From positions 868,001 through 932,000 of the forward strand of contig BCIX01000002.1 of NCBI GenBank assembly GCA_001600095.1: a stretch of 64,000 nucleotides of DNA, given 5' to 3'. The notes below the pieces were generated by a model. That model worked only from the letters and a program-made list of their open reading frames with translations. It made no database searches and had not been told where the DNA came from. Shown here piece after piece: positions 1 to 64,000 of this stretch. The translations under genes and the position numbers were made by a program. This DNA comes from Bullera alba. Taxonomy: Eukaryota; Basidiomycota; Tremellomycetes; Tremellales; Bulleraceae. Position 1 is the first letter of the stretch. Each line of letters starts with the position of its first letter.

Positions 1-1108
1 AAGGCCTTTGGTGCGTTTGGTACAATGAGCGAGGCAAGAGTCATGTGGGACATGAACTCTGGAAAGTCGAGGGGCTATGGATTTCTCTCCTTCAGGTAAG
101 TTGAGCTTCGCTGTGTCAAGCTGACCTTTGCGTAGGGAAAAGGCCGATGCTGAGCAGGCCATCGCCACGATGAACGGAGAGTGGCTCGGTTCTAGAGCAA
201 TCAGAGTCAACTGGGCGAACCAGAAAACGCAAACCGGTGGAGGAGGCGTCCCAGGCATGCCGATGGGAATGGGACAACCAGGAGGTCGACCAGCCGGAAT
301 GGGCGGAGGATATGCATCTCCCATGGGTGGTCAATCAGCCGGCATGCAAGGACAAGGAAGCATGGGCGGTATGCACGCTGGAATCTCCCCTGTGCCATCA
401 CATCAGTACGCTTCGAATCCGCTCAGCTACGAAGCTATCGCTGCGCAAACGCCAGACTTCAACGCTACGGTATACGTTGGCAACCTCATCCCCTACACCA
501 CCCAAGCCGACCTAATCCCTCTGTTCCAAGGCTATGGTTACATTGTCGAGATCCGAATGCAGGCCGACCGAGGATTCGCTTTCGTCAAACTAGACTCTCA
601 TCACAATGCCGCCATGGCCATCACGCATCTCCAGAATCAGCCTGTTCACGGCAGACCCATCAAATGTTCTTGGGGCAAGGACAAGGGCCCAGAGGGGGGA
701 AGTCAGGGCGGCAACACGCCAGTGTCTGGCAGCGGACAGCCCGGTGGCCAGTCTCCATACCCAATGGTAGGTCAAGTGTTCTCGTCCATTGCTCACCTTC
801 AGCACTCGCAGCAACAGCAATGGGGCTCGAATCCTCAATATGGCTACTATGGTGGCTACGCATATGGCCAGACCGGCGTTCCCGGTCAGCCAGGTAGTCA
901 TGTGCATCAGTCTGGGCACCATGACCAGAATGGACATGCTGGTCAATGGGATTCCGCGGCTGCTCAGGCATTTTACCAGAGCGGCGGCGGATGGGGCAAC
1001 TACTACGGTGAGTCCAAGACTTTGTGATGTCTTGATTGTCAAACTGATCTAGAACGAATCATAGCTCAAGGAGATGGATCGACTCAGTCGGGGTCCGCAA
1101 ACCACTGA
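1..1108 (+). CDS. PUB1: TIA-1/Pub1-family RNA-binding protein, 3' part (partial)
   Basis: Three exons are visible: 1-95, 136-1007 and 1053-1108, with stop TGA at 1106-1108. The 5' end lies before the window. The first exon plus the start of the second gives the C-terminal half of an RRM with the RNP1 motif [10 protein letters not shown] and the TIA-1-like [12 protein letters not shown] ending. A Gly/Met/Gln-rich linker follows, then a complete RRM with RNP2 TVYVGNL and RNP1 RGFAFVKL, ending in IKCSWGKDK. The C-terminal tail is rich in Gln, Gly and Tyr, as in prion-like stress-granule proteins. TIA-1/Pub1 proteins bind U-rich mRNA and shape mRNA stability and stress-granule assembly; that role is inferred from the family. 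The last exon encodes only about 18 residues and rests on a GTGAGT donor at 1008. Confidence 0.85.
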
Positions 1109-1518
1109 TTGCGGGGCGGATCAGAGCTGTAGGACGAGGGAGTTTTGGGGATTCGCTGGTGGCAGGGCATCGACCCGTGCCAGCCATTAATGTCTTGTGA
1201 CGATCGTCGAGGGTCGAGGGGGACCATCTCCTGTCAATATGCATCATTAACGAGATCCGGTAGTGTCGCGGGCCTAGTCTTGCTCGCAACGCTTGAGATC
1301 ATGTAGCGTAGAGTGCCTCTCTCGGGGTAGCACATCATCGCGGAAACAGTTCCGACGGAAGCTCGACGCGACTTCGATATGAGAGTTGCTGTTTGCGCAT
1401 GACGACCTCTTTATCCGTACTCTACACTCCTTCCATTCTTATATGTGCTTGTCCTTTTGGCCTGTCGACTAAAGACAATGTCAGTGTCTTGATCAGTGTC
1501 TGTATCACTCAAGGCAGG
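1109..1518. other. Intergenic region between PUB1 and PAN2
   Basis: About 410 bases with no supportable coding region. It should hold the 3' UTR of the RNA-binding gene and the promoter and 5' UTR of PAN2. No clear TATA box or other named element was recognised. Confidence 0.6.
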
Positions 1519-4500
1519 ATGACCACCTATAATCCTCTACACCTCCTCCCCATACCCCCGCAACCTACCGACCCGAAACCGCTACCGACGGCGCTCACAG
1601 TCGACCCTTTCTCTGATCTACTATGGGTCGGCACCTCGACCGGCAGTACCAGCGCATTATGCTCGCCATCGCATCTCACCCCGAATGTCCGGTTCCCCGC
1701 TCATCGGGCTCGGGACCTCAATCCCGGGATGTTCATGGGAGGGATAGGTCCGCAAACGGTCAAATCGATTAGAGTCACGGATAGAGAGGTGTGGACATTG
1801 ACAGAGGGTGGGATCGGGGGCAGAAAGAGAGGCGGTATGGTAAAATGGAGTGTGACTGAGCCACTGAGAGGTCTCAAGACGATGGCTGCGAACCCAACAA
1901 ACTCGCACGAGGTCTTGGCAGGAGGGAACAATGGTGTTATTGTCGCCAACACTTCAAGAGGAGAAATCACGCGGAGAGTGAGTGTGGAGCGCTACAGTCT
2001 TGTCCGTGACTGACGTCCTTGCAGGTGGATTCAGGAAGCTCGATTGTGCATCTTGCGCCCTTACAACGGACAGTGTTCTCGGCTGCGTTGTCCGGTCAAG
2101 TCTCCATCTTGGATCCTAGAACCGGCTTTCGTACCGCATCGACGATATCACCTGTTCAAGCTCACACTGGAGGGATGAGCGGGGCCGACGCCCAAGGTCA
2201 CCTTGTCTGCACATGGGGCTGGACACACATGTGAGTCAGCTTGGCATGGACAATCCTAATCCTCGTTCTAGGTCTGGTCATCCTCTCCCTGACCCTCTGG
2301 TCCGAGTCTATGATGTTCGAACATTGCGACCACTCCCGCCCATCTCGTTTCCATCCGGACCATCCTTCGCACTGCTCCATCCCACCGACACATCCAAAAT
2401 CTTCATCTCCTCGCAACAAGGCATGATGCAGGTCTACGACATGTCATCCTCTACAAGCGGTCATTTCCAGCAACTAGACGTGTCGTCCTATGTCATCAGT
2501 ATGGCCCTGAGCTCTGCCGGTGACTATCTCGCCTTTGGCGACGCAGATGGGTAAGTTCACCTCTGGACAACTCATTCCACCGGAGACGATGCGGCAAGGA
2601 ACGAAGATGGCAGTATTTCATTGCCTCCTTTCAACAGCTACGAGGGTGTCAAGCCCGACTGGCCCGATGCTCCAATCATGCCACCAAGTATTGCTTGGGA
2701 CGAGAAGACGTGAGTAGCTGTCTGTAATCGATTTACGGAGAGCTGACTCCAATCTATAGCCCGCTGAATGTCATTGGCATGCCCCACTACTCTGACCCAC
2801 TCCTCTCCAACTTCACAGTATCCGACTACGCCCCAGTGACTTCGCCATTCTTCAACCCGCCCGACCCCATACCCACCTCCGTGCTCAGCACCATGCAGAT
2901 GGTCGACTTTGTCGGTTACGCAAACCTACCCCGAGATCTGCGCGGGAAGCGGTACGTAGTCAGTGCTCGGCCCGGTGCAGGCAAGCAAGCCACTGGCCGC
3001 GGCTATACGGCTCGCAAGGACAATGTGCCTCGCTTCAGGAGTGCCAAGGATCGGCAAGCCAGACCTTCGATCTCAGGGGACCTGGACGAGGTTGTGAGTA
3101 CAATTAATCGGACAATGCTCACTTCAGGCTGCTCCGGGTGAGATACCCAAGTACTATAGACAAGTCGAGATCAAATACTCCAAGTTTGGTGTCGAAGACT
3201 TTGACTTCGGGTAAGTATCGATTGACTACCCCAAGTAGTGTTTATGCTGAATCGTGGCAGCTTCTACAACCGAACCAAATACAGTGGTCTCGAGACGGAT
3301 ATCCTGAACTCGTACACCAATCCGCTCCTCCAGGCCTTGCATTACACGACACCGATACGGAACGTGGCCAAGGGTCATCTGTGTGTGGATTGCAAAAAGG
3401 AGCATTGCTTGCTGTGTGAAGCAGGGTTCCTCTTCCGGATGCTAGAAGACGCAAAGGGCACGAATTGCCAAGCATCGAATTTCTCGCGAGCATTCAGTGC
3501 CACACCTCAGGGTATGTCCAACGAACGATCAGGCTATGCCGGAGTACTGACGTATCGCAGCATCGGCACTGGGTCTGCGTGATGAGGGTGACAAATTGAC
3601 CTCGCCTTATGGCTCGCTCATCCAGAGTTTCAACAGATGGCTTCTGTCCACCTTCAGCACCGAGTCGGTTGTGGAAGGTGCGACGTTCAGAGTCAAAGCG
3701 TCACCCGCGATCGGATCAACGGCTCTCGAAACGCCCTCGGCTATCGATCAGATACTTGGAATCATGACCACCACCACGAACAAGTGCCTCGGATGCGGGC
3801 ATGTATCGAAGCGGAATGCAACGTTACAAGCAGTCGACCTCACATATCCGAAAAAGGTGAGTGAAGGGATCCTGAATCAACGACTGACCGGTTTGCAGGC
3901 TGTCGAGACTTCATTCGGTGATCTGGTCCGATCAGCGATCCTGAGGGAGAACTCCACCAAAGCAACATGTAGCAATTGCAAACTGTTTGCTCCATTGGAA
4001 AGCATCCGGAGATTGGCTGGACCTGCCGTTGAAACCCTCCCTTCGGTCATCTCTGTCAACGCCGCGGTGTCTACCCCGGAGATCTTCGAGATCTGGCGAG
4101 ACAAACGAAAGGCCGGAACCAGTACCCACTTCTTGCAGAAACAAGTATCCATCCTTCCTACCGAAGAGGACGCGTTCTCCGTAGGCGAGGGCGAAGGAGC
4201 AGTCGTGTACGAAGTCAAGGTACATCTTCACGGCACAGTGGTGGACTGGACTGACCATCCGCAGTCCATCGTGGTGCAAGTGCAGGAAAGCCCAGACACA
4301 CCTGTCCATCTCTTGTCCTTTGTCAAGAGTGAGTCAGCAGTCAGACGCGGGAGCTGATGAATAGTGCCTGCCACCGAGGATGGGGAGCCTACGTGGATCA
4401 TGTTCAACGATTTCTTGGTCCGACCAGTCCCAGAGGAAGAGGTGTTCAGGTTTAGCGATCAGTGGAAGGTCCCCGCGGTGATCATCCTGGAGAGGAAGGA

Positions 4501-5664
4501 CCAGTCGAATGTGCTGGACTTTTCCGGAGTACCGAGCGCACTGGACCCAAGCGTGCTCTACAAAGACGTCACGGTGTCGTGGTGAGTGGTCAAGCGTCCT
4601 CAACGAGGATTACCATGCTCATGCCACTTTAGGAACCGAAGGAAGAACATGATCCGTCACAAGGGTCTCGAACCGACAGAGCTACCCTCCCCCGGCACTC
4701 TGATAGCGATTGATGCCGAGTTTGTCGCCCTACAACAAGAGGAAATGGAGTTTAGATCAGATGGAACGAAGAACATCCTGCGACCAAGTCACATGTCCTT
4801 GGCAAGAGTATCCGTGCTCCGAGGCGAAGGGGCCAAAGAGAGGACACCCTTTATCGACGACTACATTCACACTAGCGAGACTGTCGTTGATTACCTGACA
4901 GAGTATTCCGGTATCAAGAGTGAGTGGACAGGAGGCTGGGTTATGTCGACCTTGCTGATTGTGAGATAGGCGGTGATCTGGATCCATCCAGCTCGCCTTA
5001 CACGCTTGTTCCTCTCAAGGTTGCGTACAAGAAGCTTCGTCTGCTGGTCGACCTTGGCTGTATCTTCATCGGACACGGTCTTGCTAAGGATTTCCGAACA
5101 ATCAGTGAGCTGAAAGCGAAGCAATGACTGTCCACAGCTGATGATTGTTTTCAGACATATTCGTCCCACCAGAACAGATTAGAGACACTGTCAACATCTA
5201 CACCATCCCCGGTCGACAGAGGAAGCTGTCGTTACGGTTCTTGTCTTGGTTCTTGCTCAAAAAGGATATTCAAACGAATATGCACGACTCGATCGAGGAT
5301 GCCAGGTATGCGTTACTGCTGTACAAGCAATGGCAGGACTTTGAAAAGGATGGCCGATTCGAGGACGTCATGGAGGACATCTTCTACGAGGGGCAAAAAC
5401 TGGTGAGTGCAGTGGATCAGAATCATTGAACAGGGCTCACGCACTCCGTAGGGCTTCAAGCCGCCGCAAGATAAAACGGCCTCTCCGGCGATGCCACCGC
5501 CCAAGGTCGATGGTCCGCCTGCTCCAAGGGGCACAAATCAGACGTTTGCCCAGCACCTCCAGCCGATCAACGGAGGGCAGCTCGGCGGTCATGGCGGCGA
5601 GCAGCTCCACCCCCATAGAAGCCGAGGCGCAAAGCCAGGCTCTCATCCAAAAAGGCATCGATAG
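1519..5664 (+). CDS. PAN2: PAN2, catalytic subunit of the PAN2-PAN3 poly(A)-specific ribonuclease
   Basis: The start is the ATG opening [11 protein letters not shown]; longer in-frame extension upstream lacks family resemblance. About a dozen short introns interrupt the gene. Order of parts: an N-terminal WD40-type propeller (roughly 1519-2770), a linker, a ubiquitin-hydrolase-like fold without protease function (about 3140-4600), and a C-terminal DEDDh RNase domain. The exonuclease residues are visible: IDAEFVAL supplies the first D and E, GHGLAKDF a D, and [13 protein letters not shown] the H and last D. After the last intron a proline-rich tail ends in SHPKRHR. The enzyme shortens mRNA poly(A) tails to begin cytoplasmic mRNA decay, with PAN3 as partner (family knowledge). 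Length and domain order fit the family. An intact active site suggests a functional gene. Confidence 0.95.
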
Positions 5665-5900
5665 AGGTACCTTTTGTTACTCTAGCTCTTCGCATGCAAA
5701 CAAAAACAGTGCAAATCCAAAACTGCAAAAGGCCGTCTCTGAGCTATTCGTCGAGAGAAAAGACAGTCGCGTTGGAAGGAGTTGGCCAAAATGTTTCGGT
5801 GTTACGGACCTCGAATTGCCGCGTCCATGCAACGGTCGTCGTCACTGCGTTGAGTTGACTTTACCACTCCTTTCTCTTGATCAAGTTGTTCATCTCCGCA

Positions 5901-7730
5901 ATGGCCTCTGCTGTCGTCAACGCCCTAGATGGCGTCCTCACGCGCTTGGCCGGCCTCGCCGATAATCCGGCCATCGACTACCAGTACATCGTCATCATGT
6001 CGGGGTGGATTCAGTCCATCTTCGAACTCCAGCTTGAGTGGGTTTCGAGCCGCCTCTGGGATCAGTGAACTTGCATTGATGCGATGATATTTCAGTGGCC
6101 GACAACTCAAGTGCTTCGAGCTCACCGCTCCCCCTGTCGAGCTGAAGGAGCATCTCTCCGATGAGACGTTCAAGAAAGCTCAGAGCTACGGCAAGGACAA
6201 GATCAGGTATTCCATGGCGAAAGCGATCTTCAACACCTTCCTTTCGTTTGCCCTGCTTAAGTATCGGATCTATGCTCAGCTGTGGGATGCGACTGGCGGG
6301 TTCATGGAGTCTGTTGGACTGGCGCAGAATCGGACGGTGAGCCATAGAAGGGGTGTTGGCCTTGAGAATGACCGCTGAAGGGACCGTAGACTACGCACAG
6401 CCTCTTGTGGATGGCAGCACTTACAGCCCTCTCGTCAATTCCATCCTTGCCTTGGGGATACTACTACACGTTTGTGCTGGAAGAGAAGCACGGGTTCAAC
6501 AAGTCGACGGTCAAGCTATGGGTCACAGATCAGATCAAGACGTGGGCCCTATTGGCGGTATTGGGTCTGCCCATCCTTGCGGGCTTCCTCAAAGTAATAG
6601 AATGGGCCGGTAAGAACTTTGTCCCGTGGTTGATGCTGTTCATGTGAGTTTGAAGCAAGACTGCTAGGTGCACCGTCCTTACTTCTCGTAGGATCACCAT
6701 TCAATTATCGCTTCAGATCATCTACCCCACCTTCAGTACGAATTCTTGACTTGCGCAGGTTTCCGTAAGCGCTAACTCCCATCCTAGTCCAACCTCTTTT
6801 CAACAAGCTCACTCCGCTCCCCGCTGGCGATCTGCGAGAGAGGGTGGAGAGACTGGCTGGAAAGCTCGGATTCCCGCTCAAGCATCTTTACATCATCGAC
6901 GGTAGCAAGAGGAGCAGTCATTCGAATGCGTGAGTACGGTTGAGCTCGACTTTTCATGGATCACCTGCTGATCTGTGCTAGATACTTCTACGGCCTGCCG
7001 TGGTCCAAGCACATTGTCATTTACGACACGTTGATGGAGAAGAGCACCGCTCCAGAAGTCGAGGCTGTTCTTGGTTGGTTGATCTCGCCTGGACGTCGTG
7101 CAATGAATGTTGATCTACTGTCTAGGACACGAGCTCGGTCATTGGTATTACAGTGAGCTCAGCTGTAGAATTCATCTTCGCGTTAGCTGACGCCGCGATA
7201 GATCACCCATCTAAGCTCCTTCTTGTAGCTCAAGCCAATTTGCTCTTCACATTCACCCTCTTCTCCGTGTTCATCCACAACCGAGCGCTCTTCTCGTCGT
7301 TTGGCTTTGATCCTCGGTTGGCAACCTCTGGACCCGCGGGTGGGCCTCAACCCATCGTCATTGGGTTTATGCTCTACCAGCTGGTGTTTGAACCCATGGA
7401 CACTGTCGTCAAGTTCCTCATGAACTCGCAGACCAGGAAGTACGAGTATCAAGCAGGTGAGCTGGCCGCTGACGTATTACCCCCCTCGCCGCCCAAGCTG
7501 ACGTCCTCGTAGACGAATTCGCTGTCAAGCTCGATAAGAAGGACGAGCTCAAGTCGGCATTAACCAAACTACACATTGACAACCTGTCCTCGCCACACAG
7601 TGATTGGATGTACTCGATGTACCACCACTCTCATCCGACTCTGCCAGAGCGACTTCGGGCAATGGAGAAGTTTGCACAGACAAAAGAGGCCAAAGCGGGT
7701 CTCGGCCTGAAAGAGAATAAAGAGCTATAG
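5901..7730 (+). CDS. STE24: Ste24-type CAAX prenyl protease (M48A metalloprotease)
   Basis: The chosen ATG at 5901 starts MASAVVNALDG; an upstream in-frame TTG is not needed. Several introns split the gene. The zinc motif HELGH is rebuilt across an intron (residues coded at 7128-7142), and the third ligand lies in KYEYQADEFAVKL, again across an intron. Hydrophobic segments before and after this motif fit the multi-pass barrel of Ste24 in the ER and inner nuclear membrane. The region VLEEKHGFNKST and the NAYFYGLPWSKHIVIYDTL block are typical of the family. Ste24 removes the AAX tripeptide from farnesylated proteins and makes a second cut in fungal a-factor-like pheromone precursors. The predicted size, about 440 residues, matches yeast Ste24. 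The gene lies 236 bases after PAN2 and is convergent with the next gene, 196 bases away. Confidence 0.95.
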
Positions 7731-7926
7731 GTGTGAGATTTGAGACGTCGATGACCTCGAGTGAAATCTGCATTTCAGACCCATCATGGATCCATAGTGC
7801 CTGGCATACATGCTATACATGATGTAGACTTGATTCTCCCCTGATCCCCTGATATTGTATTATACTGGACATATGAGTATAGCCAACCTCGTCCTGATAG
7901 ACGTATTGCCTTTCGAGCTCGACCTT

Positions 7927-10041
7927 CTAGGCGATATACCTGAACGCGGGGTGGTCGTCGCCCAGCTCTACGATCTCATCTCTTGTCATTCCCGATAATC
8001 CCCACTTCTCCTTGTACTCGTCCGACTCAACGTCCAGCTCCTGTCCGGGTGGTGGGGGGATGCCGTAGTGCTCCACGCGCCTGGCGTTCTCCCTTCGCAG
8101 CCCTATGTACAGGATGATCGAACAAAGTCCGTTCATCGCCGCAAAGGCGAGACCGGTTCCGTGACCCGAAAAGTATCGCGGAGCCGTGCCGATTCGGTAT
8201 GCTTGAGACGCGACGATACCACCAGAATTTCCAGAGGAGAATACCATTCCCATTGCCAATGCCCGTTTGTCTATGGGAGTGTTCAGCCATTGTCGATACG
8301 TTTGGGGCAGTCTAAGGCTTACAGTGATTTCCCCAGGTGTTTCCCGTCCAAGCGATAGTAGTGGCAATCATGGGTCCAGCGCCCATTGTAGTCAAGAACA
8401 CTGCAAAGTAACATGGTCCGGCATTCCTTGGGTGCACGCAGATCAAGATGATGTAGCCAGTCACGCAGATGATGGACCTAGGCTTTGTCAGGGATCGCTC
8501 GACTGCACAGCTGACTTGACTCACCAGAACATGTTGAACGGCCCTCGTGTCTGGAATTTGTCAGACAGGAATCCGGTGCCGATGGTGGTGCAGAAGGCAA
8601 CGACGTAGGCTGCGATAAAGTCAGTGGTATCCGTTGAATCCTTTCGACCATGCTGCACTCACGAGGCGTGCTGAGCAGGAGAGACTCGGCCTGGGTGAAT
8701 CTACCGAGCGAAGCGATGATACTTGGAGTGAACAGGCTGCACGTCCGTCAGAAAGAGCCCTGCCCACCAGTATGACTGACTCACGAGGCAGAGTAGATTG
8801 GCACCGCGGCACCGATGTAGATCAACATCATGCAGTACACCTTCCAGTCCTTGAGGCCCTTCCTGATCACCCTCCAGGAAAACTTGCCCTCGCCGGCAAG
8901 ACCTTGGTCCTGTTTCAGTCGGGTAAGGACGCACTCCTTCTCGAGCGGGGTGAGGAACTTGGCTTGATCCGGCCAGTCGACCATCATCCAGAACGAGGCG
9001 ATGGCGATGATGAGCGTGAGCACACCTTCCCAGATGAACTAGGTAGGGTTAGCGACAAGGGCTATACCATGAGGAGGATCACACTTACGATCCAGCACCA
9101 TCCGTTCTTGCCACCCACACCGCCCATCTTGCCCAGGGCGTATCCGAAGATACCACCGAAGGCACCGGCCAACACGGCTCCGGCGAAGAACACCGCGCAT
9201 CGCTTGTTCAGCTCGGATCGCTTGTACCAGCCGGTGAGAGCAAAGTTGAGTCCAGGGAAGAGACCAGCTTCGAACAGTCCAAGGCTAACGGGGGTCAGCA
9301 TTGCTGATAGATACAGCCACTCGTGCTCACCAGAATCGCAGGGCGAGGAGCTGTCCATAGGTTGTCACGAGGCCCACTGCGCAGGGTTTTAGCTGGATCC
9401 TTCGGTAACGTCGCAATACTGACTGAAGATCTGGAAGATAGCCCAGAGTATCTAAAGCAAGGTAAGCAGCTGACATTGGCGGTCTTGCGTCTCACTCACC
9501 ATGGTCACTGGAATAAACCGAGACGGTCTCATCCGCTTGAGCACCAGGTTTGAAGGGATTTCAAACGCGACATAGGAGACGAAGAAGACTGAAGGTCAGC
9601 ATTGAACAGAATGCTGTAGACTCACTCATTGAGGCATTACTGAACTGAGCAGAGTTCATGTTCAAGTCCTCGGTCAGGCCTAGAGGCGGTCAGCCTCGCC
9701 CCTGATTGCCATATTCTGCACTCACCGGAAAGCCTGGCTACACCGATATTCACTCGATCGAGGAAACTCATCAGGTACAGCAGACTACGAGGAGTCAGAC
9801 ACAAACAGATCAACTACGTCCGAACGTACGTGATCCAAGGAATGATCTTCAGGTCGAGCTTCCACATCAACTTCTTCTCAAAGGCGGCGTACTCTTCTGG
9901 CGACATCGCCGCGAGCTCCGCTGCAGCCGCTTGCGAGTGGTCCGGTAGTGTGTCTGGCATCTTTGCGTCTTCGCGCTTGGCTTCCGACTCTGCAGCGACA
10001 TTGTGTCGCGAGTCGATCGAGTTGTCCGACTCGTCTTTCAT
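7927..10041 (-). CDS. MFS transporter of the anion:cation symporter (Dal5/Tna1-like) family
   Basis: ATG at 10041 on the minus strand starts MKDESDNSIDS; the stop is TAG at 7927-7929. The gene is cut by many short introns. The acidic N-terminal tail is followed by KLDLKIIPWITY, the usual entry to TM1 in fungal allantoate/nicotinate-type permeases. Other family marks are FEAGLFPGLNFALTGWYKR (TM4-loop), GWCWIF, FWMMVDWPDQAKFLTP before the central loop, and NSGGIVASQAYR with APRYFSGHG in the C-terminal half. Members move small organic anions such as allantoate, nicotinate, pantothenate or biotin-like compounds with protons across the plasma membrane. The substrate cannot be read from the sequence. 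The upstream region separates it from a tRNA-Asn gene on the same strand. Confidence 0.85.
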
Positions 10042-10549
10042 GGTGGTGGTGGTGCTGGACGGTGTAGTTGATCAAGAAACGATGAAGGGGGAAGAGATGA
10101 CAGATCAGCTCGCTGGGGTTACCGGTACTCGTATAAGCGTTTCTGATGGTCAATGCCAGGCTCCGGTGGGTCCGTTCAGTACCAAGAAGTAGTCACCTGG
10201 TCAGCTGCTCCTCGATCATGCCGGTCTATATCCTTTTTTTCGACTCCTCCTCGTCCGGACATTCCACCCGAATGAATCCAAACCAACCTAACTCGATCTC
10301 CTCACTGTACCGCCGAGCCGACGCCCAAAAAGCATAAACGCATAATCTCCAGCGAATTAGACTCGTCCATTTACACCAAGGAAACACACCGTCGGCACAT
10401 CGGTAACCGGCGGGCCGTGCGTCTTCGCATCTTTCGGCCGGGCCTGCAAGCGACAAACCCGATCAGCGCGGGCTGGCGCCAAAAAAGCGAAGACAAAACA
10501 GCGAGCCAACAGCGGGTGGAAAAAGAGACAAAAAACGAAGAATCACTTA
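10042..10549. other. Upstream region of the MFS transporter gene
   Basis: About 500 bases without a supportable gene. It should contain the promoter and 5' UTR of the minus-strand transporter. An A-rich patch lies around 10480-10545, next to the tRNA 3' end, and would serve as its T-rich minus-strand terminator side only weakly. No named motif was recognised. Confidence 0.5.
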
Positions 10550-10638
10550 CTGGCCCACTCAGGATCGAACTGAGGACCTTTCGATGTACTCGGATGAGGA
10601 ATAACAGTCGAACGCTCTACCGACGGAGCTCTAGGCCA
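10550..10638 (-). tRNA. tRNA-Asn (anticodon GUU) with a 16-nt intron
   Basis: The minus strand folds into a full cloverleaf. The acceptor arms TGGCCTA and TGGGCCA pair over seven positions (one U-G pair). The D stem is GCTC/GAGC, the anticodon stem TTCGA/TCGAA, and the T stem CTCAG/CTGAG around a TTCGATC loop that is the B box. The anticodon GTT is at 10603-10605. A 16-nt intron at 10586-10601 sits in the canonical place, one base 3' of the anticodon. Without it the tRNA has 73 nt; the CCA end is not encoded, as expected in a eukaryote. A TTATATA-type element lies about 31 bases upstream. Confidence 0.93.
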
Positions 10639-11706
10639 ATTGGATGCTTGACGAGCTTTTGAACTCATTATATAGTCAACAAACAGCACACGATTACTCT
10701 GGCAGCGCTGCGGTCGAGGTCAGTCAGTTGTGATCGAGGGGTGACCGGTGATGCCAAAGGGTGCGACCTTCTTGCTTTGTCATCATGAGGCCAGACTCGC
10801 CTAGGACGGGTGCAGGACGGTGGTCAGTGGCTATCTAGTAATCGCCTCGTAAGGTATGTCTCGTCGTCCGCGCCTTGGCCTCAGTGAAGAAGTCGCCGCA
10901 GAAGCTGTGAGCTCGTGGTATCTTCGAGAACTGTGACACGGATAACAGGTTTGATGGAAGACCCCGCGTTCTTCCTGGTCTGCTGGCTGGTCTTGCCGGA
11001 CAGATGCTTGTAGACTTCCGATGCCAAAGCAACAGGAGGCGGTGAGGTGGAGAGTGCGAAGTCGCATTCTGTATGAGATCACTCGCAGCCTCGTTGATCC
11101 TGTCGATGCGCGAGTTGTGACCAGCTTATGGCATGTCAGCTGTTCGATACAGCGGGAGCTCTGAGCGTGCCTTATGCTGTCGACAGGTTCGGATGTATGA
11201 TTGCTTGACAGACCTGATCAAGACTTACAACCGAGAAGTCGGTGGCATGTCGGCCCTCAGGAAGGAATCGTTGCCGCTCATGAAGTCTGGAGGCCATCCC
11301 AATCAACTAGTATCCGACCGTCTTGTGCCTACTCCTGGGACGGTTGGCGATAGCATGGAAGGGGAACTAGGAGACGCCTAGCCGAGGATTCCGCGGATTG
11401 CGCGGAAGCAGGTAGCCAGGATTGAGTGCGATTGTCCTTCCCCGGGCCACGACAAGGTTGCATACTCGTACAAATTAAGCAGAGCGGGAATCAAGTATAG
11501 GAGGCATTCAGGATCAGGTATTAGTCGACGCTTGCGAAGGTAGACCGACGAGGTGTTAAGACTTGAGCACTAAGTAGTAAGTACCTTGTCGGAATGGTAG
11601 TGACTAGTGATCGCCTTTGATAAGGCGTCACTCGGACTCACTCGTCGCTTTGTCCGACAAGATTCCGGGCCACTGACGATGTTCTCGTCCGCCGTTGATC
11701 TCGTGA
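10639..11706. other. Unassigned region with possible small spliced gene on +
   Basis: No recognised gene. Around 10856-11381 on + there are protein-like stretches that can be joined by plausible introns. One example is a reading frame ending VTSLWH joined in phase, over an intron of about 56 nt ending at GTCGACAG, to a frame starting VRMYDCLTDLIKTYNREV and ending at TAG 11379-11381. A competing exon set from ATG 10856 also keeps phase. I cannot choose between them or name a family. The rest, 11382-11706, shows nothing supportable. Confidence 0.25.
10669..10674 (-). promoter_or_regulatory. TATA-like element upstream of tRNA-Asn
   Basis: TATATA lies 31 bases upstream of the mature tRNA 5' end on the minus strand. 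Upstream TATA elements assist TFIIIB placement in several fungi, for example fission yeast. The role here is inferred from position only. Confidence 0.4.
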
Positions 11707-12933
11707 TCAGGCGTCGGACTCGTACAGTTCATCGTCCACTTGTTCCCCATCGACCTCGTCATCGTCCTTTGACACAACCGATCCATCGTTGACGATTTGG
11801 CACTGGCTGGATTCAGCCTCGCCGCGGTCAACCAGGTCATGCGCGTCACCCTGCTGAGGGTGGTGTGTGGTACCCTGACCGTCCGCCGCATTGGCACGGT
11901 CTACCGCTGTGATGGATGCACCCCCGCCATCATCAATTACTCGCGGCCGGTGCGAGATGCGGGCTCCATCGATCTCGAACAGCTGGTTGATGACGGGCAG
12001 CGACGGTCGGATAGGTCGACGAGCCGCGTGGAGCTGTACGGCCTTCTCGCAATCATCGATTCTGCGAATAGCGCGGACCAGGGCGTCGCAGTCGCAGTCG
12101 ATTATGTTCTGGTCGAACGTCGCCATGAAGGTGTTTGCCGTGGGGGCGCCCGGGATGTAGAGGGATCGCGCGGTACCGTTGATTTCGATCCTCGACTCAA
12201 TGCCAGACTTAGCCCTGAGCGCTTCTTCCAGTTCCCATGTGAGATCGCTGGCGTTGTCACGCCAAACCGTTCTGTTGTCCAGGTATCGTGTATACTCGCG
12301 GAACGTCTTTCGCTGATTGGCATGGGAAAGGATGACTGCCTGCTGGAGTTGTTGACTGTCGCTATTCATGCGGGCGAGTTGGGCGTCGAGAGTCAGGCTC
12401 TGTTGGTTGTCTTCGTTGGTGGTCCCCGCGACCACTCGACCCCTTCCCGCATACCCTTTTGCCTGCATCGCCAAAGGTGCTGGACCCCCAGGCATCGTCT
12501 GAGGCGTCTGAGCTGTCTGGGTCGGGATGGCCGGGATAGTCTTCGATTTGACGGGGCTGCCGTCATGAGATAGTGAGTCCGCCCTTCTCATAGGTGGATA
12601 TCGACCCATAGGATCTGGGGCGGTGGGGATGCCATACATAGCTTGACTGAGGTGGCGGTCAGGATCCGTCATCATCGAAATGAAGAGAGGTGTGGACGTA
12701 CGCTGGAGAGTTAGAGACCGGAAATATCTGCTATATTCGCTAGGAGGGATACGGGGGTGTACAGGTGGTGTCTCTGTAAGATGAGGTTCTTTTCAGAGAG
12801 TGTGTCACGGTGCGATGCTCGTATCTGTAGGGTTCGAGTTTGGACTTTGGCCTGATTGGCAACTGTTACTGACGGCCCGACAGGGCTCTGGATCACCTGA
12901 CTGATGTTGGGGCTCGGCTGTCGGCGAAGTCAT
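11707..12933 (-). CDS. Hypothetical protein, unrecognised, about 370 residues
   Basis: The last exon is open for 322 codons from a double ATG at 12675, with the stop at 11707-11709. Two upstream exons fit in phase: 12897-12933 (starting MTSPTAEPQHQ) and 12809-12851. They are joined by introns of 45 and 69 nt, the latter with a strong pyrimidine tract, so the start is placed at 12933. If those exons are wrong, the start is 12675. The N-terminal third is disordered and proline-rich. The middle holds a helical, possibly coiled-coil stretch (LARMNSDSQQLQQAVILSHA). A folded-looking block follows, and the tail is acidic and ends DDELYESDA. No family was recognised. Confidence 0.5.
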
Positions 12934-13823
12934 GCTGTATGAGGCTGTATCGAAGACCCCCAACGATACGCACCGTAGTGGCGTTCTGACGACTAGGTGG
13001 TGACAGGATGCCTGGGGCCTGGACTCCGGGACAGGGACGCTATGAGTGTCCACTCACTTTGTGTACATCAGTATGTAGCACCATGTACTCGATCCATCAC
13101 ATGTCTGAGCGCCCGCTCTCATCGGGTTAAAGGTCAGGACTGGGTACTGGCGGGGGNATGGGGGGNTGAAGCTATGGAGCTTGATAGAGCTTGATGGGAC
13201 TCCATTGGACTCGCAAAGACGTCTGAAATTGACACAATTACAGGCCGAGTGGATGGGTCGGCCGGCACCGCGGCGGCCGGACCCTGTTAAGGCGCCTTAC
13301 AGTTTCTCTGTGACGATGAGGCGCCCGACGTGTGGTTGGCTTGGTCATAGGCACCTCAAAAATGAGTCTTGCAAGTGTTTCATTCCTTTTTCATCCCTTT
13401 CAGTGAAGTAAGTTCATGGGCTCAACTTCAAGCTAGTCAAGTTTCTGTCCTCGGCTCGTTCGAGCAGCCACGGTAGCTGTTCTGAATCGTGATAGACTGA
13501 CAGTGCATGATGGAGTCACGCCCATAGCTTGAAGTCGAAGGCTCGAGACTTGAGTACGACCTCAGACGCTCCGGCCTCAGGCCTTCACACTCACAGAGCA
13601 GGCTCGATCTGTGCTAGAACGACACGATGCGACATACCTCGTCAGATCCATTGCACCAGCTCTCGCGCAAACGAGTGACACGACTGACCTCCTTGACTGA
13701 CCCCCGAGGCGAAGGCGCGGACGGGCAGCCACGTTCTTCCAGTCGCACTCATGCCCGCGAAGATGTGAAGATCGACAAGCTGACGAAGTAACATTCGACA
13801 GTGGTATACATCTCGCTCAGGCT
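12934..13823. other. Intergenic region containing two N bases
   Basis: About 890 bases with no supportable gene. Ambiguous bases occur at 13157 and 13166 inside a G-rich tract, so the assembly is unsure there. The region should hold the promoter of the minus-strand gene on its left and the 3' UTR of the minus-strand gene on its right. Confidence 0.5.
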
Positions 13824-14859
13824 CTAGGCCTCGCTGTGAGCTTCAGCCCCGATCTTCTCCTCCGGCATGCGCAGGACGGCAGTGTCTGTGTACAATCCGA
13901 AATCTCCGTCTTGCTTTGATGTTTTGGGTTGCCATCTTCCCGGCGCAGATGCTCGTTTTCGAATGCGCACCTTCTTCTGGGCAAAGGTCGGGAGTTTCGT
14001 ATAGTTGTCCTGAGGCTGAGTATGGGCGTTGAGCTGGGCAATGGCGTCGACTGCAGACTTAGGGGTAGCTCTCTCCTCGGCCTTGGCCTCATCACCCGTA
14101 TTGGCGCAGTCTTGGTCTTCGCCTTCATCCGCTACATGTACAAGTCCCTCGTCTCGAAGTTCCTGACCATGACGCTCCTCGCCTTGACCTTCCGCCTCAC
14201 TCTCCTCTTCCACGGTGAATAATGTCGAGCGGTCATCAACCGCTCTCCCAGTACCCTCGTTGCCCGACTCCTTGTACTCGCCTCTCTCCTCGAAGACTTC
14301 TCCCACAAGAGTTTCGCCCGACAAAGACCTCTCATGTGTCACGCCCACCTGCTTCCCAGTCGAGTCCTCTGGGCGGGTGAGATCGAGGCCTTCCTGACAA
14401 TTGGCTAGCGCGAGCAACTTCTCATGGACCCGATCCTCCAGCTGAAACTTCTCGCGTTTAGCAGCATCAATTCGACGCTGATACTAAGGTACGGCGTCAA
14501 CTCTTGTCATTCCACATCAGAAGTTGACTATGGAGGATGGACTCACAAATTCCGCTACTCGCTTTGCCTGTATCTGCCAAAGCACAATCTCGCGCTCTTT
14601 GTCCAAGACCTCCTGCTCTGCCATACCGAGAGCAAACTGCGCCGAGGCCATCCTTGTGGTTGCCAGTTCCGAGTCGAGCGCTGCCTTGAGCGAGTCGTGT
14701 AGCTGAGCGAAGGCATGATCTGTGTGCTGGAGCGACAGTAAGTGAACCAGACCCATGGTCGACTCCCGCAGGACTTCTCAGACTCACCTTGTCGCGAGCC
14801 GCTCGCTCTCTAGAGAAGTGCTGGAAGACCCCCTTGATCTCGTACTCCGGGTCGCTCAT
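13824..14859 (-). CDS. Hypothetical coiled-coil protein, unrecognised
   Basis: The reading starts at ATG 14859 (MSDPEYEIKGVFQHFSRE) and runs over two introns that keep phase. One has its acceptor just before HTDHAFAQLHD and the other joins AKRVAEF to YQRRIDAAKREKF; the stop is TAG at 13824-13826. The first half is strongly helical with long runs of Lys, Glu, Arg and Ala, fitting a coiled coil or BAR-like bundle. The second half is acidic and probably disordered, ending in a Lys/Arg-rich stretch (AQKKVRIRKRASAPGRW). The frame stays open upstream of the ATG (…RLLTNFRLI before the Met) and the next minus-strand ORF ends only 56 bases away. The true gene may therefore begin further upstream. No function is claimed. 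Confidence 0.5.
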
Positions 14860-14915
14860 AATGAGGCGGAAATTCGTGAGAAGTCTACTGTGGTCGGAGA
14901 AGACGTCGCTCGTCG

Positions 14916-15463
14916 TTAATGTCGACAGTGCATGTCATGGTCAGCAGTACTGCGTCCAGGGTCCTCGTCGCCATATGGTAGAACCACATCGCGAGTAGGT
15001 CCAAAAAGCACTGTCGAGGATAGGCTGACGCTTGGACCGGGTCTCCTATATGTATCAGGTTTCATGTTGGAAATGACGACGAGGTAGCGATTGTCGCGAT
15101 AGGATTCAGTGCGTATTAGGCCTGTCGGAATACCCGGTACGTAGCTCCTGGTAGCTGAGAACAAAAAAGACAGAATCCTCTTCCCTGACGGGAGTTCGAA
15201 ACGCTCTCTCACCCGTTTCATGTCGGCGACCAGGCCGATTTGCAAGTACTCCTCGACTCCGGCGCCTCCGTATCTCCTGATACCCTCAGATTTGACCTGA
15301 GGATCTGGTCACTGACTGCTCACTGAGTAACCAGGAGTGACCACGGCGTCGGAACTTGGCAATGAACTTGGGCACCCTCGCTGTCAGGACTCCATCGAAG
15401 AAATGGGGAAGCGCAGGGAAGCGCAGAGAGGCATCGCGCCTGCTGGTACTGAACGATATACAT
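14916..15463 (-). CDS. Possible unrecognised gene, or 5' exons of the neighbouring gene
   Basis: A model from ATG 15463 with one 47-nt intron (15277-15323) keeps phase and gives 166 residues, including VEEYLQIGLVADMKRVRERF and RTESYRDNRYLVVISNMKPD, to a stop at 14916-14918. A second reading of the same DNA uses a GTGAGA donor after ADMKR, a T-rich 58-nt intron and two more introns. It runs in phase into the coiled-coil gene at 14859. A protein-like string in another frame (FFDGVLTARVPKFIAKF, around 15340-15400) does not join cleanly to either model. The region is probably coding on the minus strand, but its structure is unresolved. Confidence 0.35.
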
Positions 15464-16068
15464 ATTTGTTTCCGTCTCCGCCACCCGGTGCCTGGAGGTG
15501 AACGCCACAGCGTTATGAGTAACGCTAATGGGACCTAATAGACCTGACTAATTCATTAAGATTACATGCTAAGCGTATTACGTCCCTGATTAGATTAGGA
15601 TTGCGACGAGCACCTCGGGAACCAAACAACTGCCCTCTGAGAGCTCTTTCGGGCAGTTCGGGCGGATGAGGAGTGGGAGCCGAAATGCTCCCGAGGGCAA
15701 GAGCGGAGAGCGTAGCAAGAGGTAGCAAGCCAAAGGGGGGTGTCAAGAGGTGTCAAGGGGGTCGTCACGCGTCAAGCTCAAGGCCGGCACGGATGAAACT
15801 TCTGAAACTGATGTCATCTAGAGGCAATCCCGCATCAACACGTTCTCACGCTCTGACCCCGTGATGGGAGCGTTCCCTTGGCTTGATGGCAGTGTCTTTG
15901 CCCTGGACCCTTGCTCGACTCGACTCTGGTTGGTTCGTTGAGCGACCTCGCTCTACACGCTCCATCATTCCATGTCTTTCCCATCATCGTGACCTCGTAT
16001 ATGAACAACTCGACTCTCGCAACTACACCTCAACCACCTCATTCCACTCTACCAGCACGACCGTCGCC
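15464..16068. other. Intergenic region
   Basis: About 600 bases between divergent units. It includes a short direct repeat TGTCAAGAGG/TGTCAAGGGG near 15741-15760. No supportable gene was found. The part before 16069 is pyrimidine-rich and probably the promoter and 5' UTR of the following membrane-protein gene. Confidence 0.45.
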
Positions 16069-17227
16069 ATGGCCTTCTCACCCGTGCTCATCACCGCCGC
16101 CAAGGCATTCATCGCCTTCTGGTCCCTCATCACACTGGCCGTAGCAGCCGCGTTGATGGCTTCCCTCAATGACAGGTGTATGTGATCCCCGTTTGATCAT
16201 TACTTCGCACTAGCTAGTAGCTGATCCCCTGTAGTCGGGATGAGCAATGTCTCCGCCACCAACCTCGCGAGTGGCAGCGCAATCATCGCTACCGGCGTCT
16301 TCTGCCTTCTGTACTTCAGTGCCGCGTGAGTCTTGTCTCGTTTTTCTAGTTTGGATGCTTCTGGACGAAGCTCATGTCAACTTCCTAGCGTCTTCCTGAT
16401 CTACAGAAAGCCTGATACTATCCTCATCTCCGTACTGGTCGACACCATCGTTCTCGGCTTCCTCTTCATCCTGTCCTTGGGATCCACTGCTGGCCTATCG
16501 TCAGTAGCAGAGGTGTTCAGAGACTGCGGTGGAGACTCCATCTGCGGGTAAGTACTGCTCGCGAACGCCTCACACTTCTAACACTCCTGCTTTACAGACT
16601 TGGAAATGGCACTCTCGCAGTGGCCTGGATCCTTACCTTGATGGTGAGTGCCCCGTATCTGAAGGCATTGTCCTCAAGATCAGATACTGAAGATGTCACT
16701 GTCAGCTATTGGCCTTGTTGATCTTCGAAGTCACCTGGACACTTCTCAAATACGGCGGGGCAATGTCCACCTGGAAGACTCCGTTCAACGAGCTGCTTCG
16801 ATACGGTCACCCTGCTTCCAGCAACGGCATCTCTTCCACCTCTGCACCTGGTGCCGGTCAGGTGCCGATGACCACTATCCCCGGTCAAGCGCAATACGCG
16901 ACTGGTGTCACCGCACCTGCCGGCACAACGACTGGGCAGGCTCACCCAGCCGCTGGCTACGCAGTCCCTCAAGACAACTTTGGTGCTCCTGCTACGGGTC
17001 AGCATGTCGGCAGCAGCACTGTGGAAACCGGCGACCTCAACTCTCAAGCCACTCACGCCACGGCTCCCAACACTGGCTCGATTCGAGCCCTGCCATCGAC
17101 TCCAGGCGATCTAGGTGCGGCGGAGATGGGTGCTGGGTCTTCGTCTGGTGCGCCAGTCACCGCACCTCAGCAGTTATCTGAGAAGAACACGCACCAAGGG
17201 CGACCAGGAGGACCAGTGACACAGTGA
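16069..17227 (+). CDS. Four-TM membrane protein, MARVEL-like, with disordered C-tail
   Basis: ATG 16069 follows a CC-rich context and starts MAFSPVLITAAKAF. Four introns keep phase when the first donor is taken as GTATGT (exon ends NDRF). Four hydrophobic segments are visible: FIAFWSLITLAVAAALMA, SAIIATGVFCLLYFSAAVFLIY (about 22 residues, split by an intron), TILISVLVDTIVLGFLFIL, and LAVAWILTLMLLALLIFEV. A cysteine pair in FRDCGGDSIC lies in the loop before TM4. This pattern and the Trp-Thr-Leu-Leu-Lys ending of TM4 fit fungal MARVEL/SUR7-like proteins of the plasma membrane. The remaining part of about 150 residues is rich in Gly, Ala, Thr, Gln and Pro and is probably cytosolic and disordered. 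The function is unknown, and the MARVEL call rests on topology. Confidence 0.6.
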
Positions 17228-17724
17228 TCGTCGCTATCTGGTGGACCATGCCTGGACGCGTGAGAAGATTTGAGTAGTAATTTAGTGGTAATGGCCGGTC
17301 GTGAGGATTCAATGGTCACCGTACAATGATATCGGAGGTGAATTCGGAGATGTATCTTCGTATGCCGATCAAGAAGACCATCTTGCCAGCTCGGGAAGGC
17401 GAGGGCGAGTACCAGTACGTATTCAGTTTGAAGGTTCCCAGAGATCCGAGCAATTAGTCTGGCGCTGCAGGGCATTTCGGAGGACAGGCGATCTCCGTCG
17501 CTGATCTGCGCCACGTGGCGCCACGTCGATAAAGGAGAGACCAGAGAGCAACCAGAGAGAGCTGCTCCGTGCTCGATGACCTCGTTTTTTGAAGCGCTAC
17601 ACCCACAAGTATCTTACATTCAGCTCACGTACCAGACGACATCTATCAGCAGCCCCTAGTCGACAGCGCTGAGGAGGCCAGGACAATCCTGTGAAGCAAC
17701 GACCCTGGTCAGACCCTACCCGCG
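17228..17724. other. Intergenic region
   Basis: About 500 bases with no supportable gene, taken as the 3' UTR of the membrane-protein gene and promoter of the DnaJ/TPR gene. A short near-palindrome, GCGCCACGTGGCGCCACGTC, lies near 17508-17527. It contains CACGTG, a possible bHLH/E-box-type site; a role is speculative. Confidence 0.45.
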
Positions 17725-19755
17725 ATGCGGCTCGCTCCGACGTTGGGCGTGACCCTTCCCGCGCTCCTGCTGTCATTCTCCTTCCTGACACCTGTACTGG
17801 GAGAGCGAACGGCACAGCAGATCGTGCAGGACGCGAACAGACTGCTTTCAGAGGGATCGTATCTCGAAGCCAGTAGAGCTTATACCGAGGCCATCGGTAA
17901 GTGCGGTCTCTGGCAAATACGTGGCGAGAGCCCCAGGTCATTTGATCAAGGAGGTATGAGAGCTGTAGCTGAGACGCCCATTGTATAGATCTCGATCCAT
18001 CCTCATATATCAATTACTACAAGAGAGCGACGGTGTACCTCTCGCTAGGCCGGCACAATGCCGCCCTCGACGACTTTGATACTATCATCCGGCTATACCC
18101 TGCCTTCGGTCAGGTGGGTCCTAGGAGCAAGGGGTGTCTCTCAGGGTTCTTACTGACTGTAGGTGCAGGCTCACTACCAGAAAGCCAAGATCCTAGCGAA
18201 GGAGGGGCGATTCGCCGAGGCTCAAGTCGAGTTGAGGGAGTTTGGCAAGGACAAGAAGCTGGAAGCAGATGCGGAGGATCTGGTGAGACCTTCTTACAAC
18301 TTGTATCGGCAAGATACTGATCTGCCATTAGGAACGATCTCTCGAGTATGCGATACATGCAACGGAAGCCACGCGAAAAGCAGCCAAGGCGTCTTCATGG
18401 CAAGTGTGCGTGGATGAAGCCAGTAGAGCCTTGGAAGTTGGACCAAACTCTGCGGAGCTGAGAGAACTGAGGGTCGAGTGCAACACGCATCTGGGACAAG
18501 CGGAAGCCGTATATGGCGATCTGACGTGAGCTCATCTTCCTTGGTATCAGCGCCTGTCTGACCCTTTTTGTAGCCGTTTGGCGACGCTCAATCCGTCGAT
18601 CATCTCACTTCCCCTCCGGCTATCACACCTCTCTTACTTCCTCCTCGGCTCAAGCGCCGCCTTGACCCATATCAAGCAGTGTCTACACTACGATCCCGAC
18701 TCCAAGCCCTGCAAAAAGGTACACAAGCTCCTCCGCTCTCTGGAAAAGGACACCGCCAAAGTCCGCAATTTTGTTGAAGGCGGGACACATCGATCTGCCG
18801 TCAAGATTCTGGAAGGAGAAGATGGTCTATTGGCTCGATTCGAAAAGGCTCTCCAAGACGCGACAACGGCGCAAGCCGACGGTACAGTCTACATACCCGC
18901 CGAGTTCAATGCCATGGAGAAGAGTCAGGGTCGATTGGAGCTGTATGGTCTGGCTTGTAAAGCGGCTGTGGGCCTCAATGACTTTAAGAAGGATCGAGGG
19001 GTGAAATGGTGCGAAGAGGCTCTACGGTTGGATGAGAACAATGTCGATGGATGGGTCAGCCGTGGAGAGGTGTTGCTGAAGGAGGAGAAGTGGGATGAAG
19101 GACTACGGGCACTGGAAAAGGCCTTCGAGCTGACAGGAAAATCGAGCCAAGAGGTGAGTCGAAGTCATGTCCGAGCGCTTCGAGGGTACTGATGTTTGAG
19201 ATAGGTCCTGAACCGCGTGCAAAAGGCACAGAGGCTGCTGAAGGTTTCGAAGCAGAAAGACTACTACAAGGTGAGTATACGATACTGAACATGATCCGTA
19301 TACGGTGCTGATGTGCTCGACAGGTCATTGGTGTACCCCGTGATGCCGACGAGAGAACAATCAAGAAAGCTTTGTAAGTGGATCAACGTCTCCCACTTGG
19401 TGTGATGCTTATTCCATCGGCAGCCGAAAGAAAGCAAAGACTGTTCACCCCGATGTTGGGGGCTCGGAAGAACAGATGGCCGCGCTGAACGAGGCGTACG
19501 AGGTACTGACCAATGAAGGTGAGCAGACCGCGCGCTCGCAAATACGAATATGGCTCATGCTCGCCAGACCTTCGGCGACGTTATGACAACGGAGACGATC
19601 CCAACGATCCACAAGGTGGCCAGGGAGGTAACCCCTTCGCTCATCATGGTGGCGGTATGCCCTTCCAGTTCTTCCAGCAAGGTGGGGGAGGTGGCGGTTT
19701 CCAGGGGTTCAAACAGCAGCAAGGGGGCCGACAATTCCAGTTCAACTGGGGATAG
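17725..19755 (+). CDS. ER-luminal TPR-J-domain co-chaperone (P58IPK/DNAJC3-like)
   Basis: ATG 17725 starts MRLAPTLGVTLPALLLSFSF, a classic signal peptide that ends at VLGERTAQQ. Several TPR-like helical pairs follow across short introns, for example ANRLLSEGSYLEASRAYTEA, then AVYLSLGRHNAALDDFDTII-like repeats up to about 19190. The C-terminal J domain begins SKQKDYYKVIGVPRDADERT and has the HPD motif in VHPDVGGSEEQM. It ends with a Gly/Phe/Gln-rich tail, QFQFNWG. This layout (signal peptide, TPRs, J domain, aromatic-rich tail) is that of P58IPK/DNAJC3, which hands unfolded clients to BiP in the ER lumen. No HDEL/KDEL-type tail is present, and mammalian DNAJC3 also lacks one. The gene is probably induced by the unfolded protein response, but no element was recognised. 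Confidence 0.88.
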
Positions 19756-20656
19756 AACGCCGAACCCAAGGCGTAGATGTTATAGATGCTCGCGTCAGAT
19801 GTATTGTCGTAGTTTCAGCTCTAACTTGAGCGCCGAATGCGGTACATCAGCTCAGTGTGTAGTCAATATGGTCAACGAAGGATCGGGTGGCGATTTACGG
19901 GACAATCCGACCAAATTAAGGTCTTCTGGGCTGGCCGCATTCGTCGATACCAATCGGGGCTAAGCCAGTCGCATGGTGCTTGAGATCGAGAGATTGTAGG
20001 TGAGGCTCATACTGATGCTTGAAGTGACTCTTTAACCTATGTAGTCGGATGACCCGTGAGATATTTTTTCGTCGCGCAGTCTAGGAATCTGTCCGTAACT
20101 GCAAAACGACTCCTAAGTCCTCATGCGTGATGAAGTCTCTGATAGGTTTGCAGCTTATGACTGCACTTGTGTACCTGTACGGGACCAAGAAGTTGCATGG
20201 TGTCGAGAGGAAGGGACCAAGGGTGTATCACCGTATACAAGAAGAGAGCCAGCGCGCCAATGTGGGCTCCACAACAAACCTAAACCGGGTCCTCATTCTG
20301 GCTTTACACTATGCTTCGTCCTCAATGCCAAATCGCGGAAAAGAACGGACTGTCTTGACACACTCTGGCTGTCCTCCGAGCGACAAGCCCAGGGGGATAA
20401 GTCATAGGGTGTGTGAACCACTCGGTGTTATAGCTGTTGGGGTATTTCCGTAACAGGCCACCCGCCCGATTCCCGCAATCACAACACGCATCTTGACCCC
20501 GCGCGCGTCCTCTGAGTTGACGTTTCGCCGCTCAATCTTTCTTCTCTCTTTACATCTCACATTTCCCATCGACGCGTCTTGCTCAGGTCACCAGGACCGC
20601 CTCTTGAACTGCGAGAGATATCCGCTCCTTTCGTATAACACCATAGGAGCTCCAGT
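19756..20656. other. Intergenic region
   Basis: About 900 bases. An open frame of about 107 codons from ATG 20130 (MKSLIGLQLMTALVYLYG) has a hydrophobic start, but nothing else supports it as a gene. The last 150 bases before 20657 are pyrimidine-rich (CTTTCTTCTCTCTTT at about 20537-20551), as is usual for promoters and 5' UTRs here. Confidence 0.4.
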
Positions 20657-23600
20657 ATGCCCGCAACAAGAGGCAGCGAGCCCGACTCCGTGGGCGTGGC
20701 TCAGTCGCCCGCGCCGACCAAACGCAGACGTACTTTCTTCGCGTCAACATTGGCGATCAATCCACTCCAAGTCAGCGCTACCTCCCGACCAGCTATCACC
20801 CCTCGATCAAAGGTTCTAGCTGCGCTACATGAACCCGAGCAGCCCAAGAAGGCTCAAGCCAATCCACCTCCAGCACCAGTGGCGCGCGAGAAGAGCCAAA
20901 GGATAGTCAAGCGCGTGACGGAGTCCCAGTCGGTCGCTCGGCCTATCAGTCCGGCGAAAGATAAGGGGAAAGAGGTAGAGAGAGGGGAGAAAAGTATAGA
21001 TGGAGACGCGGAAGCTGGACCCTCGGAGTCTGCGATGCCTGTCAAAAAGCGAAATAGGCCCTCTGTCCGACCCTTCAGCGATGGTACGAACAGACACGCA
21101 CCAACTCCCACGACGACGAGAAAGAAGACGACCAAGGTCACAGTTACATTGACCTCTCGGAAGACTGTGAAAATCCCTGCAGAGCCCAGCACACCTCGAG
21201 CCCGATCTAGCAAAGCGACAAAAGCACAAACTACCAATGAGAGGCTAAGTGCCATGATGGCACAGTCCATCAAAGCCACTATAGATGGCAGGACTAGACC
21301 GTATACCAGGGTACCGGTATGGGAGGAAGGAGAGGAGAGTAAGCCAACACCCTCGCCTTCGCACAAGAGGTCATCGTTTTCCGCAAAGGTCAAAGTCAAG
21401 ACAGATGCAAAGGCCGGTCCCAGCACAACATCAAGCAAGAAGAGAAAGAGCATGGTGGACGAGGAAGCTTCAGAAGCCGAGAATATTGGACACGAAGACG
21501 TGAATGAAGCGCCATCGGGAAAGGGAAAAGGAAAAGGAAAGGCAAAGGGAAAATCTGGATCTACCAAATCGTACATGGCAGCTGGATTCTACTGTCAAGA
21601 TGCCAACGCGAAGTCACCCTTCAAATTAGTCAACAGGGTCTTGAGCGAGGGCGCACTTCTATCGCCAGTCAACACAAAGTACAAGAGATCGCTAGCCGCC
21701 AACTCGCTACTACCTGCCGCCAAGAGGATCAGCACGGCGACGAAGGAGAAGCCTATCTCATTCCCGCCTCTACCCTACGACCACGGTTATCAGCACTTCT
21801 TTGGCGAAGAGCACGACTTTGTGTTACCGTACAACATACAGCAAGAAGCCGAGACCGGTGCTTTAAACAGCAAGAAGAAGCCTGCCCCATATCAGAAGCT
21901 CAGAGGCAGTGAGTCGAATCTGCACAGAATACATCATTGGCCGTGCTGATACATGAACAGACGTCTTTCCTGACCGAAGCAGATACGTGACCGAGGAGAA
22001 AGCGATTTGCAAGTGCGACCCCGATAGTGGATGTGGAGAGAATTGCATCAACAGGATCATGAGCTATCTCTGTGGAAGGGACTGTCCCAGCGGAGAAGCC
22101 TGTACCAATCGCAGCTTGACGAGGAGACCGGGCGCATCGACCAAAGTCGTCTGGGTGAGCAGAATCATTCCGTATATCGGACTACGATTACTGACGCGAG
22201 GCAGACCGGTACACGAGGCTTTGGTCTTTTCACAACCGAGGACATCAAGGAGGGCGACTTTGTCACCGATTACAGAGGAGAGGTGAGTCAGCATTGGCGA
22301 AAAGCGCTTCCTTTGCTGAGGTCTGTGTCAGGTTATTTCGTTGAAGTGAGCTGCATCCATTGGGAATATCTGGTCAGATGACTAATTCGCTTCGTAGCAA
22401 ATTCTACCAGAGAATCAACGACCAGTATGCTGGTCAGAAAAACTTCTACGCGCTGGCGTACGATCAAGATGAGGTGATAGATTCGGTGAGTCGACTCGGA
22501 TACTGTCCCTGTGCTGGCAGTCGTACTGATTGGACCTGAAGGGCATGCGAGGTAACGACGCGAGGTTCATCAACCACGGATGTGATCCCAACCTGGAAGT
22601 GCGAAAGTATCAGACCATGGGGGATGGATGGGAGGAATTTGAGATAGGAATGTGGGCAATCAAGGACATTAAAGCTGGCGACGAGGCGAGTCACCACAAA
22701 ACACAGTCTCTCCATCGCAAGCTGACATAGAGACTGACACAGCTATTCTACGATTACAACTTTGACAACTTTGACACCCGGCAAGAAGACCTCAGGACCC
22801 AATGCCGATGCGGAGCACCCAACTGCATCGGGTTCTTGGGTCGTAAATCTGGTGAAAAGAAGAAGAAGGATCTCCCCGTTGGTCTACAAGCCAAAAAAGC
22901 TGCCGGAGCTGCTCGTACTCTCAAAGGGAAGAAGGTGGTCAAGAGGACGGTGACCAAGTCTGGATCTGGTCGGGGAGCTATCAAGTTCAGCGGAGCGGTA
23001 CAGCGGGCGAAGAAGGCAGTCGCGATGGCTACAAAAGCAGCAAAAAGGAAACCGACAAAAGCGGACCCAAAAGAGGCGAGATCAGAAGAGCTCTCGACGG
23101 CAAAGGCCACTGCTCTGTCATCGGGAGCTATGGCGGATCAGGTGCTCGATCCCACTTCGGTTCCTTCCACTGCGACCGAAGCAAACCAAAGTCCAAGTAC
23201 TCTCAACGGCCCGTCTACCTCAACCACTCACCGCGGGTCAACCGCACCACCTCAGACACCCAGTCGAGCAACCGACACCGTTCCCGATGGCCTCCCGGCT
23301 GATGAGGACCAGGACGGCGCTGAAAGCCCAACCCCCAGCGAGATGGACAGCCAAACTTCCGCTTCGATCAAAAAGAGGTCTGGGTGGACGAATTGGCTGA
23401 GGAAGATTGCGGCCGAGAAGGAACGAACGTTGGAGGATTGGCACGAAGAGAGGATCAAGCGCAGAAAGGGGATCGCTTGGATGAACATGATGATTGCAGA
23501 ATTTGGTGTTGCTCCCTCTGCCTCGACTTCGAACCCGGAAAGTTACTCGGACGGAAGGAAGCCAGCTGGTTCTTCCGCAAGTTTCGCCAACACGCTAGCC

Positions 23601-24143
23601 GCACAGGGCTTTGGAGCGGGACCTCAAGCGGTCAGAAACCTCGGTGGTCCGATGCACCACTACAAAAAGGAAAACTTTGTCCTGCCACACGAAGAGGTCC
23701 GATTGCGTGGTGTACTCGAGGCTTCCAAGCCAAGGCCTACGCCGGGCGGCAGAGCTCAGAGCCTGGACGAGTCCCGAGTGCCCGCGACAAAGTTCATCGA
23801 CCTCCCCAAATCCTTCAAAGTGCCAGAGTCTCAGGCGGGGACCATGGACACCGCTTCCGGACCGACCGAGGCACTCAAAGACGTCGGAAGCATTACAGGT
23901 GCTATTGTCGATCCAGCCGCGTCAACTCCGGTCCCCGGTGTGTCATCCTCAACAACAACTTCTCCAGTTCGCTCCCAGCGCGGTCCTTACAAGGTGACAG
24001 CCAAGGCGAAGCGGAATGGTGCGCCAGCCGGATGGGTTTATACCCTCGCAACAGACGAGCCGGCCGTGGCTTCAGTTGGGCAAGTCATCCTGGACCTTCC
24101 CAGGGGTGCAAGGCGTGCAAGGCTGAGCGGACCAGCGCCTTGA
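20657..24143 (+). CDS. SET-domain histone methyltransferase, ASH1-like (probable H3K36)
   Basis: ATG 20657 starts MPATRGSEPDSVG; the first exon encodes about 418 mostly disordered, basic residues. After the first intron comes an AWS zinc cluster (AICKCDPDSGCGENCINR, then CGRDCPSGEACTN). The SET domain follows across short introns: TRGFGLFTTEDIKEGDFV, YRGEV, GMRGNDARFINHGCDPN and ELFYDYNFDNF. A post-SET CRCGAPNCIGFLG ends the core. The arrangement is that of ASH1/SET2-type enzymes, which methylate histone H3 at Lys36; ASH1 fits better because no WW or SRI region was seen. The motif reads NHGC where NHSC is usual. The remaining C-terminal part has basic stretches and a helical block (RKIAAEKERTLEDWHEERIK). 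No bromodomain, PHD or BAH as in animal ASH1L could be seen. Confidence 0.85.
21518..21560 (+). repeat. Low-complexity Gly-Lys tract in the ASH1-like gene
   Basis: A purine run of GGNAAA-like units encodes alternating Gly and Lys (GKGKGKGKAKGKSG). It lies just before the folded AWS-SET core. Such a basic tract could bind nucleic acid or act as a nuclear import signal; this is inference. Confidence 0.6.
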
Positions 24144-24726
24144 TCTCAGGCCGTTCCAATTAGGTGGACAGAGGAGGATGACGCGCGGTGAGGAGCCAGC
24201 CTGTAACGACCAGAACGACCCTTTCGAGATTTTACGAATAACGACTCCTGTTTGCCCCGTGAACATGCCTGGTGCTTTGTATAGTCTTAGTGATAGATCT
24301 TGTTCTCGCTGCGTTTAGTATGAATGGAGGGCAGCCCCAGGTGTCTTGTTAATCCTCTAGAGCGAGTCTTGCCCGGCGTGTACGATGTTGTTGTGAGCGG
24401 CGACCTCCACCAGTGTCTTGTGGTCGCGGACGCGAGTGATCGAGCGGCTCGAGCAACACTCATGTCGGGGCGGTTGATGGCTAGCATCTGTCAGTACGCA
24501 ACTGAACCCTCAAACAGTCCCCATCGCGCAGCAGCTCTGTCTCACCCACCAAGCCAATTCCTTCCTCGATCCTCGCATTGGCTCGGCGAGACTAAGAAGC
24601 GCGGATCAGCTCGTGATCGAAAAGTTCCCTTTGTCCGAACGATACCGCGATCTTCACCATCTATGGCATCGCACGACGCTCAACTCCAGTAGTCACGCGA
24701 CGCGCTTAGGAGGGGAAGGTTCGACC
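24144..24726. other. Intergenic region between the SET gene and the Sec7 gene
   Basis: About 580 bases. The frame upstream of 24727 is open back to about 24613 without an ATG, so translation is placed at 24727. The rest is taken as the 3' UTR of the SET gene and promoter of the Sec7 gene. No named element was recognised. Confidence 0.45.
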
Positions 24727-27700
24727 ATGACCACGCTGAACAGGAGCAAACTGGGCACACTTGGTCTTCAGCGGTCACACTCGCCTCAGCCGCCCAACGC
24801 GAGCTCTGGACAGCCGCGCCCTTCGACCTCTAGCAATCGATCGTTCACAAAGACCGAAGCTGATTTCGAGGCGGCACTGCTCAATCCCGGCGCGACAAAG
24901 TTTCTCTCTGGCTCACCTGTGCTTGGAGATGATACTGGAGGCTTTGGAGATCCACTGGAGACCCCGCCGCGACCACGCCAGTCCACGAGTGGAAGTAGAA
25001 GGATACGAGATGGCGGCGACAGAGATGCGCCGGTGCCCGTGGACAAGAGGAGCTTTGAGGATGATATGAGAGATGGAATAGATAAGGAGGGCAGTCAGTC
25101 CTTCAAGATGAACGGAGGGAGGAAGATCAGCAATGGCGGAGTTCAAGCGGATGGCCTTGTGAGGAGGGAATCAGGGAGTGAAGCCCCCTCTACACCGAAA
25201 GGAATCCGAAGTCCAAGTGTCATTCCACCCACCCCTTCATCCAACGGCTCAGCAATCACCAACATCATAGTGAACACCCCGACGAAGAATGGCTCTGGAT
25301 CTGAGAGAAAGGTCGACAAGCGAATCAGCCAGAGTACAGTCCGGACTATCGATTCTGGAGGCAGCTCAATGTCTCCAAGCAGGCTGAGTGTCGGTTCTGC
25401 AAAGAAGGCCAGCGTAGGTATAGACGGTGGGTACAGTAGCGGCAGACAGCTTGGTTTCATGCTGACATCGACGCCCTCATTTAGCCGAGCTGAATGAAGG
25501 CCACAAGACCAAGAAGCAAGCCTCGAAACGTCGCAGTATCTTTAGATCACCAGGTACAGCCTCTTCACCAGATCTCGCGACTCTAGTCCGCAAAGCTAAA
25601 GAGGCGAAAGGCTCCAACACATTCCCCCCTTCGTCCTCCAATATGGCAGCTCCGGCTCAAACGCAAGCACCGCACAAAACACTACAGAAAGCCCAGTATC
25701 CGACCAGACAAGCTCCCCTTCCTCCCATACCGGATCAGAATGGGTCGCGCAACATTCAACCTTCACAATCGGCCTCGTCGAGAATGTCCTCTGTGTCATC
25801 CGGAGCGGGCGGATCCAGCGCGCAGACACCCCATCGGACGATGTCGAGGCTTTCGGGCGCAGCGGATAGTGAGGATAGCTGGGACAAGTTTGGCAGTGGG
25901 GATCTGAGGAGTCTGCCTAGTGGAGAGCGTATGGCGACGATATCTGAGACGAAGAGCAGCAGGTCGAGAGAAAGTAGTGGCAGGTCAAGAGAAAGCAGTA
26001 GAGAGGAGAACACGAAGGCACGTTCACAGCCGGCGACGACAAACCCGTACAGAGCTGACCGAGCATTGTAGACACTCAGGAATAAGGCGAAAGGCATGTT
26101 CGGGAGAATGTTCGGTGCATCGAAAGATTTATCGGTGAGTTCGCTGGTAGCGTACGGATTTTGACTGACTTTCGATCCTCAGCCCTCGACGAGTCCCTCC
26201 TCGACGACTACAGCCCGGATGACCGAAGACATTTTGGGGCAGCCACCCGTACCTCCCGTCCCATCGCCGTACCGCAGAGAACCCGAGCTCCAACCTACCC
26301 CGGAAATCCCAGCCACGCCTGTCGTTCCGGTCATCATCAGCCAACCGCCCCCAATGGACGCTTTCCGCATAACGAACCCGGACCCTCCATCTTCCGTGGA
26401 GGGAGACAGCCCCAAGGTTCACCTCGACGATGGTGTCGACTCCTCTAATGATGATGGCCGGCGGTCTGTTACCCCGACTGCCAGGCGACCAAGTGGCATC
26501 GCCCCGGCGCTTGACAAAGCTTTACCTCCAATACGAGGAGACAGCACCCCAAGTGTTTCACCAGAATTGAAGTCTTACTCGGCTAGCAGCTCAAGACGGA
26601 CCTCGATGCACGTCAGACAGCCAGCTTATGCGATGGACGACGAGCTTTCCTCCCAATCAACATCTCGTCGAGCGAGCCCTTCGCCTCGTCGTCCTGTCAC
26701 CATGTCATTCTCAGACGACGTCGCGGGGATCTTTGACAGTATCGGCCAGAGCGACCCGGCGAGAGAGCTGGGCTTGCCTCCTGATAGCATGCGGATCAAG
26801 AACCGAACCCAATCAGCAGATTCACCCGTCAATCTTCGGACAAAGCCTCCTCTGGATATAGGTAGAAGTCCATCAACGGATCGGTCCCGTCCCAATGGTC
26901 ATACTTCGCTCCTCTCTCCGGTGCCATCACAGCGTACATCTTCCTTACCACCCAACAACTCACCTAATCTCGGAGCTACACATCGCAATTCCTCTTCGCC
27001 AATCCCCTCGCCTCGGCCATCCGCAGAGGATGGCCTACTTCCTCCTCCCCGGCAATCGTTACTCTCTGATCCAGCGCAATCTTCGAGGCGGCGGAATCAC
27101 TCTCACAACGGACCTTACCAATATCAACAGCCAGTCTCGCTTGGTCCTCCTCTCATGCCGTCAAACGGCGACTTTGGCCCTACGGCCAATGGAAAAGACG
27201 ACACCATACGCCCACGACAATCTGTTGATCTACCGCCGTTGTCACCAGCGTCAATCCGCTTAGTGACTTCCCCCAAAACGGACGGCAGTACCATTCCGGG
27301 GATCTTCGCTTCTCAACAGATCAACCCTATGGAAAGGACAGTCTCGGCATCATCGCAGGATCCCTCTAGGCCATCTTCACTACTAGCATCCTCTGTCTGG
27401 GGGAGGCAATCGCCTTCGCCGTCCCTCTCTCGATCGAATCCGAAATCTCAGAACTCTTCCCTGGTACCGCAGCCATCACAGGAGGATGTACTGCAAGAAG
27501 TGGAGAGTTTGCCTGTAACACCAGTCATCGACCAATCGGCAACTCCTGCCGACATGGACGGCGAGACTGATGAGGAGAAGGGCAGAAAGTTGGCTTGCGA
27601 ATTTTTGGACGACGACTTCACAAGCGTGCCTCACGACAGAGTTGCAGAATTCCTCGGTAGACCGTGAGTCACATAGATTGATGATTGGGTACGTCTGCTG

Positions 27701-29997
27701 ACTCGGTCGTAGTCGCCCGGTGAACACTATCGCATTGAGGTATTACATGACCTACTTCAATATGAAAGGGCAGACCCTGGTCGAAGCGTTCAGGTGAGGA
27801 GTACAGGCTACAGGCGGAGTCTTTTGGTCGCTAACTGGTCATAGGGACCTATGCGCCAAACTGTACCTCAAAGCCGAGTCGCAGGAGATCGACAGGATCA
27901 TCGAAGGCTTCAGTGCGCGATACTACGACTGCAACCCAACGACCGTGTTCGGATCTCCCGGCGTCGTTCACACTGTCACAGCGGCAATGCTTATGCTCAA
28001 CACTGATTTGCACATTGCCGAGCTCTCGAAACACATGTCCCGAGGAGACTTCGTCAAGAACGCCATACGGGCGATCCAAGAAAGTGCTCCTGAGAGGGAG
28101 GGGTCGTCCACGCCAGATCTGGTCCGAGACGACTCTGGCAGTGTGCGCTATGCCGGAGCAGCCACCTCAAACCTGCAGTCCTCGGCAAGCGTGAGGGCAA
28201 AGACCGCACCCATAGGTCTGAATGCACCAAGAAGCGCGTCCGCTCCAGTGATGACGATCCCGCCCGCTCTCTCCCGCGAAGATAGCGAGAGGTCGATCGG
28301 GACGATCAACCAGGTCGGAGGCGAAGCCAAAGCCAGAAGTAGCTCCACAACCGTCAGCTCGTTCAACTATACCAAGGCATGGGAGTCAGAGGCCGAGAAT
28401 GCTCTCAAGGTGGGTAGCAATAATGAGATATGTGATCCTAACGCTGCTCTCAGGATATTTTCAACCAAGTTCGAGCGGACAAGATACTGCTGCCGATCTT
28501 TGGCACGGCGACGAACAATCGCCAATCGGTCATCTCCTTGGGAAGCGAATATGGTCGGCCTAGGAACCCACGGTCTCCTGGAGCGAGGTCGAATGACCGA
28601 GTGAACGTTTTGAAGAGAGGCTCAATCCGCGGTATGCAAGGGTTGACCAACGCGAACAATCCCTACGGATCCGCCTTTTCAAATGATGGTCGACTCAGCC
28701 CGACACCTTCGTACGCCACATCCATTCAGGACACTATCGACGGCCACTTTGCCCCCACGATCGGTTTCGCGTCCAACTTGTCCCACACTGTCATCAAGGA
28801 GCAAGACGACGAGCGCAGTCTCCACAGTGGCGTCAGCAACGAGACAGCCGATGAGGATCTAAACGACGATGAGCTCGCTCTCATTGGTCCTCCATGGGCG
28901 AAAGAGGGTATTCTCTGGAGACGGACCGGAAATGAGGCGGCACTTCGCAAGACCGCCAAGAAGGATTGGAAGCAGTTTTTCGTGGTGGTTCAGAGAGGCG
29001 AGCTGTCGATGCACACCTTTGGCAGCGGAAGTGGAAGCAACACTTTTGGTACCGTCGGAGGTGGGAATTGGACGGTGAGTGTTCTGAGTGCCTCGTCGTC
29101 ATCATGGCGCATGTCGCGACCGGCACTGATGCTGATCTTAGAGCAACGCCAATACCGCTGGTCAGTATTCGCTCGTACAGGCTGTAGCGACAGGCCTTCC
29201 AGGTGGATACGCCAAAGATCGCCCTCATGTGTTCAGCATATCTTTCCCCGGCGACGAGACGATATACCTACAAGCCGGAACGGACGATCTAGTGGGCGAA
29301 TGGGTCGCGACGTGTAATTACTGGTCCGCCAGAAAGTCACGGCAGCCACTGCAGGGAGGTGTCTCGAATATGGAGTATGGCTGGCAAAGGGTGTTGCCAA
29401 CAAACGAGACAGATCCACATCGACGCAGCCATTCAAACAACGATGACGACAGGATGTCGGTCAGGTCTGGTAAGAGCAACATGTCGAAAATGGGCACCTA
29501 CTCCCGACGCACTATCGGTTCTAATCCTGCGGACAAGATGCACGTCAATGACTGGAAGCCACCCGCTCCGTCACTCATGCCGAGCCCGCTGGACGAGGAG
29601 AACCAATTGGAAGCTCTGGTAGCATATGTTCAACAGGTCAAGGAGGAGCTGAAGGCGCACAAGGAACTGGAAGAGCCAATGAAGCAACAGGTGAGTTCGG
29701 GCAAAGTCACCTGTACGACCACGCTGATGTCTTGTTCCGCAGTACTCCCCAGGCTCGAAGAATTACATGAAAGCAACGCAGAACTTTACGCTGAGAGGAT
29801 CATACCTGGTCAAGGAGATTTATCGCTACGAGGGATACATCGATACCCTCCGGTCGGCCATTGCGCTGAGATTGAAGAAACAGGGAGAGAAAAAGTTGGA
29901 AAAGAGCTTGGCTAGGTCAATGACCAGTCTGCACAGGAGAGAATCGGAGGCCTCGTCCGGAGCTGGATATCTGGACGCTTCTGACGACGAGGATTGA
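24727..29997 (+). CDS. Large Sec7-PH domain Arf guanine-nucleotide exchange factor
   Basis: ATG 24727 starts MTTLNRSKLGTLG. Nine exons or so can be joined in phase; one short intron (26047-26079) removes an in-frame TAG before NKAKGMFGRMFGASK. The N-terminal ~900 residues are Ser/Pro-rich and disordered. The Sec7 domain spans about 27600-28090. It contains FLDDDFTSVPHDRVAEFLG, YYMTYFNMKGQTLVEAFRDL, IDRIIEGFSARYYDCNP and AMLMLNTDLHIAEL. A PH domain begins near 28900 (EGILWRRTGNEAALRKTAKK, then WKQFFVVVQRGELSM). A C-terminal coiled coil (LEALVAYVQQVKEELKAH) is followed by a Lys-rich end. This layout resembles EFA6/Yel1/Syt1-type GEFs that activate Arf at membranes through PH-lipid contact. The usual glutamate finger after FLG is not evident (FLGRPRPVN), so activity is uncertain. 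Confidence 0.85.
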
Positions 29998-30172
29998 TTT
30001 ATAATGGGGTGTCAGAAGTTGACCGGGTTTGTACGCGAATCACAATATGCCATCTATATGCCATTTTACAAGTCGACTTCCAGATTGCAAGATGGGAGGT
30101 GCGTATGGGTATGATGATACAGTGCATGTCTGAAGAACCTGAAAGAGACCAAACTGGGGGAGGAGGATATGG

Positions 30173-30533
30173 CTAACGAGCTTCGAATTGAACCTGTGGA
30201 TATGATCAGCTGAGTCCTGCATCTTTGTCTCGCGTATAGCTGTTGAACCACCCACAACTACACGATCGTCAGTCTTTGAACTCCGTGTAGCGCTCGAATG
30301 TAACTCACTTCGATGCGTACGGGGCTTGTACATGACTCTGTGTCCGCATTCTTTACATCTTATCGTCTCGTTGACCCGGATTGCCGATTTGACACCGCAA
30401 TCTGCAGCCGGCGTCAGCTGTGTCCTGATGTCCTCCGTGCCGTATACCGGGCGAGTATCGCGACGCAGAACGCACCTCCGCAGATGTACTCCACGACTTC
30501 AGGCGCATTGACAGTTTTCGAACGGTCCGGCAT
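30173..30533 (-). CDS. RPB12: RPB12, shared zinc-ribbon subunit of RNA polymerases I, II and III
   Basis: Reading from ATG 30533 gives MPDRSKTVNAPEVVEYICGD. Exon 1 is 30476-30533 and exon 2 is 30309-30401. The protein has two CxxC pairs, YICGDCG and RCKECGHR, then VMYKPRTHR, as in Rpb12/RPABC4. The conserved ending VQFEAR plus stop is coded at 30173-30193 straight after a CACAG acceptor. It is in phase only if a 2-nt exon, TT at 30256-30257, is used between two normal-looking introns (30258-30308, 51 nt, and 30194-30255, 62 nt). That gives an Ile codon split over three exons and a 57-residue protein, the size of the human subunit. A sequencing indel is the main alternative. Rpb12 sits at the Rpb3 side of all three polymerases. 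The gene is divergent from RMD5, 505 bases away. Confidence 0.85.
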
Positions 30534-31038
30534 GGAATTTGGGTTTTGCGACTGCCATTGACTTTGCGACATGTTGAGCGAGGGAAGTTCTGGAGGTCAC
30601 GGATCGAGTCTTCTGGGTATTTCAGAGCTGATGGTGAAGCAAGCGGGTCCTTGTAATGACTTCAGTCGTGAATGAGATGGTTGTTGTTGTGATTGAGCAC
30701 CTCGAAGCTGGAAGCATCGTCGAAGTGAGCGTCGGTGAGCAAAATCACAGCTCGGGTGGCGACTGCCACGTGACTGCTCCGCGGCGAGCGCCGCCGCCGT
30801 GATGATACCCATGTCATGCAGCCGAGCTGCTGAGGGATGCTGCAGCTGCGGTCAAGCTACATTCAGTGACTGAGATTGCAGGTGGAGAAGATAGCTACGA
30901 TCGAGGTGATCGATCTCTGACCGGCCAGGGTAGCAGAGTATGATTCTCTCTGGGCAATACATCGCCTGTCAGCTTTCTCGATCCACATAAGACCAACAAT
31001 CAGCATCACGGACGGATCTCGAACCCGAATCACACGTC
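30534..31038. promoter_or_regulatory. Shared divergent promoter region of RPB12 and RMD5
   Basis: About 505 bases separate the two start codons, which face away from each other, so the region must hold both promoters. No clear TATA box or named site was recognised. Open frames here are short and not protein-like. Confidence 0.5.
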
Positions 31039-32540
31039 ATGGACATCAACGAAGCGCTCACTGCCCTCGAGGCCCTGTCCGCCTCCCCCTCGACCTCATC
31101 TTCCGGTCCATTGGACGTTCTCTTGGAGAAACACTTTGCCAGTGCGAGGAGCCGGCTGCAGAATGGGGAAGATGCGAAGGACGTGATTGCGGATCTGCAG
31201 AAGAATGTGGCTAAGGCGAAGAAGGAAGTAGAGCGGGGGTTGAAAGGGTGGTATGCGGCTCTGGGTAACGTCGGCAAAGCGGTAGACAAGGTGGGTCCGA
31301 CTTGGGCCAATACCTCTGCTCTGCTCCATAGGTCGCAACCGAGCTGATCCGAACCCCGTTTCAGTCTTTCCCACCAAACCTCGCGGCGATCAGTGCTGCA
31401 TATGACGACCCGCCCTTATTCTCCGAAGGGGAAGCGCCATTGGCTATGGAGAAGGTCATTCTGTCTTCCTTAGGGCGGCAGGGGCTATGGGAAGCGGTCG
31501 AGGCTCTAGAGCAGGTGAGCAAGCTAATCCTCGGCGGCTCAGGAGAGTTGCTGATGATGCTGGCAGGAGACTGGCTTGAAATACGACGAGGAGAAGCGTG
31601 GTCTGAGTGAAGAGCTGCATAGAATCACCGACGAGATAGAATCAGGAGACGTGTCTTCGGCCTTGGCGTAGGTGTCTGTCGTTCCAGTTGAATGAGCCTT
31701 TACTGACCCGGTGACCAGGTGGTGCTCAGAAAACGCGTCTTTCCTCCACCTCCCACCACATCCCTCAGAACTGCCGTACTACCTCCATCGGTCGGTGTTC
31801 CTCCGTCTGCAAGATCCATTAGCAGCGATGAGCTATGCCAGGGCACATCTGATTGCATACGTCCCAACTCAGCCAGTTCTTCAACTCATAACATCGTGTC
31901 TGTACGCCAACACGCCGAGCAAGAGCAATGGGGAAGCCGAGTCCAACGGCAATGGAGACGGTATGGACATTGACACGGAACATGAGCAAGGACGGGCGAC
32001 CAAGGCATCACCCTATAATCACGATAGAGCACCCTTGGTGGCCATGTTCAAGGCGGAATACTGCAGGAGACATGGGTGGCCGAAAGATGACCCGCTGGAA
32101 GTCGTGGTGGATCTAGGGTCTCGAGGCGGAGCTTTGAATGCAATTGAGAAAGCCAGGAGGGTGATGGGAGAAAGATTGGGCAGAGTCCGGACATGGACAG
32201 ATCTACCTGTAAGTCATCGTAAAAGCCCGCAAAGGAATATCTGCTGATCACTGCATTCAGATGGAGATCCCAGTCCCTCCTTCCAGACGATATCACTCGG
32301 TGTTCGTCTGTCCTGTCAGTAAAGAGCAAGCTACGGAGGCCAATCCCCCCAAGATGCTCACTTGCGGGCACGTCATCGCCGAAGAGAGTTTCAACAGGAT
32401 GCTTAAGGGAGGGTGCGTGAGAGTTCCTTCTCGCAATGAGGACAGTGCTGACATCTTCCTCTCACAGACGGCGCTCAGCTAAATGCCCATACTGCCCAAT
32501 GGAGACGAGTCAGCAGGCAGCGCAAAGGCTCTACTTTTAG
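31039..32540 (+). CDS. RMD5: RMD5/GID2, RING subunit of the GID/CTLH E3 ubiquitin ligase
   Basis: ATG 31039 starts MDINEALTALEALSAS. Introns split the gene into about six exons. The N-terminal helices (DVLLEKHFASARSRLQNG and VAKAKKEVERGLKGW) are followed by the LisH/CTLH-CRA region, with SALAWCSENASFLHLPPHPS and the family-typical YARAHL. The C-terminal degenerate RING reads FVCPVSKEQATEANPP, MLTCGHVI and, across the last intron, KCPYCPMETSQQAAQRLYF. RING ligands are partly replaced by Ser, as is normal for Rmd5/RMND5. With GID9/MAEA it forms the catalytic core of the ligase that degrades gluconeogenic enzymes in yeast. Its substrates in this organism are unknown. Stop TAG is at 32538-32540. 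Confidence 0.93.
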
Positions 32541-32842
32541 ACTCGCGATCTGCCCAAATTTATGTGTACCGCCGTATATGGCACTGCCTCGGCCATCGAT
32601 TGTAGACTATCACCGGATGAATGCTTGTATGTAAAGTGATGATGATTGACCACTGAAACTCCCCGCCGCTGTCTTCGTTGAGGAGCTGGCCGTCCGGATA
32701 CCGAGCATCCAATTCAATGTCATGTAAAATATGCCTTGCTACTGTATACACAAAGATCCCTGTATGCTGAGTACACCATGTGCCAAGTTCCTGAAGTTGA
32801 GAGTCCGTGTCGGGCTTGACTGCTGCTAGGTGATTACCCTCT
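32541..32842. other. Convergent 3' region of RMD5 and the HD-domain gene
   Basis: About 300 bases between two convergent stop codons. Both 3' UTRs should lie here. Nothing else is seen. Confidence 0.5.
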
Positions 32843-34154
32843 CTAGCTTTGACTACCTGGAACGCAACCCCTCATAGCCTCCTGTTCCTCTTCGCCTTTC
32901 CCCCTCGAGGTCCAGAGCTTCCGACGCTCTTCGAGCAGCGTCTCTGCCCACTTCTGAATAGTTGGATGCTCAAGTGGCGCTAAGAGAGTTTATTCAGCTG
33001 TGTACGAACCTCCAAGACAGCTATCACGGAACTCACGGATTGAACCCTTGAAAAAGGGGTGAAGCGTAGTGATGTCTTGCGCTGATGGCACCTGATCAGG
33101 AGATGCCCACTGTCTTCGAGTCCCCGACTACTCACATCTCTCATACTCGACAGCCTGAAGGGCAAGCTCTATCCTGTCCAAATCCTGTCTCTGATTAGCT
33201 CGTCGAGGCACACAGGCAGCTCGTTAGTAGCTCACTTTGACCAACTTCGACTCCGGTGTCTGCCTTGCTTCGTATTCCTGTTCGCATAGAGTCAGCTCCA
33301 TAGATTGGGTTCCGATCGAGACGCTCACATCCCATAACGACCTGAATCGTTCCCTAGCCTCTTTGTTGCCCTCGCTACCAAGCATCTCGTTCAAGAATGA
33401 GTCCATGGCTTGGTCCTCCAGCTGGTGCTTGACATGCGCTGGTACGCCTTCGACGGGTGTTATGTCGCCGACGCTAAATGACGTCGTCAGAATTGACAGC
33501 GTTGAGTCTAAGATCGACTCACTAAGCCTCGGCCAGATCGTGAACGAGGGCCATCTGCGGAACAGGTCAGGGCGAGGTAAGTTGGACGAGCCGGACGACG
33601 CTCACCATGACACAACGAGGAATGTCCAAAGGCCTTGCGGGATCCGTTGGGATCATCATGGCCATCAGAGCCATTCTGCACATATGATCGGAAATACTGG
33701 GGACGATCTTTAGCTTGACTTGAACCGATTTCGAGGAGCTAGCAGTATTCACCTTTCTGGCAATTGGACCTAAGTTGTTTCATACATCAGCTGACGCAGG
33801 GGCGACCCGGGCATGCTGGAAGCTGTACTCACTCCCTCTCGGATCCATCCCGACCGCTTCTGTACCTAACGGTAGAGTCAGCATGATGACTCTCGGATTG
33901 GGGACTGCTTCCAGAGTCGCGCCTACCTTCAATTGCTCGAGCATGTGCAAGAATGCCATGGTATCCAACGCTTCATTTTCAGAGGACCTGCAGAACATTC
34001 TTCAGCTGGCAGACCACACCGCAGTCTCCCAAGCTCACTTGTATGGTGCTGGGAGCTCTTTACCCCCGGCGCCCAGTAAGACCGTTGACTCGGTGGTTGG
34101 TTTGTTGACAGCGTGGGATGAAGTTGACATGGCGTTTTCGACCTTGATGGGCAT
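32843..34154 (-). CDS. HD-domain 5'-nucleotidase-like protein (HDDC2/YGL101W family)
   Basis: ATG 34154 starts MPIKVENAMSTSSHAVNKPT. The next exon, after a GTGAGC intron, gives SSENEALDTMAFLHMLEQLK, and small exons follow. The family signature is clear: KRSGWIREG, then SISDHMCRMALMAM, then MALVHDLAEAYVGDITPVEG across introns. That supplies the metal-binding His, His-Asp and Asp set of HD phosphohydrolases. Later parts are LVKDLDRIELALQAVEYER and HPFFKGSIP. The stop is TAG at 32843-32845 after CVPGSQS. One small internal exon (around GTCCAATTGCC near 33765-33775) may or may not be included. The human and yeast proteins remove phosphate from deoxynucleoside monophosphates; that activity is inferred. 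It diverges from the checkpoint gene at 34620. Confidence 0.85.
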
Positions 34155-34619
34155 AATGCTTCAGGTAGGATACACGAAACTTGATGAGCCGGAGCTGTCT
34201 GTCCGAGAGACACTATCACGCGAAGAGTCACCGAGCTACACAGACGCCAAAGGTAGAGGAGTGAGTAGAGTGGACGAATGCAGTTCAGACTGTTTTGTTG
34301 TTGCCACGTCAGGTAAACTTTGGGTGGCAAAATCAAAGTCCTCGCGTGTAAACAGCTTCCGTCGGAAACAACTCATCCCTCCCACCCAAAAGTCGTTCTT
34401 TCGCGAGCGCTCTCTCCCCGACGCGACTGTATCTAATCTTGACTCTTCAATCGCGGTGGTATCAGGCATAGCGGGCAGGATCCCTCGAACACCATCACAG
34501 ACCCACCGGATTGGCCGGACCATCGCGATGCTCACTAAGTAAGCTACATTACTACCTGAGAAGCGCACGTGCTGATCGGCTTTTCGGCCAGTCGATAGAA
34601 TTATACCCGGTCCAACATC
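34155..34619. promoter_or_regulatory. Divergent promoter region, HDDC2-like and Crb2/Rad9-like genes
   Basis: 465 bases between two facing-away start codons. It must contain both promoters. Open frames on both strands here are not protein-like. No named site was recognised; the pairing of a nucleotide-pool enzyme with a DNA-damage adaptor makes an MCB-type (ACGCGT) site worth looking for, but no perfect copy was seen. Confidence 0.5.
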
Positions 34620-37600
34620 ATGGCCGATTCGCAAACCCAGCAGCCGTCTTATCATGTCACGGCGGCTTCATATCATCGCAATGGAATACCTCAGCACCCG
34701 TACGAAGAATCCCAGCAGAGCGTTCCGCCTTCAGCGTCATCCCAGCTCTGGACCCAGGAGCAGCTCCTGCTGAACACTCAAGCACAGCGTGGGAGCAGAT
34801 GGCACTTGGAAGCTGCAAACCGATCAGAACCGTCAAGAGCCGACGAAGATGTTGATGCCAACGAAGATAAGGATATAATGTCACCACCGCTCGACCCCTA
34901 CGCACTATTCGACAAGTCTAGCAGCGACAACGGTCAACAGGCCAGCACGGCGCATCAGTCAAACCCTACCCCCGGGGCAAGTCCTCGCAATGACACGGAT
35001 CCAGCGGTTGATCAGCACAGCTCAGGACCTCGGCACGGCGACAGCAGCGACATCCAAGCTGTTAGCAAGGACGTGGACCCAGAGGCACCCAATGGGGGAG
35101 AGAAGCTTGTGGTGGGAGCTGAGAGGGGCACCGCGCTCTCAAATGGTGCTCCCATGCAATCGGACATTAGGCAGGCGGTACCTGCATCTGATCGGGACGG
35201 CGGAGAAAAGGAGATTGAGAGTACCCAGGACTTGGTCGAGCACAGCATAGATCTGGATGAGGGCGACAAACTCACCAGTCCATCCCAATCACAGACTCAC
35301 AACAATCAATTCGGCAAATTCCCTAATTACGCCAAAGACGTCTCTGCTAGTCTCTCATCTCCCACTTCGGACGCTGGCCCCTCCCATCTTCCGTCCGCCT
35401 GGACACCGTCTAAACGCTCTCAAGCCACAGCCACTCGGAAGACACCGCAGTCTGAGCGACGACCAATATCCGCTTTACCCCTTCCGAAACTCAGAGCGTC
35501 AAACTCAACACCAGGAATCTCTCGTGGACCACCATCGGCCACGCCGACACCTATGAAGCGAAAACATCAGGCACATGCCGCCCTAGTGCAAAGTCCGAGT
35601 GCTAGTGAAGGAGAAGAGGATAGCTTCGTGGAGCGTCCAACAGCCAGAGCTGTCAAGATGAGGCCATTGGACAAATTAGGGCAGATCCTCGAAGGCGGTG
35701 TCCCTCCTCTTCCTCCTAGGAAGTTTACACGCACCAGCAGTCGGCAATCTGATAGGAGCAGGACATCGACAAACGACACGAGGAACCGGAATGAAGACCT
35801 CCACTTGGGTCTAAAGCGACAACCCAGCCCTCGTTTGCCCCCAATAGGTGTGCAGTATACTCCCGTACCAGAAGCGGTGATCGAAAGTCCTAAAGGTCTC
35901 GACGAGTTTAAGGACGATGATTGGCCATCGCAAGTGTCGCTAGTCGACAACGTCAATGGCGCTCAAAACATCTCGCAGATAACAGAAGACGCCAGAGGCC
36001 TCGCAAGCCCCGAGTCAATGGCCAAGACGGACGACGAGACTGGACCTGTGCAGAGGCAGAGCCGACCCGGATTTGGCAGGTATGCCTCGATCGACAACGC
36101 CATGGACGACCAATCAGACTTGTTCCAAAGTTCGCTGGATCACCTGGGAGAGAAGGATGAGGAGGTTGAATTCACGTTCCAAGCTACCCAAGCGGCCAGT
36201 ATGCCTCAGCGACGAGAATCATCACCGATCCGACCCGCCACAATTGCCAGTCTGTCTCCGACAGCGCTGCCCTCTTCAGCCTCGAATCAAATGGATGTTG
36301 ATGGGGGAGGTTCGGAAGGTCTACAGGGAAACCACCTTGCTCCACTAAGTCCGCCACCCGAGCCGCAAGCAAGCTCTTCGCACTCGAGGTCTACCATTGT
36401 TCCCGAACATCGCATGCTCCGACCCACCAACAAACCAACAACGATTCACTCCAGAGCTCGAGCTGGTCAGACTCTGACTCGACAGGTGCCAAGGACGGCG
36501 CCTTTGCCTTCGCGGCAAATCTACGAGCCGACTCAGATTGACGAGCCAGCTGCGGTGACACTACCCATGCATCTCGACACAGAACAGGCCACTCTGGTCG
36601 AAACGTTCGTCAACGACGCAGCGCCAAGTCCGCCACCTGAGCGTGTCCCCTCCCAAATTCGACAAACGTCGCCCCTGACCACTCCCCCTCCGGCCTCGGA
36701 CACGCGGAACGATCCGTACCCTTCGTCCCCACCCCCGTCCTTGCCCATCGAGCGACAAGATCCGTCCCAGGTTCTCACAGAGCTACCTCCTACACTCAAC
36801 TCGTCACCGCCGACTCCGACAAGTCGATCCATCCCGACTCCAGTACCTGCTGCTCCTAGGCCGCCTCCTCATCTCGATCGCACACCCAACGCCACTGCTG
36901 GTCCCAGTACTGTCCGGCGAGCACCTCCGCCACCGCACACCGGTACATCCGGTCAGCTCATTACGCCAACCGAGAACAAGAAGGGCAAGAGGAAAGCGAG
37001 GAAATCTGCCAAATTACGCGAAGCGGAAGCCGACGCTGGTACAGATCTCTCGAGCGATAGCGGTGATGCCGTCGAAGATCTAGAAGACTACTCTTTCCGC
37101 CCAGTTGCCAAAAAGGCCAAAAGTACTTCTGCAGTACCGAGACCGCCCAAATCTCAATCCAAGTCGGCGTCCCGCAAGTCCGAAGCTCCGAAGCCTGCTG
37201 AAGATGGGTCAAATAGCGACTCGAGCGACGCCCCAGAGGATCCAGAGGACAACACATACCGCCCCGTCCAGAATGGTGTCCACAAGCAGCTCACTAGCGT
37301 CACTGCCAAAGGTTCCGGTCGGTCCACAAGGGCTTCTAGCACCTCGTCTACTTCCAAAGGCAAGGTCACACCGAAGGCGATCAAGCAGAAGAAGTTCGAT
37401 CCCAGCGCGTCCACCAACGCTAAAGCGAGCAATACTGAGGCGGGCCCTTCGACGGCACGCCAAGACGTCCCAGCCGCTGCAGATGCCTCGACGAAACAGC
37501 CCGAACGGCTGTATGTGCTTGGTTACTGGCCACCGCTTCACTCATATTTCGTCGGCACCGTTGGAGATCGAGTGGGTTCGAAATTCTTGGTGAATTTCGT

Positions 37601-38830
37601 GGATGGACATCACAAGCTTCTCGCCCTCGATCAGATGCGGCTCTTCGAGTTGAGGAAGGGAGATGCCGTCTTTTCGAATGGAGACCTCAGGCACGAGGTC
37701 AACATGCAAGCAGTGGAAGCTTGGCACGGCGACACTCGCGGGGTCCAAGTCACTATTGGGGATAAGATCGCCGGACACATACCTCTAGCGGCCCTATGGA
37801 TGAAGAAGAAGACGATAGAGGAGCACTTCGATACTCGACGGATTCTACCGAAGCATCTTGGTCTCTCGGCAGCCGAGTTCGAACCCCAAGATGACTCGTC
37901 AAATGCGAAGGTGTCCAGAGAGTCGCTTTGTCTAGCTGGAAGGTCGTTCCTAATCACCTCCGGGTCGTCGAGCGGCAATACCTCAGTCAACATACAATCT
38001 GAGATTGGCAGTATGGCGAGGAAGTATGGTGGCAGAGTGGTGGACGACTGGCCCAAACTGTTCGATCGACCTGGCGATGGTTTCGGTTCGAAGTTGAAGG
38101 GCAACGAAGCGCCATTTGTAGTTGTCCACGGAGGAGAGAGTCAAAAGCCAAAAGTGCTGGCAGCACTGGCTGCAGGCATACCCTGCCTAGTCTCGGACTA
38201 CATCGACGATATCGGGAGGAAGGTGAGCTGGCATGAAGCATAGAATTCGCGTGCAAGCTAACAAGCTGAATAGGACGTCGATTGGCGTTCGTACCTGGTC
38301 TCAGCGGGGGTATCACTACAGTCCAAATATCACCTGTCACAACTAGTCGACCCCAACTGGGGTGGAGACAAGTGGACCGCTTCCAAGGCAAGGAGCATCA
38401 GGCAGCCATTCTCGGGAAAGTCTTTCCTCTTCTTGAAGCCACCCGATAGGGATATCGGATCCCTTGTCAGGGTGAGTCACTCCTCGCGACAACAGGCCTG
38501 GACTGTAGCTCATATACCGTTCGTAGGACCTCGTGCCGTTCTGCCTTCATGCCATGGGCGCCGCGAGCCTGGATCAAGTGAATTCAGCCTCAGCCGTCAA
38601 GTCCCTAGATGGGTATGACTACATCCTGATCGAGGACCGAATGTCGGCACGACCGAATCCGGGCGCTTGGGAAGAAACTGGGAAATTGTGCAATTTCCTC
38701 TGGCTAAAGCAGTGCATTGTGAGTGGCTCCCATGTACGTATCATGACCTGTAATACTGATACTGCTTCAGCTTTCTGGTGCCGCTCTAGACCCCGCTGTG
38801 CTTAAGGAGGAATCGACTGGGCCGAAGTAG
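34620..38830 (+). CDS. DNA-damage checkpoint adaptor, Crb2/Rad9/53BP1-like (Tudor plus BRCT)
   Basis: ATG 34620 starts MADSQTQQPSYHVTAASYHR. The first exon is open for over 1,200 codons and three short introns follow near the end; the stop is TAG 38828-38830. The N-terminal 900 residues are disordered and Ser/Pro/Thr-rich, with scattered SQ/TQ sites as expected for Mec1/ATR-type phosphorylation. A Tudor-like region begins about 37510 (YVLGYWPPLHSYFVGTVGDR, then FLVNFVDGHHKLLALDQM). The first BRCT follows (SLCLAGRSFLITSG to GIPCLVSDYIDDI). The second BRCT runs across the introns (PFSGKSFLFLKPP, DYILIEDRMS, FLWLKQCILSG). This order matches Crb2, Rad9 and 53BP1, nuclear adaptors that read modified histones at breaks and activate the checkpoint kinases. 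An 18-residue acidic repeat sits before the Tudor region. Confidence 0.88.
37053..37268 (+). repeat. Two copies of an 18-residue acidic motif in the checkpoint adaptor
   Basis: Copy 1 (37053-37106) reads SDSGDAVEDLEDYSFRPV and copy 2 (37215-37268) reads SDSSDAPEDPEDNTYRPV. They are 162 nt apart start to start. The DNA differs at many third positions, so the match is kept at protein level. SDSxDAxED fits casein kinase 2 sites. The function is unknown. Confidence 0.8.
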
Positions 38831-39334
38831 ACATTATGCTCGCATTTCAGTTCAACCGCATGACCGCGCATGTCAGCCTGGCGATGCTGAGGACCGACGC
38901 AAGTAGCGCTTGAAGTCACACCTCCGTGACAGGGAGTCATTGACTCTCCTAGCGGCAGCTCGCCTTTGTAGCCCAGCTGTGAATAATAAACAGGACCCTT
39001 CGTGCGATTAGTTGTACTTTCATACAGCATGTATCATCGGCTATGCTCAGAGGCTCATGGGCCTAACGAGTACATGACACAGTCAGCCCACAAGCTGTGC
39101 ACAGCTGGGTCCTGCATGCTCACCCGGCGGTATGCCCGGGATCGGCAATCGGCAATTGGCGGAGTATCCCACCGCGTATCGAGAGCTCAGATCAGGTCGG
39201 GGATCTTCAACGTCTGGAGCTTTGGGTCTACACTGTGACAGCTGCAAAACACGAACATAGGTAAGCCAATACGGTGTGAGAGCTCCATGGGCTCCTTTTG
39301 ACTGACTCACTCGATCAGACAGCGCCTTTGCCAG
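38831..39334. other. Intergenic region
   Basis: About 500 bases between two plus-strand genes. No supportable coding region. Taken as the 3' UTR of the checkpoint gene and promoter of the FAM210-like gene. Confidence 0.5.
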
Positions 39335-40209
39335 ATGAGTGTCTCCCGAGCCGGGAGGCAGCTATGGTCTCCCCTTCACCCAACTGCTAGACCCAACCCA
39401 TTGATATTCTATACACATCATCAATCTGCCCCACGACGAAGCTATGTCTCTGTTCCCGAGCCCCCAAAGTCAACACCGCAAACACCGAAACCACCGTCAG
39501 AGGCCTTCAAGACGGAACAATTACTAGGCGGGCGCTACGTCGACCGATTCCTACCCCGCCTTAGGGCAGTATCCCAGCGCACGGGGGTGCCATTGCCTTC
39601 GTTGGTCATTTCCTTTTTGGTGTTGCATGAGATCACGGCCGTTGTTCCTGTGGTATTCTTCTACTTCCTCTTCTACTCGCTCGGTCTGGGAACGGGGTTG
39701 ATAGCCTGGATAACGGGCACAGCGGGCCATACGTCCAGCACCTTGGATGCCTCATCAACAGAGCGGCCAGACGATGGGGAGAGAAGTACGGGAGCCAGAT
39801 GGACAGATTGGAGAGGGACGCTGGGAAGGTGGATAGAGGAAGGCGATAGAAAGTTTGAGAGAGTCGGAAAGCGATACGGCATCTTCGGTTACGACAAGCA
39901 TGACAAAAGCACCTCTGGAGGAGGAGGGGGAGAGGGGGGATCGGGCTCGGACGGAGTGGTGGTCGTCACAGAGGATGCTGTCAAGCAGCATAGGATGTCG
40001 GCAAATCTGGCTAGTTTCACAGCCGCATACGTCGTGGTCAAGGTGAGCAGGACTCGTCCGGGGCGGTGGCTGAAGTGATGCTAACGGGAGTGTAGGCTCT
40101 ACTCCCAGTACGCCTAGGTATTTCGGCAGCTGCTGCGCCAGCCTTTGCGAGGTTCTTTCCCAACTTGGTACGCCGGATAACGCGGCGGGCCAAGAGAAAA
40201 TCATCGTGA
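39335..40209 (+). CDS. Mitochondrial DUF1279/FAM210-family membrane protein
   Basis: ATG 39335 starts MSVSRAGRQLWSPLHPTARP. The first ~45 residues are rich in Arg, Ser and Pro with almost no acids, fitting a mitochondrial targeting peptide. The core has the DUF1279 marks: LPSLVISFLVLHEITAVVPV with VFFYFLFYSLGLG as the first TM, a long loop with a Gly-rich insert, and SANLASFTAAYVVVK. After one intron comes ALLPVRLGISAAAAPAFARF as the second TM, then a basic tail. The stop is TGA at 40207-40209. Fungal and animal members lie in the mitochondrial inner membrane; their molecular role is poorly defined. The stop is 68 bases from that of the convergent coilin-like gene. Confidence 0.85.
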
Positions 40210-40277
40210 GAAGGGGTAGCAATAGTACCACCTTGTGATGCATGTTGCCTAGACTACATCACAATCCGGAGTTATCC

Positions 40278-42308
40278 TCACAGACCGCTGGTCATGCCAT
40301 TAGGCACGATCTTGAATCTCTCTGGTTCAGTCTCCAGCCGCGCTGCATCTAGAGTCAGGACTTCTGGCTCCATCATCTGATCCTCATCCTCTGCAGCAAA
40401 CTCGGCCTCTGGAATTGGGCGTTCAAGCAGAACAAACGATCTCTCCGCGGAGTGTGGGGCGTTTTGGAGCCTAGCCAAACGAAGACGCAGCTCAGGCGTG
40501 AATGTAACCATGTTGAGCTCGACGTCCTATGGAGATTGTCAGCTGACCATGCCAATATGCACAGGAGGCTTAGCTCACTCTCCAAGCGATTACAGAGTCT
40601 GCCTCCAACGTTTCGAGGGTAGTCGCCGTGAGGTTGTCCAGAACATCCAGAGCCACTTCGACTTTCGCCCACACCAACTCTGGGTCTATCGCTGGAGTGA
40701 CTTCCTCCGCTACTCTGGCCACCGCTGGTGCGGGCTCAGTCTCGCTCCTCGTCGCCTCCGCAAGGACCGCTGCAGGCTCCACCTCCTGCTCCTCTGCGCC
40801 GCTGGCACCTTGCACCACCCCATCCATGGCCACGTCCCACATGCTTACATCGTCGTACCCGTTATTCTGAGGCTTCCGCGGTCGTTGATCCCGACGAGGA
40901 GCCTCGAATGTCATCGACGTGATGAACACATTCGGAGGCAGGTCGTCCAGCTCTGAGGGCGGGATAATCCTCTGCCACTTCCGCTGAGTGTCCTTGCGGC
41001 GTAGCTGCTGGTCATGCCTGTCCTTAATTTTCGGTCCTCCACTTGGCGTTTCAACGCCAGGGACGCTGGGTGTCACATCTTGCTCTTGTGATAGACCAGG
41101 CGCCGGTGTGTAGGCTGCTGGAGCCTCAGGTACCGGTGTCGATGCCGCTTCGACGCCTTGAGCGAAGATCGTCTTCATCCCTTTCTGCGGCAACATCTCC
41201 TTCATGAAGCCTTTCTTCTTGTTCTTATTGACCATATTGGGAACCGGATACTCCGGCCTTGCCTCACTTGTCGTGTCCTGTTCGGCATCATTCACAACAT
41301 TGGGCGCTTTTGGTGTTTCTGATGCCGCCGGGTCTGGAAGGCTGCCCTGTGCCGCTAGCTTCTTCAGCTGTCGAGCCCGCCGCCTTCTTATGTTTCGATC
41401 ATGAGTCTCAGCAGTCCCGCGACCAGGCGGTACGGTGGTGATGGGTTTCCTGAGCATCTTGTTAGCTCGTTACTCGGAACCCTTAGGAGAGCTACTCACG
41501 AAGGGTTCACCTTGACGGGGAAACTGCCAGTTGAGTAATCTTTTGCCGGGTTCCTCGCAGGAGGCGTAGCTGAAGAGCTGGAAGAAGATGAAGAGGACGA
41601 GGATGATGATGAAGACGAGGACGACGATGACGACGAAGACGAGGATGAAGAGGAAGAAGAAGATGAAGACGAGGACGAGGATGACGAAGTATCCGAGCTT
41701 GATGAAGAGCTCGAGCTGGAGACGGACACCGATCGAGGCTTTGCCTTTTTGGGCTTATCCACTGGAGACCGTTCCTCCAACGTCTCAGGTAGATGCTTGG
41801 AAAGGACTCTCGCTGGCGACTGGACCACCTCCATAATTGGCTTCATAACGGGTTTTGGTGGCTGAGCTTTCGTCGACTTCCTCTTCTTCGATACTGGAGA
41901 GAGCGGTTCTGGAGCGGTAGCCTTCCTCTTCTTCCCAGCTTTAGACGCTTCCTTCCCAACAGAGGCCGCCGATCGAGATTCTGCTGGAGTTCCAGAGACC
42001 AGCTTCGAGCTGCCCGGGTACAGTCGAACGCTAAGCTCTGTGTCAGTGCCATCACTACAGAGGCTCCAGCTCAGGGCTCACCAGACAATGTCTCCATTCT
42101 CAATCAGGTTGATGTCGCTCTTCCCCAGCAACTCGAAACCTTCTATCTCCAACTTGATCTCCCTCCAGTTTTCAGACTGCTCCGCAATAGTCGATAGAGA
42201 TGACCGCAGGTATTTCTTCAAATCGCATATTGTCTTCAAGTCACCCGGCACCAGGATTAGGATGTTGGACTGCTTGAATGGCGGTAGCAGAGATAGCTTG
42301 AGCCGCAT
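40278..42308 (-). CDS. Coilin-like nuclear-body protein
   Basis: The start ATG 42308 gives MRLKLSLLPPFKQSNILILV, the usual coilin N-terminal strand. It was chosen over an in-frame ATG at 42473 because the family begins here. The N-terminal ubiquitin-like domain continues to GFELLGKSDINLIENGDIV, then CVRLYPGS after an intron. Next come basic stretches (KAGKKRKA, SKKRKSTKA), a long polyserine run, and the motif PPGRGTAETHDRNIRRRRAR, which resembles the RG-type coilin motif. A C-terminal Tudor-like part follows (IIPPSELDDLPPNVFITSM to DPELVWAKVEV). After the last intron it ends DVELNMVTFTPELRLRLARL and RFKIVPNG. Coilin organises Cajal bodies and snRNP maturation; a coilin-like protein (Mug174) has been reported in fission yeast. 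About 620 residues are predicted. Confidence 0.78.
41571..41730 (-). repeat. Polyserine tract in the coilin-like gene
   Basis: A run of GAN-type triplets on + (mixed GAT, GAA, GAG, GAC) reads as about 45-50 almost uninterrupted serines on the minus strand. Codons are mixed TCN and AGC/AGT, so it is not a simple trinucleotide slip. Serine-rich acidic-phosphorylated linkers are known in coilin and Nopp140. Confidence 0.85.
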
Positions 42309-42661
42309 GGTGCTGGAACCACGTTGAGCAATCGTCAAGCCACTGCCCCTCAGTCTCCTTTGAGCTTTCACGACCTTCACGGCGGTATGAGACTGGAGCA
42401 ATATCAAGTCAGAAGGAAGCCAGTTGGTGGGCGAACAAGTGATCGACAACTTTGACTTTTTTGGTTCCGTCATCAACAACTCTACTCATCGCCCCCGAGT
42501 CTAGTCGTCAAGTATTCATGCTCAAGGTGGTCTATCTCACCCAAGGGGATGTCGTTGCAAGATTCAGAGTCAACAAGACTCAATGTACAACTCTAATTCG
42601 TCAACTCCACAAGTGACGATCAGATCCTCCGGCCACCTCCGTATCCCATCACTTCCTCCCC
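42309..42661. other. Intergenic region upstream of the coilin-like gene
   Basis: About 350 bases between two minus-strand genes: promoter of the coilin-like gene and 3' UTR of the VHS-GAT gene. The frame upstream of 42308 is open to 42473, which is an alternative start. Confidence 0.5.
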
Positions 42662-45600
42662 TTATCTCGCGGTGACAGGACTGGCTATTCCCACATTGTA
42701 TCCTCCCGAGCCACTACCGCCTCCTCCACTTCCACCAGTCCTGCCACTTTGTCCGCCCTTTGCAGCCGAGGCCATCGCTGCGCTCTCTTGCTGCAGCTTC
42801 TCCTGATACGCATCGTACGCGTATTGCACGGGCTTTGAGAAGAAGACCTCGTCCGCAGTGACCGATTCCTCCGAGCTGTTCGAGGAGGATTTCTTCGAGG
42901 CGCCATTACCGAACATGTCGTCAGGGTCAAAGTGGTCTGAGAGTTCAATCAGCTCTTGATCGTCATGATACATCATCCTTAACAACTCACTGTCCTCGTC
43001 AACAATGGCTCGCCGTTTGCCAAGTGCTTTTCTACTCGGCTTGACCGGACCAGTGAGCGGTACTTCGTCCTCCTCTCCGTCGGCACCGGCATGGCCGCCA
43101 CTGCCTCCGTCGTGGGTACTACCTGTACCCGATCGAGATGGGTTTGATCCAGCTCCTTGTTCTCGGTGAATACCACTCGCCAGGCTCTGCTGCGAGCCAT
43201 TAGGTCCCCGAGTGAAGGGGTTGGGCAGAGGTCGAGGACCTTTCATTGGCTTGGCTCCTACAGGCGGAAGCGCCGTCATAGACTGGCCCAGGGGTGAGTG
43301 GGCCCGCTGGGGCGAGACGGGAAGTCGAAGGTTTCCGCCCGCACGGTCAGGAGAGGGCGTCCGCGACCGGACCAGCTCGCCTTGGTGGGGCCGGGAGATA
43401 GGGAGGGGCAGAGGCATATGATCCATCTGTGGTGGAGACGCATGTACTCGATCGGGATTGGGAAGTCGGGGATGCGGGCTTGGCGAAGGTGACCTGGAAG
43501 TGGATCCACCAGCGTCGGGAGCGAGCAATCCTCGACCGTCGGATCCGAGCTGTTGCTGCAGATATGCTTAGCGCCTTCTTCCGAAGTAGTATGATTGATT
43601 ATGTCGACGCAAACTCACGCTTCGGTCCATCCGGGTCTCTTTCTTGCTCCGCTCTCTCACTTCCCGCATCTCCCTGTCATCAACTGCCATTCGCTCCATG
43701 TCGTCGTGCTGCTTCAATGCTTCACCCAAGGCACTGTGGGCCTCGAACAGTGTGGCCAAAGCGCGTTCCTCGGGAGTAATCTCGTGGGAGTCGTCCGAGT
43801 CACCCTGGTACATGGACTGGGCCATGACGATTCTTTCACGCGATTGTCCGGCCTCGACTTGTGCCCAGTCGATCTGGTTGGTGAGACTCTCATAAGCCAA
43901 GAAGCACTTCCGGTAGAACTCCTGCATTGTCCATCAGCTCGATCCTGGCCAACCACACCCTCCACCTTAACTCACCCTAATGATCGGCTTCGAGTCCAAC
44001 TCGTCAGGTCTCGTAAAGACAAGGGCCTCCTGCAGCACTCTTGCGCTTTCCTTCCCAGCTGTGCTCTCTTCCACAAGCCGCCTGATGTCGTCTCCGTGAC
44101 TCGGCAAGGCAGAGTATCCAGGACCGTCCATTCGCGGGCTCGAGTTTTGGTACGGCTGGTTACCCGGCGGAGCTCTGAGGTACTGTGCATTGGGGGAAGA
44201 CGGCCGTCTCGAGCTCGGATAGTTGGAGTTAGGCGTAGAGTCGAAAGAATCGAAGCCTCGCGAATCGTAGAAGTTTTCAGGGGTAAAGGCCTGATAATCC
44301 GCAGGTAGCGGTATTCCCTGCGAGGTCGTCAGAGCTGAGACAGCGGAGGATTGTGAAGCCTTGAATACTTACCGAGTCCGGCTCTTGAGGCATCTTGATC
44401 TTTCTCCACAGCTCGCCCAGTCCCTCAAATCCCTTCTCTTGACCAAAGTTGTACGCGATATCGGCCAAGATGTCGGCGATCATCCGATGGGTCGCAGGCG
44501 AGACGAGAGCCTTGTTGGGCGGTGCAAGCAAAATAGGCTCGAGCGATCCAAGGAACTTCTTGCCCGATGCGTAGGCTACAAGCATATCAGCATCATGCTC
44601 CCTGTTCCTGAAGCTCTTACACACCTCTGAATCCCTTTGCGTGGACATTGCGCATCATGATCAACCACAGATTCGCGGCAGCGCGTCTCTCTGGCTCATT
44701 GCCATGCTTGAACTGCTTGCGGAGAGCTTGCGCTGCTTCTTTAGTCACGGCCTCCGCTGACTGAGATTGATTGATCCTCTCGCAGACCTCGAAAATGGCC
44801 GAGAAAGGGGGATTGGGCTGGGCGCACAGCATTTCTAGGTCGGAACCAATCAGTACACAATAACCACATGGCGGCAGCACCACTCACGAATGGCAGATGT
44901 AACGCTGTCGACTTGAGCGGCATGTCCATGCTCTTTCTTCTGCCCGCCTCCAAAGTCCAGGCCCAGCATCCTCGCTGCACCGGCTCTGTACGAGTGCTCC
45001 TCCTCGACTAGATTGCCGTGTCCATGGCTGTGATTACTGGCTGGGACGCTGCTGTCTCCATCATACTGCTGCCTGCTCCAATCCGAACTCTGCCTAGGCT
45101 CATCATGACTCCTGGCCAACTTCTCCTTGTCCTTCTTGTGACCGGTCTTCTCCTTGCTCATGCCCATGTTCATCCCCCAGAATTTCTTCTTCTCTTTGTC
45201 CTTGCCGCCGTGCTGGCCGGAGCTATACGCGTCGTGCTGATCCGCATCGGGCGTAGGTCCTTCGATCCGCACTGCTGACATCTGCTCCGTCATAGGATCA
45301 TACGATATCGAATGGGATGGCGGAGGGATTTGAGGTGTTGGGAACGCCTGGGTTGGATATCTGAGCTGGGCACTGGTGTCCATCGGCACATTCGGATCGG
45401 GCGAGGCATACGAATTCGAAAGCGGTGAACGAGAGCCGTAATGATACTGCGAATGCGGCTGTGTTGGCTTCTGGAGTTTTGATCCTCCATGGCTGTGCGA
45501 CGATCCCTCGTGATCGGATCCTCTCATCGAGCCACTTGCACTCGAGTATCCTCGATCCCTGCCGGCCCTAGGAGCAGGTTGGAAAGGCTCCAGGTCGTTC

Positions 45601-46523
45601 GACAGGACGCTCGACTGCGAGTGACCCAGACTGGAGGGATAGCTCGGTCTTGGCGGCGTGCTTGACTGCAGCTGACCTAGCGGAGATGGAGGTCTAGCTC
45701 CGGGTGGTAGGTAGAGTGGAGCCTGCTGGATTGTGGGAGTGGAGGATATGGAAGATGGTTGATTTGTCGGCGATGGAAGTGCACGCTGCGCCGCGGGTAT
45801 TTTTGGCGGAGGAGGATAAGGGGGTTGAGGACCTGATATTATTGTCCATCCGTCTGGACTGGGTGTTCCTTGGTGATGATCGTTTGCTCTAGCTGCAGCG
45901 TTGATCGGCAAGGGCAGACCCTTTGATGGGTCTTGATTGCTTGAGCGTTGTTGAGCCAACCATTCATCTCTCCTCGCGTCCCTTTCTCGCTCCTCCTGGG
46001 CAGCCTGCATATGCTGTATCTCCAGTAGCGTTGGTGCACCCCCACCGAGCCGCTCTTTACTCTTGCTGCTTCTATGAGCCGAGCTGCCGTGGCCCGGAGG
46101 ATGCGGTGCGGGAGGCGGAGGCGGTAGGGACCCGTGCGCGGGCGACATGGGTGATGCCTGCGCATGCTGCTGTAACGCAGCTTCGCGGCCTAGATCCACT
46201 GGAAAGGGCGTAACACTTCCTTGACGCGGTCTGTTCTGGTGATCATGATGTGGATGAGGGTGACCGTGTGGTTCGCTGGAAGCTGGTCCTGCAGTCACGC
46301 CTAGGATGCTGGCCATTGACCTCTTTGGGGGTATATCCTTCCCACTTTGACCATCAATCCCCACGCCCGGAGTTTCAGCGACACCGTGCTGTTGCGGCCA
46401 TTGTTGCTGATGGGTCGACGGCTGCTGGCTGATATGAGGCGAGCTCTGGACGGGTGTGTGCGAGGGTGAAGGAGGAGGTAATGGATCTATTCCAGATTTG
46501 CTCGTTCTGAACAATCTCTTCAT
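42662..46523 (-). CDS. VHS-GAT domain trafficking protein (Lsb5/GGA-like)
   Basis: ATG 46523 starts MKRLFRTSKSGIDPLPPPSP. The first ~500 residues are disordered, with Pro, Gln, His and Ser. The VHS-like helical domain starts near the end of exon 1 (VDSVTSAI) and continues PFSAIFEVCERINQS, RRAAANLWLIMMRNVHAKGF, then AYASGKKFLGSLEPILLAPP across a 49-nt intron (GTGTGT donor). IADILADIAYNFGQE follows. After a linker a GAT-like three-helix bundle is visible (DIRRLVEESTAGKESARVLQ, then REFYRKCFLAYESLTNQIDW and FEAHSALGEALKQHDDMERM). The C-terminal part is Pro/Gly-rich with an acidic patch, ELIELSDHFDPDDMFG, that could bind adaptor or clathrin partners. VHS-GAT proteins link ubiquitinated cargo, Arf or actin machinery at endosomes; Lsb5 is the nearest in layout. 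Stop TAA is at 42662-42664. Confidence 0.75.
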
Positions 46524-47464
46524 GGTGTGGGATCGCGGAAGGAGGTGACCATCGACTCGAGCGGGCTGATGACTGGAAGCAGCGTGGAGTAGGTTGTCGA
46601 GGACAGAGTACGGTACAGGGTTGTCGCTGTGTTGATTGATTGATCTAGACGACCAATGCTCGCGGCTGTCCCGGCCTCAAGTTACTCTGTGAAAGTGCTG
46701 ACCGGAGATGCGATCAAGGTGCGCTCCCCGACGTAGATGTCTCCTGGTTGCACTACAGTCCCTCTATGCACGGCTATCTGTCCTCTGGGTTGATGAAAGG
46801 AGGTCGCTCTGGGTAGCTCTGGGTGTTGTCGCGGAGTCGGGGTCGGAGATTAACCAGCTTTGGTTTTGGTGCTGCGGGGTAGTCGCTTTCGCGAGGCGGT
46901 GATGCAAGCGACTAGCGTGTGTGTTGTTGGAGCAAGCAACAGTGGCGAGTGATCTACTCTCAAGCTTCTTTGCTACTGATCGCTGTCGACGTGGTGTGTC
47001 TCCTCGTTGGGGACCGTCTTCACCGCTGTCTTCGTCGGTGTCAGTCAAAGCTGTGCCCCTTCCTATAACGCGGACCAAACTCGTCCTTAGCGTGAGCAGC
47101 ACTCGCTTGGCCCAATCCCACGGCCCAGGCCCTGGTGGCGAATCCTCACCTAAAACAAGGGAAAGCGGTCATCGCCGCATGCTATACTGCGATCGAGAGC
47201 CCTCTCTCACGGTCCACCTCTGGTCATCTGTACCAGCCAAGCACCACAAGCTTGCTATAGCCTAGTTAGCATCGTCGTAGCATCTCCCATAGTCACCCAA
47301 GTATAAAACACCTCGACCCAATGTGCAATATGATATATCATCTATGTCCGGCTCATACTCGTCAATCGTAATGCCTCGCGGCCTGAAAACTCCGAGATCA
47401 CCGCTCAATCACTCTTCCTCAACTGGATGTACCAACTCTCTCTCCCGATCCAGCTTCCGCCCGA
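46524..47464. other. Intergenic region upstream of the VHS-GAT gene
   Basis: About 940 bases between two tandem minus-strand genes. No recognised gene; several overlapping short frames are not protein-like. Likely promoter and long 5' UTR of the VHS-GAT gene and 3' UTR of the seven-TM gene. Confidence 0.45.
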
Positions 47465-50400
47465 TCACGCTCTGATCCCAGTCACCCCACTGCCCGTAGA
47501 CAGTTTACTTCCCTTGCCCAACCTCGCGTTCTCCTTTCCGCTCCCAGTGGACATTTTGGCCTTCCTGGCTGAATCCCCATTCTCATCGTTCCGATACACT
47601 GACACTTTCTTCTTGTTGGAACCAGAGGACGCTTTGGCCGGATTGGCCTTTTGGCTTTGTCGGTTGGACGGCTTGGGCAAGGTGTTGTTGTCGAGACCAC
47701 TGATCTCTGACACCAGTGCCAGAGGTTTATCGGCCTTGTCGCGACGCTTCTCTCCCTTGTCCAGGCCCTCCGCCTCCCTCAACTCCACTTCGTCTGCTGG
47801 GCGGACCGACTGTCTCCTGTCCTTGAGCTGTGAGATCATATCACGCTGATGCTTTGATAAGGTGAACCCCTCGGTGACTCGCAGTGGCTGTGGCGATACC
47901 TCGCTCATCGACGTGTATCCCGTATACGCCGAGCTGTATGATTTCTCCGATCTCACCGTCTCGGTCGACTTGCTTGCTTGATGCGTCTTCTGCAGCTCCC
48001 GCATTTGTTGTCGGATAGCCACTGGTGGATGGGCAGTGGTGACTGCTGGTCTTGAGAAGTTTGGCACCGAAGACGATGTTTGGAGGGGTGGATGAGGGTG
48101 GGACGAGATGTTCTGTTGGGAGTATCGATGGTTCAATCCCACTTGGCTGAGAGGATCGTTCTGAAACCCAGCCGGCGGCAATGTAGACCAAATTGGTAGA
48201 GTCGGTAGAGGGTGTTCCTCCGCATCCTCGAATCGGTCCATGGCACTTTCATCCGCGTCGGTACTGGTCCATCCGCTCGAACTGGAAGCTCTTTGCAGGG
48301 CATGTGTCGATGGTACAGGTGGTGCCGATGTCGACATCGTATAGTTCGATTCGTTCATCGACGATAGGCTCATAGCGCTAGCCCTGGATTCCGATCGGTG
48401 AACGACACTGTCCCTATCCCTTCCGCCGACCGATGTGGAGTAGTCTGACATGGTTGGCGAAATGACAAACTCGGCTCGGGTTGGCGTATCCATCGCCATG
48501 ACCATCTCCATCTCCTCGGCAAGCCTTTCCTCGTCGGTGCGGATCGAACTGCCTATACTGGCGATAGAGTGGTTGAACGAGCCGTCTCCATGAAGAATGA
48601 TCGGCGCAAGGTCGGACAAGTTCATCCTGGAACTCTTCTCCGAAAGCACTCTGGAGCTGTCGCCAGCAGAGGCGGGGGATGACAAAGCGATGATAGCACC
48701 TCCGAGCTCGTTGAGCGTTCTCTGCATTCGGGTCGACTCGGCTGTGGCGTTGCTCTCATCGCGTTCGCTCACTGGGGTGAGATCCCTGCCAGCCCTCATC
48801 TCCGCCCTTCGGGTCGCCAAGTTGCTGGGGAAGGGAGGAAGATCGATACCCATATCACCCTCCACCTGGGGCGAGTGTAGCTCATCGATGGACCTCCTGA
48901 TGTCAGACTCAAAGTCCGAGGGGTTGATCTTTGGTAAGCCGAACGACGGTTTGTGCTGGATCACCCTTTGTCTCAACCCATTTTCGTTTGGCGTCGAGTG
49001 GTTCTTCAGGTCACCAAAGTCGGGCGATTTGCCAAAGTCCACGCTGTTGCTCTGACCCCTGGAGTGCCCACGAGCATGACCATGTCGAGAAGGTGTGGCT
49101 AGATCCAGAGAACCTCTGAAATTCGGGATACTGCTCATTGAAATCTCTTGCTCGCTCGCATCGCGTTCGAATGTCGCTTCGCCGATGAAAGAATTGTTAT
49201 CTCCAGCTCCAAACTGGCTTTGCAGTACTCGCTTGGGCGGAGCGGCGCTTTCGAGTCGGTATTCGTTGGAGTTTCGTGCGGGCACTGGTTCAACTCGGAC
49301 ATCGGGGCCAATCTTGATATTGGGGACGAGGCTGCGTTATGTCAGTCCATCGATCTTCAACGCGAAGTATCCTGTAACTCACTTTGGCAGAACACCCGCT
49401 GTAAGCCAGTCCAGCTCGTATCCCTCATCCTGGCCGTGACGGCTACTGGCTCTACTGGTTGATCGGTTATATATGAATGCTGGACCATGGCTCATCCTGC
49501 CTTTCTGGGCAACGTGGATCTCGGCACTTCTGAGTGTCGTCATGCCCTCTCCCTCGGTATCCGCCGTTGCGTTACCTCTATAGTCACCAATCGCGTCGTC
49601 GCTATTGCCCTCGGTGATGTCGCTGACCATGCTGAATCGCTGTTGGCGCCTCTTGTGCTTTGACGGCGACTCGATATTGATGGCAATAGGACTCGGCGGG
49701 ACGTCATGGTCTTGCAAATCATCTTGGATCATGGCGCTGATCCTCCCTGGTAGCATGGATACCACTCCCCCTCTCAGCTTCTTCATCGCCGAAGAAGATG
49801 ATTGACCCGTTTCTCTGGGCATCCTGTCGAGAACCACCATTGCGGGGACCGGTTTCAACATCTCGGCCGTCCTCGAGAGCCTGTTACCAGGCACCACGGC
49901 GTGTCCATGTTCGATCCAAACATCACCCGATTGTCGCGATTGGTTCCCTCGGACTTGTCTCTCGGCAATCTCGTCCCTGAGCGCTTTGTCGACATCATTC
50001 ATCCCACCGACCTGGTTGAGGCCAATGATGGTGTGGGGTCGGGCGCGGAGTGGCCTGGCATGACCAAAGTTCGAGATACTAGGTTTGGCCTCGAGGAAAT
50101 GGGACAATCGGCCTGTCGGTACGGACATTCTCCTATCGTTCGGAGGAGTAAGCTTTGGCGAGATTGACACCGGGAGGGGCAGCTCTGATGTCGGTAGCAG
50201 AGCCAAAGATTGGTGAGATGAGCCAGTTCGGACCGAGCTCTTCTCGCGCTTGGCCTGGCGTGTTGTGCTCTGAGGCCGATATCGCAGGAGGTATGACGCG
50301 AGGATGAGGAACGGAGCGGGTATGAGCAGCGAGATGAGGTAGAGGATTTGAGTGACATTGGTGAGACCGTTCAGCAGCAGCGGCACTGTGAAAGCCTATC

Positions 50401-52358
50401 ATATCAAACGTCAGCTTGACCATACAAGGGCACATCGATCGACTCACATAGCAGAAAATGACGAGAATCAAACCGAGCACTCCCACTCCTTTACCCTGCT
50501 CGCCCCAGCCTTCCATGCCGTCCACCTCTCCATCCACTTCAACCCAATCTCTCTCTCGCTCATTCATCAACCATTCTCTAGACTCCTTGGGCAGTATGGT
50601 CGAGCTATTCTGCCAGTCTACGGCCGACTCGCTCCGCGCGACTGTTGGCGTTGGGGGTAATGGCATATCCGTTGGCATAGGGGGTGGAGGCGGTGCTCTG
50701 GGCGTTGCAACGTTGATCGGTGTTTTCGGCTTTCTCGCTCCTCTCTTCTGGTTCGCCGGCGTGACAGGCTCAATGATTTCGCTGGTATCGGCGTCGTCAT
50801 ACTGATTCGATTGTTGCTCCATGGCAGAGTGATACGAGCCCAATGTCCAAGTCGAAGATCCAGCTCCGGACACTGATCGGTTCTGCGGCACGAATGTGAT
50901 CGCATCCTGGGAATTGGCCAATCTGGTCGCTAGGCTGACTCTGCTGCCTCCCTCTTCAGATTCCATTTTAGCCATCTGCTCTGGTGAGAGCGGGAATGAG
51001 GCTAGAGATCCAAAGTGCCTAGGCGGCAGTGGGTTCGTCGGATCGACCTCGTACGCTGCTACGATGCTGCCACCAGGGGAAGCCATGGTGCCAGTGGTGT
51101 ACTGCGATAGCATGGTCTGATCAGCCCAAGAAGCTGAATGGCCGACAGAAGAGCCGACAGAGCCGATCGTCGCTTTGGAGACTTTGCCTTGATTCTGGTT
51201 GTAGGTGAATGCCGAAGGTGGAGTAGGTCTCATCGGCTGAGCCAGCGACGCAGGTGGTTGAGGAGATGGGCTTCTAGGTGATCTCGTCATGGCTGGTTGC
51301 GGAGAGGAGATGCCTTGATTGTCGGGAGAGTAGTCCCATGTGGGGATGGTGTCGGGAGAAGTTGTCGGACTAGTAACCCAAGAGTTGGGAGAGCTGTCAA
51401 ATTCGGTTGTTCCATCGTTCAAAGCGTCCCTCATTGAAGGTCTCGAGTTGGACGACCTTGGTCTTGATGGCGCTCGAGGGGTTTGCAGAGAGCCATATGA
51501 GAAGTCGGAGATATGAGCGGACGAAGCGTGCGCTACAGGAAGTCAGATCTGCTGCGATGAATTCAAGCTGGAAACAAACTCACAGGGCGAGGTCACCCAG
51601 CTATCTTGGTTGAAGTCCGTCGGGTCCGCCGGATTGGCCTCCTCTCCAACCCTCTCTTCACTACCGTACAACCTGATTCCACCGCGCTGCTTGGCTTGGT
51701 ACGCCCTCCGAGCTCCAAACACCGACATGATTAGGGTGCCGAAGAGAACTAAGGACAGGAAGGCCATGATGACGGCATCACCAATCGAAGGGGCAGCGGC
51801 GCATATCACAGTGACAAATCCCGTCATGGCCAGTGATGCGGGTAGGATTCTTGCGAAGATCGTGGAATGGTCGATACCGCCAGCATCGAAGATGAATCTC
51901 CCAAATCTAGTAGTACTGCGGTCGGCCAGGTGGAAAGTGCAAAGAGCCATAATGGTCGACGGGACGAACGTCGAGGATATCGCTACCATCCACCAATGCC
52001 CCTCTTCCCTCTGTGTCAGAAAGGCCCATCCCACCGACAGACTGATGAAGCATTGTATTGCGAGCAGTAGTATGATCTTCCCCCGCACCGATAGGATGTA
52101 GATATCGTCGTATTCGGATCCCCGGCCGGAAGGCGAATTTGGCCTTGGGGGCAAGTTGAAGAACTCTCGTGGGAGGTTTCGAGCTCGTTTCGGTCGTGGG
52201 ATGACGGTCGATAGTCGCTGTAGCGACGGGATGAGATGGATGTTCGGCAGGTAGGCGAGGAGTGGGGTAAGGTGGTAGAGCGTAACGAGAATGAGGAGAA
52301 GTAGTGAGGGGATGGGTAGCGTGACCAGAACGATGGATGGGAGACCGTTCTCCAGCAT
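47465..52358 (-). CDS. Unrecognised large protein with seven predicted TM segments
   Basis: ATG 52358 starts MLENGLPSIVLVTLPIPSLL. Four exons joined in phase give about 1,580 residues. Hydrophobic segments in order: SIVLVTLPIPSLLLLILVTL; GKIILLLAIQCFISLSVGWA; WWMVAISSTFVPSTIMALCT; ILPASLAMTGFVTVICAAAP; VIMAFLSLVLFGTLIMSVFG. Then come about 390 disordered residues (Ser/Pro-rich), next LGLILVIFCYAFTVPLLLNG (split by an intron) and ILYLISLLIPAPFLILASYL. A very long, Ser-rich tail of about 900 residues follows. A short N-terminus, seven TMs, a long TM5-TM6 loop and a long tail is the layout of a fungal GPCR, but no family motif was recognised. Some segments could be miscounted. The name is left open. 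It is tandem with the VHS-GAT gene. Confidence 0.7.
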
Positions 52359-53698
52359 GATGCCGGATTGAAGGGTGGTCGTGAGGCGCAGTGTCGAAGA
52401 TCGTAATAGGTCGTGATCGGGAGAGAGGCACGTATCCGGCGTTGTGCTCGCTACTCGCTGCTCTTTGCGTAGACCCTTCTCGTCGTTTTGTCGTTACTAG
52501 TCGTCAATTGCAGCGCAAACAAAGCCAAACGTGAAGACAACCCAGAGTCAGATCGAAACTCGAGTCGTTGACATCGGCGTGAGTATTTACATCGTCAGCA
52601 GGCCGTGTCACTCAACGCGTCGTGTAGCGTGTGAAGGTGTGTGGTTGAGTCAGGATGTATGATCGGGCGATAGGGCGAGTATGGGTGCGAGTAGATACCG
52701 TCAGTCAACCAACCCGATCGATGTTCGTCCTCGACATTACACCAGTCCGCGTTTCAGGCACGACGTACGTGCTGACCTTTGAAGTGATCCCGATTGCTCC
52801 AGCTCCTCCTACCTCGCGCCTCTCCTGATGTTCCCACTTCGACAGTTGGCAGGTGGGCGGTGGTTCTCGTTCCCAAAGAAGTCCAACTTGCTTTCGAGTG
52901 ATCCGATCGAATCACAACGACGTGTCTGCCGGCCGCCACGTCGTTGATCCAGCGGTAAGGCCTGCGCCGCCACCTTGCGAAGGCCTGCGGTAAATCCATG
53001 ACAGCTGGCAAATCGCGAGCCTATTCCAGCCAGTCGTCGACGTGACTGCCAATCCGTCTCGCAACTCAAGCTTGAAGCTTGAAGCTTGAAGCTTGAACAT
53101 CCACACCTGCAGTCGACGCTTGGAGGACACTTGGTCGGCCAGTTCGGCTGCTCTCTCTGCTCGGATCATATGGGATTCGATACAGTTAGAATGACTTGGT
53201 GCCCCGATTTTTGAAGAACAGCGACCATGCCGCTTCGCCTTCACCCTCTCCGACCACAGTTCGCTATCCCTCCTCGTCTGCGTCATATATCTTTCATCAC
53301 AGTTCTCTGGTTCTGAACGGCATGCAAGTTGAGCGAGTCTCATGGTCAGTCCGCCTCAGTCTTTCACCGGGCGCAAACACCTCGATTCATAGCCCATGAT
53401 TTCACAACGCTCGAATTGACAGATGTACCAGTGGATCTGATACAGCCCGTGGGAGGGTTACTATACTGCCTGCTTATCGGGGGGATGGGGGACGGAAACG
53501 CCCCAGCCTAGCCGCCACATGTCATCCTCACCTTTGACCTTCTTACCATCAAAGGATGGGTCTAACTGTTGAGACAATGTCGTCTCCGCCGCAAGTCGGT
53601 TTTGCCGCTGTCTAGTCTGGATGTAAGGCTTGAGAATAGGGTACTATTTCACTTATACCAATCTTGAGCACGATTCACATTTTGACAACGAACGAAGA
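52359..53698. other. Intergenic region with a short tandem repeat
   Basis: About 1.3 kb between the divergent seven-TM gene and the hypothetical gene at 53699. No recognised gene; short minus-strand frames at 52754-53343 overlap one another and are not convincing. A 7-bp tandem repeat lies at 53068-53097. Confidence 0.45.
53068..53097. repeat. Four-copy tandem repeat AAGCTTG
   Basis: The 7-bp unit AAGCTTG occurs four times head to tail (53068-53095) and ends with AA. Each unit carries the palindrome AAGCTT. It could be a simple microsatellite or a clustered binding site; the sequence alone does not say which. Confidence 0.85.
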
Positions 53699-54853
53699 AT
53701 GCCATCTCGGGATACGTATCAACCTGAAAATCAAGACCTCTTCGCTCTCTACGATGGGATCCATGTGGTGGAGGACGATGGCGGGGAGGACGGGACATTC
53801 GGAGTTCGTGACAGACCAGAGGACAAGTTCACGACGATCAGTCAACAACAGACCATAACGCAACGACCACGATTCAGCTTACGCCCATCTCACCAATTTG
53901 GATCCATGCGCTTTATCCGAGAGAATACTTCGAGGGATGTGTCGACCGTCTCAGAGATCAGTGCCGCCGAATCAAAGCTTCGAGAGTTGGGACGTGATCC
54001 AATGGACATCGATGTCGCAACATATCGACCTGTGGATCAGATAGCCAATACCAAGAGGAAACGAGTTATTGACGATAATGAAGAAGCATCTCGTGACGAA
54101 GACGGACAGCGTATACAAGATGACATAGCGAGTCGCCGGACAAAGCGACAGCTGACCACACATCCGATTCAATACACACCTGGTCCTGCCCTTGACAAAC
54201 CTCTCAGCCCCATTACCCACTGGCCAGTGGTCGACCAAAACACCTTTCGAATACCACCTCCCGACGCCGAGGACGCAGTTCGGATTGACACCTTTCCGAG
54301 TTCGAACCAGCTTACCCCTCCGATATCGCCACACCATTCCTCTTTCTCCTCATCCGGCCTATCAGAAGTAGATCTTCCTCCCACCCCAGACACACCGATG
54401 GGCAGTCCCTGGACAGGCGATACAGAACCGAGTCAACTGACACCCGAATTACTCAGCGAGGCGCTGTCGTCCATCGCCTCTCAATCGCCTTCGAAGATGG
54501 AAGACAAATACCAAGCGCCATGGTCGTCGGCATATCGCCGGGCGGATGGACTAGGTGCTGAATGGACCTTCGGCGAGGCGCCAGAAATGACCTTGGAGAG
54601 AACTCAGTTTCAAGATTTAAGAGCGAGAGTGGACACAGTTTCAGACGGGTCGTCTCGTGCGTCTGCGGTATCGGATGGGGAAAAGTACCTATACGATGAC
54701 ACGTGCTGGGGACGGGACTCCCTCTTGGTTGGCATCGAGCGTGGGATGGATCTGCTCGGCGTCACGGAGAATCATCATCTCACTGATGCTGAGGACCAGT
54801 CAGGAAAGGGGACACGGAGTGGAAGCCGTACAGCCTGGACGGAGACCGGATGA
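53699..54853 (+). CDS. Hypothetical disordered protein, unrecognised, 384 residues
   Basis: A single open frame from ATG 53699 (MPSRDTYQPENQDLFALYDG) to TGA 54851-54853. The frame is open further upstream but only with non-ATG starts. The protein is polar, rich in Asp, Ser, Thr and Pro, with a basic patch NTKRKRVIDDNEE and a second RRTKRQ, possible nuclear import signals. SP/TP-rich segments occur (LTPPISPHHSS, LPPTPDTPMGSPW). A short helical region (LTPELLSEALSSIASQSPSK) lies in the C-terminal half. No domain was recognised. The length of the open frame and its bias make a real gene likely; upstream exons cannot be ruled out. Confidence 0.6.
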   Translation: MPSRDTYQPENQDLFALYDGIHVVEDDGGEDGTFGVRDRPEDKFTTISQQQTITQRPRFSLRPSHQFGSMRFIRENTSRDVSTVSEISAAESKLRELGRDPMDIDVATYRPVDQIANTKRKRVIDDNEEASRDEDGQRIQDDIASRRTKRQLTTHPIQYTPGPALDKPLSPITHWPVVDQNTFRIPPPDAEDAVRIDTFPSSNQLTPPISPHHSSFSSSGLSEVDLPPTPDTPMGSPWTGDTEPSQLTPELLSEALSSIASQSPSKMEDKYQAPWSSAYRRADGLGAEWTFGEAPEMTLERTQFQDLRARVDTVSDGSSRASAVSDGEKYLYDDTCWGRDSLLVGIERGMDLLGVTENHHLTDAEDQSGKGTRSGSRTAWTETG

Positions 54854-55142
54854 CGGAGGGTCAAGTCGGCTGACGATACGCAACTAACGCAAGACCTGTC
54901 AGAGCGCGGAGCGGAGACATTGGTGTGGTCGAACTGGAGGAGATAGAGGCAGAAGGTCGTGGTTGACGAGGTATCTCTACTTGTACGCTTACGCTTATGA
55001 CTGCCTGTATACATCTATGCACTTCTAGAGATGTCTATGTCGAGATTGCCGAATGGTGTTTGACTGCAATTTACGTGAAGGGAGATCCTCCTCGACGTTC
55101 GTTGGCCGTAGGTCATCCTGCAGCAATGCCAGCGTTTATCCT

Positions 55143-55997
55143 TCACTCCGCCTTGCTCAGATCATCCGCTACGCTGACTACGGCAGCTCCTTCGACGAGA
55201 TGCGGCACATGACCCCAGCTCAGGACTTCGCCCTTCCAGTCTCCCCGCTCCTCCCAGCATTTGACCTTCATTATGCTGGTATTCCGACACGACCGTGACC
55301 GGTCCACTCCCTCCGCTAACGTGAACGATACCGCGGAGGAAATGAGGATTGAGAACAAGGTCGAGAGGAAAGCGCCATGCGAGACAATCAGGATAGTGGG
55401 GCCAGTTGCGTTATGAGAGTCCTTCTCTGTCGACGCGTGCGTTTGCAGGAATCGGCTGAACCACTTGCATATTCTCTGCTGGAACCTGACCGCCAAAAAA
55501 GCCGAGGGTCAGTCTTCGGGCTGAAGATGATAGAAGACCGAGGCCGAACTCACTCTGAGGAAGGCTCAGCATCGTCGGGGAGCTTGTACCCCTTGACCCA
55601 ACGATTACCCTCTAGGCTTCCTAGTCCACGCTCCATAAGCCCCGGCTCCAGACTTAGCGAGATGTTTGGGTGGAATTGAACGAGAATTTCAGCGGTCTGA
55701 CACAGGATGTCAATCACGGCGCTTCAAGTACGGGACCTGGATCGCAATGTCGACAGACCGATCTTGTCACTTGTTACCCACTTCTTTGGCCCGGCTGAGA
55801 CTACTGGAGTGCGCTTCGTCAAAGAGCACATCCTTCAGCGCTTGTCCTAGTAATCTGGCCTCTTCTCGCCCGGTCGCATTCAACTTGGTGTCCTTGTGTC
55901 CTTGGATGATCCCTGCGGCATTGCTATCGGTCAGCTAATGTACTGGCGAAGACACTCACTCGTCGGTCTGACCATGCCGGACAAAGTAAATGAGCAT
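55143..55997 (-). CDS. Histidine phosphatase superfamily (phosphoglycerate mutase-like)
   Basis: ATG 55997 starts MLIYFVRHGQTD, the RHG motif with the catalytic His. The exons join in phase: exon 2 gives DNAAGIIQGHKDTKLNATGR and SLSRAKE, exon 3 gives TAEILVQFHP and the EPGLMERGLGSLEG stretch. The last exon has TGPTILIVSHGAFLSTL with the second catalytic His. The stop is TGA at 55143-55145. The layout fits small fungal members related to fructose-2,6-bisphosphatase/TIGAR-type phosphatases and broad-range phosphatases. The substrate is not readable. It is convergent with the hypothetical gene ending at 54853. Confidence 0.85.
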
Positions 55998-57681
55998 GTC
56001 GAGGTTAAATTGAAAGCGCGACCGCCGCAGCACTCGTGTCTCGTAGTGTTCTTGCGAGATCGGTGGCAGAGACCACTAGTGATTGAGGACGATCACTACT
56101 TCGCTGCATACTTGTGTTCTTCACTGGAATGCGAGGACGACACCACGCCATCAGAGCAGCTACCTGGTGGTCACGGTGAAAGGAGCTTTGCTGATTTGCT
56201 CAGTGCGACCATGAAGCTTCGACAAGTGATTAGCTGCTTCCTGTAGACATTTGAAAAGGATTAGGGAAACAGTCTGATAAAAGCACGTTTTTCTAATGTC
56301 ACTACCGACCTTGAGATGACTTGCAAGCTGCAGAGTCGCAGAGGCGCCTTCGCACGTCGATACAACGACAGCTGGCAGCTTCGTCCACTGCACTCCGTTC
56401 ACTGTCCCGTTAGGGAGCTGTAGGTAGTAACCGCCGCTACAGCAGGGGAGCATCCGCAGACCGCAATACCAAGCTGCACCGCCTGAAGACAAGCTGCCGA
56501 TGTTACGGATACAACACGGCTCTCCCGAGACAGCAGTGATGGTACATACACCAAGGCTAGGTCGGCTCAATCCAGCTGTGATCACCGCAGTATAGCTAGA
56601 CGAGGATAAACTCCTCGCTTGAGGACTTGCTACAACAGGAGCTGAGCAGAGATGAGCTCTCACACAACTGGAGCGCTGTAGTACGGAACGGATGATTCAT
56701 CCGTCACGGCTGCTGTCCTATCTGAAGTCTGCTGAGCAGCTGCTAAGGGTCGATTGAGAAGACTGATCGGAGCTAGACAGCGAAGCGTTACTCACTTCAG
56801 TACATTCCCGGTGCCGAACAGTCGTCTTGGTGGTCTGGAATGGGCCTTATAGGGCCTAATCCACTGATCCAACCTGTGCTTTCGTAGGCTTTCGTCCTCT
56901 TTCGTCACGTCCCAGCACCGCTTCGATATTGAGAATTCAGGGTCAATGCGTGCTAGCCCAGGGTAAGGGTCCAAGTGAAACGGGCCCGGGCCTCGATCAC
57001 CTTGCCTTGCCGCGCCTTTTTCACTGACCCCCCTGAATCGGGTAATTCGAGAAAGTGCATTGTGTATGTGTTTCAACACGAGTGTCGAGTGAGCGAGAGA
57101 GACTCTGCTGGCGGTCACTGCTCTGTCAGTCGCAAATAGCACCGTCTTCGATAGCCTTCTCCTATCCACCTCGACAACAACGACAACTACCCCAAGTACA
57201 GACATCCACCACCACGATGACACCCGACAACGTCACAGAGGATCTCGCAGTGAGTCGATGAGCTAGCTCGTACCGCTTCCCCCTTTTCCTTTTGTGCCGT
57301 GCTTTGGATTCCCTGTTTCATCACGTCGCAGTGACAACAGAGTCACCAAAGAGCAAGGGGTGGACTAGCAATCACCTCGACAACAAGCATCGCATATCAT
57401 ACGTACATCGTTTCACTACACCTCCTCCGTCACCTCCTTGCTCCACCCTTGCACAAAGAGCCCGCAGCTACCTTGACACCCGTTTCGACGAGACGACGCG
57501 CGACGTCGACATCTCACATACCTAGCTTCGCTCTCTTTGTCGCTCAAACATAGATATCAGCTTCGATAGGTATATAGACTGACGATATTACTTCTCCCAA
57601 TCTTCACCTTCGTACCAACCGCTTACTCAACGCCCACTTGCACACTGCGCTCATCCGACGCGTCGCTGGCCGATAGTCCCA
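55998..57681. other. Long intergenic region and leader of the phosphatase gene
   Basis: About 1.7 kb between divergent genes. It contains a minus-strand Cys-rich frame around 56230-56650 without an ATG, a palindrome CGGATGATTCATCCG at 56689-56703, and an upstream ORF at 57217-57261. The last few hundred bases are CT/AC-rich and look like the promoter and 5' UTR of the gene at 57682. Confidence 0.45.
57217..57261 (+). promoter_or_regulatory. Possible upstream ORF in the phosphatase leader
   Basis: ATG 57217 opens MTPDNVTEDLAVSR and stop. A GTGAGT donor lies inside it, and splicing to the CGCAG acceptor near 57330 would still stop at once. If this part is in the transcript, the uORF may limit translation of the gene at 57682. 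Confidence 0.3.
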
Positions 57682-59864
57682 ATGTCCGCTCTAGCTCTCC
57701 CCTCTCCCATCAAGCTCACCCACCTCTCGCCGTATCACCCGTACACATCGCGTCAGCACCAAGTCTCCCCACGCACACCCCATTTCCACCGCCCGTCCAC
57801 CTTTCCCCTCCCAGTCAAGCGCAAGAGGGACGATCTTCCGGTCTGTTTCATTCCATTCTCAACCAGCGATCAAAGGAACAAGCGGACCCGAATCCTCCCA
57901 CCGACCTCGTTGTCAAATGAACTGAGACGGGAGCATAGTCCACACCCAGATCCAACCGGGTCACGGAGTCAAAGGTCCAGCTGCGACGTCGATCCGCAGG
58001 GGACCGAGATCTCAGGGGTACCTTTAATCCCTTCCAGCACTCTCAACTTTCCCACCTCGCCAGTAGAAAGCGCCAAGATGACATCGACTGTACCCATCGC
58101 GCATGTCGACTCGACCAACGGTTTCTCGTCCGACTTCGCCTCGTCATCTTCTACCGACTCTCCGTCGCCCAGCAGTAATATCGACAGCTCGTATCCCGAG
58201 TTCATCATGCCTGCGACGCAACCCCTCCGCCGCACTGCCTCACCACCGTCCTTTCCAATGTCAAAAGGGATGAAGCGACCGAACCCGAAGAGGTTATCCC
58301 TGACTATCCCCAACGCGACATCCAGCTCGCCTCCGTCTGTGGCTACGCCCACACCGTTTGCGACTCCAGTTCCCACATCGTTCGACCACCCTTCAGCCGA
58401 CCATACACCATACACACCGGGACCACCACAGACGCCTACGCTTGCCATGTCCATGTCCCTAGGCAGCTCGACAAAGAAAGGCTCAAGACGACCATCTCTG
58501 CTTACACTCGTCACCCAAAACGCGTCGAATTATGAGACGCCGCTCGTCACAGCAAACCCCTATGCCACCATGCGACAGCCGAAGCTCCGTCTACGAAGCA
58601 GCACTGCCGACTCGATACCTACAACTGTTTTGTTTGACAAGGATCACAAGTCTGCCCATCGACACCCTCGACCTTTTACGATCTCTGAGAGCCATGACCA
58701 GGATCACGACCATGACACCCTTCCTATCCTTTCCAAGCGATCGTCATCTCCTTCTACTTCTTCAGGCTACACGTCCGGAACTGCCTCTGGGTCTACCTCA
58801 CCCTCGTCGTCCATGTCTCCACCTCTTACTTCGGTCAACAGGTTCGCCTTCCCGTCCAAGACCTCTGAGCCTTATGAGGATGGACCCGTGGAGGTGGTTC
58901 CGGGTGTCTTCCTCGGCGCCGAGACATCTGCTACGGATCTACATTGGCTTAAAGGGGACAGGATCAGGATCCTCAACGTGGCCCAAGAGATTGAAGACCC
59001 TTTCGCATCCCTATCCTCTTGCAGGATTAGCAGTATCAAAGGCAAGGAGAAGATTCGACTGGCCGACTACGACTTGAACGAAGCTGGAACCACTCGCCGA
59101 ATAGAGTACTGCCATCTCAAGTGGTCCCATGGAGAGGCGGACCTAGCCCAACTTCCCACTTCGGCCAGTCTACGTGGCTTCCTGGACGGAACCCTGACGG
59201 CGAACGAGGACAAAACGACATGGGGTCTCTGGGATGCTGTTATGTGGCTCGAGGCTGCAAGGAGAGAGGGTGTTCCGGTCTTGATTCAGTGAGTCTAGCG
59301 GCTTTAACGGGTAGCAATACGGTACTGACTTTCGGTAGCTGTCAATGTGGTATCTCCCGATCCGCTACAATGCTCGTAGCATACCTCATGGTCCTTGCCA
59401 TTGGTGGCCTCGTACCTGAACGCCTCGGTCACCTCAAGGGCATGCAGGATACGTACGACATGGCCAAAAGGCAGTCCCCGTGGATTGGCCCAAACGTCTC
59501 GTGAGTCTACCTGTCGCTCTGCTCTCCTGCCGATTCACTCAGCTGACTCCGGTTCAGTCTCGTGTTCCAGCTTGTCGAGTTCCGACGCAATTTGACGGAT
59601 CTCTTCACCAAGCACCTCGCCGAAGGAACTTCTCCCAAACCCCAGACGTCTTGGCCAACGCTTGCCGACGTCGCGCTGTCCGAGGCCGAGTGGGCACAAC
59701 AGCGCCAGGAGTTTGAAGACCAGGATAGAGAAGAAGCAGGAGATGGCCCATCGCCGATGAAACTGCTGGCGAGTCCGCTCAGTCCCGAAGAAGCGGACAA
59801 TGAGGCGAAACGCTTAGACGAGGAGATGGAGCGAAGGCTGAGGAGCAGGGAGTGGAGCGAGTAG
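57682..59864 (+). CDS. Dual-specificity protein phosphatase (MAP-kinase phosphatase-like, Msg5 type)
   Basis: ATG 57682 starts MSALALPSPIKLTHLSPYHP. The first ~390 residues are disordered, Ser/Pro/Thr-rich, with basic KRKRDD and KRTRILPP patches. The catalytic domain starts PVEVVPGVFLGAETSATDLH. A split exon provides the signature: PVLI, then across an intron HCQCGISRSATMLVAYLM, with catalytic Cys and Arg in place. DYDLNEAGTTRRIEYCHLKW before it supplies the general acid region. After the second intron the protein ends with an acidic and basic helical tail (RLDEEMERRLRSREWSE). Fungal enzymes of this type remove phosphate from MAP kinases in mating and wall-stress pathways; the target here is unknown. 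About 690 residues. Confidence 0.9.
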
Positions 59865-60325
59865 GGTTGTATTATAGGTCGAGGGAGGCTTCACGTTTCG
59901 ACAGTCGTCTTTGGGATTGGATTTATCATAGATTATTGTTGGTATATTGTGTATCTTAGATCTTGGCCAGTATGGCGAGTAACATCAATGTACAAGTACA
60001 GGTTAGATACTGTCGATGTTCTCACGCCCAACTCACACGCTCATAGATGACTGACAAAGGCCAGGAGCACTGTCCGATATCGCCGATAGGATGATCATCT
60101 GACCGCTATAGTGACCCTGAGATCCGTAATCCGGCCGGAATCTCGGGCTTATTCCCCCCGGGTTTTGGTTGTAACCGGAGCCTCCACAGAGCATTAATCG
60201 CCGTGATTAGCTCAAACGTCACTGATCCAGCGAACAGCATTGCTCGTATATCCAACACACCACAGCCATATAAAGGTGGTCATCACAGTAGTCCAAGAAC
60301 CCCAGCAGTAACATCTTCACTCACG
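59865..60325. other. Intergenic region before the carnitine acetyltransferase gene
   Basis: About 460 bases between two plus-strand genes, taken as the 3' UTR of the phosphatase gene and promoter of the next. A TATA box is at 60269-60274. Confidence 0.5.
60269..60274 (+). promoter_or_regulatory. TATA box of the carnitine acetyltransferase gene
   Basis: TATAAA lies 52 bases upstream of the start ATG at 60326. Few promoters in this window show such a clear TATA box. TATA promoters in fungi often belong to strongly regulated genes, in line with control by carbon source; that link is inference. Confidence 0.5.
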
Positions 60326-63322
60326 ATGTCCTCTGTACCACCCATTATTCCCAGCGACGTGGCTCAAACTGCCGTGCCCAACCATGGAGCCAATGGACCC
60401 GACGGCACAGGCAAGGCGGACAAGGGGGGCAAATCCCTGCCCAAGCTGCCTATACCCAAGCTCGAGGACTCGTGTCGGCGATATCTCAAAGCCTTGGAGG
60501 GATTGCAGGATGAAGAAGAGCATGCTAAAACGAAAGCCATCGTCAAGGACTTCTTGGCCAGTGGCGAGGGCCACAAGTGGCAGAAAAAGCTGGAGGAGTA
60601 TGATCAAGGTGTCGACAGCTATATTGAGGAGTTCTGGTGTAAGTCTCCCAGTTTGAAAGGTGCTGCGAGTCTTGCTGACATGAGGGTCAGACGAGAGCTA
60701 TCTGTCTCACGCGGAATCCGTCGTGTTGAGCTTGGTGGGTGGTAGTTGGCAGTGAGATGAGCACAGTCAAGCTGATTTGAGCTGCGTCTCAGAATCCATT
60801 CTTCGTTTTGTCGTGAGCAACACACCGGAAACTCTACTGTCGACGAGGCACTAACGGCCTGGCTTCCAGATCCGATGTCACACCTCGTGCCGATCCACAA
60901 CTATCGAGAGCCTCGTCTCTAATCCTTTCCTCCCTTTCGTTCATCCATGACCACCGGAATGGTCTCCTACAGCCAGACGCGGTGCGGGGCGAGCCATTGG
61001 ACATGAGCCAGTATCAGCGGCTCTTTGGTACCTGTCGAGTCCCAACAGATGTAAGTCAATTGCATCTTCGGAGCTCATCCTCGATTTTTGACCACTGTGA
61101 GAGTGCTGACCCCTCCCACAGCGAGGTTGCCGGATGGAGGTGCACGAAGACAGCCGTCATATCGTGGTCATCCGACGAGGACAATTCTGTGAGTGTCCTC
61201 AGGTCTGCCTTGTTCACAAGCTGGACTGAATCCACGCGTATCAGACTGGTTCGACTGCCTCGACTCCAAGAATCGACCCTTGCTCAACGACAAGGAGATC
61301 CTCTCCACACTCGAAGCCATTGTCCGAGACGCCGACAAGACGCCAGTCAGAGAAGTCGCGAGAAACGCTCTGGGCATCTTGACCACGGAAACGAGAAAAA
61401 TCTGGTCACATCTCCGAGACGAGCTGATCTCGTCAAACAAGAACAACAAGAACAGCTTGAATGTGGTTGAGAGCGCGCTGTTTGTGGTGTGTCTGGATGA
61501 CGGGGAGGCGCCAGAGGATCTCGCTGCGTTGTGCGGGAATTTCCTGTGTGGAGGGTACAAGCTGGACGGGGGTATCCAAGTGGGAACATGTGAGCAGAGT
61601 CCTCAGAATAAAGAAAGGCTCCATGACTGATCGATTCATCAGGCACGAATAGGTGGTATGACAAAGTGAGTCCAGCTGCAGAGTCCGCTCCAAGATAGGA
61701 AGTAAGCTGATCCAGCACCGTAGCTACAGATTATCGTCTGCCCTGATGGCGAAGCGGGCATCAACTTTGAGCACACCGGTGTGGACGGTCACACCGTCCT
61801 GAGATATGCTGCGGATGTGTATACCGAGCTCGTTCTGCTCTTCGCCAAGGTGAGCCAGTCGGTTTCGATTGTTTGAACTTCACAAGCCTGATGACTCGCA
61901 TTTCAGAGCATCAACCCTTCAACCCCATCTCTGTTCAAAGCCAAACCTTCCCCATACTCGAAATCCGCCAAAGCCAAGGCCACGCCTGCGGGCACACCCG
62001 CTGAGGAGCAGGACGAGATGTACGACTACTCGCCCAAGAAGCTCGAGTGGAAGCTCACCTCTGAGCTCCGCTCTGGAGTCCGATATGCCGAAACGAGGAT
62101 CTCCGACCTGATCTGCCAGAATGACTCACAGGCATTGGAGTTCAGAGGCTACGGAGCGGGTTTCATCAAGCGCCACGGATTCAGTCCGGATGCTTTCATG
62201 CAGATGGCCTTCCAGGCCGCGTACTACGGTCTCTACGGTAAGTTATCTAGCTGTGTGGCAATCTTTATGGGTCAGCGCTAACAGATGTCCAGGTCGGGTG
62301 GAGAGCACCTATGAGCCCGCGATGACCAAGGCTTTCTTGCATGGCCGTACAGAGGCCATCAGAACAGTGCAGCCAGAGTCTGTCAACTTCGTCAAGGTGA
62401 GCAATACGACGGATAAGGCTTGTGCGACTCGAATCGGACTGACAGCGCACTCTCGTAGACCTTCTGCTCGGATAGCGCTTCGGCCCATGAGAAGATCGCA
62501 GCTCTGCGATCGGCTTGCAAACGACACGGTCAATTGACCAAGGAGTGCTCTCAGGGCCAGGGTCAAGACCGGTAAGCAAGGAACCGGTGACAAGCAGTAC
62601 CCTCTCGCTCGTCAGCTGACATGCGCTTAGTCACTTGTACGCGATGTACTCGCTCATTCAGCGGGAGATCCAATCCCCCTCCTCTACGCCCAATGGCGAG
62701 ACTGAAGGTCAAAGTTCGGCCTCAAAGCCAAAGATCCCAGAATTCTTCACCGACCCGGGATATGGTCTCCTCGGAACCAGTGTGCTATCGACCTCGAACT
62801 GTGGTAATCCCGCTCTGAGATTGTTCGGCTTTGGACCCGTCACCCCCGAAGGCTACGGTATCGGTGAGTCAACCCCACATCCAATCTCCTCATCACCTCG
62901 CTGATGCGATCTCCCGCTTAGGCTACATTATCAAAGAGGAGGGAATCTCAATTTGCATGTCGTCAAAGCATCTCCAAACCCGACGCCTATTGTCCACTCT
63001 GCAGGCGTACTTGCTGGAGATTAGGGCACTGTTGATTCAAGTGTGGAAAGAAGCGAATGATAGGGCCACAGAGTCATTCATGGATCACACCGGTGTGCTC
63101 CGGGACGCTAGGACGGGCAAGCCGATCGAATCGACAGACGGCGAGGACGACAAGGAAGAAGAGGAGATGAGTGAGTCAGGAGAGATGTGTAGTATATGGG
63201 GTACTGACTTGGTGATAGTGGGCGGGTTTGGATTCTTCGACGTGGGTACAAACTCCTCCGCGACGCAGGTCAAGAGACGCCGCCCGACGGTTGGTAAGGC
63301 GATCCCAATCGCGGAGTACTAG
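60326..63322 (+). CDS. Carnitine O-acetyltransferase
   Basis: ATG 60326 starts MSSVPPIIPSDVAQTAVPNH. About ten introns were placed. The family signature begins LPKLPIPKLEDSCRRYLKAL. It continues YESYLSHAESVVLSLNPFFV, RASSLILSSLSFIHDHRNGL, DMSQYQRLFGTCRVP, and the acyl-carrier/catalytic segment NRWYDKLQIIVCPDGEAG with INFEHTGVDGHTV, where the His is catalytic. Later blocks are YGAGFIKRHGFSPDAFMQMA, TYEPAMTKAFLHGRTEAIRT, FFTDPGYGLLGTSVLSTSN and GYGIGYIIKEEGI. The enzyme moves acetyl groups between CoA and carnitine so acetyl units can leave or enter peroxisomes and mitochondria during growth on fat or acetate. The C-terminus GKAIPIAEY has no SKL peroxisomal signal, and no clear mitochondrial peptide is seen. 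An insert rich in Asp/Glu (ESTDGEDDKEEEEM) lies near the end. Confidence 0.93.
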
Positions 63323-63543
63323 GCTATTATCAGGAAGGAGTCAGATGTCAGGTGAAATGGAATCAGTTGCGCGCATATTTTCGGGAAGATCTATGCAATG
63401 CAGATATGAGATGTACAAGTACAGTGTGTTGACTGATGGTTTTTGGTCTGTTGAGTCGTCATGTTGGCCGCCTATTTCGGAACGTAGTCGCTCAGGCTAT
63501 CGCTCGCTGGTCAGCTAGGCAAGTTGAGATCCGGCGAGTTAGC
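63323..63543. other. Convergent 3' region
   Basis: About 220 bases between convergent stop codons of the carnitine acetyltransferase gene and the minus-strand gene at the window edge. Nothing else seen. Confidence 0.5.
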
Positions 63544-64000
63544 TCACCTGAAGAATCCACTTGGGCTATTCTTCTTCACTGCCGCAGTACTGGGTGGAGG
63601 GGTGAACACCACGCTGGCTACAGGTGATCCCGCTCCGCTCCCCTCCGCACCGGGGCTGGACGCTGATGGACCGGCATATCGCGCCGCTGGGGAATGTTGT
63701 CTGTGCGACGACACAACTCCACGGCTCCTAGACGACGAAGTGGAAGCTGGGGCCGGGGTGACATTGAACACGGAAGGGTCGAGCTGGATCTTGACATTGC
63801 CAAACCCACCAAAGCCAGAGGGCGAGGGGGTTGCAGGTCCAGCAGGCACGGCGGTTGGATTGCCAAAGGACGAGATCGGCTCGGGCTCCTCTTTCACCTC
63901 CACCTTTGGCGCTTTGATCTGAATAGCGACATGACCGGGCATCGGCATCGACTCCATTGATACAGGACCGCCAATCAGAGCGGTATGAGCCAACAGGTGA
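63544..64000 (-). CDS. 3' end of an unrecognised gene (partial, runs off the window)
   Basis: The minus-strand frame is open from the window edge to the TGA at 63544-63546 (about 152 codons). The visible part starts LLAHTALIGGPVSMESMPMP, then GHVAIQIKAPKVEVKEEPEP, a possible SUMO-type motif (VKEEP). It ends with a Pro/Ala/Ser-rich tail, TAAVKKNSPSGFFR. The start and most of the protein lie beyond 64000. No family can be named from this fragment. Confidence 0.6.
   Translation of the reverse strand, partial: HLLAHTALIGGPVSMESMPMPGHVAIQIKAPKVEVKEEPEPISSFGNPTAVPAGPATPSPSGFGGFGNVKIQLDPSVFNVTPAPASTSSSRSRGVVSSHRQHSPAARYAGPSASSPGAEGSGAGSPVASVVFTPPPSTAAVKKNSPSGFFR

What the first reader, a model, noticed from the sequence alone, without database searches (positions are those of the whole stretch)
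30173..30533. RPB12 appears to need a 2-nucleotide microexon
Exons 1 and 2 code the two CxxC zinc pairs and KPRTHR. The universally kept tail VQFEAR-stop is present right after a CACAG acceptor. The only way I found to join them in phase is through TT at 30256-30257, flanked by a 51-nt intron ending CGTGTAG and a 62-nt intron starting GTGGGT, each with a plausible branch site. The resulting Ile sits exactly where yeast has Leu in TKRLVQFEAR, and the product is 57 residues. Two-nt exons are extremely rare and are missed by gene finders. An assembly indel is the main rival.
Basis: partly seen in the sequence, partly recalled or inferred. Interest (0 to 1): 0.8.

Follow-up and report, generated by a model that had tools for sequence, protein, structure and literature searches.

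The report
Two-base exon in RNA polymerase gene
In this fungus the gene for a small RNA polymerase subunit appears to contain an exon only two bases long, and comparison with related fungi supports the tiny exon, which several of their gene models seem to have missed.

Summary
The finding holds. The minus-strand gene at 30572-30173 encodes RPB12/RPABC4 (the one match in the held genome). Exon 2 ends in phase 1 (CGA|A), the tail VQFEAR-stop follows CACAG, and direct joining is out of frame. TT at 30257-30256, between a 51-nt and a 62-nt intron with ordinary signals, restores frame and gives Ile. Of 11 named Tremellales models examined, 7 have Ile there: 4 complete, 3 running on into a donor-compatible GTN-NGT. 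Back-translation of tails that read through the introns: 15 of 32 KPRT-type tails can encode YAG|TT|GTRNGT, 0.80 expected from shuffles; 0 of 22 other tails, 0.69 expected. A near-identical sequence from another contig keeps the same frame, so an assembly indel is very unlikely. 16 of 22 other tails and one Cryptococcus neoformans model fit a single intron, so the exon most likely arose when a second intron inserted 2 nt downstream of an old one. Corrections: start 30572, product 70 aa, and the microexon is not the only in-frame path, though the alternatives fit relatives badly. No cDNA and no relative's DNA was seen. New member of a known kind (1-nt exons are published).

The parts
30476..30572 (-). 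exon 1 of RPB12 (RPABC4), coding part, likely start ATG at 30572
   Evidence: N-terminus resembles P0001-P0004
30402..30475 (-). intron 1, 74 nt, phase 1, GTGCGT...CAG, CTGAC branch-like site 12 nt from the end
30309..30401 (-). exon 2, second zinc pair and KPRTHR, ends CGA A (phase 1)
30258..30308 (-). intron A, 51 nt, GTGAGT...GTGTAG, CTGAC 11 nt from the end; no in-frame stop, length a multiple of 3
30256..30257 (-). 2-nt microexon TT (exon 3), completes ATT (Ile)
30194..30255 (-). intron B, 62 nt, GTGGGT...CACAG, CTGAT 12 nt from the end
30173..30193 (-). exon 4, VQFEAR-stop

Best explanation
The RPB12 gene of this tremellomycete has four coding exons, the third being 2 nt (TT). Two ordinary short U2-type introns, each with its own donor, CTGAY branch-like site and YAG acceptor, are removed one at a time by intron definition. 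Because the acceptor of A and the donor of B are only 2 nt apart, two spliceosomes can hardly sit there at once (inferred), so removal must be stepwise, formally like recursive splicing at a ratchet point that leaves two nucleotides behind. The product is a normal 70-aa RPB12 ending RTHR-I-VQFEAR. Intron A is the older (same phase-1 place in 16 of 22 non-KPRT tails); intron B was most likely gained 2 nt downstream in a tremellomycete ancestor and is missing in some Cryptococcus. Shown: signals, frame arithmetic, pattern in relatives' translations. Inferred: order of removal, direction of change, the mRNA itself.
For: Frame and residue: of the five microexon paths listed (1-44 nt, outer splice sites fixed) TT alone has a GT donor and both introns >=30 nt, and it gives Ile with one-residue spacing. 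Five printed alignments to RPB12 chains of solved structures have no gap between RT.R and V.(F/Y).AR (the organisms, S. pombe, plants and mammal, are recalled). Named Tremellales models examined: 11 (P0001-P0005, P0007, P0015, P0016, P0017, P0019, P0021). Ile in 7: complete in P0001 Saitozyma, P0002 Papiliotrema, P0003 Kwoniella heveanensis, P0021 Tremella mesenterica; Ile then run-on in P0004 Naematelia (IVR..), P0019 K. shivajii (IVS..), P0017 K. dejecticola (IVRYQ..), each compatible with TT|GTN-NGT. P0005 and P0016 are compatible with a contiguous TH-GTNCAR after the acceptor, which would also give Ile. Read-throughs: 15 of 32 KPRT-type tails (window included) can encode YAG-TT-GTRNGT, 0.80 expected; 0 of 22 others, 0.69 expected; about 8 lineages by inspection. 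9 of 32 fit a split tail AG|GTNCAR without a contiguous form; 8 of the 9 have the strict microexon. Local style: among 46 putative window introns GTGAGT is the commonest donor (15), GTGGGT one of three tied second (4); CTGAC (13) and CTGAT (12) lead the branch motifs; commonest distances 11-12 (biased filter).
Against: No transcript evidence. No relative's DNA could be fetched, so relatives are read by back-translation, which shows compatibility, not letters; whether the DNA of the four complete models is split is unknown. 17 of 32 KPRT-type tails lack the strict motif: P0005 and P0016 fit no intron B; P0009, P0025, P0125 and P0154 fit only a looser pattern, which 2 of 22 others (P0041, P0180) also fit; the other 11 have 24 residues or fewer, and two of them (P0007, P0015) look like spliced models. 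None of the five KPRTHK tails (P0025, P0030, P0036, P0045, P0052) has the strict motif, so nothing supports the exon there. Intron A is stopless and a multiple of 3 here and in 6 of 9 lineages by my grouping, one of them a loose match (p 0.04 for 6 or more), which leaves room for an insertion isoform.
Confidence: 0.93

Rival explanations
1. No microexon: intron A is not an intron; a single 62-nt intron with donor GTGGGT (30255) is removed and RPB12 carries 18 extra residues (SELHSSATRSSKTDDRVV) before VQFEAR.
For: In frame and canonical; the 51-nt stretch has no stop and is a multiple of 3.
Against: The extra stretch differs freely between relatives; 7 of 11 named Tremellales models have Ile instead; in P0020 and P0147, and in the loose match P0009, the decoded intron A is not a multiple of 3, so the same path would break frame; no insertion in the five printed structure alignments; the 51 nt have a complete donor, branch-like site and acceptor.
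Confidence: 0.03
2. Assembly or sequencing indel: the genome really has a single intron and the frame is broken by an error.
For: One wrong base count in the region could produce an apparent frame problem.
Against: P0033, an unnamed ENA-source protein from a 950-base contig, keeps the same reading frame through exon 2, intron A, intron B and past the tail, with four residue differences there; 8 tails other than the window's also decode as split.
Confidence: 0.01
3. One 113-nt intron with a non-canonical end (GT-AC 30308-30196, or a GA donor 30306-30194), giving Lys or Ser instead of Ile.
For: Formally in frame.
Against: 7 of 11 named Tremellales models have Ile; needs a rare splice border while two canonical introns are available.
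Confidence: 0.02
4. A nested twin intron (stwintron) removed in two steps leaving nothing behind.
For: Known in fungi (listing and abstract starts only).
Against: Removal of all 115 nt leaves the tail out of frame.
Confidence: 0.01

Closest known systems
1-nt exon of Fusarium CYP621A (PMC12940212, passages seen)
   Same: Fungal ultra-short exon inferred from a phase mismatch inside a conserved motif; missed by gene models; there confirmed by reads
   Different: 1 nt, a P450 gene of an ascomycete; here 2 nt, an RNA polymerase subunit of a basidiomycete, no reads
1-nt exons of plant APC11 and VPS55 (PMC4674806, PMC8831610, passages seen)
   Same: Conserved microexon of a size not divisible by 3 in a housekeeping gene; stepwise intron removal proposed for APC11
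   Different: Plants, experimentally confirmed
Cryptococcus neoformans exons as small as 1 bp (PMC3990503, passages seen)
   Same: Related intron-rich yeast, tiny exons noted from RNA-seq
   Different: Genes not named in the passages seen; the one C. neoformans RPB12 model decoded here fits a single intron at this place (P0016)
Drosophila recursive-splicing ratchet points (PMC8605326, passages seen)
   Same: Acceptor and donor side by side, stepwise removal
   Different: There AG|GT with nothing kept, in long introns and dependent on a cryptic exon; here TT is kept and the introns are 51 and 62 nt

Membership tests
RPB12/RPABC4 (Pfam PF03604) | Zn-ribbon domain above the curated cut-off | tested here: met
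   54.9 bits vs cut-off 24; the one genome match at E <= 0.001
RPB12/RPABC4 (Pfam PF03604) | C-terminal tail RT.R-x-VQFEAR with one spacer residue | tested here: met
   with TT included; five printed alignments to solved chains have no gap there
Ultra-short constitutive microexon | Both flanking introns have donor, branch-like site and acceptor | tested here: met
Ultra-short constitutive microexon | Inclusion needed for frame and residue, conserved in relatives | tested here: met
   in relatives by back-translation only, 15 of 32 tails
Ultra-short constitutive microexon | Present in mature mRNA | not testable with these tools
   no transcript data held
Recursive splicing | Spliced intermediate that regenerates the donor | not testable with these tools
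   needs RNA intermediates
Stwintron | Two-step removal leaves no internal nucleotides | tested here: not met
   net removal of 115 nt is out of frame

The most novel reading that the evidence does not exclude
A 2-nt constitutive exon in a subunit shared by RNA polymerases I, II and III, made by gain of an intron 2 nt from an older one, kept across much of the Tremellales, acting as a recursive-splicing site that deposits two nucleotides and enforces an order of intron removal; retention of the stopless 3n intron A could give a second RPB12 form.
Probability: 0.4. Interest if true: 0.7.

Novelty: new member of a known kind. Interest (0 to 1): 0.52.

Why it matters
A universal gene carries an exon too small to be recognised as an exon (inference), apparently kept in about eight lineages by my grouping, with natural single-intron comparisons in one Cryptococcus neoformans model and in 16 of 22 other tails. 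It makes the order of removal, the minimum exon and the birth of microexons by nearby intron gain testable in culturable yeasts, and it would explain odd RPB12 models in five named genomes (P0004, P0007, P0015, P0017, P0019). A review passage says that the RPB12 zinc finger contacts U1-70k of the U1 snRNP (PMC8624252), so the protein itself touches the splicing machinery.

Tried and rejected
Looked for relatives' DNA: P0011 against viral contigs (4 stretches, none confirmed) and genome contigs (34 stretches, none confirmed). The tails counted come from the 182 distinct proteins so held, so they are a sample of capped lists. Other microexon paths (17-nt with a 28-nt intron; 8-nt and AT with 27-nt GC introns; 17-nt with a GC donor) were rejected for intron size or donor. 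Paper searches. In the listings I saw no paper on an RPB12 microexon; one search found one paper with both words (PMC8624252), where they occur apart and on other matters (passages); one search found one paper, unrelated by title; two searches showed 10 of 127 and 10 of 173, and 20 of 40. Subscription papers are mostly not held. The window intron set came from 957 raw candidates cut to 46 by my own filter (GTNNG donor, CTNAY site, 40-99 nt, long open frames on both sides, preference for GTR..T and YAG), so it is biased towards such signals and cannot show that 115 nt is unusual.

Full report
What is there. The one RPB12 (PF03604) match at E <= 0.001 in the held 19.4-Mb, 7-contig genome is the window's minus-strand locus. 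Reading that strand: exon 1 from ATG 30572 to 30476; intron 1 30475-30402; exon 2 30401-30309, which ends KPRTHR plus one base A; then 115 nt to the CACAG before GTTCAATTCGAAGCTCGTTAG (VQFEAR-stop, 30193-30173). Joining A directly to GTT gives SSIRSSLAIS, out of frame.

The 2-nt solution. Inside the 115 nt lies GTGTAG|TT|GTGGGT at 30257-30256. It splits the interval into 51 and 62 nt; each part, like intron 1, has exactly one CTNAY site, 11 or 12 nt from its acceptor by the script's count. In 46 putative introns of the window, picked by my own biased filter, GTGAGT is the commonest donor (15), GTGGGT one of three tied second (4), CTGAC (13) and CTGAT (12) the commonest branch motifs, and 11-12 the commonest distances. 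Dinucleotide shuffles give YAG-TT-GTRNGT with both introns at least 40 nt at 0.0001, any YAG-NN-GTRNGT at 0.0037, and a bare AG-NN-GT at 0.19.

It is not the only in-frame path. One search lists single-intron alternatives, the most serious being donor GTGGGT at 30255 with intron A kept as 18 residues. These were judged against relatives.

Named relatives. Five printed alignments to RPB12 chains of solved structures keep one residue between RT.R and V.(F/Y).AR. Eleven named Tremellales models were examined (order confirmed for Saitozyma, Papiliotrema, Kwoniella, Naematelia and Tremella, recalled for Cryptococcus). Four end RT.R-I-VQFEAR: Saitozyma, Papiliotrema laurentii, K. heveanensis, T. mesenterica; whether their DNA is split there is unknown. 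Three have Ile and then run on: Naematelia IVRIYPLEN, K. shivajii IVSTEAHL, K. dejecticola IVRYQVQFEAR; R and S can be the NGT of a donor GTNNGT, so these look like models that used the acceptor of A and read into B. K. mangroviensis (RSPIRSSLEF) and Cryptococcus sp. DSM 104549 (RSAIRGSLI) look like the direct A-to-GTN joining that the window also allows, in the wrong frame (my decoding). The remaining two, P0005 and P0016, are treated below.

Read-through tails. Many proteins of unnamed source read through the introns. A script asked which tails can encode YAG-TT-GTRNGT with intron A of 40-140 nt. Of 32 tails after a KPRT motif (window included; at least 16 residues, starting with Ser), 15 can, against 0.80 expected from shuffled tails; of 22 tails after other residues, 0 can, against 0.69 expected. 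The hits are not independent: by inspection about eight lineages (window/P0033; P0010-P0014, P0124, P0127; P0020; P0028; P0079; P0121; P0138; P0147). The KPRT group is a sequence label only; P0082 (Schizopora) is not a tremellomycete (recalled). The 17 misses: P0005 and P0016 (no intron B), P0009, P0025, P0125 and P0154 (only the looser YAG-TH-GTNNGT, which 2 of 22 others also fit), and 11 tails of 24 residues or fewer. None of five KPRTHK tails has the strict motif, so nothing supports the exon in that group.

Where the C-terminus can be decoded, 9 of the 32 KPRT-type tails are compatible with a split AG|GTNCAR and not with a contiguous TN-GTNCAR; 8 of these have the strict microexon and P0009 a loose one. 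Two of 32, C. neoformans P0016 and Cryptococcus sp. DSM 104548 P0005, are compatible with a contiguous TH-GTNCAR (P0005 also with TG), so intron B appears absent there. The remaining 21 decode neither. Of the 22 others, 16 are compatible with contiguous TG or TH, five of them ambiguously also with the split form, and 6 decode neither.

Assembly error. P0033, an unnamed ENA-source protein from a 950-base contig, follows the window's frame from exon 2 past the tail with four residue differences (two in intron A, one at the end of intron B, one in the tail); the last, F to S, fits a silent GTT to GTC change in the VQFEAR frame (inference). The two diverge by a frame change only after codons ending at 30103, about 70 nt beyond the stop codon.

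How it works, and origin. An acceptor and a donor 2 nt apart can hardly be bound by two spliceosomes at once, so one intron must go first; Guo and Liu argue the same for the 1-nt exon of APC11, combining intron definition with recursive splicing (PMC4674806, passages). Either order leaves a usable site (inference). Intron A at the same phase-1 place in 16 of 22 other tails makes A the older intron and B the probable gain, with absence in some Cryptococcus best read as loss; no tree was built.

What is known. Exons as small as 1 bp were noted in C. neoformans in 2014 (PMC3990503, passages); a 1-nt exon is reported in Fusarium CYP621A (PMC12940212, passages), whose text also cites 2-5-bp exons in Arabidopsis, Drosophila and humans; 1-nt exons are conserved in plants (PMC8831610, passages). 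I saw no paper on an RPB12 microexon (listings, two of them cut at 10). So this is a new, apparently conserved member of a known kind; transcript proof is lacking.

Noticed in passing
window 30258-30308: Intron A is stopless and a multiple of 3; 6 of 9 lineages by my grouping share the length class. An intron-A-retaining RPB12 isoform with an insertion of 18 residues is not excluded.
   Followed up: partly
window 30103 and downstream (3' of the stop codon): P0033 and the window differ by a frame-changing indel about 70 nt past the stop, probably in the 3' UTR.
   Followed up: no
window 30173-30572: A review passage says the RPB12 zinc finger contacts U1-70k of the U1 snRNP (PMC8624252): the gene with this extreme splicing need encodes a protein that touches the splicing machinery.
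   Followed up: no
window 31696-32247 (+): Neighbouring plus-strand frame has a CTLH domain (PF10607, 28.5 bits, cut-off 26).
   Followed up: no
window 28442-29912 (+): Neighbouring plus-strand gene has a PH_9 pleckstrin domain split over two frames (PF15410: 23.7 bits, under the cut-off of 28, and 36.8 bits), suggesting an intron.
   Followed up: no
proteins P0069 and P0140: Mrakia frigida RPB12 is annotated RTKR-S-VQFEAR and Phaffia rhodozyma RTKR-MVTR; both may be mis-spliced models at the same place.
   Followed up: no
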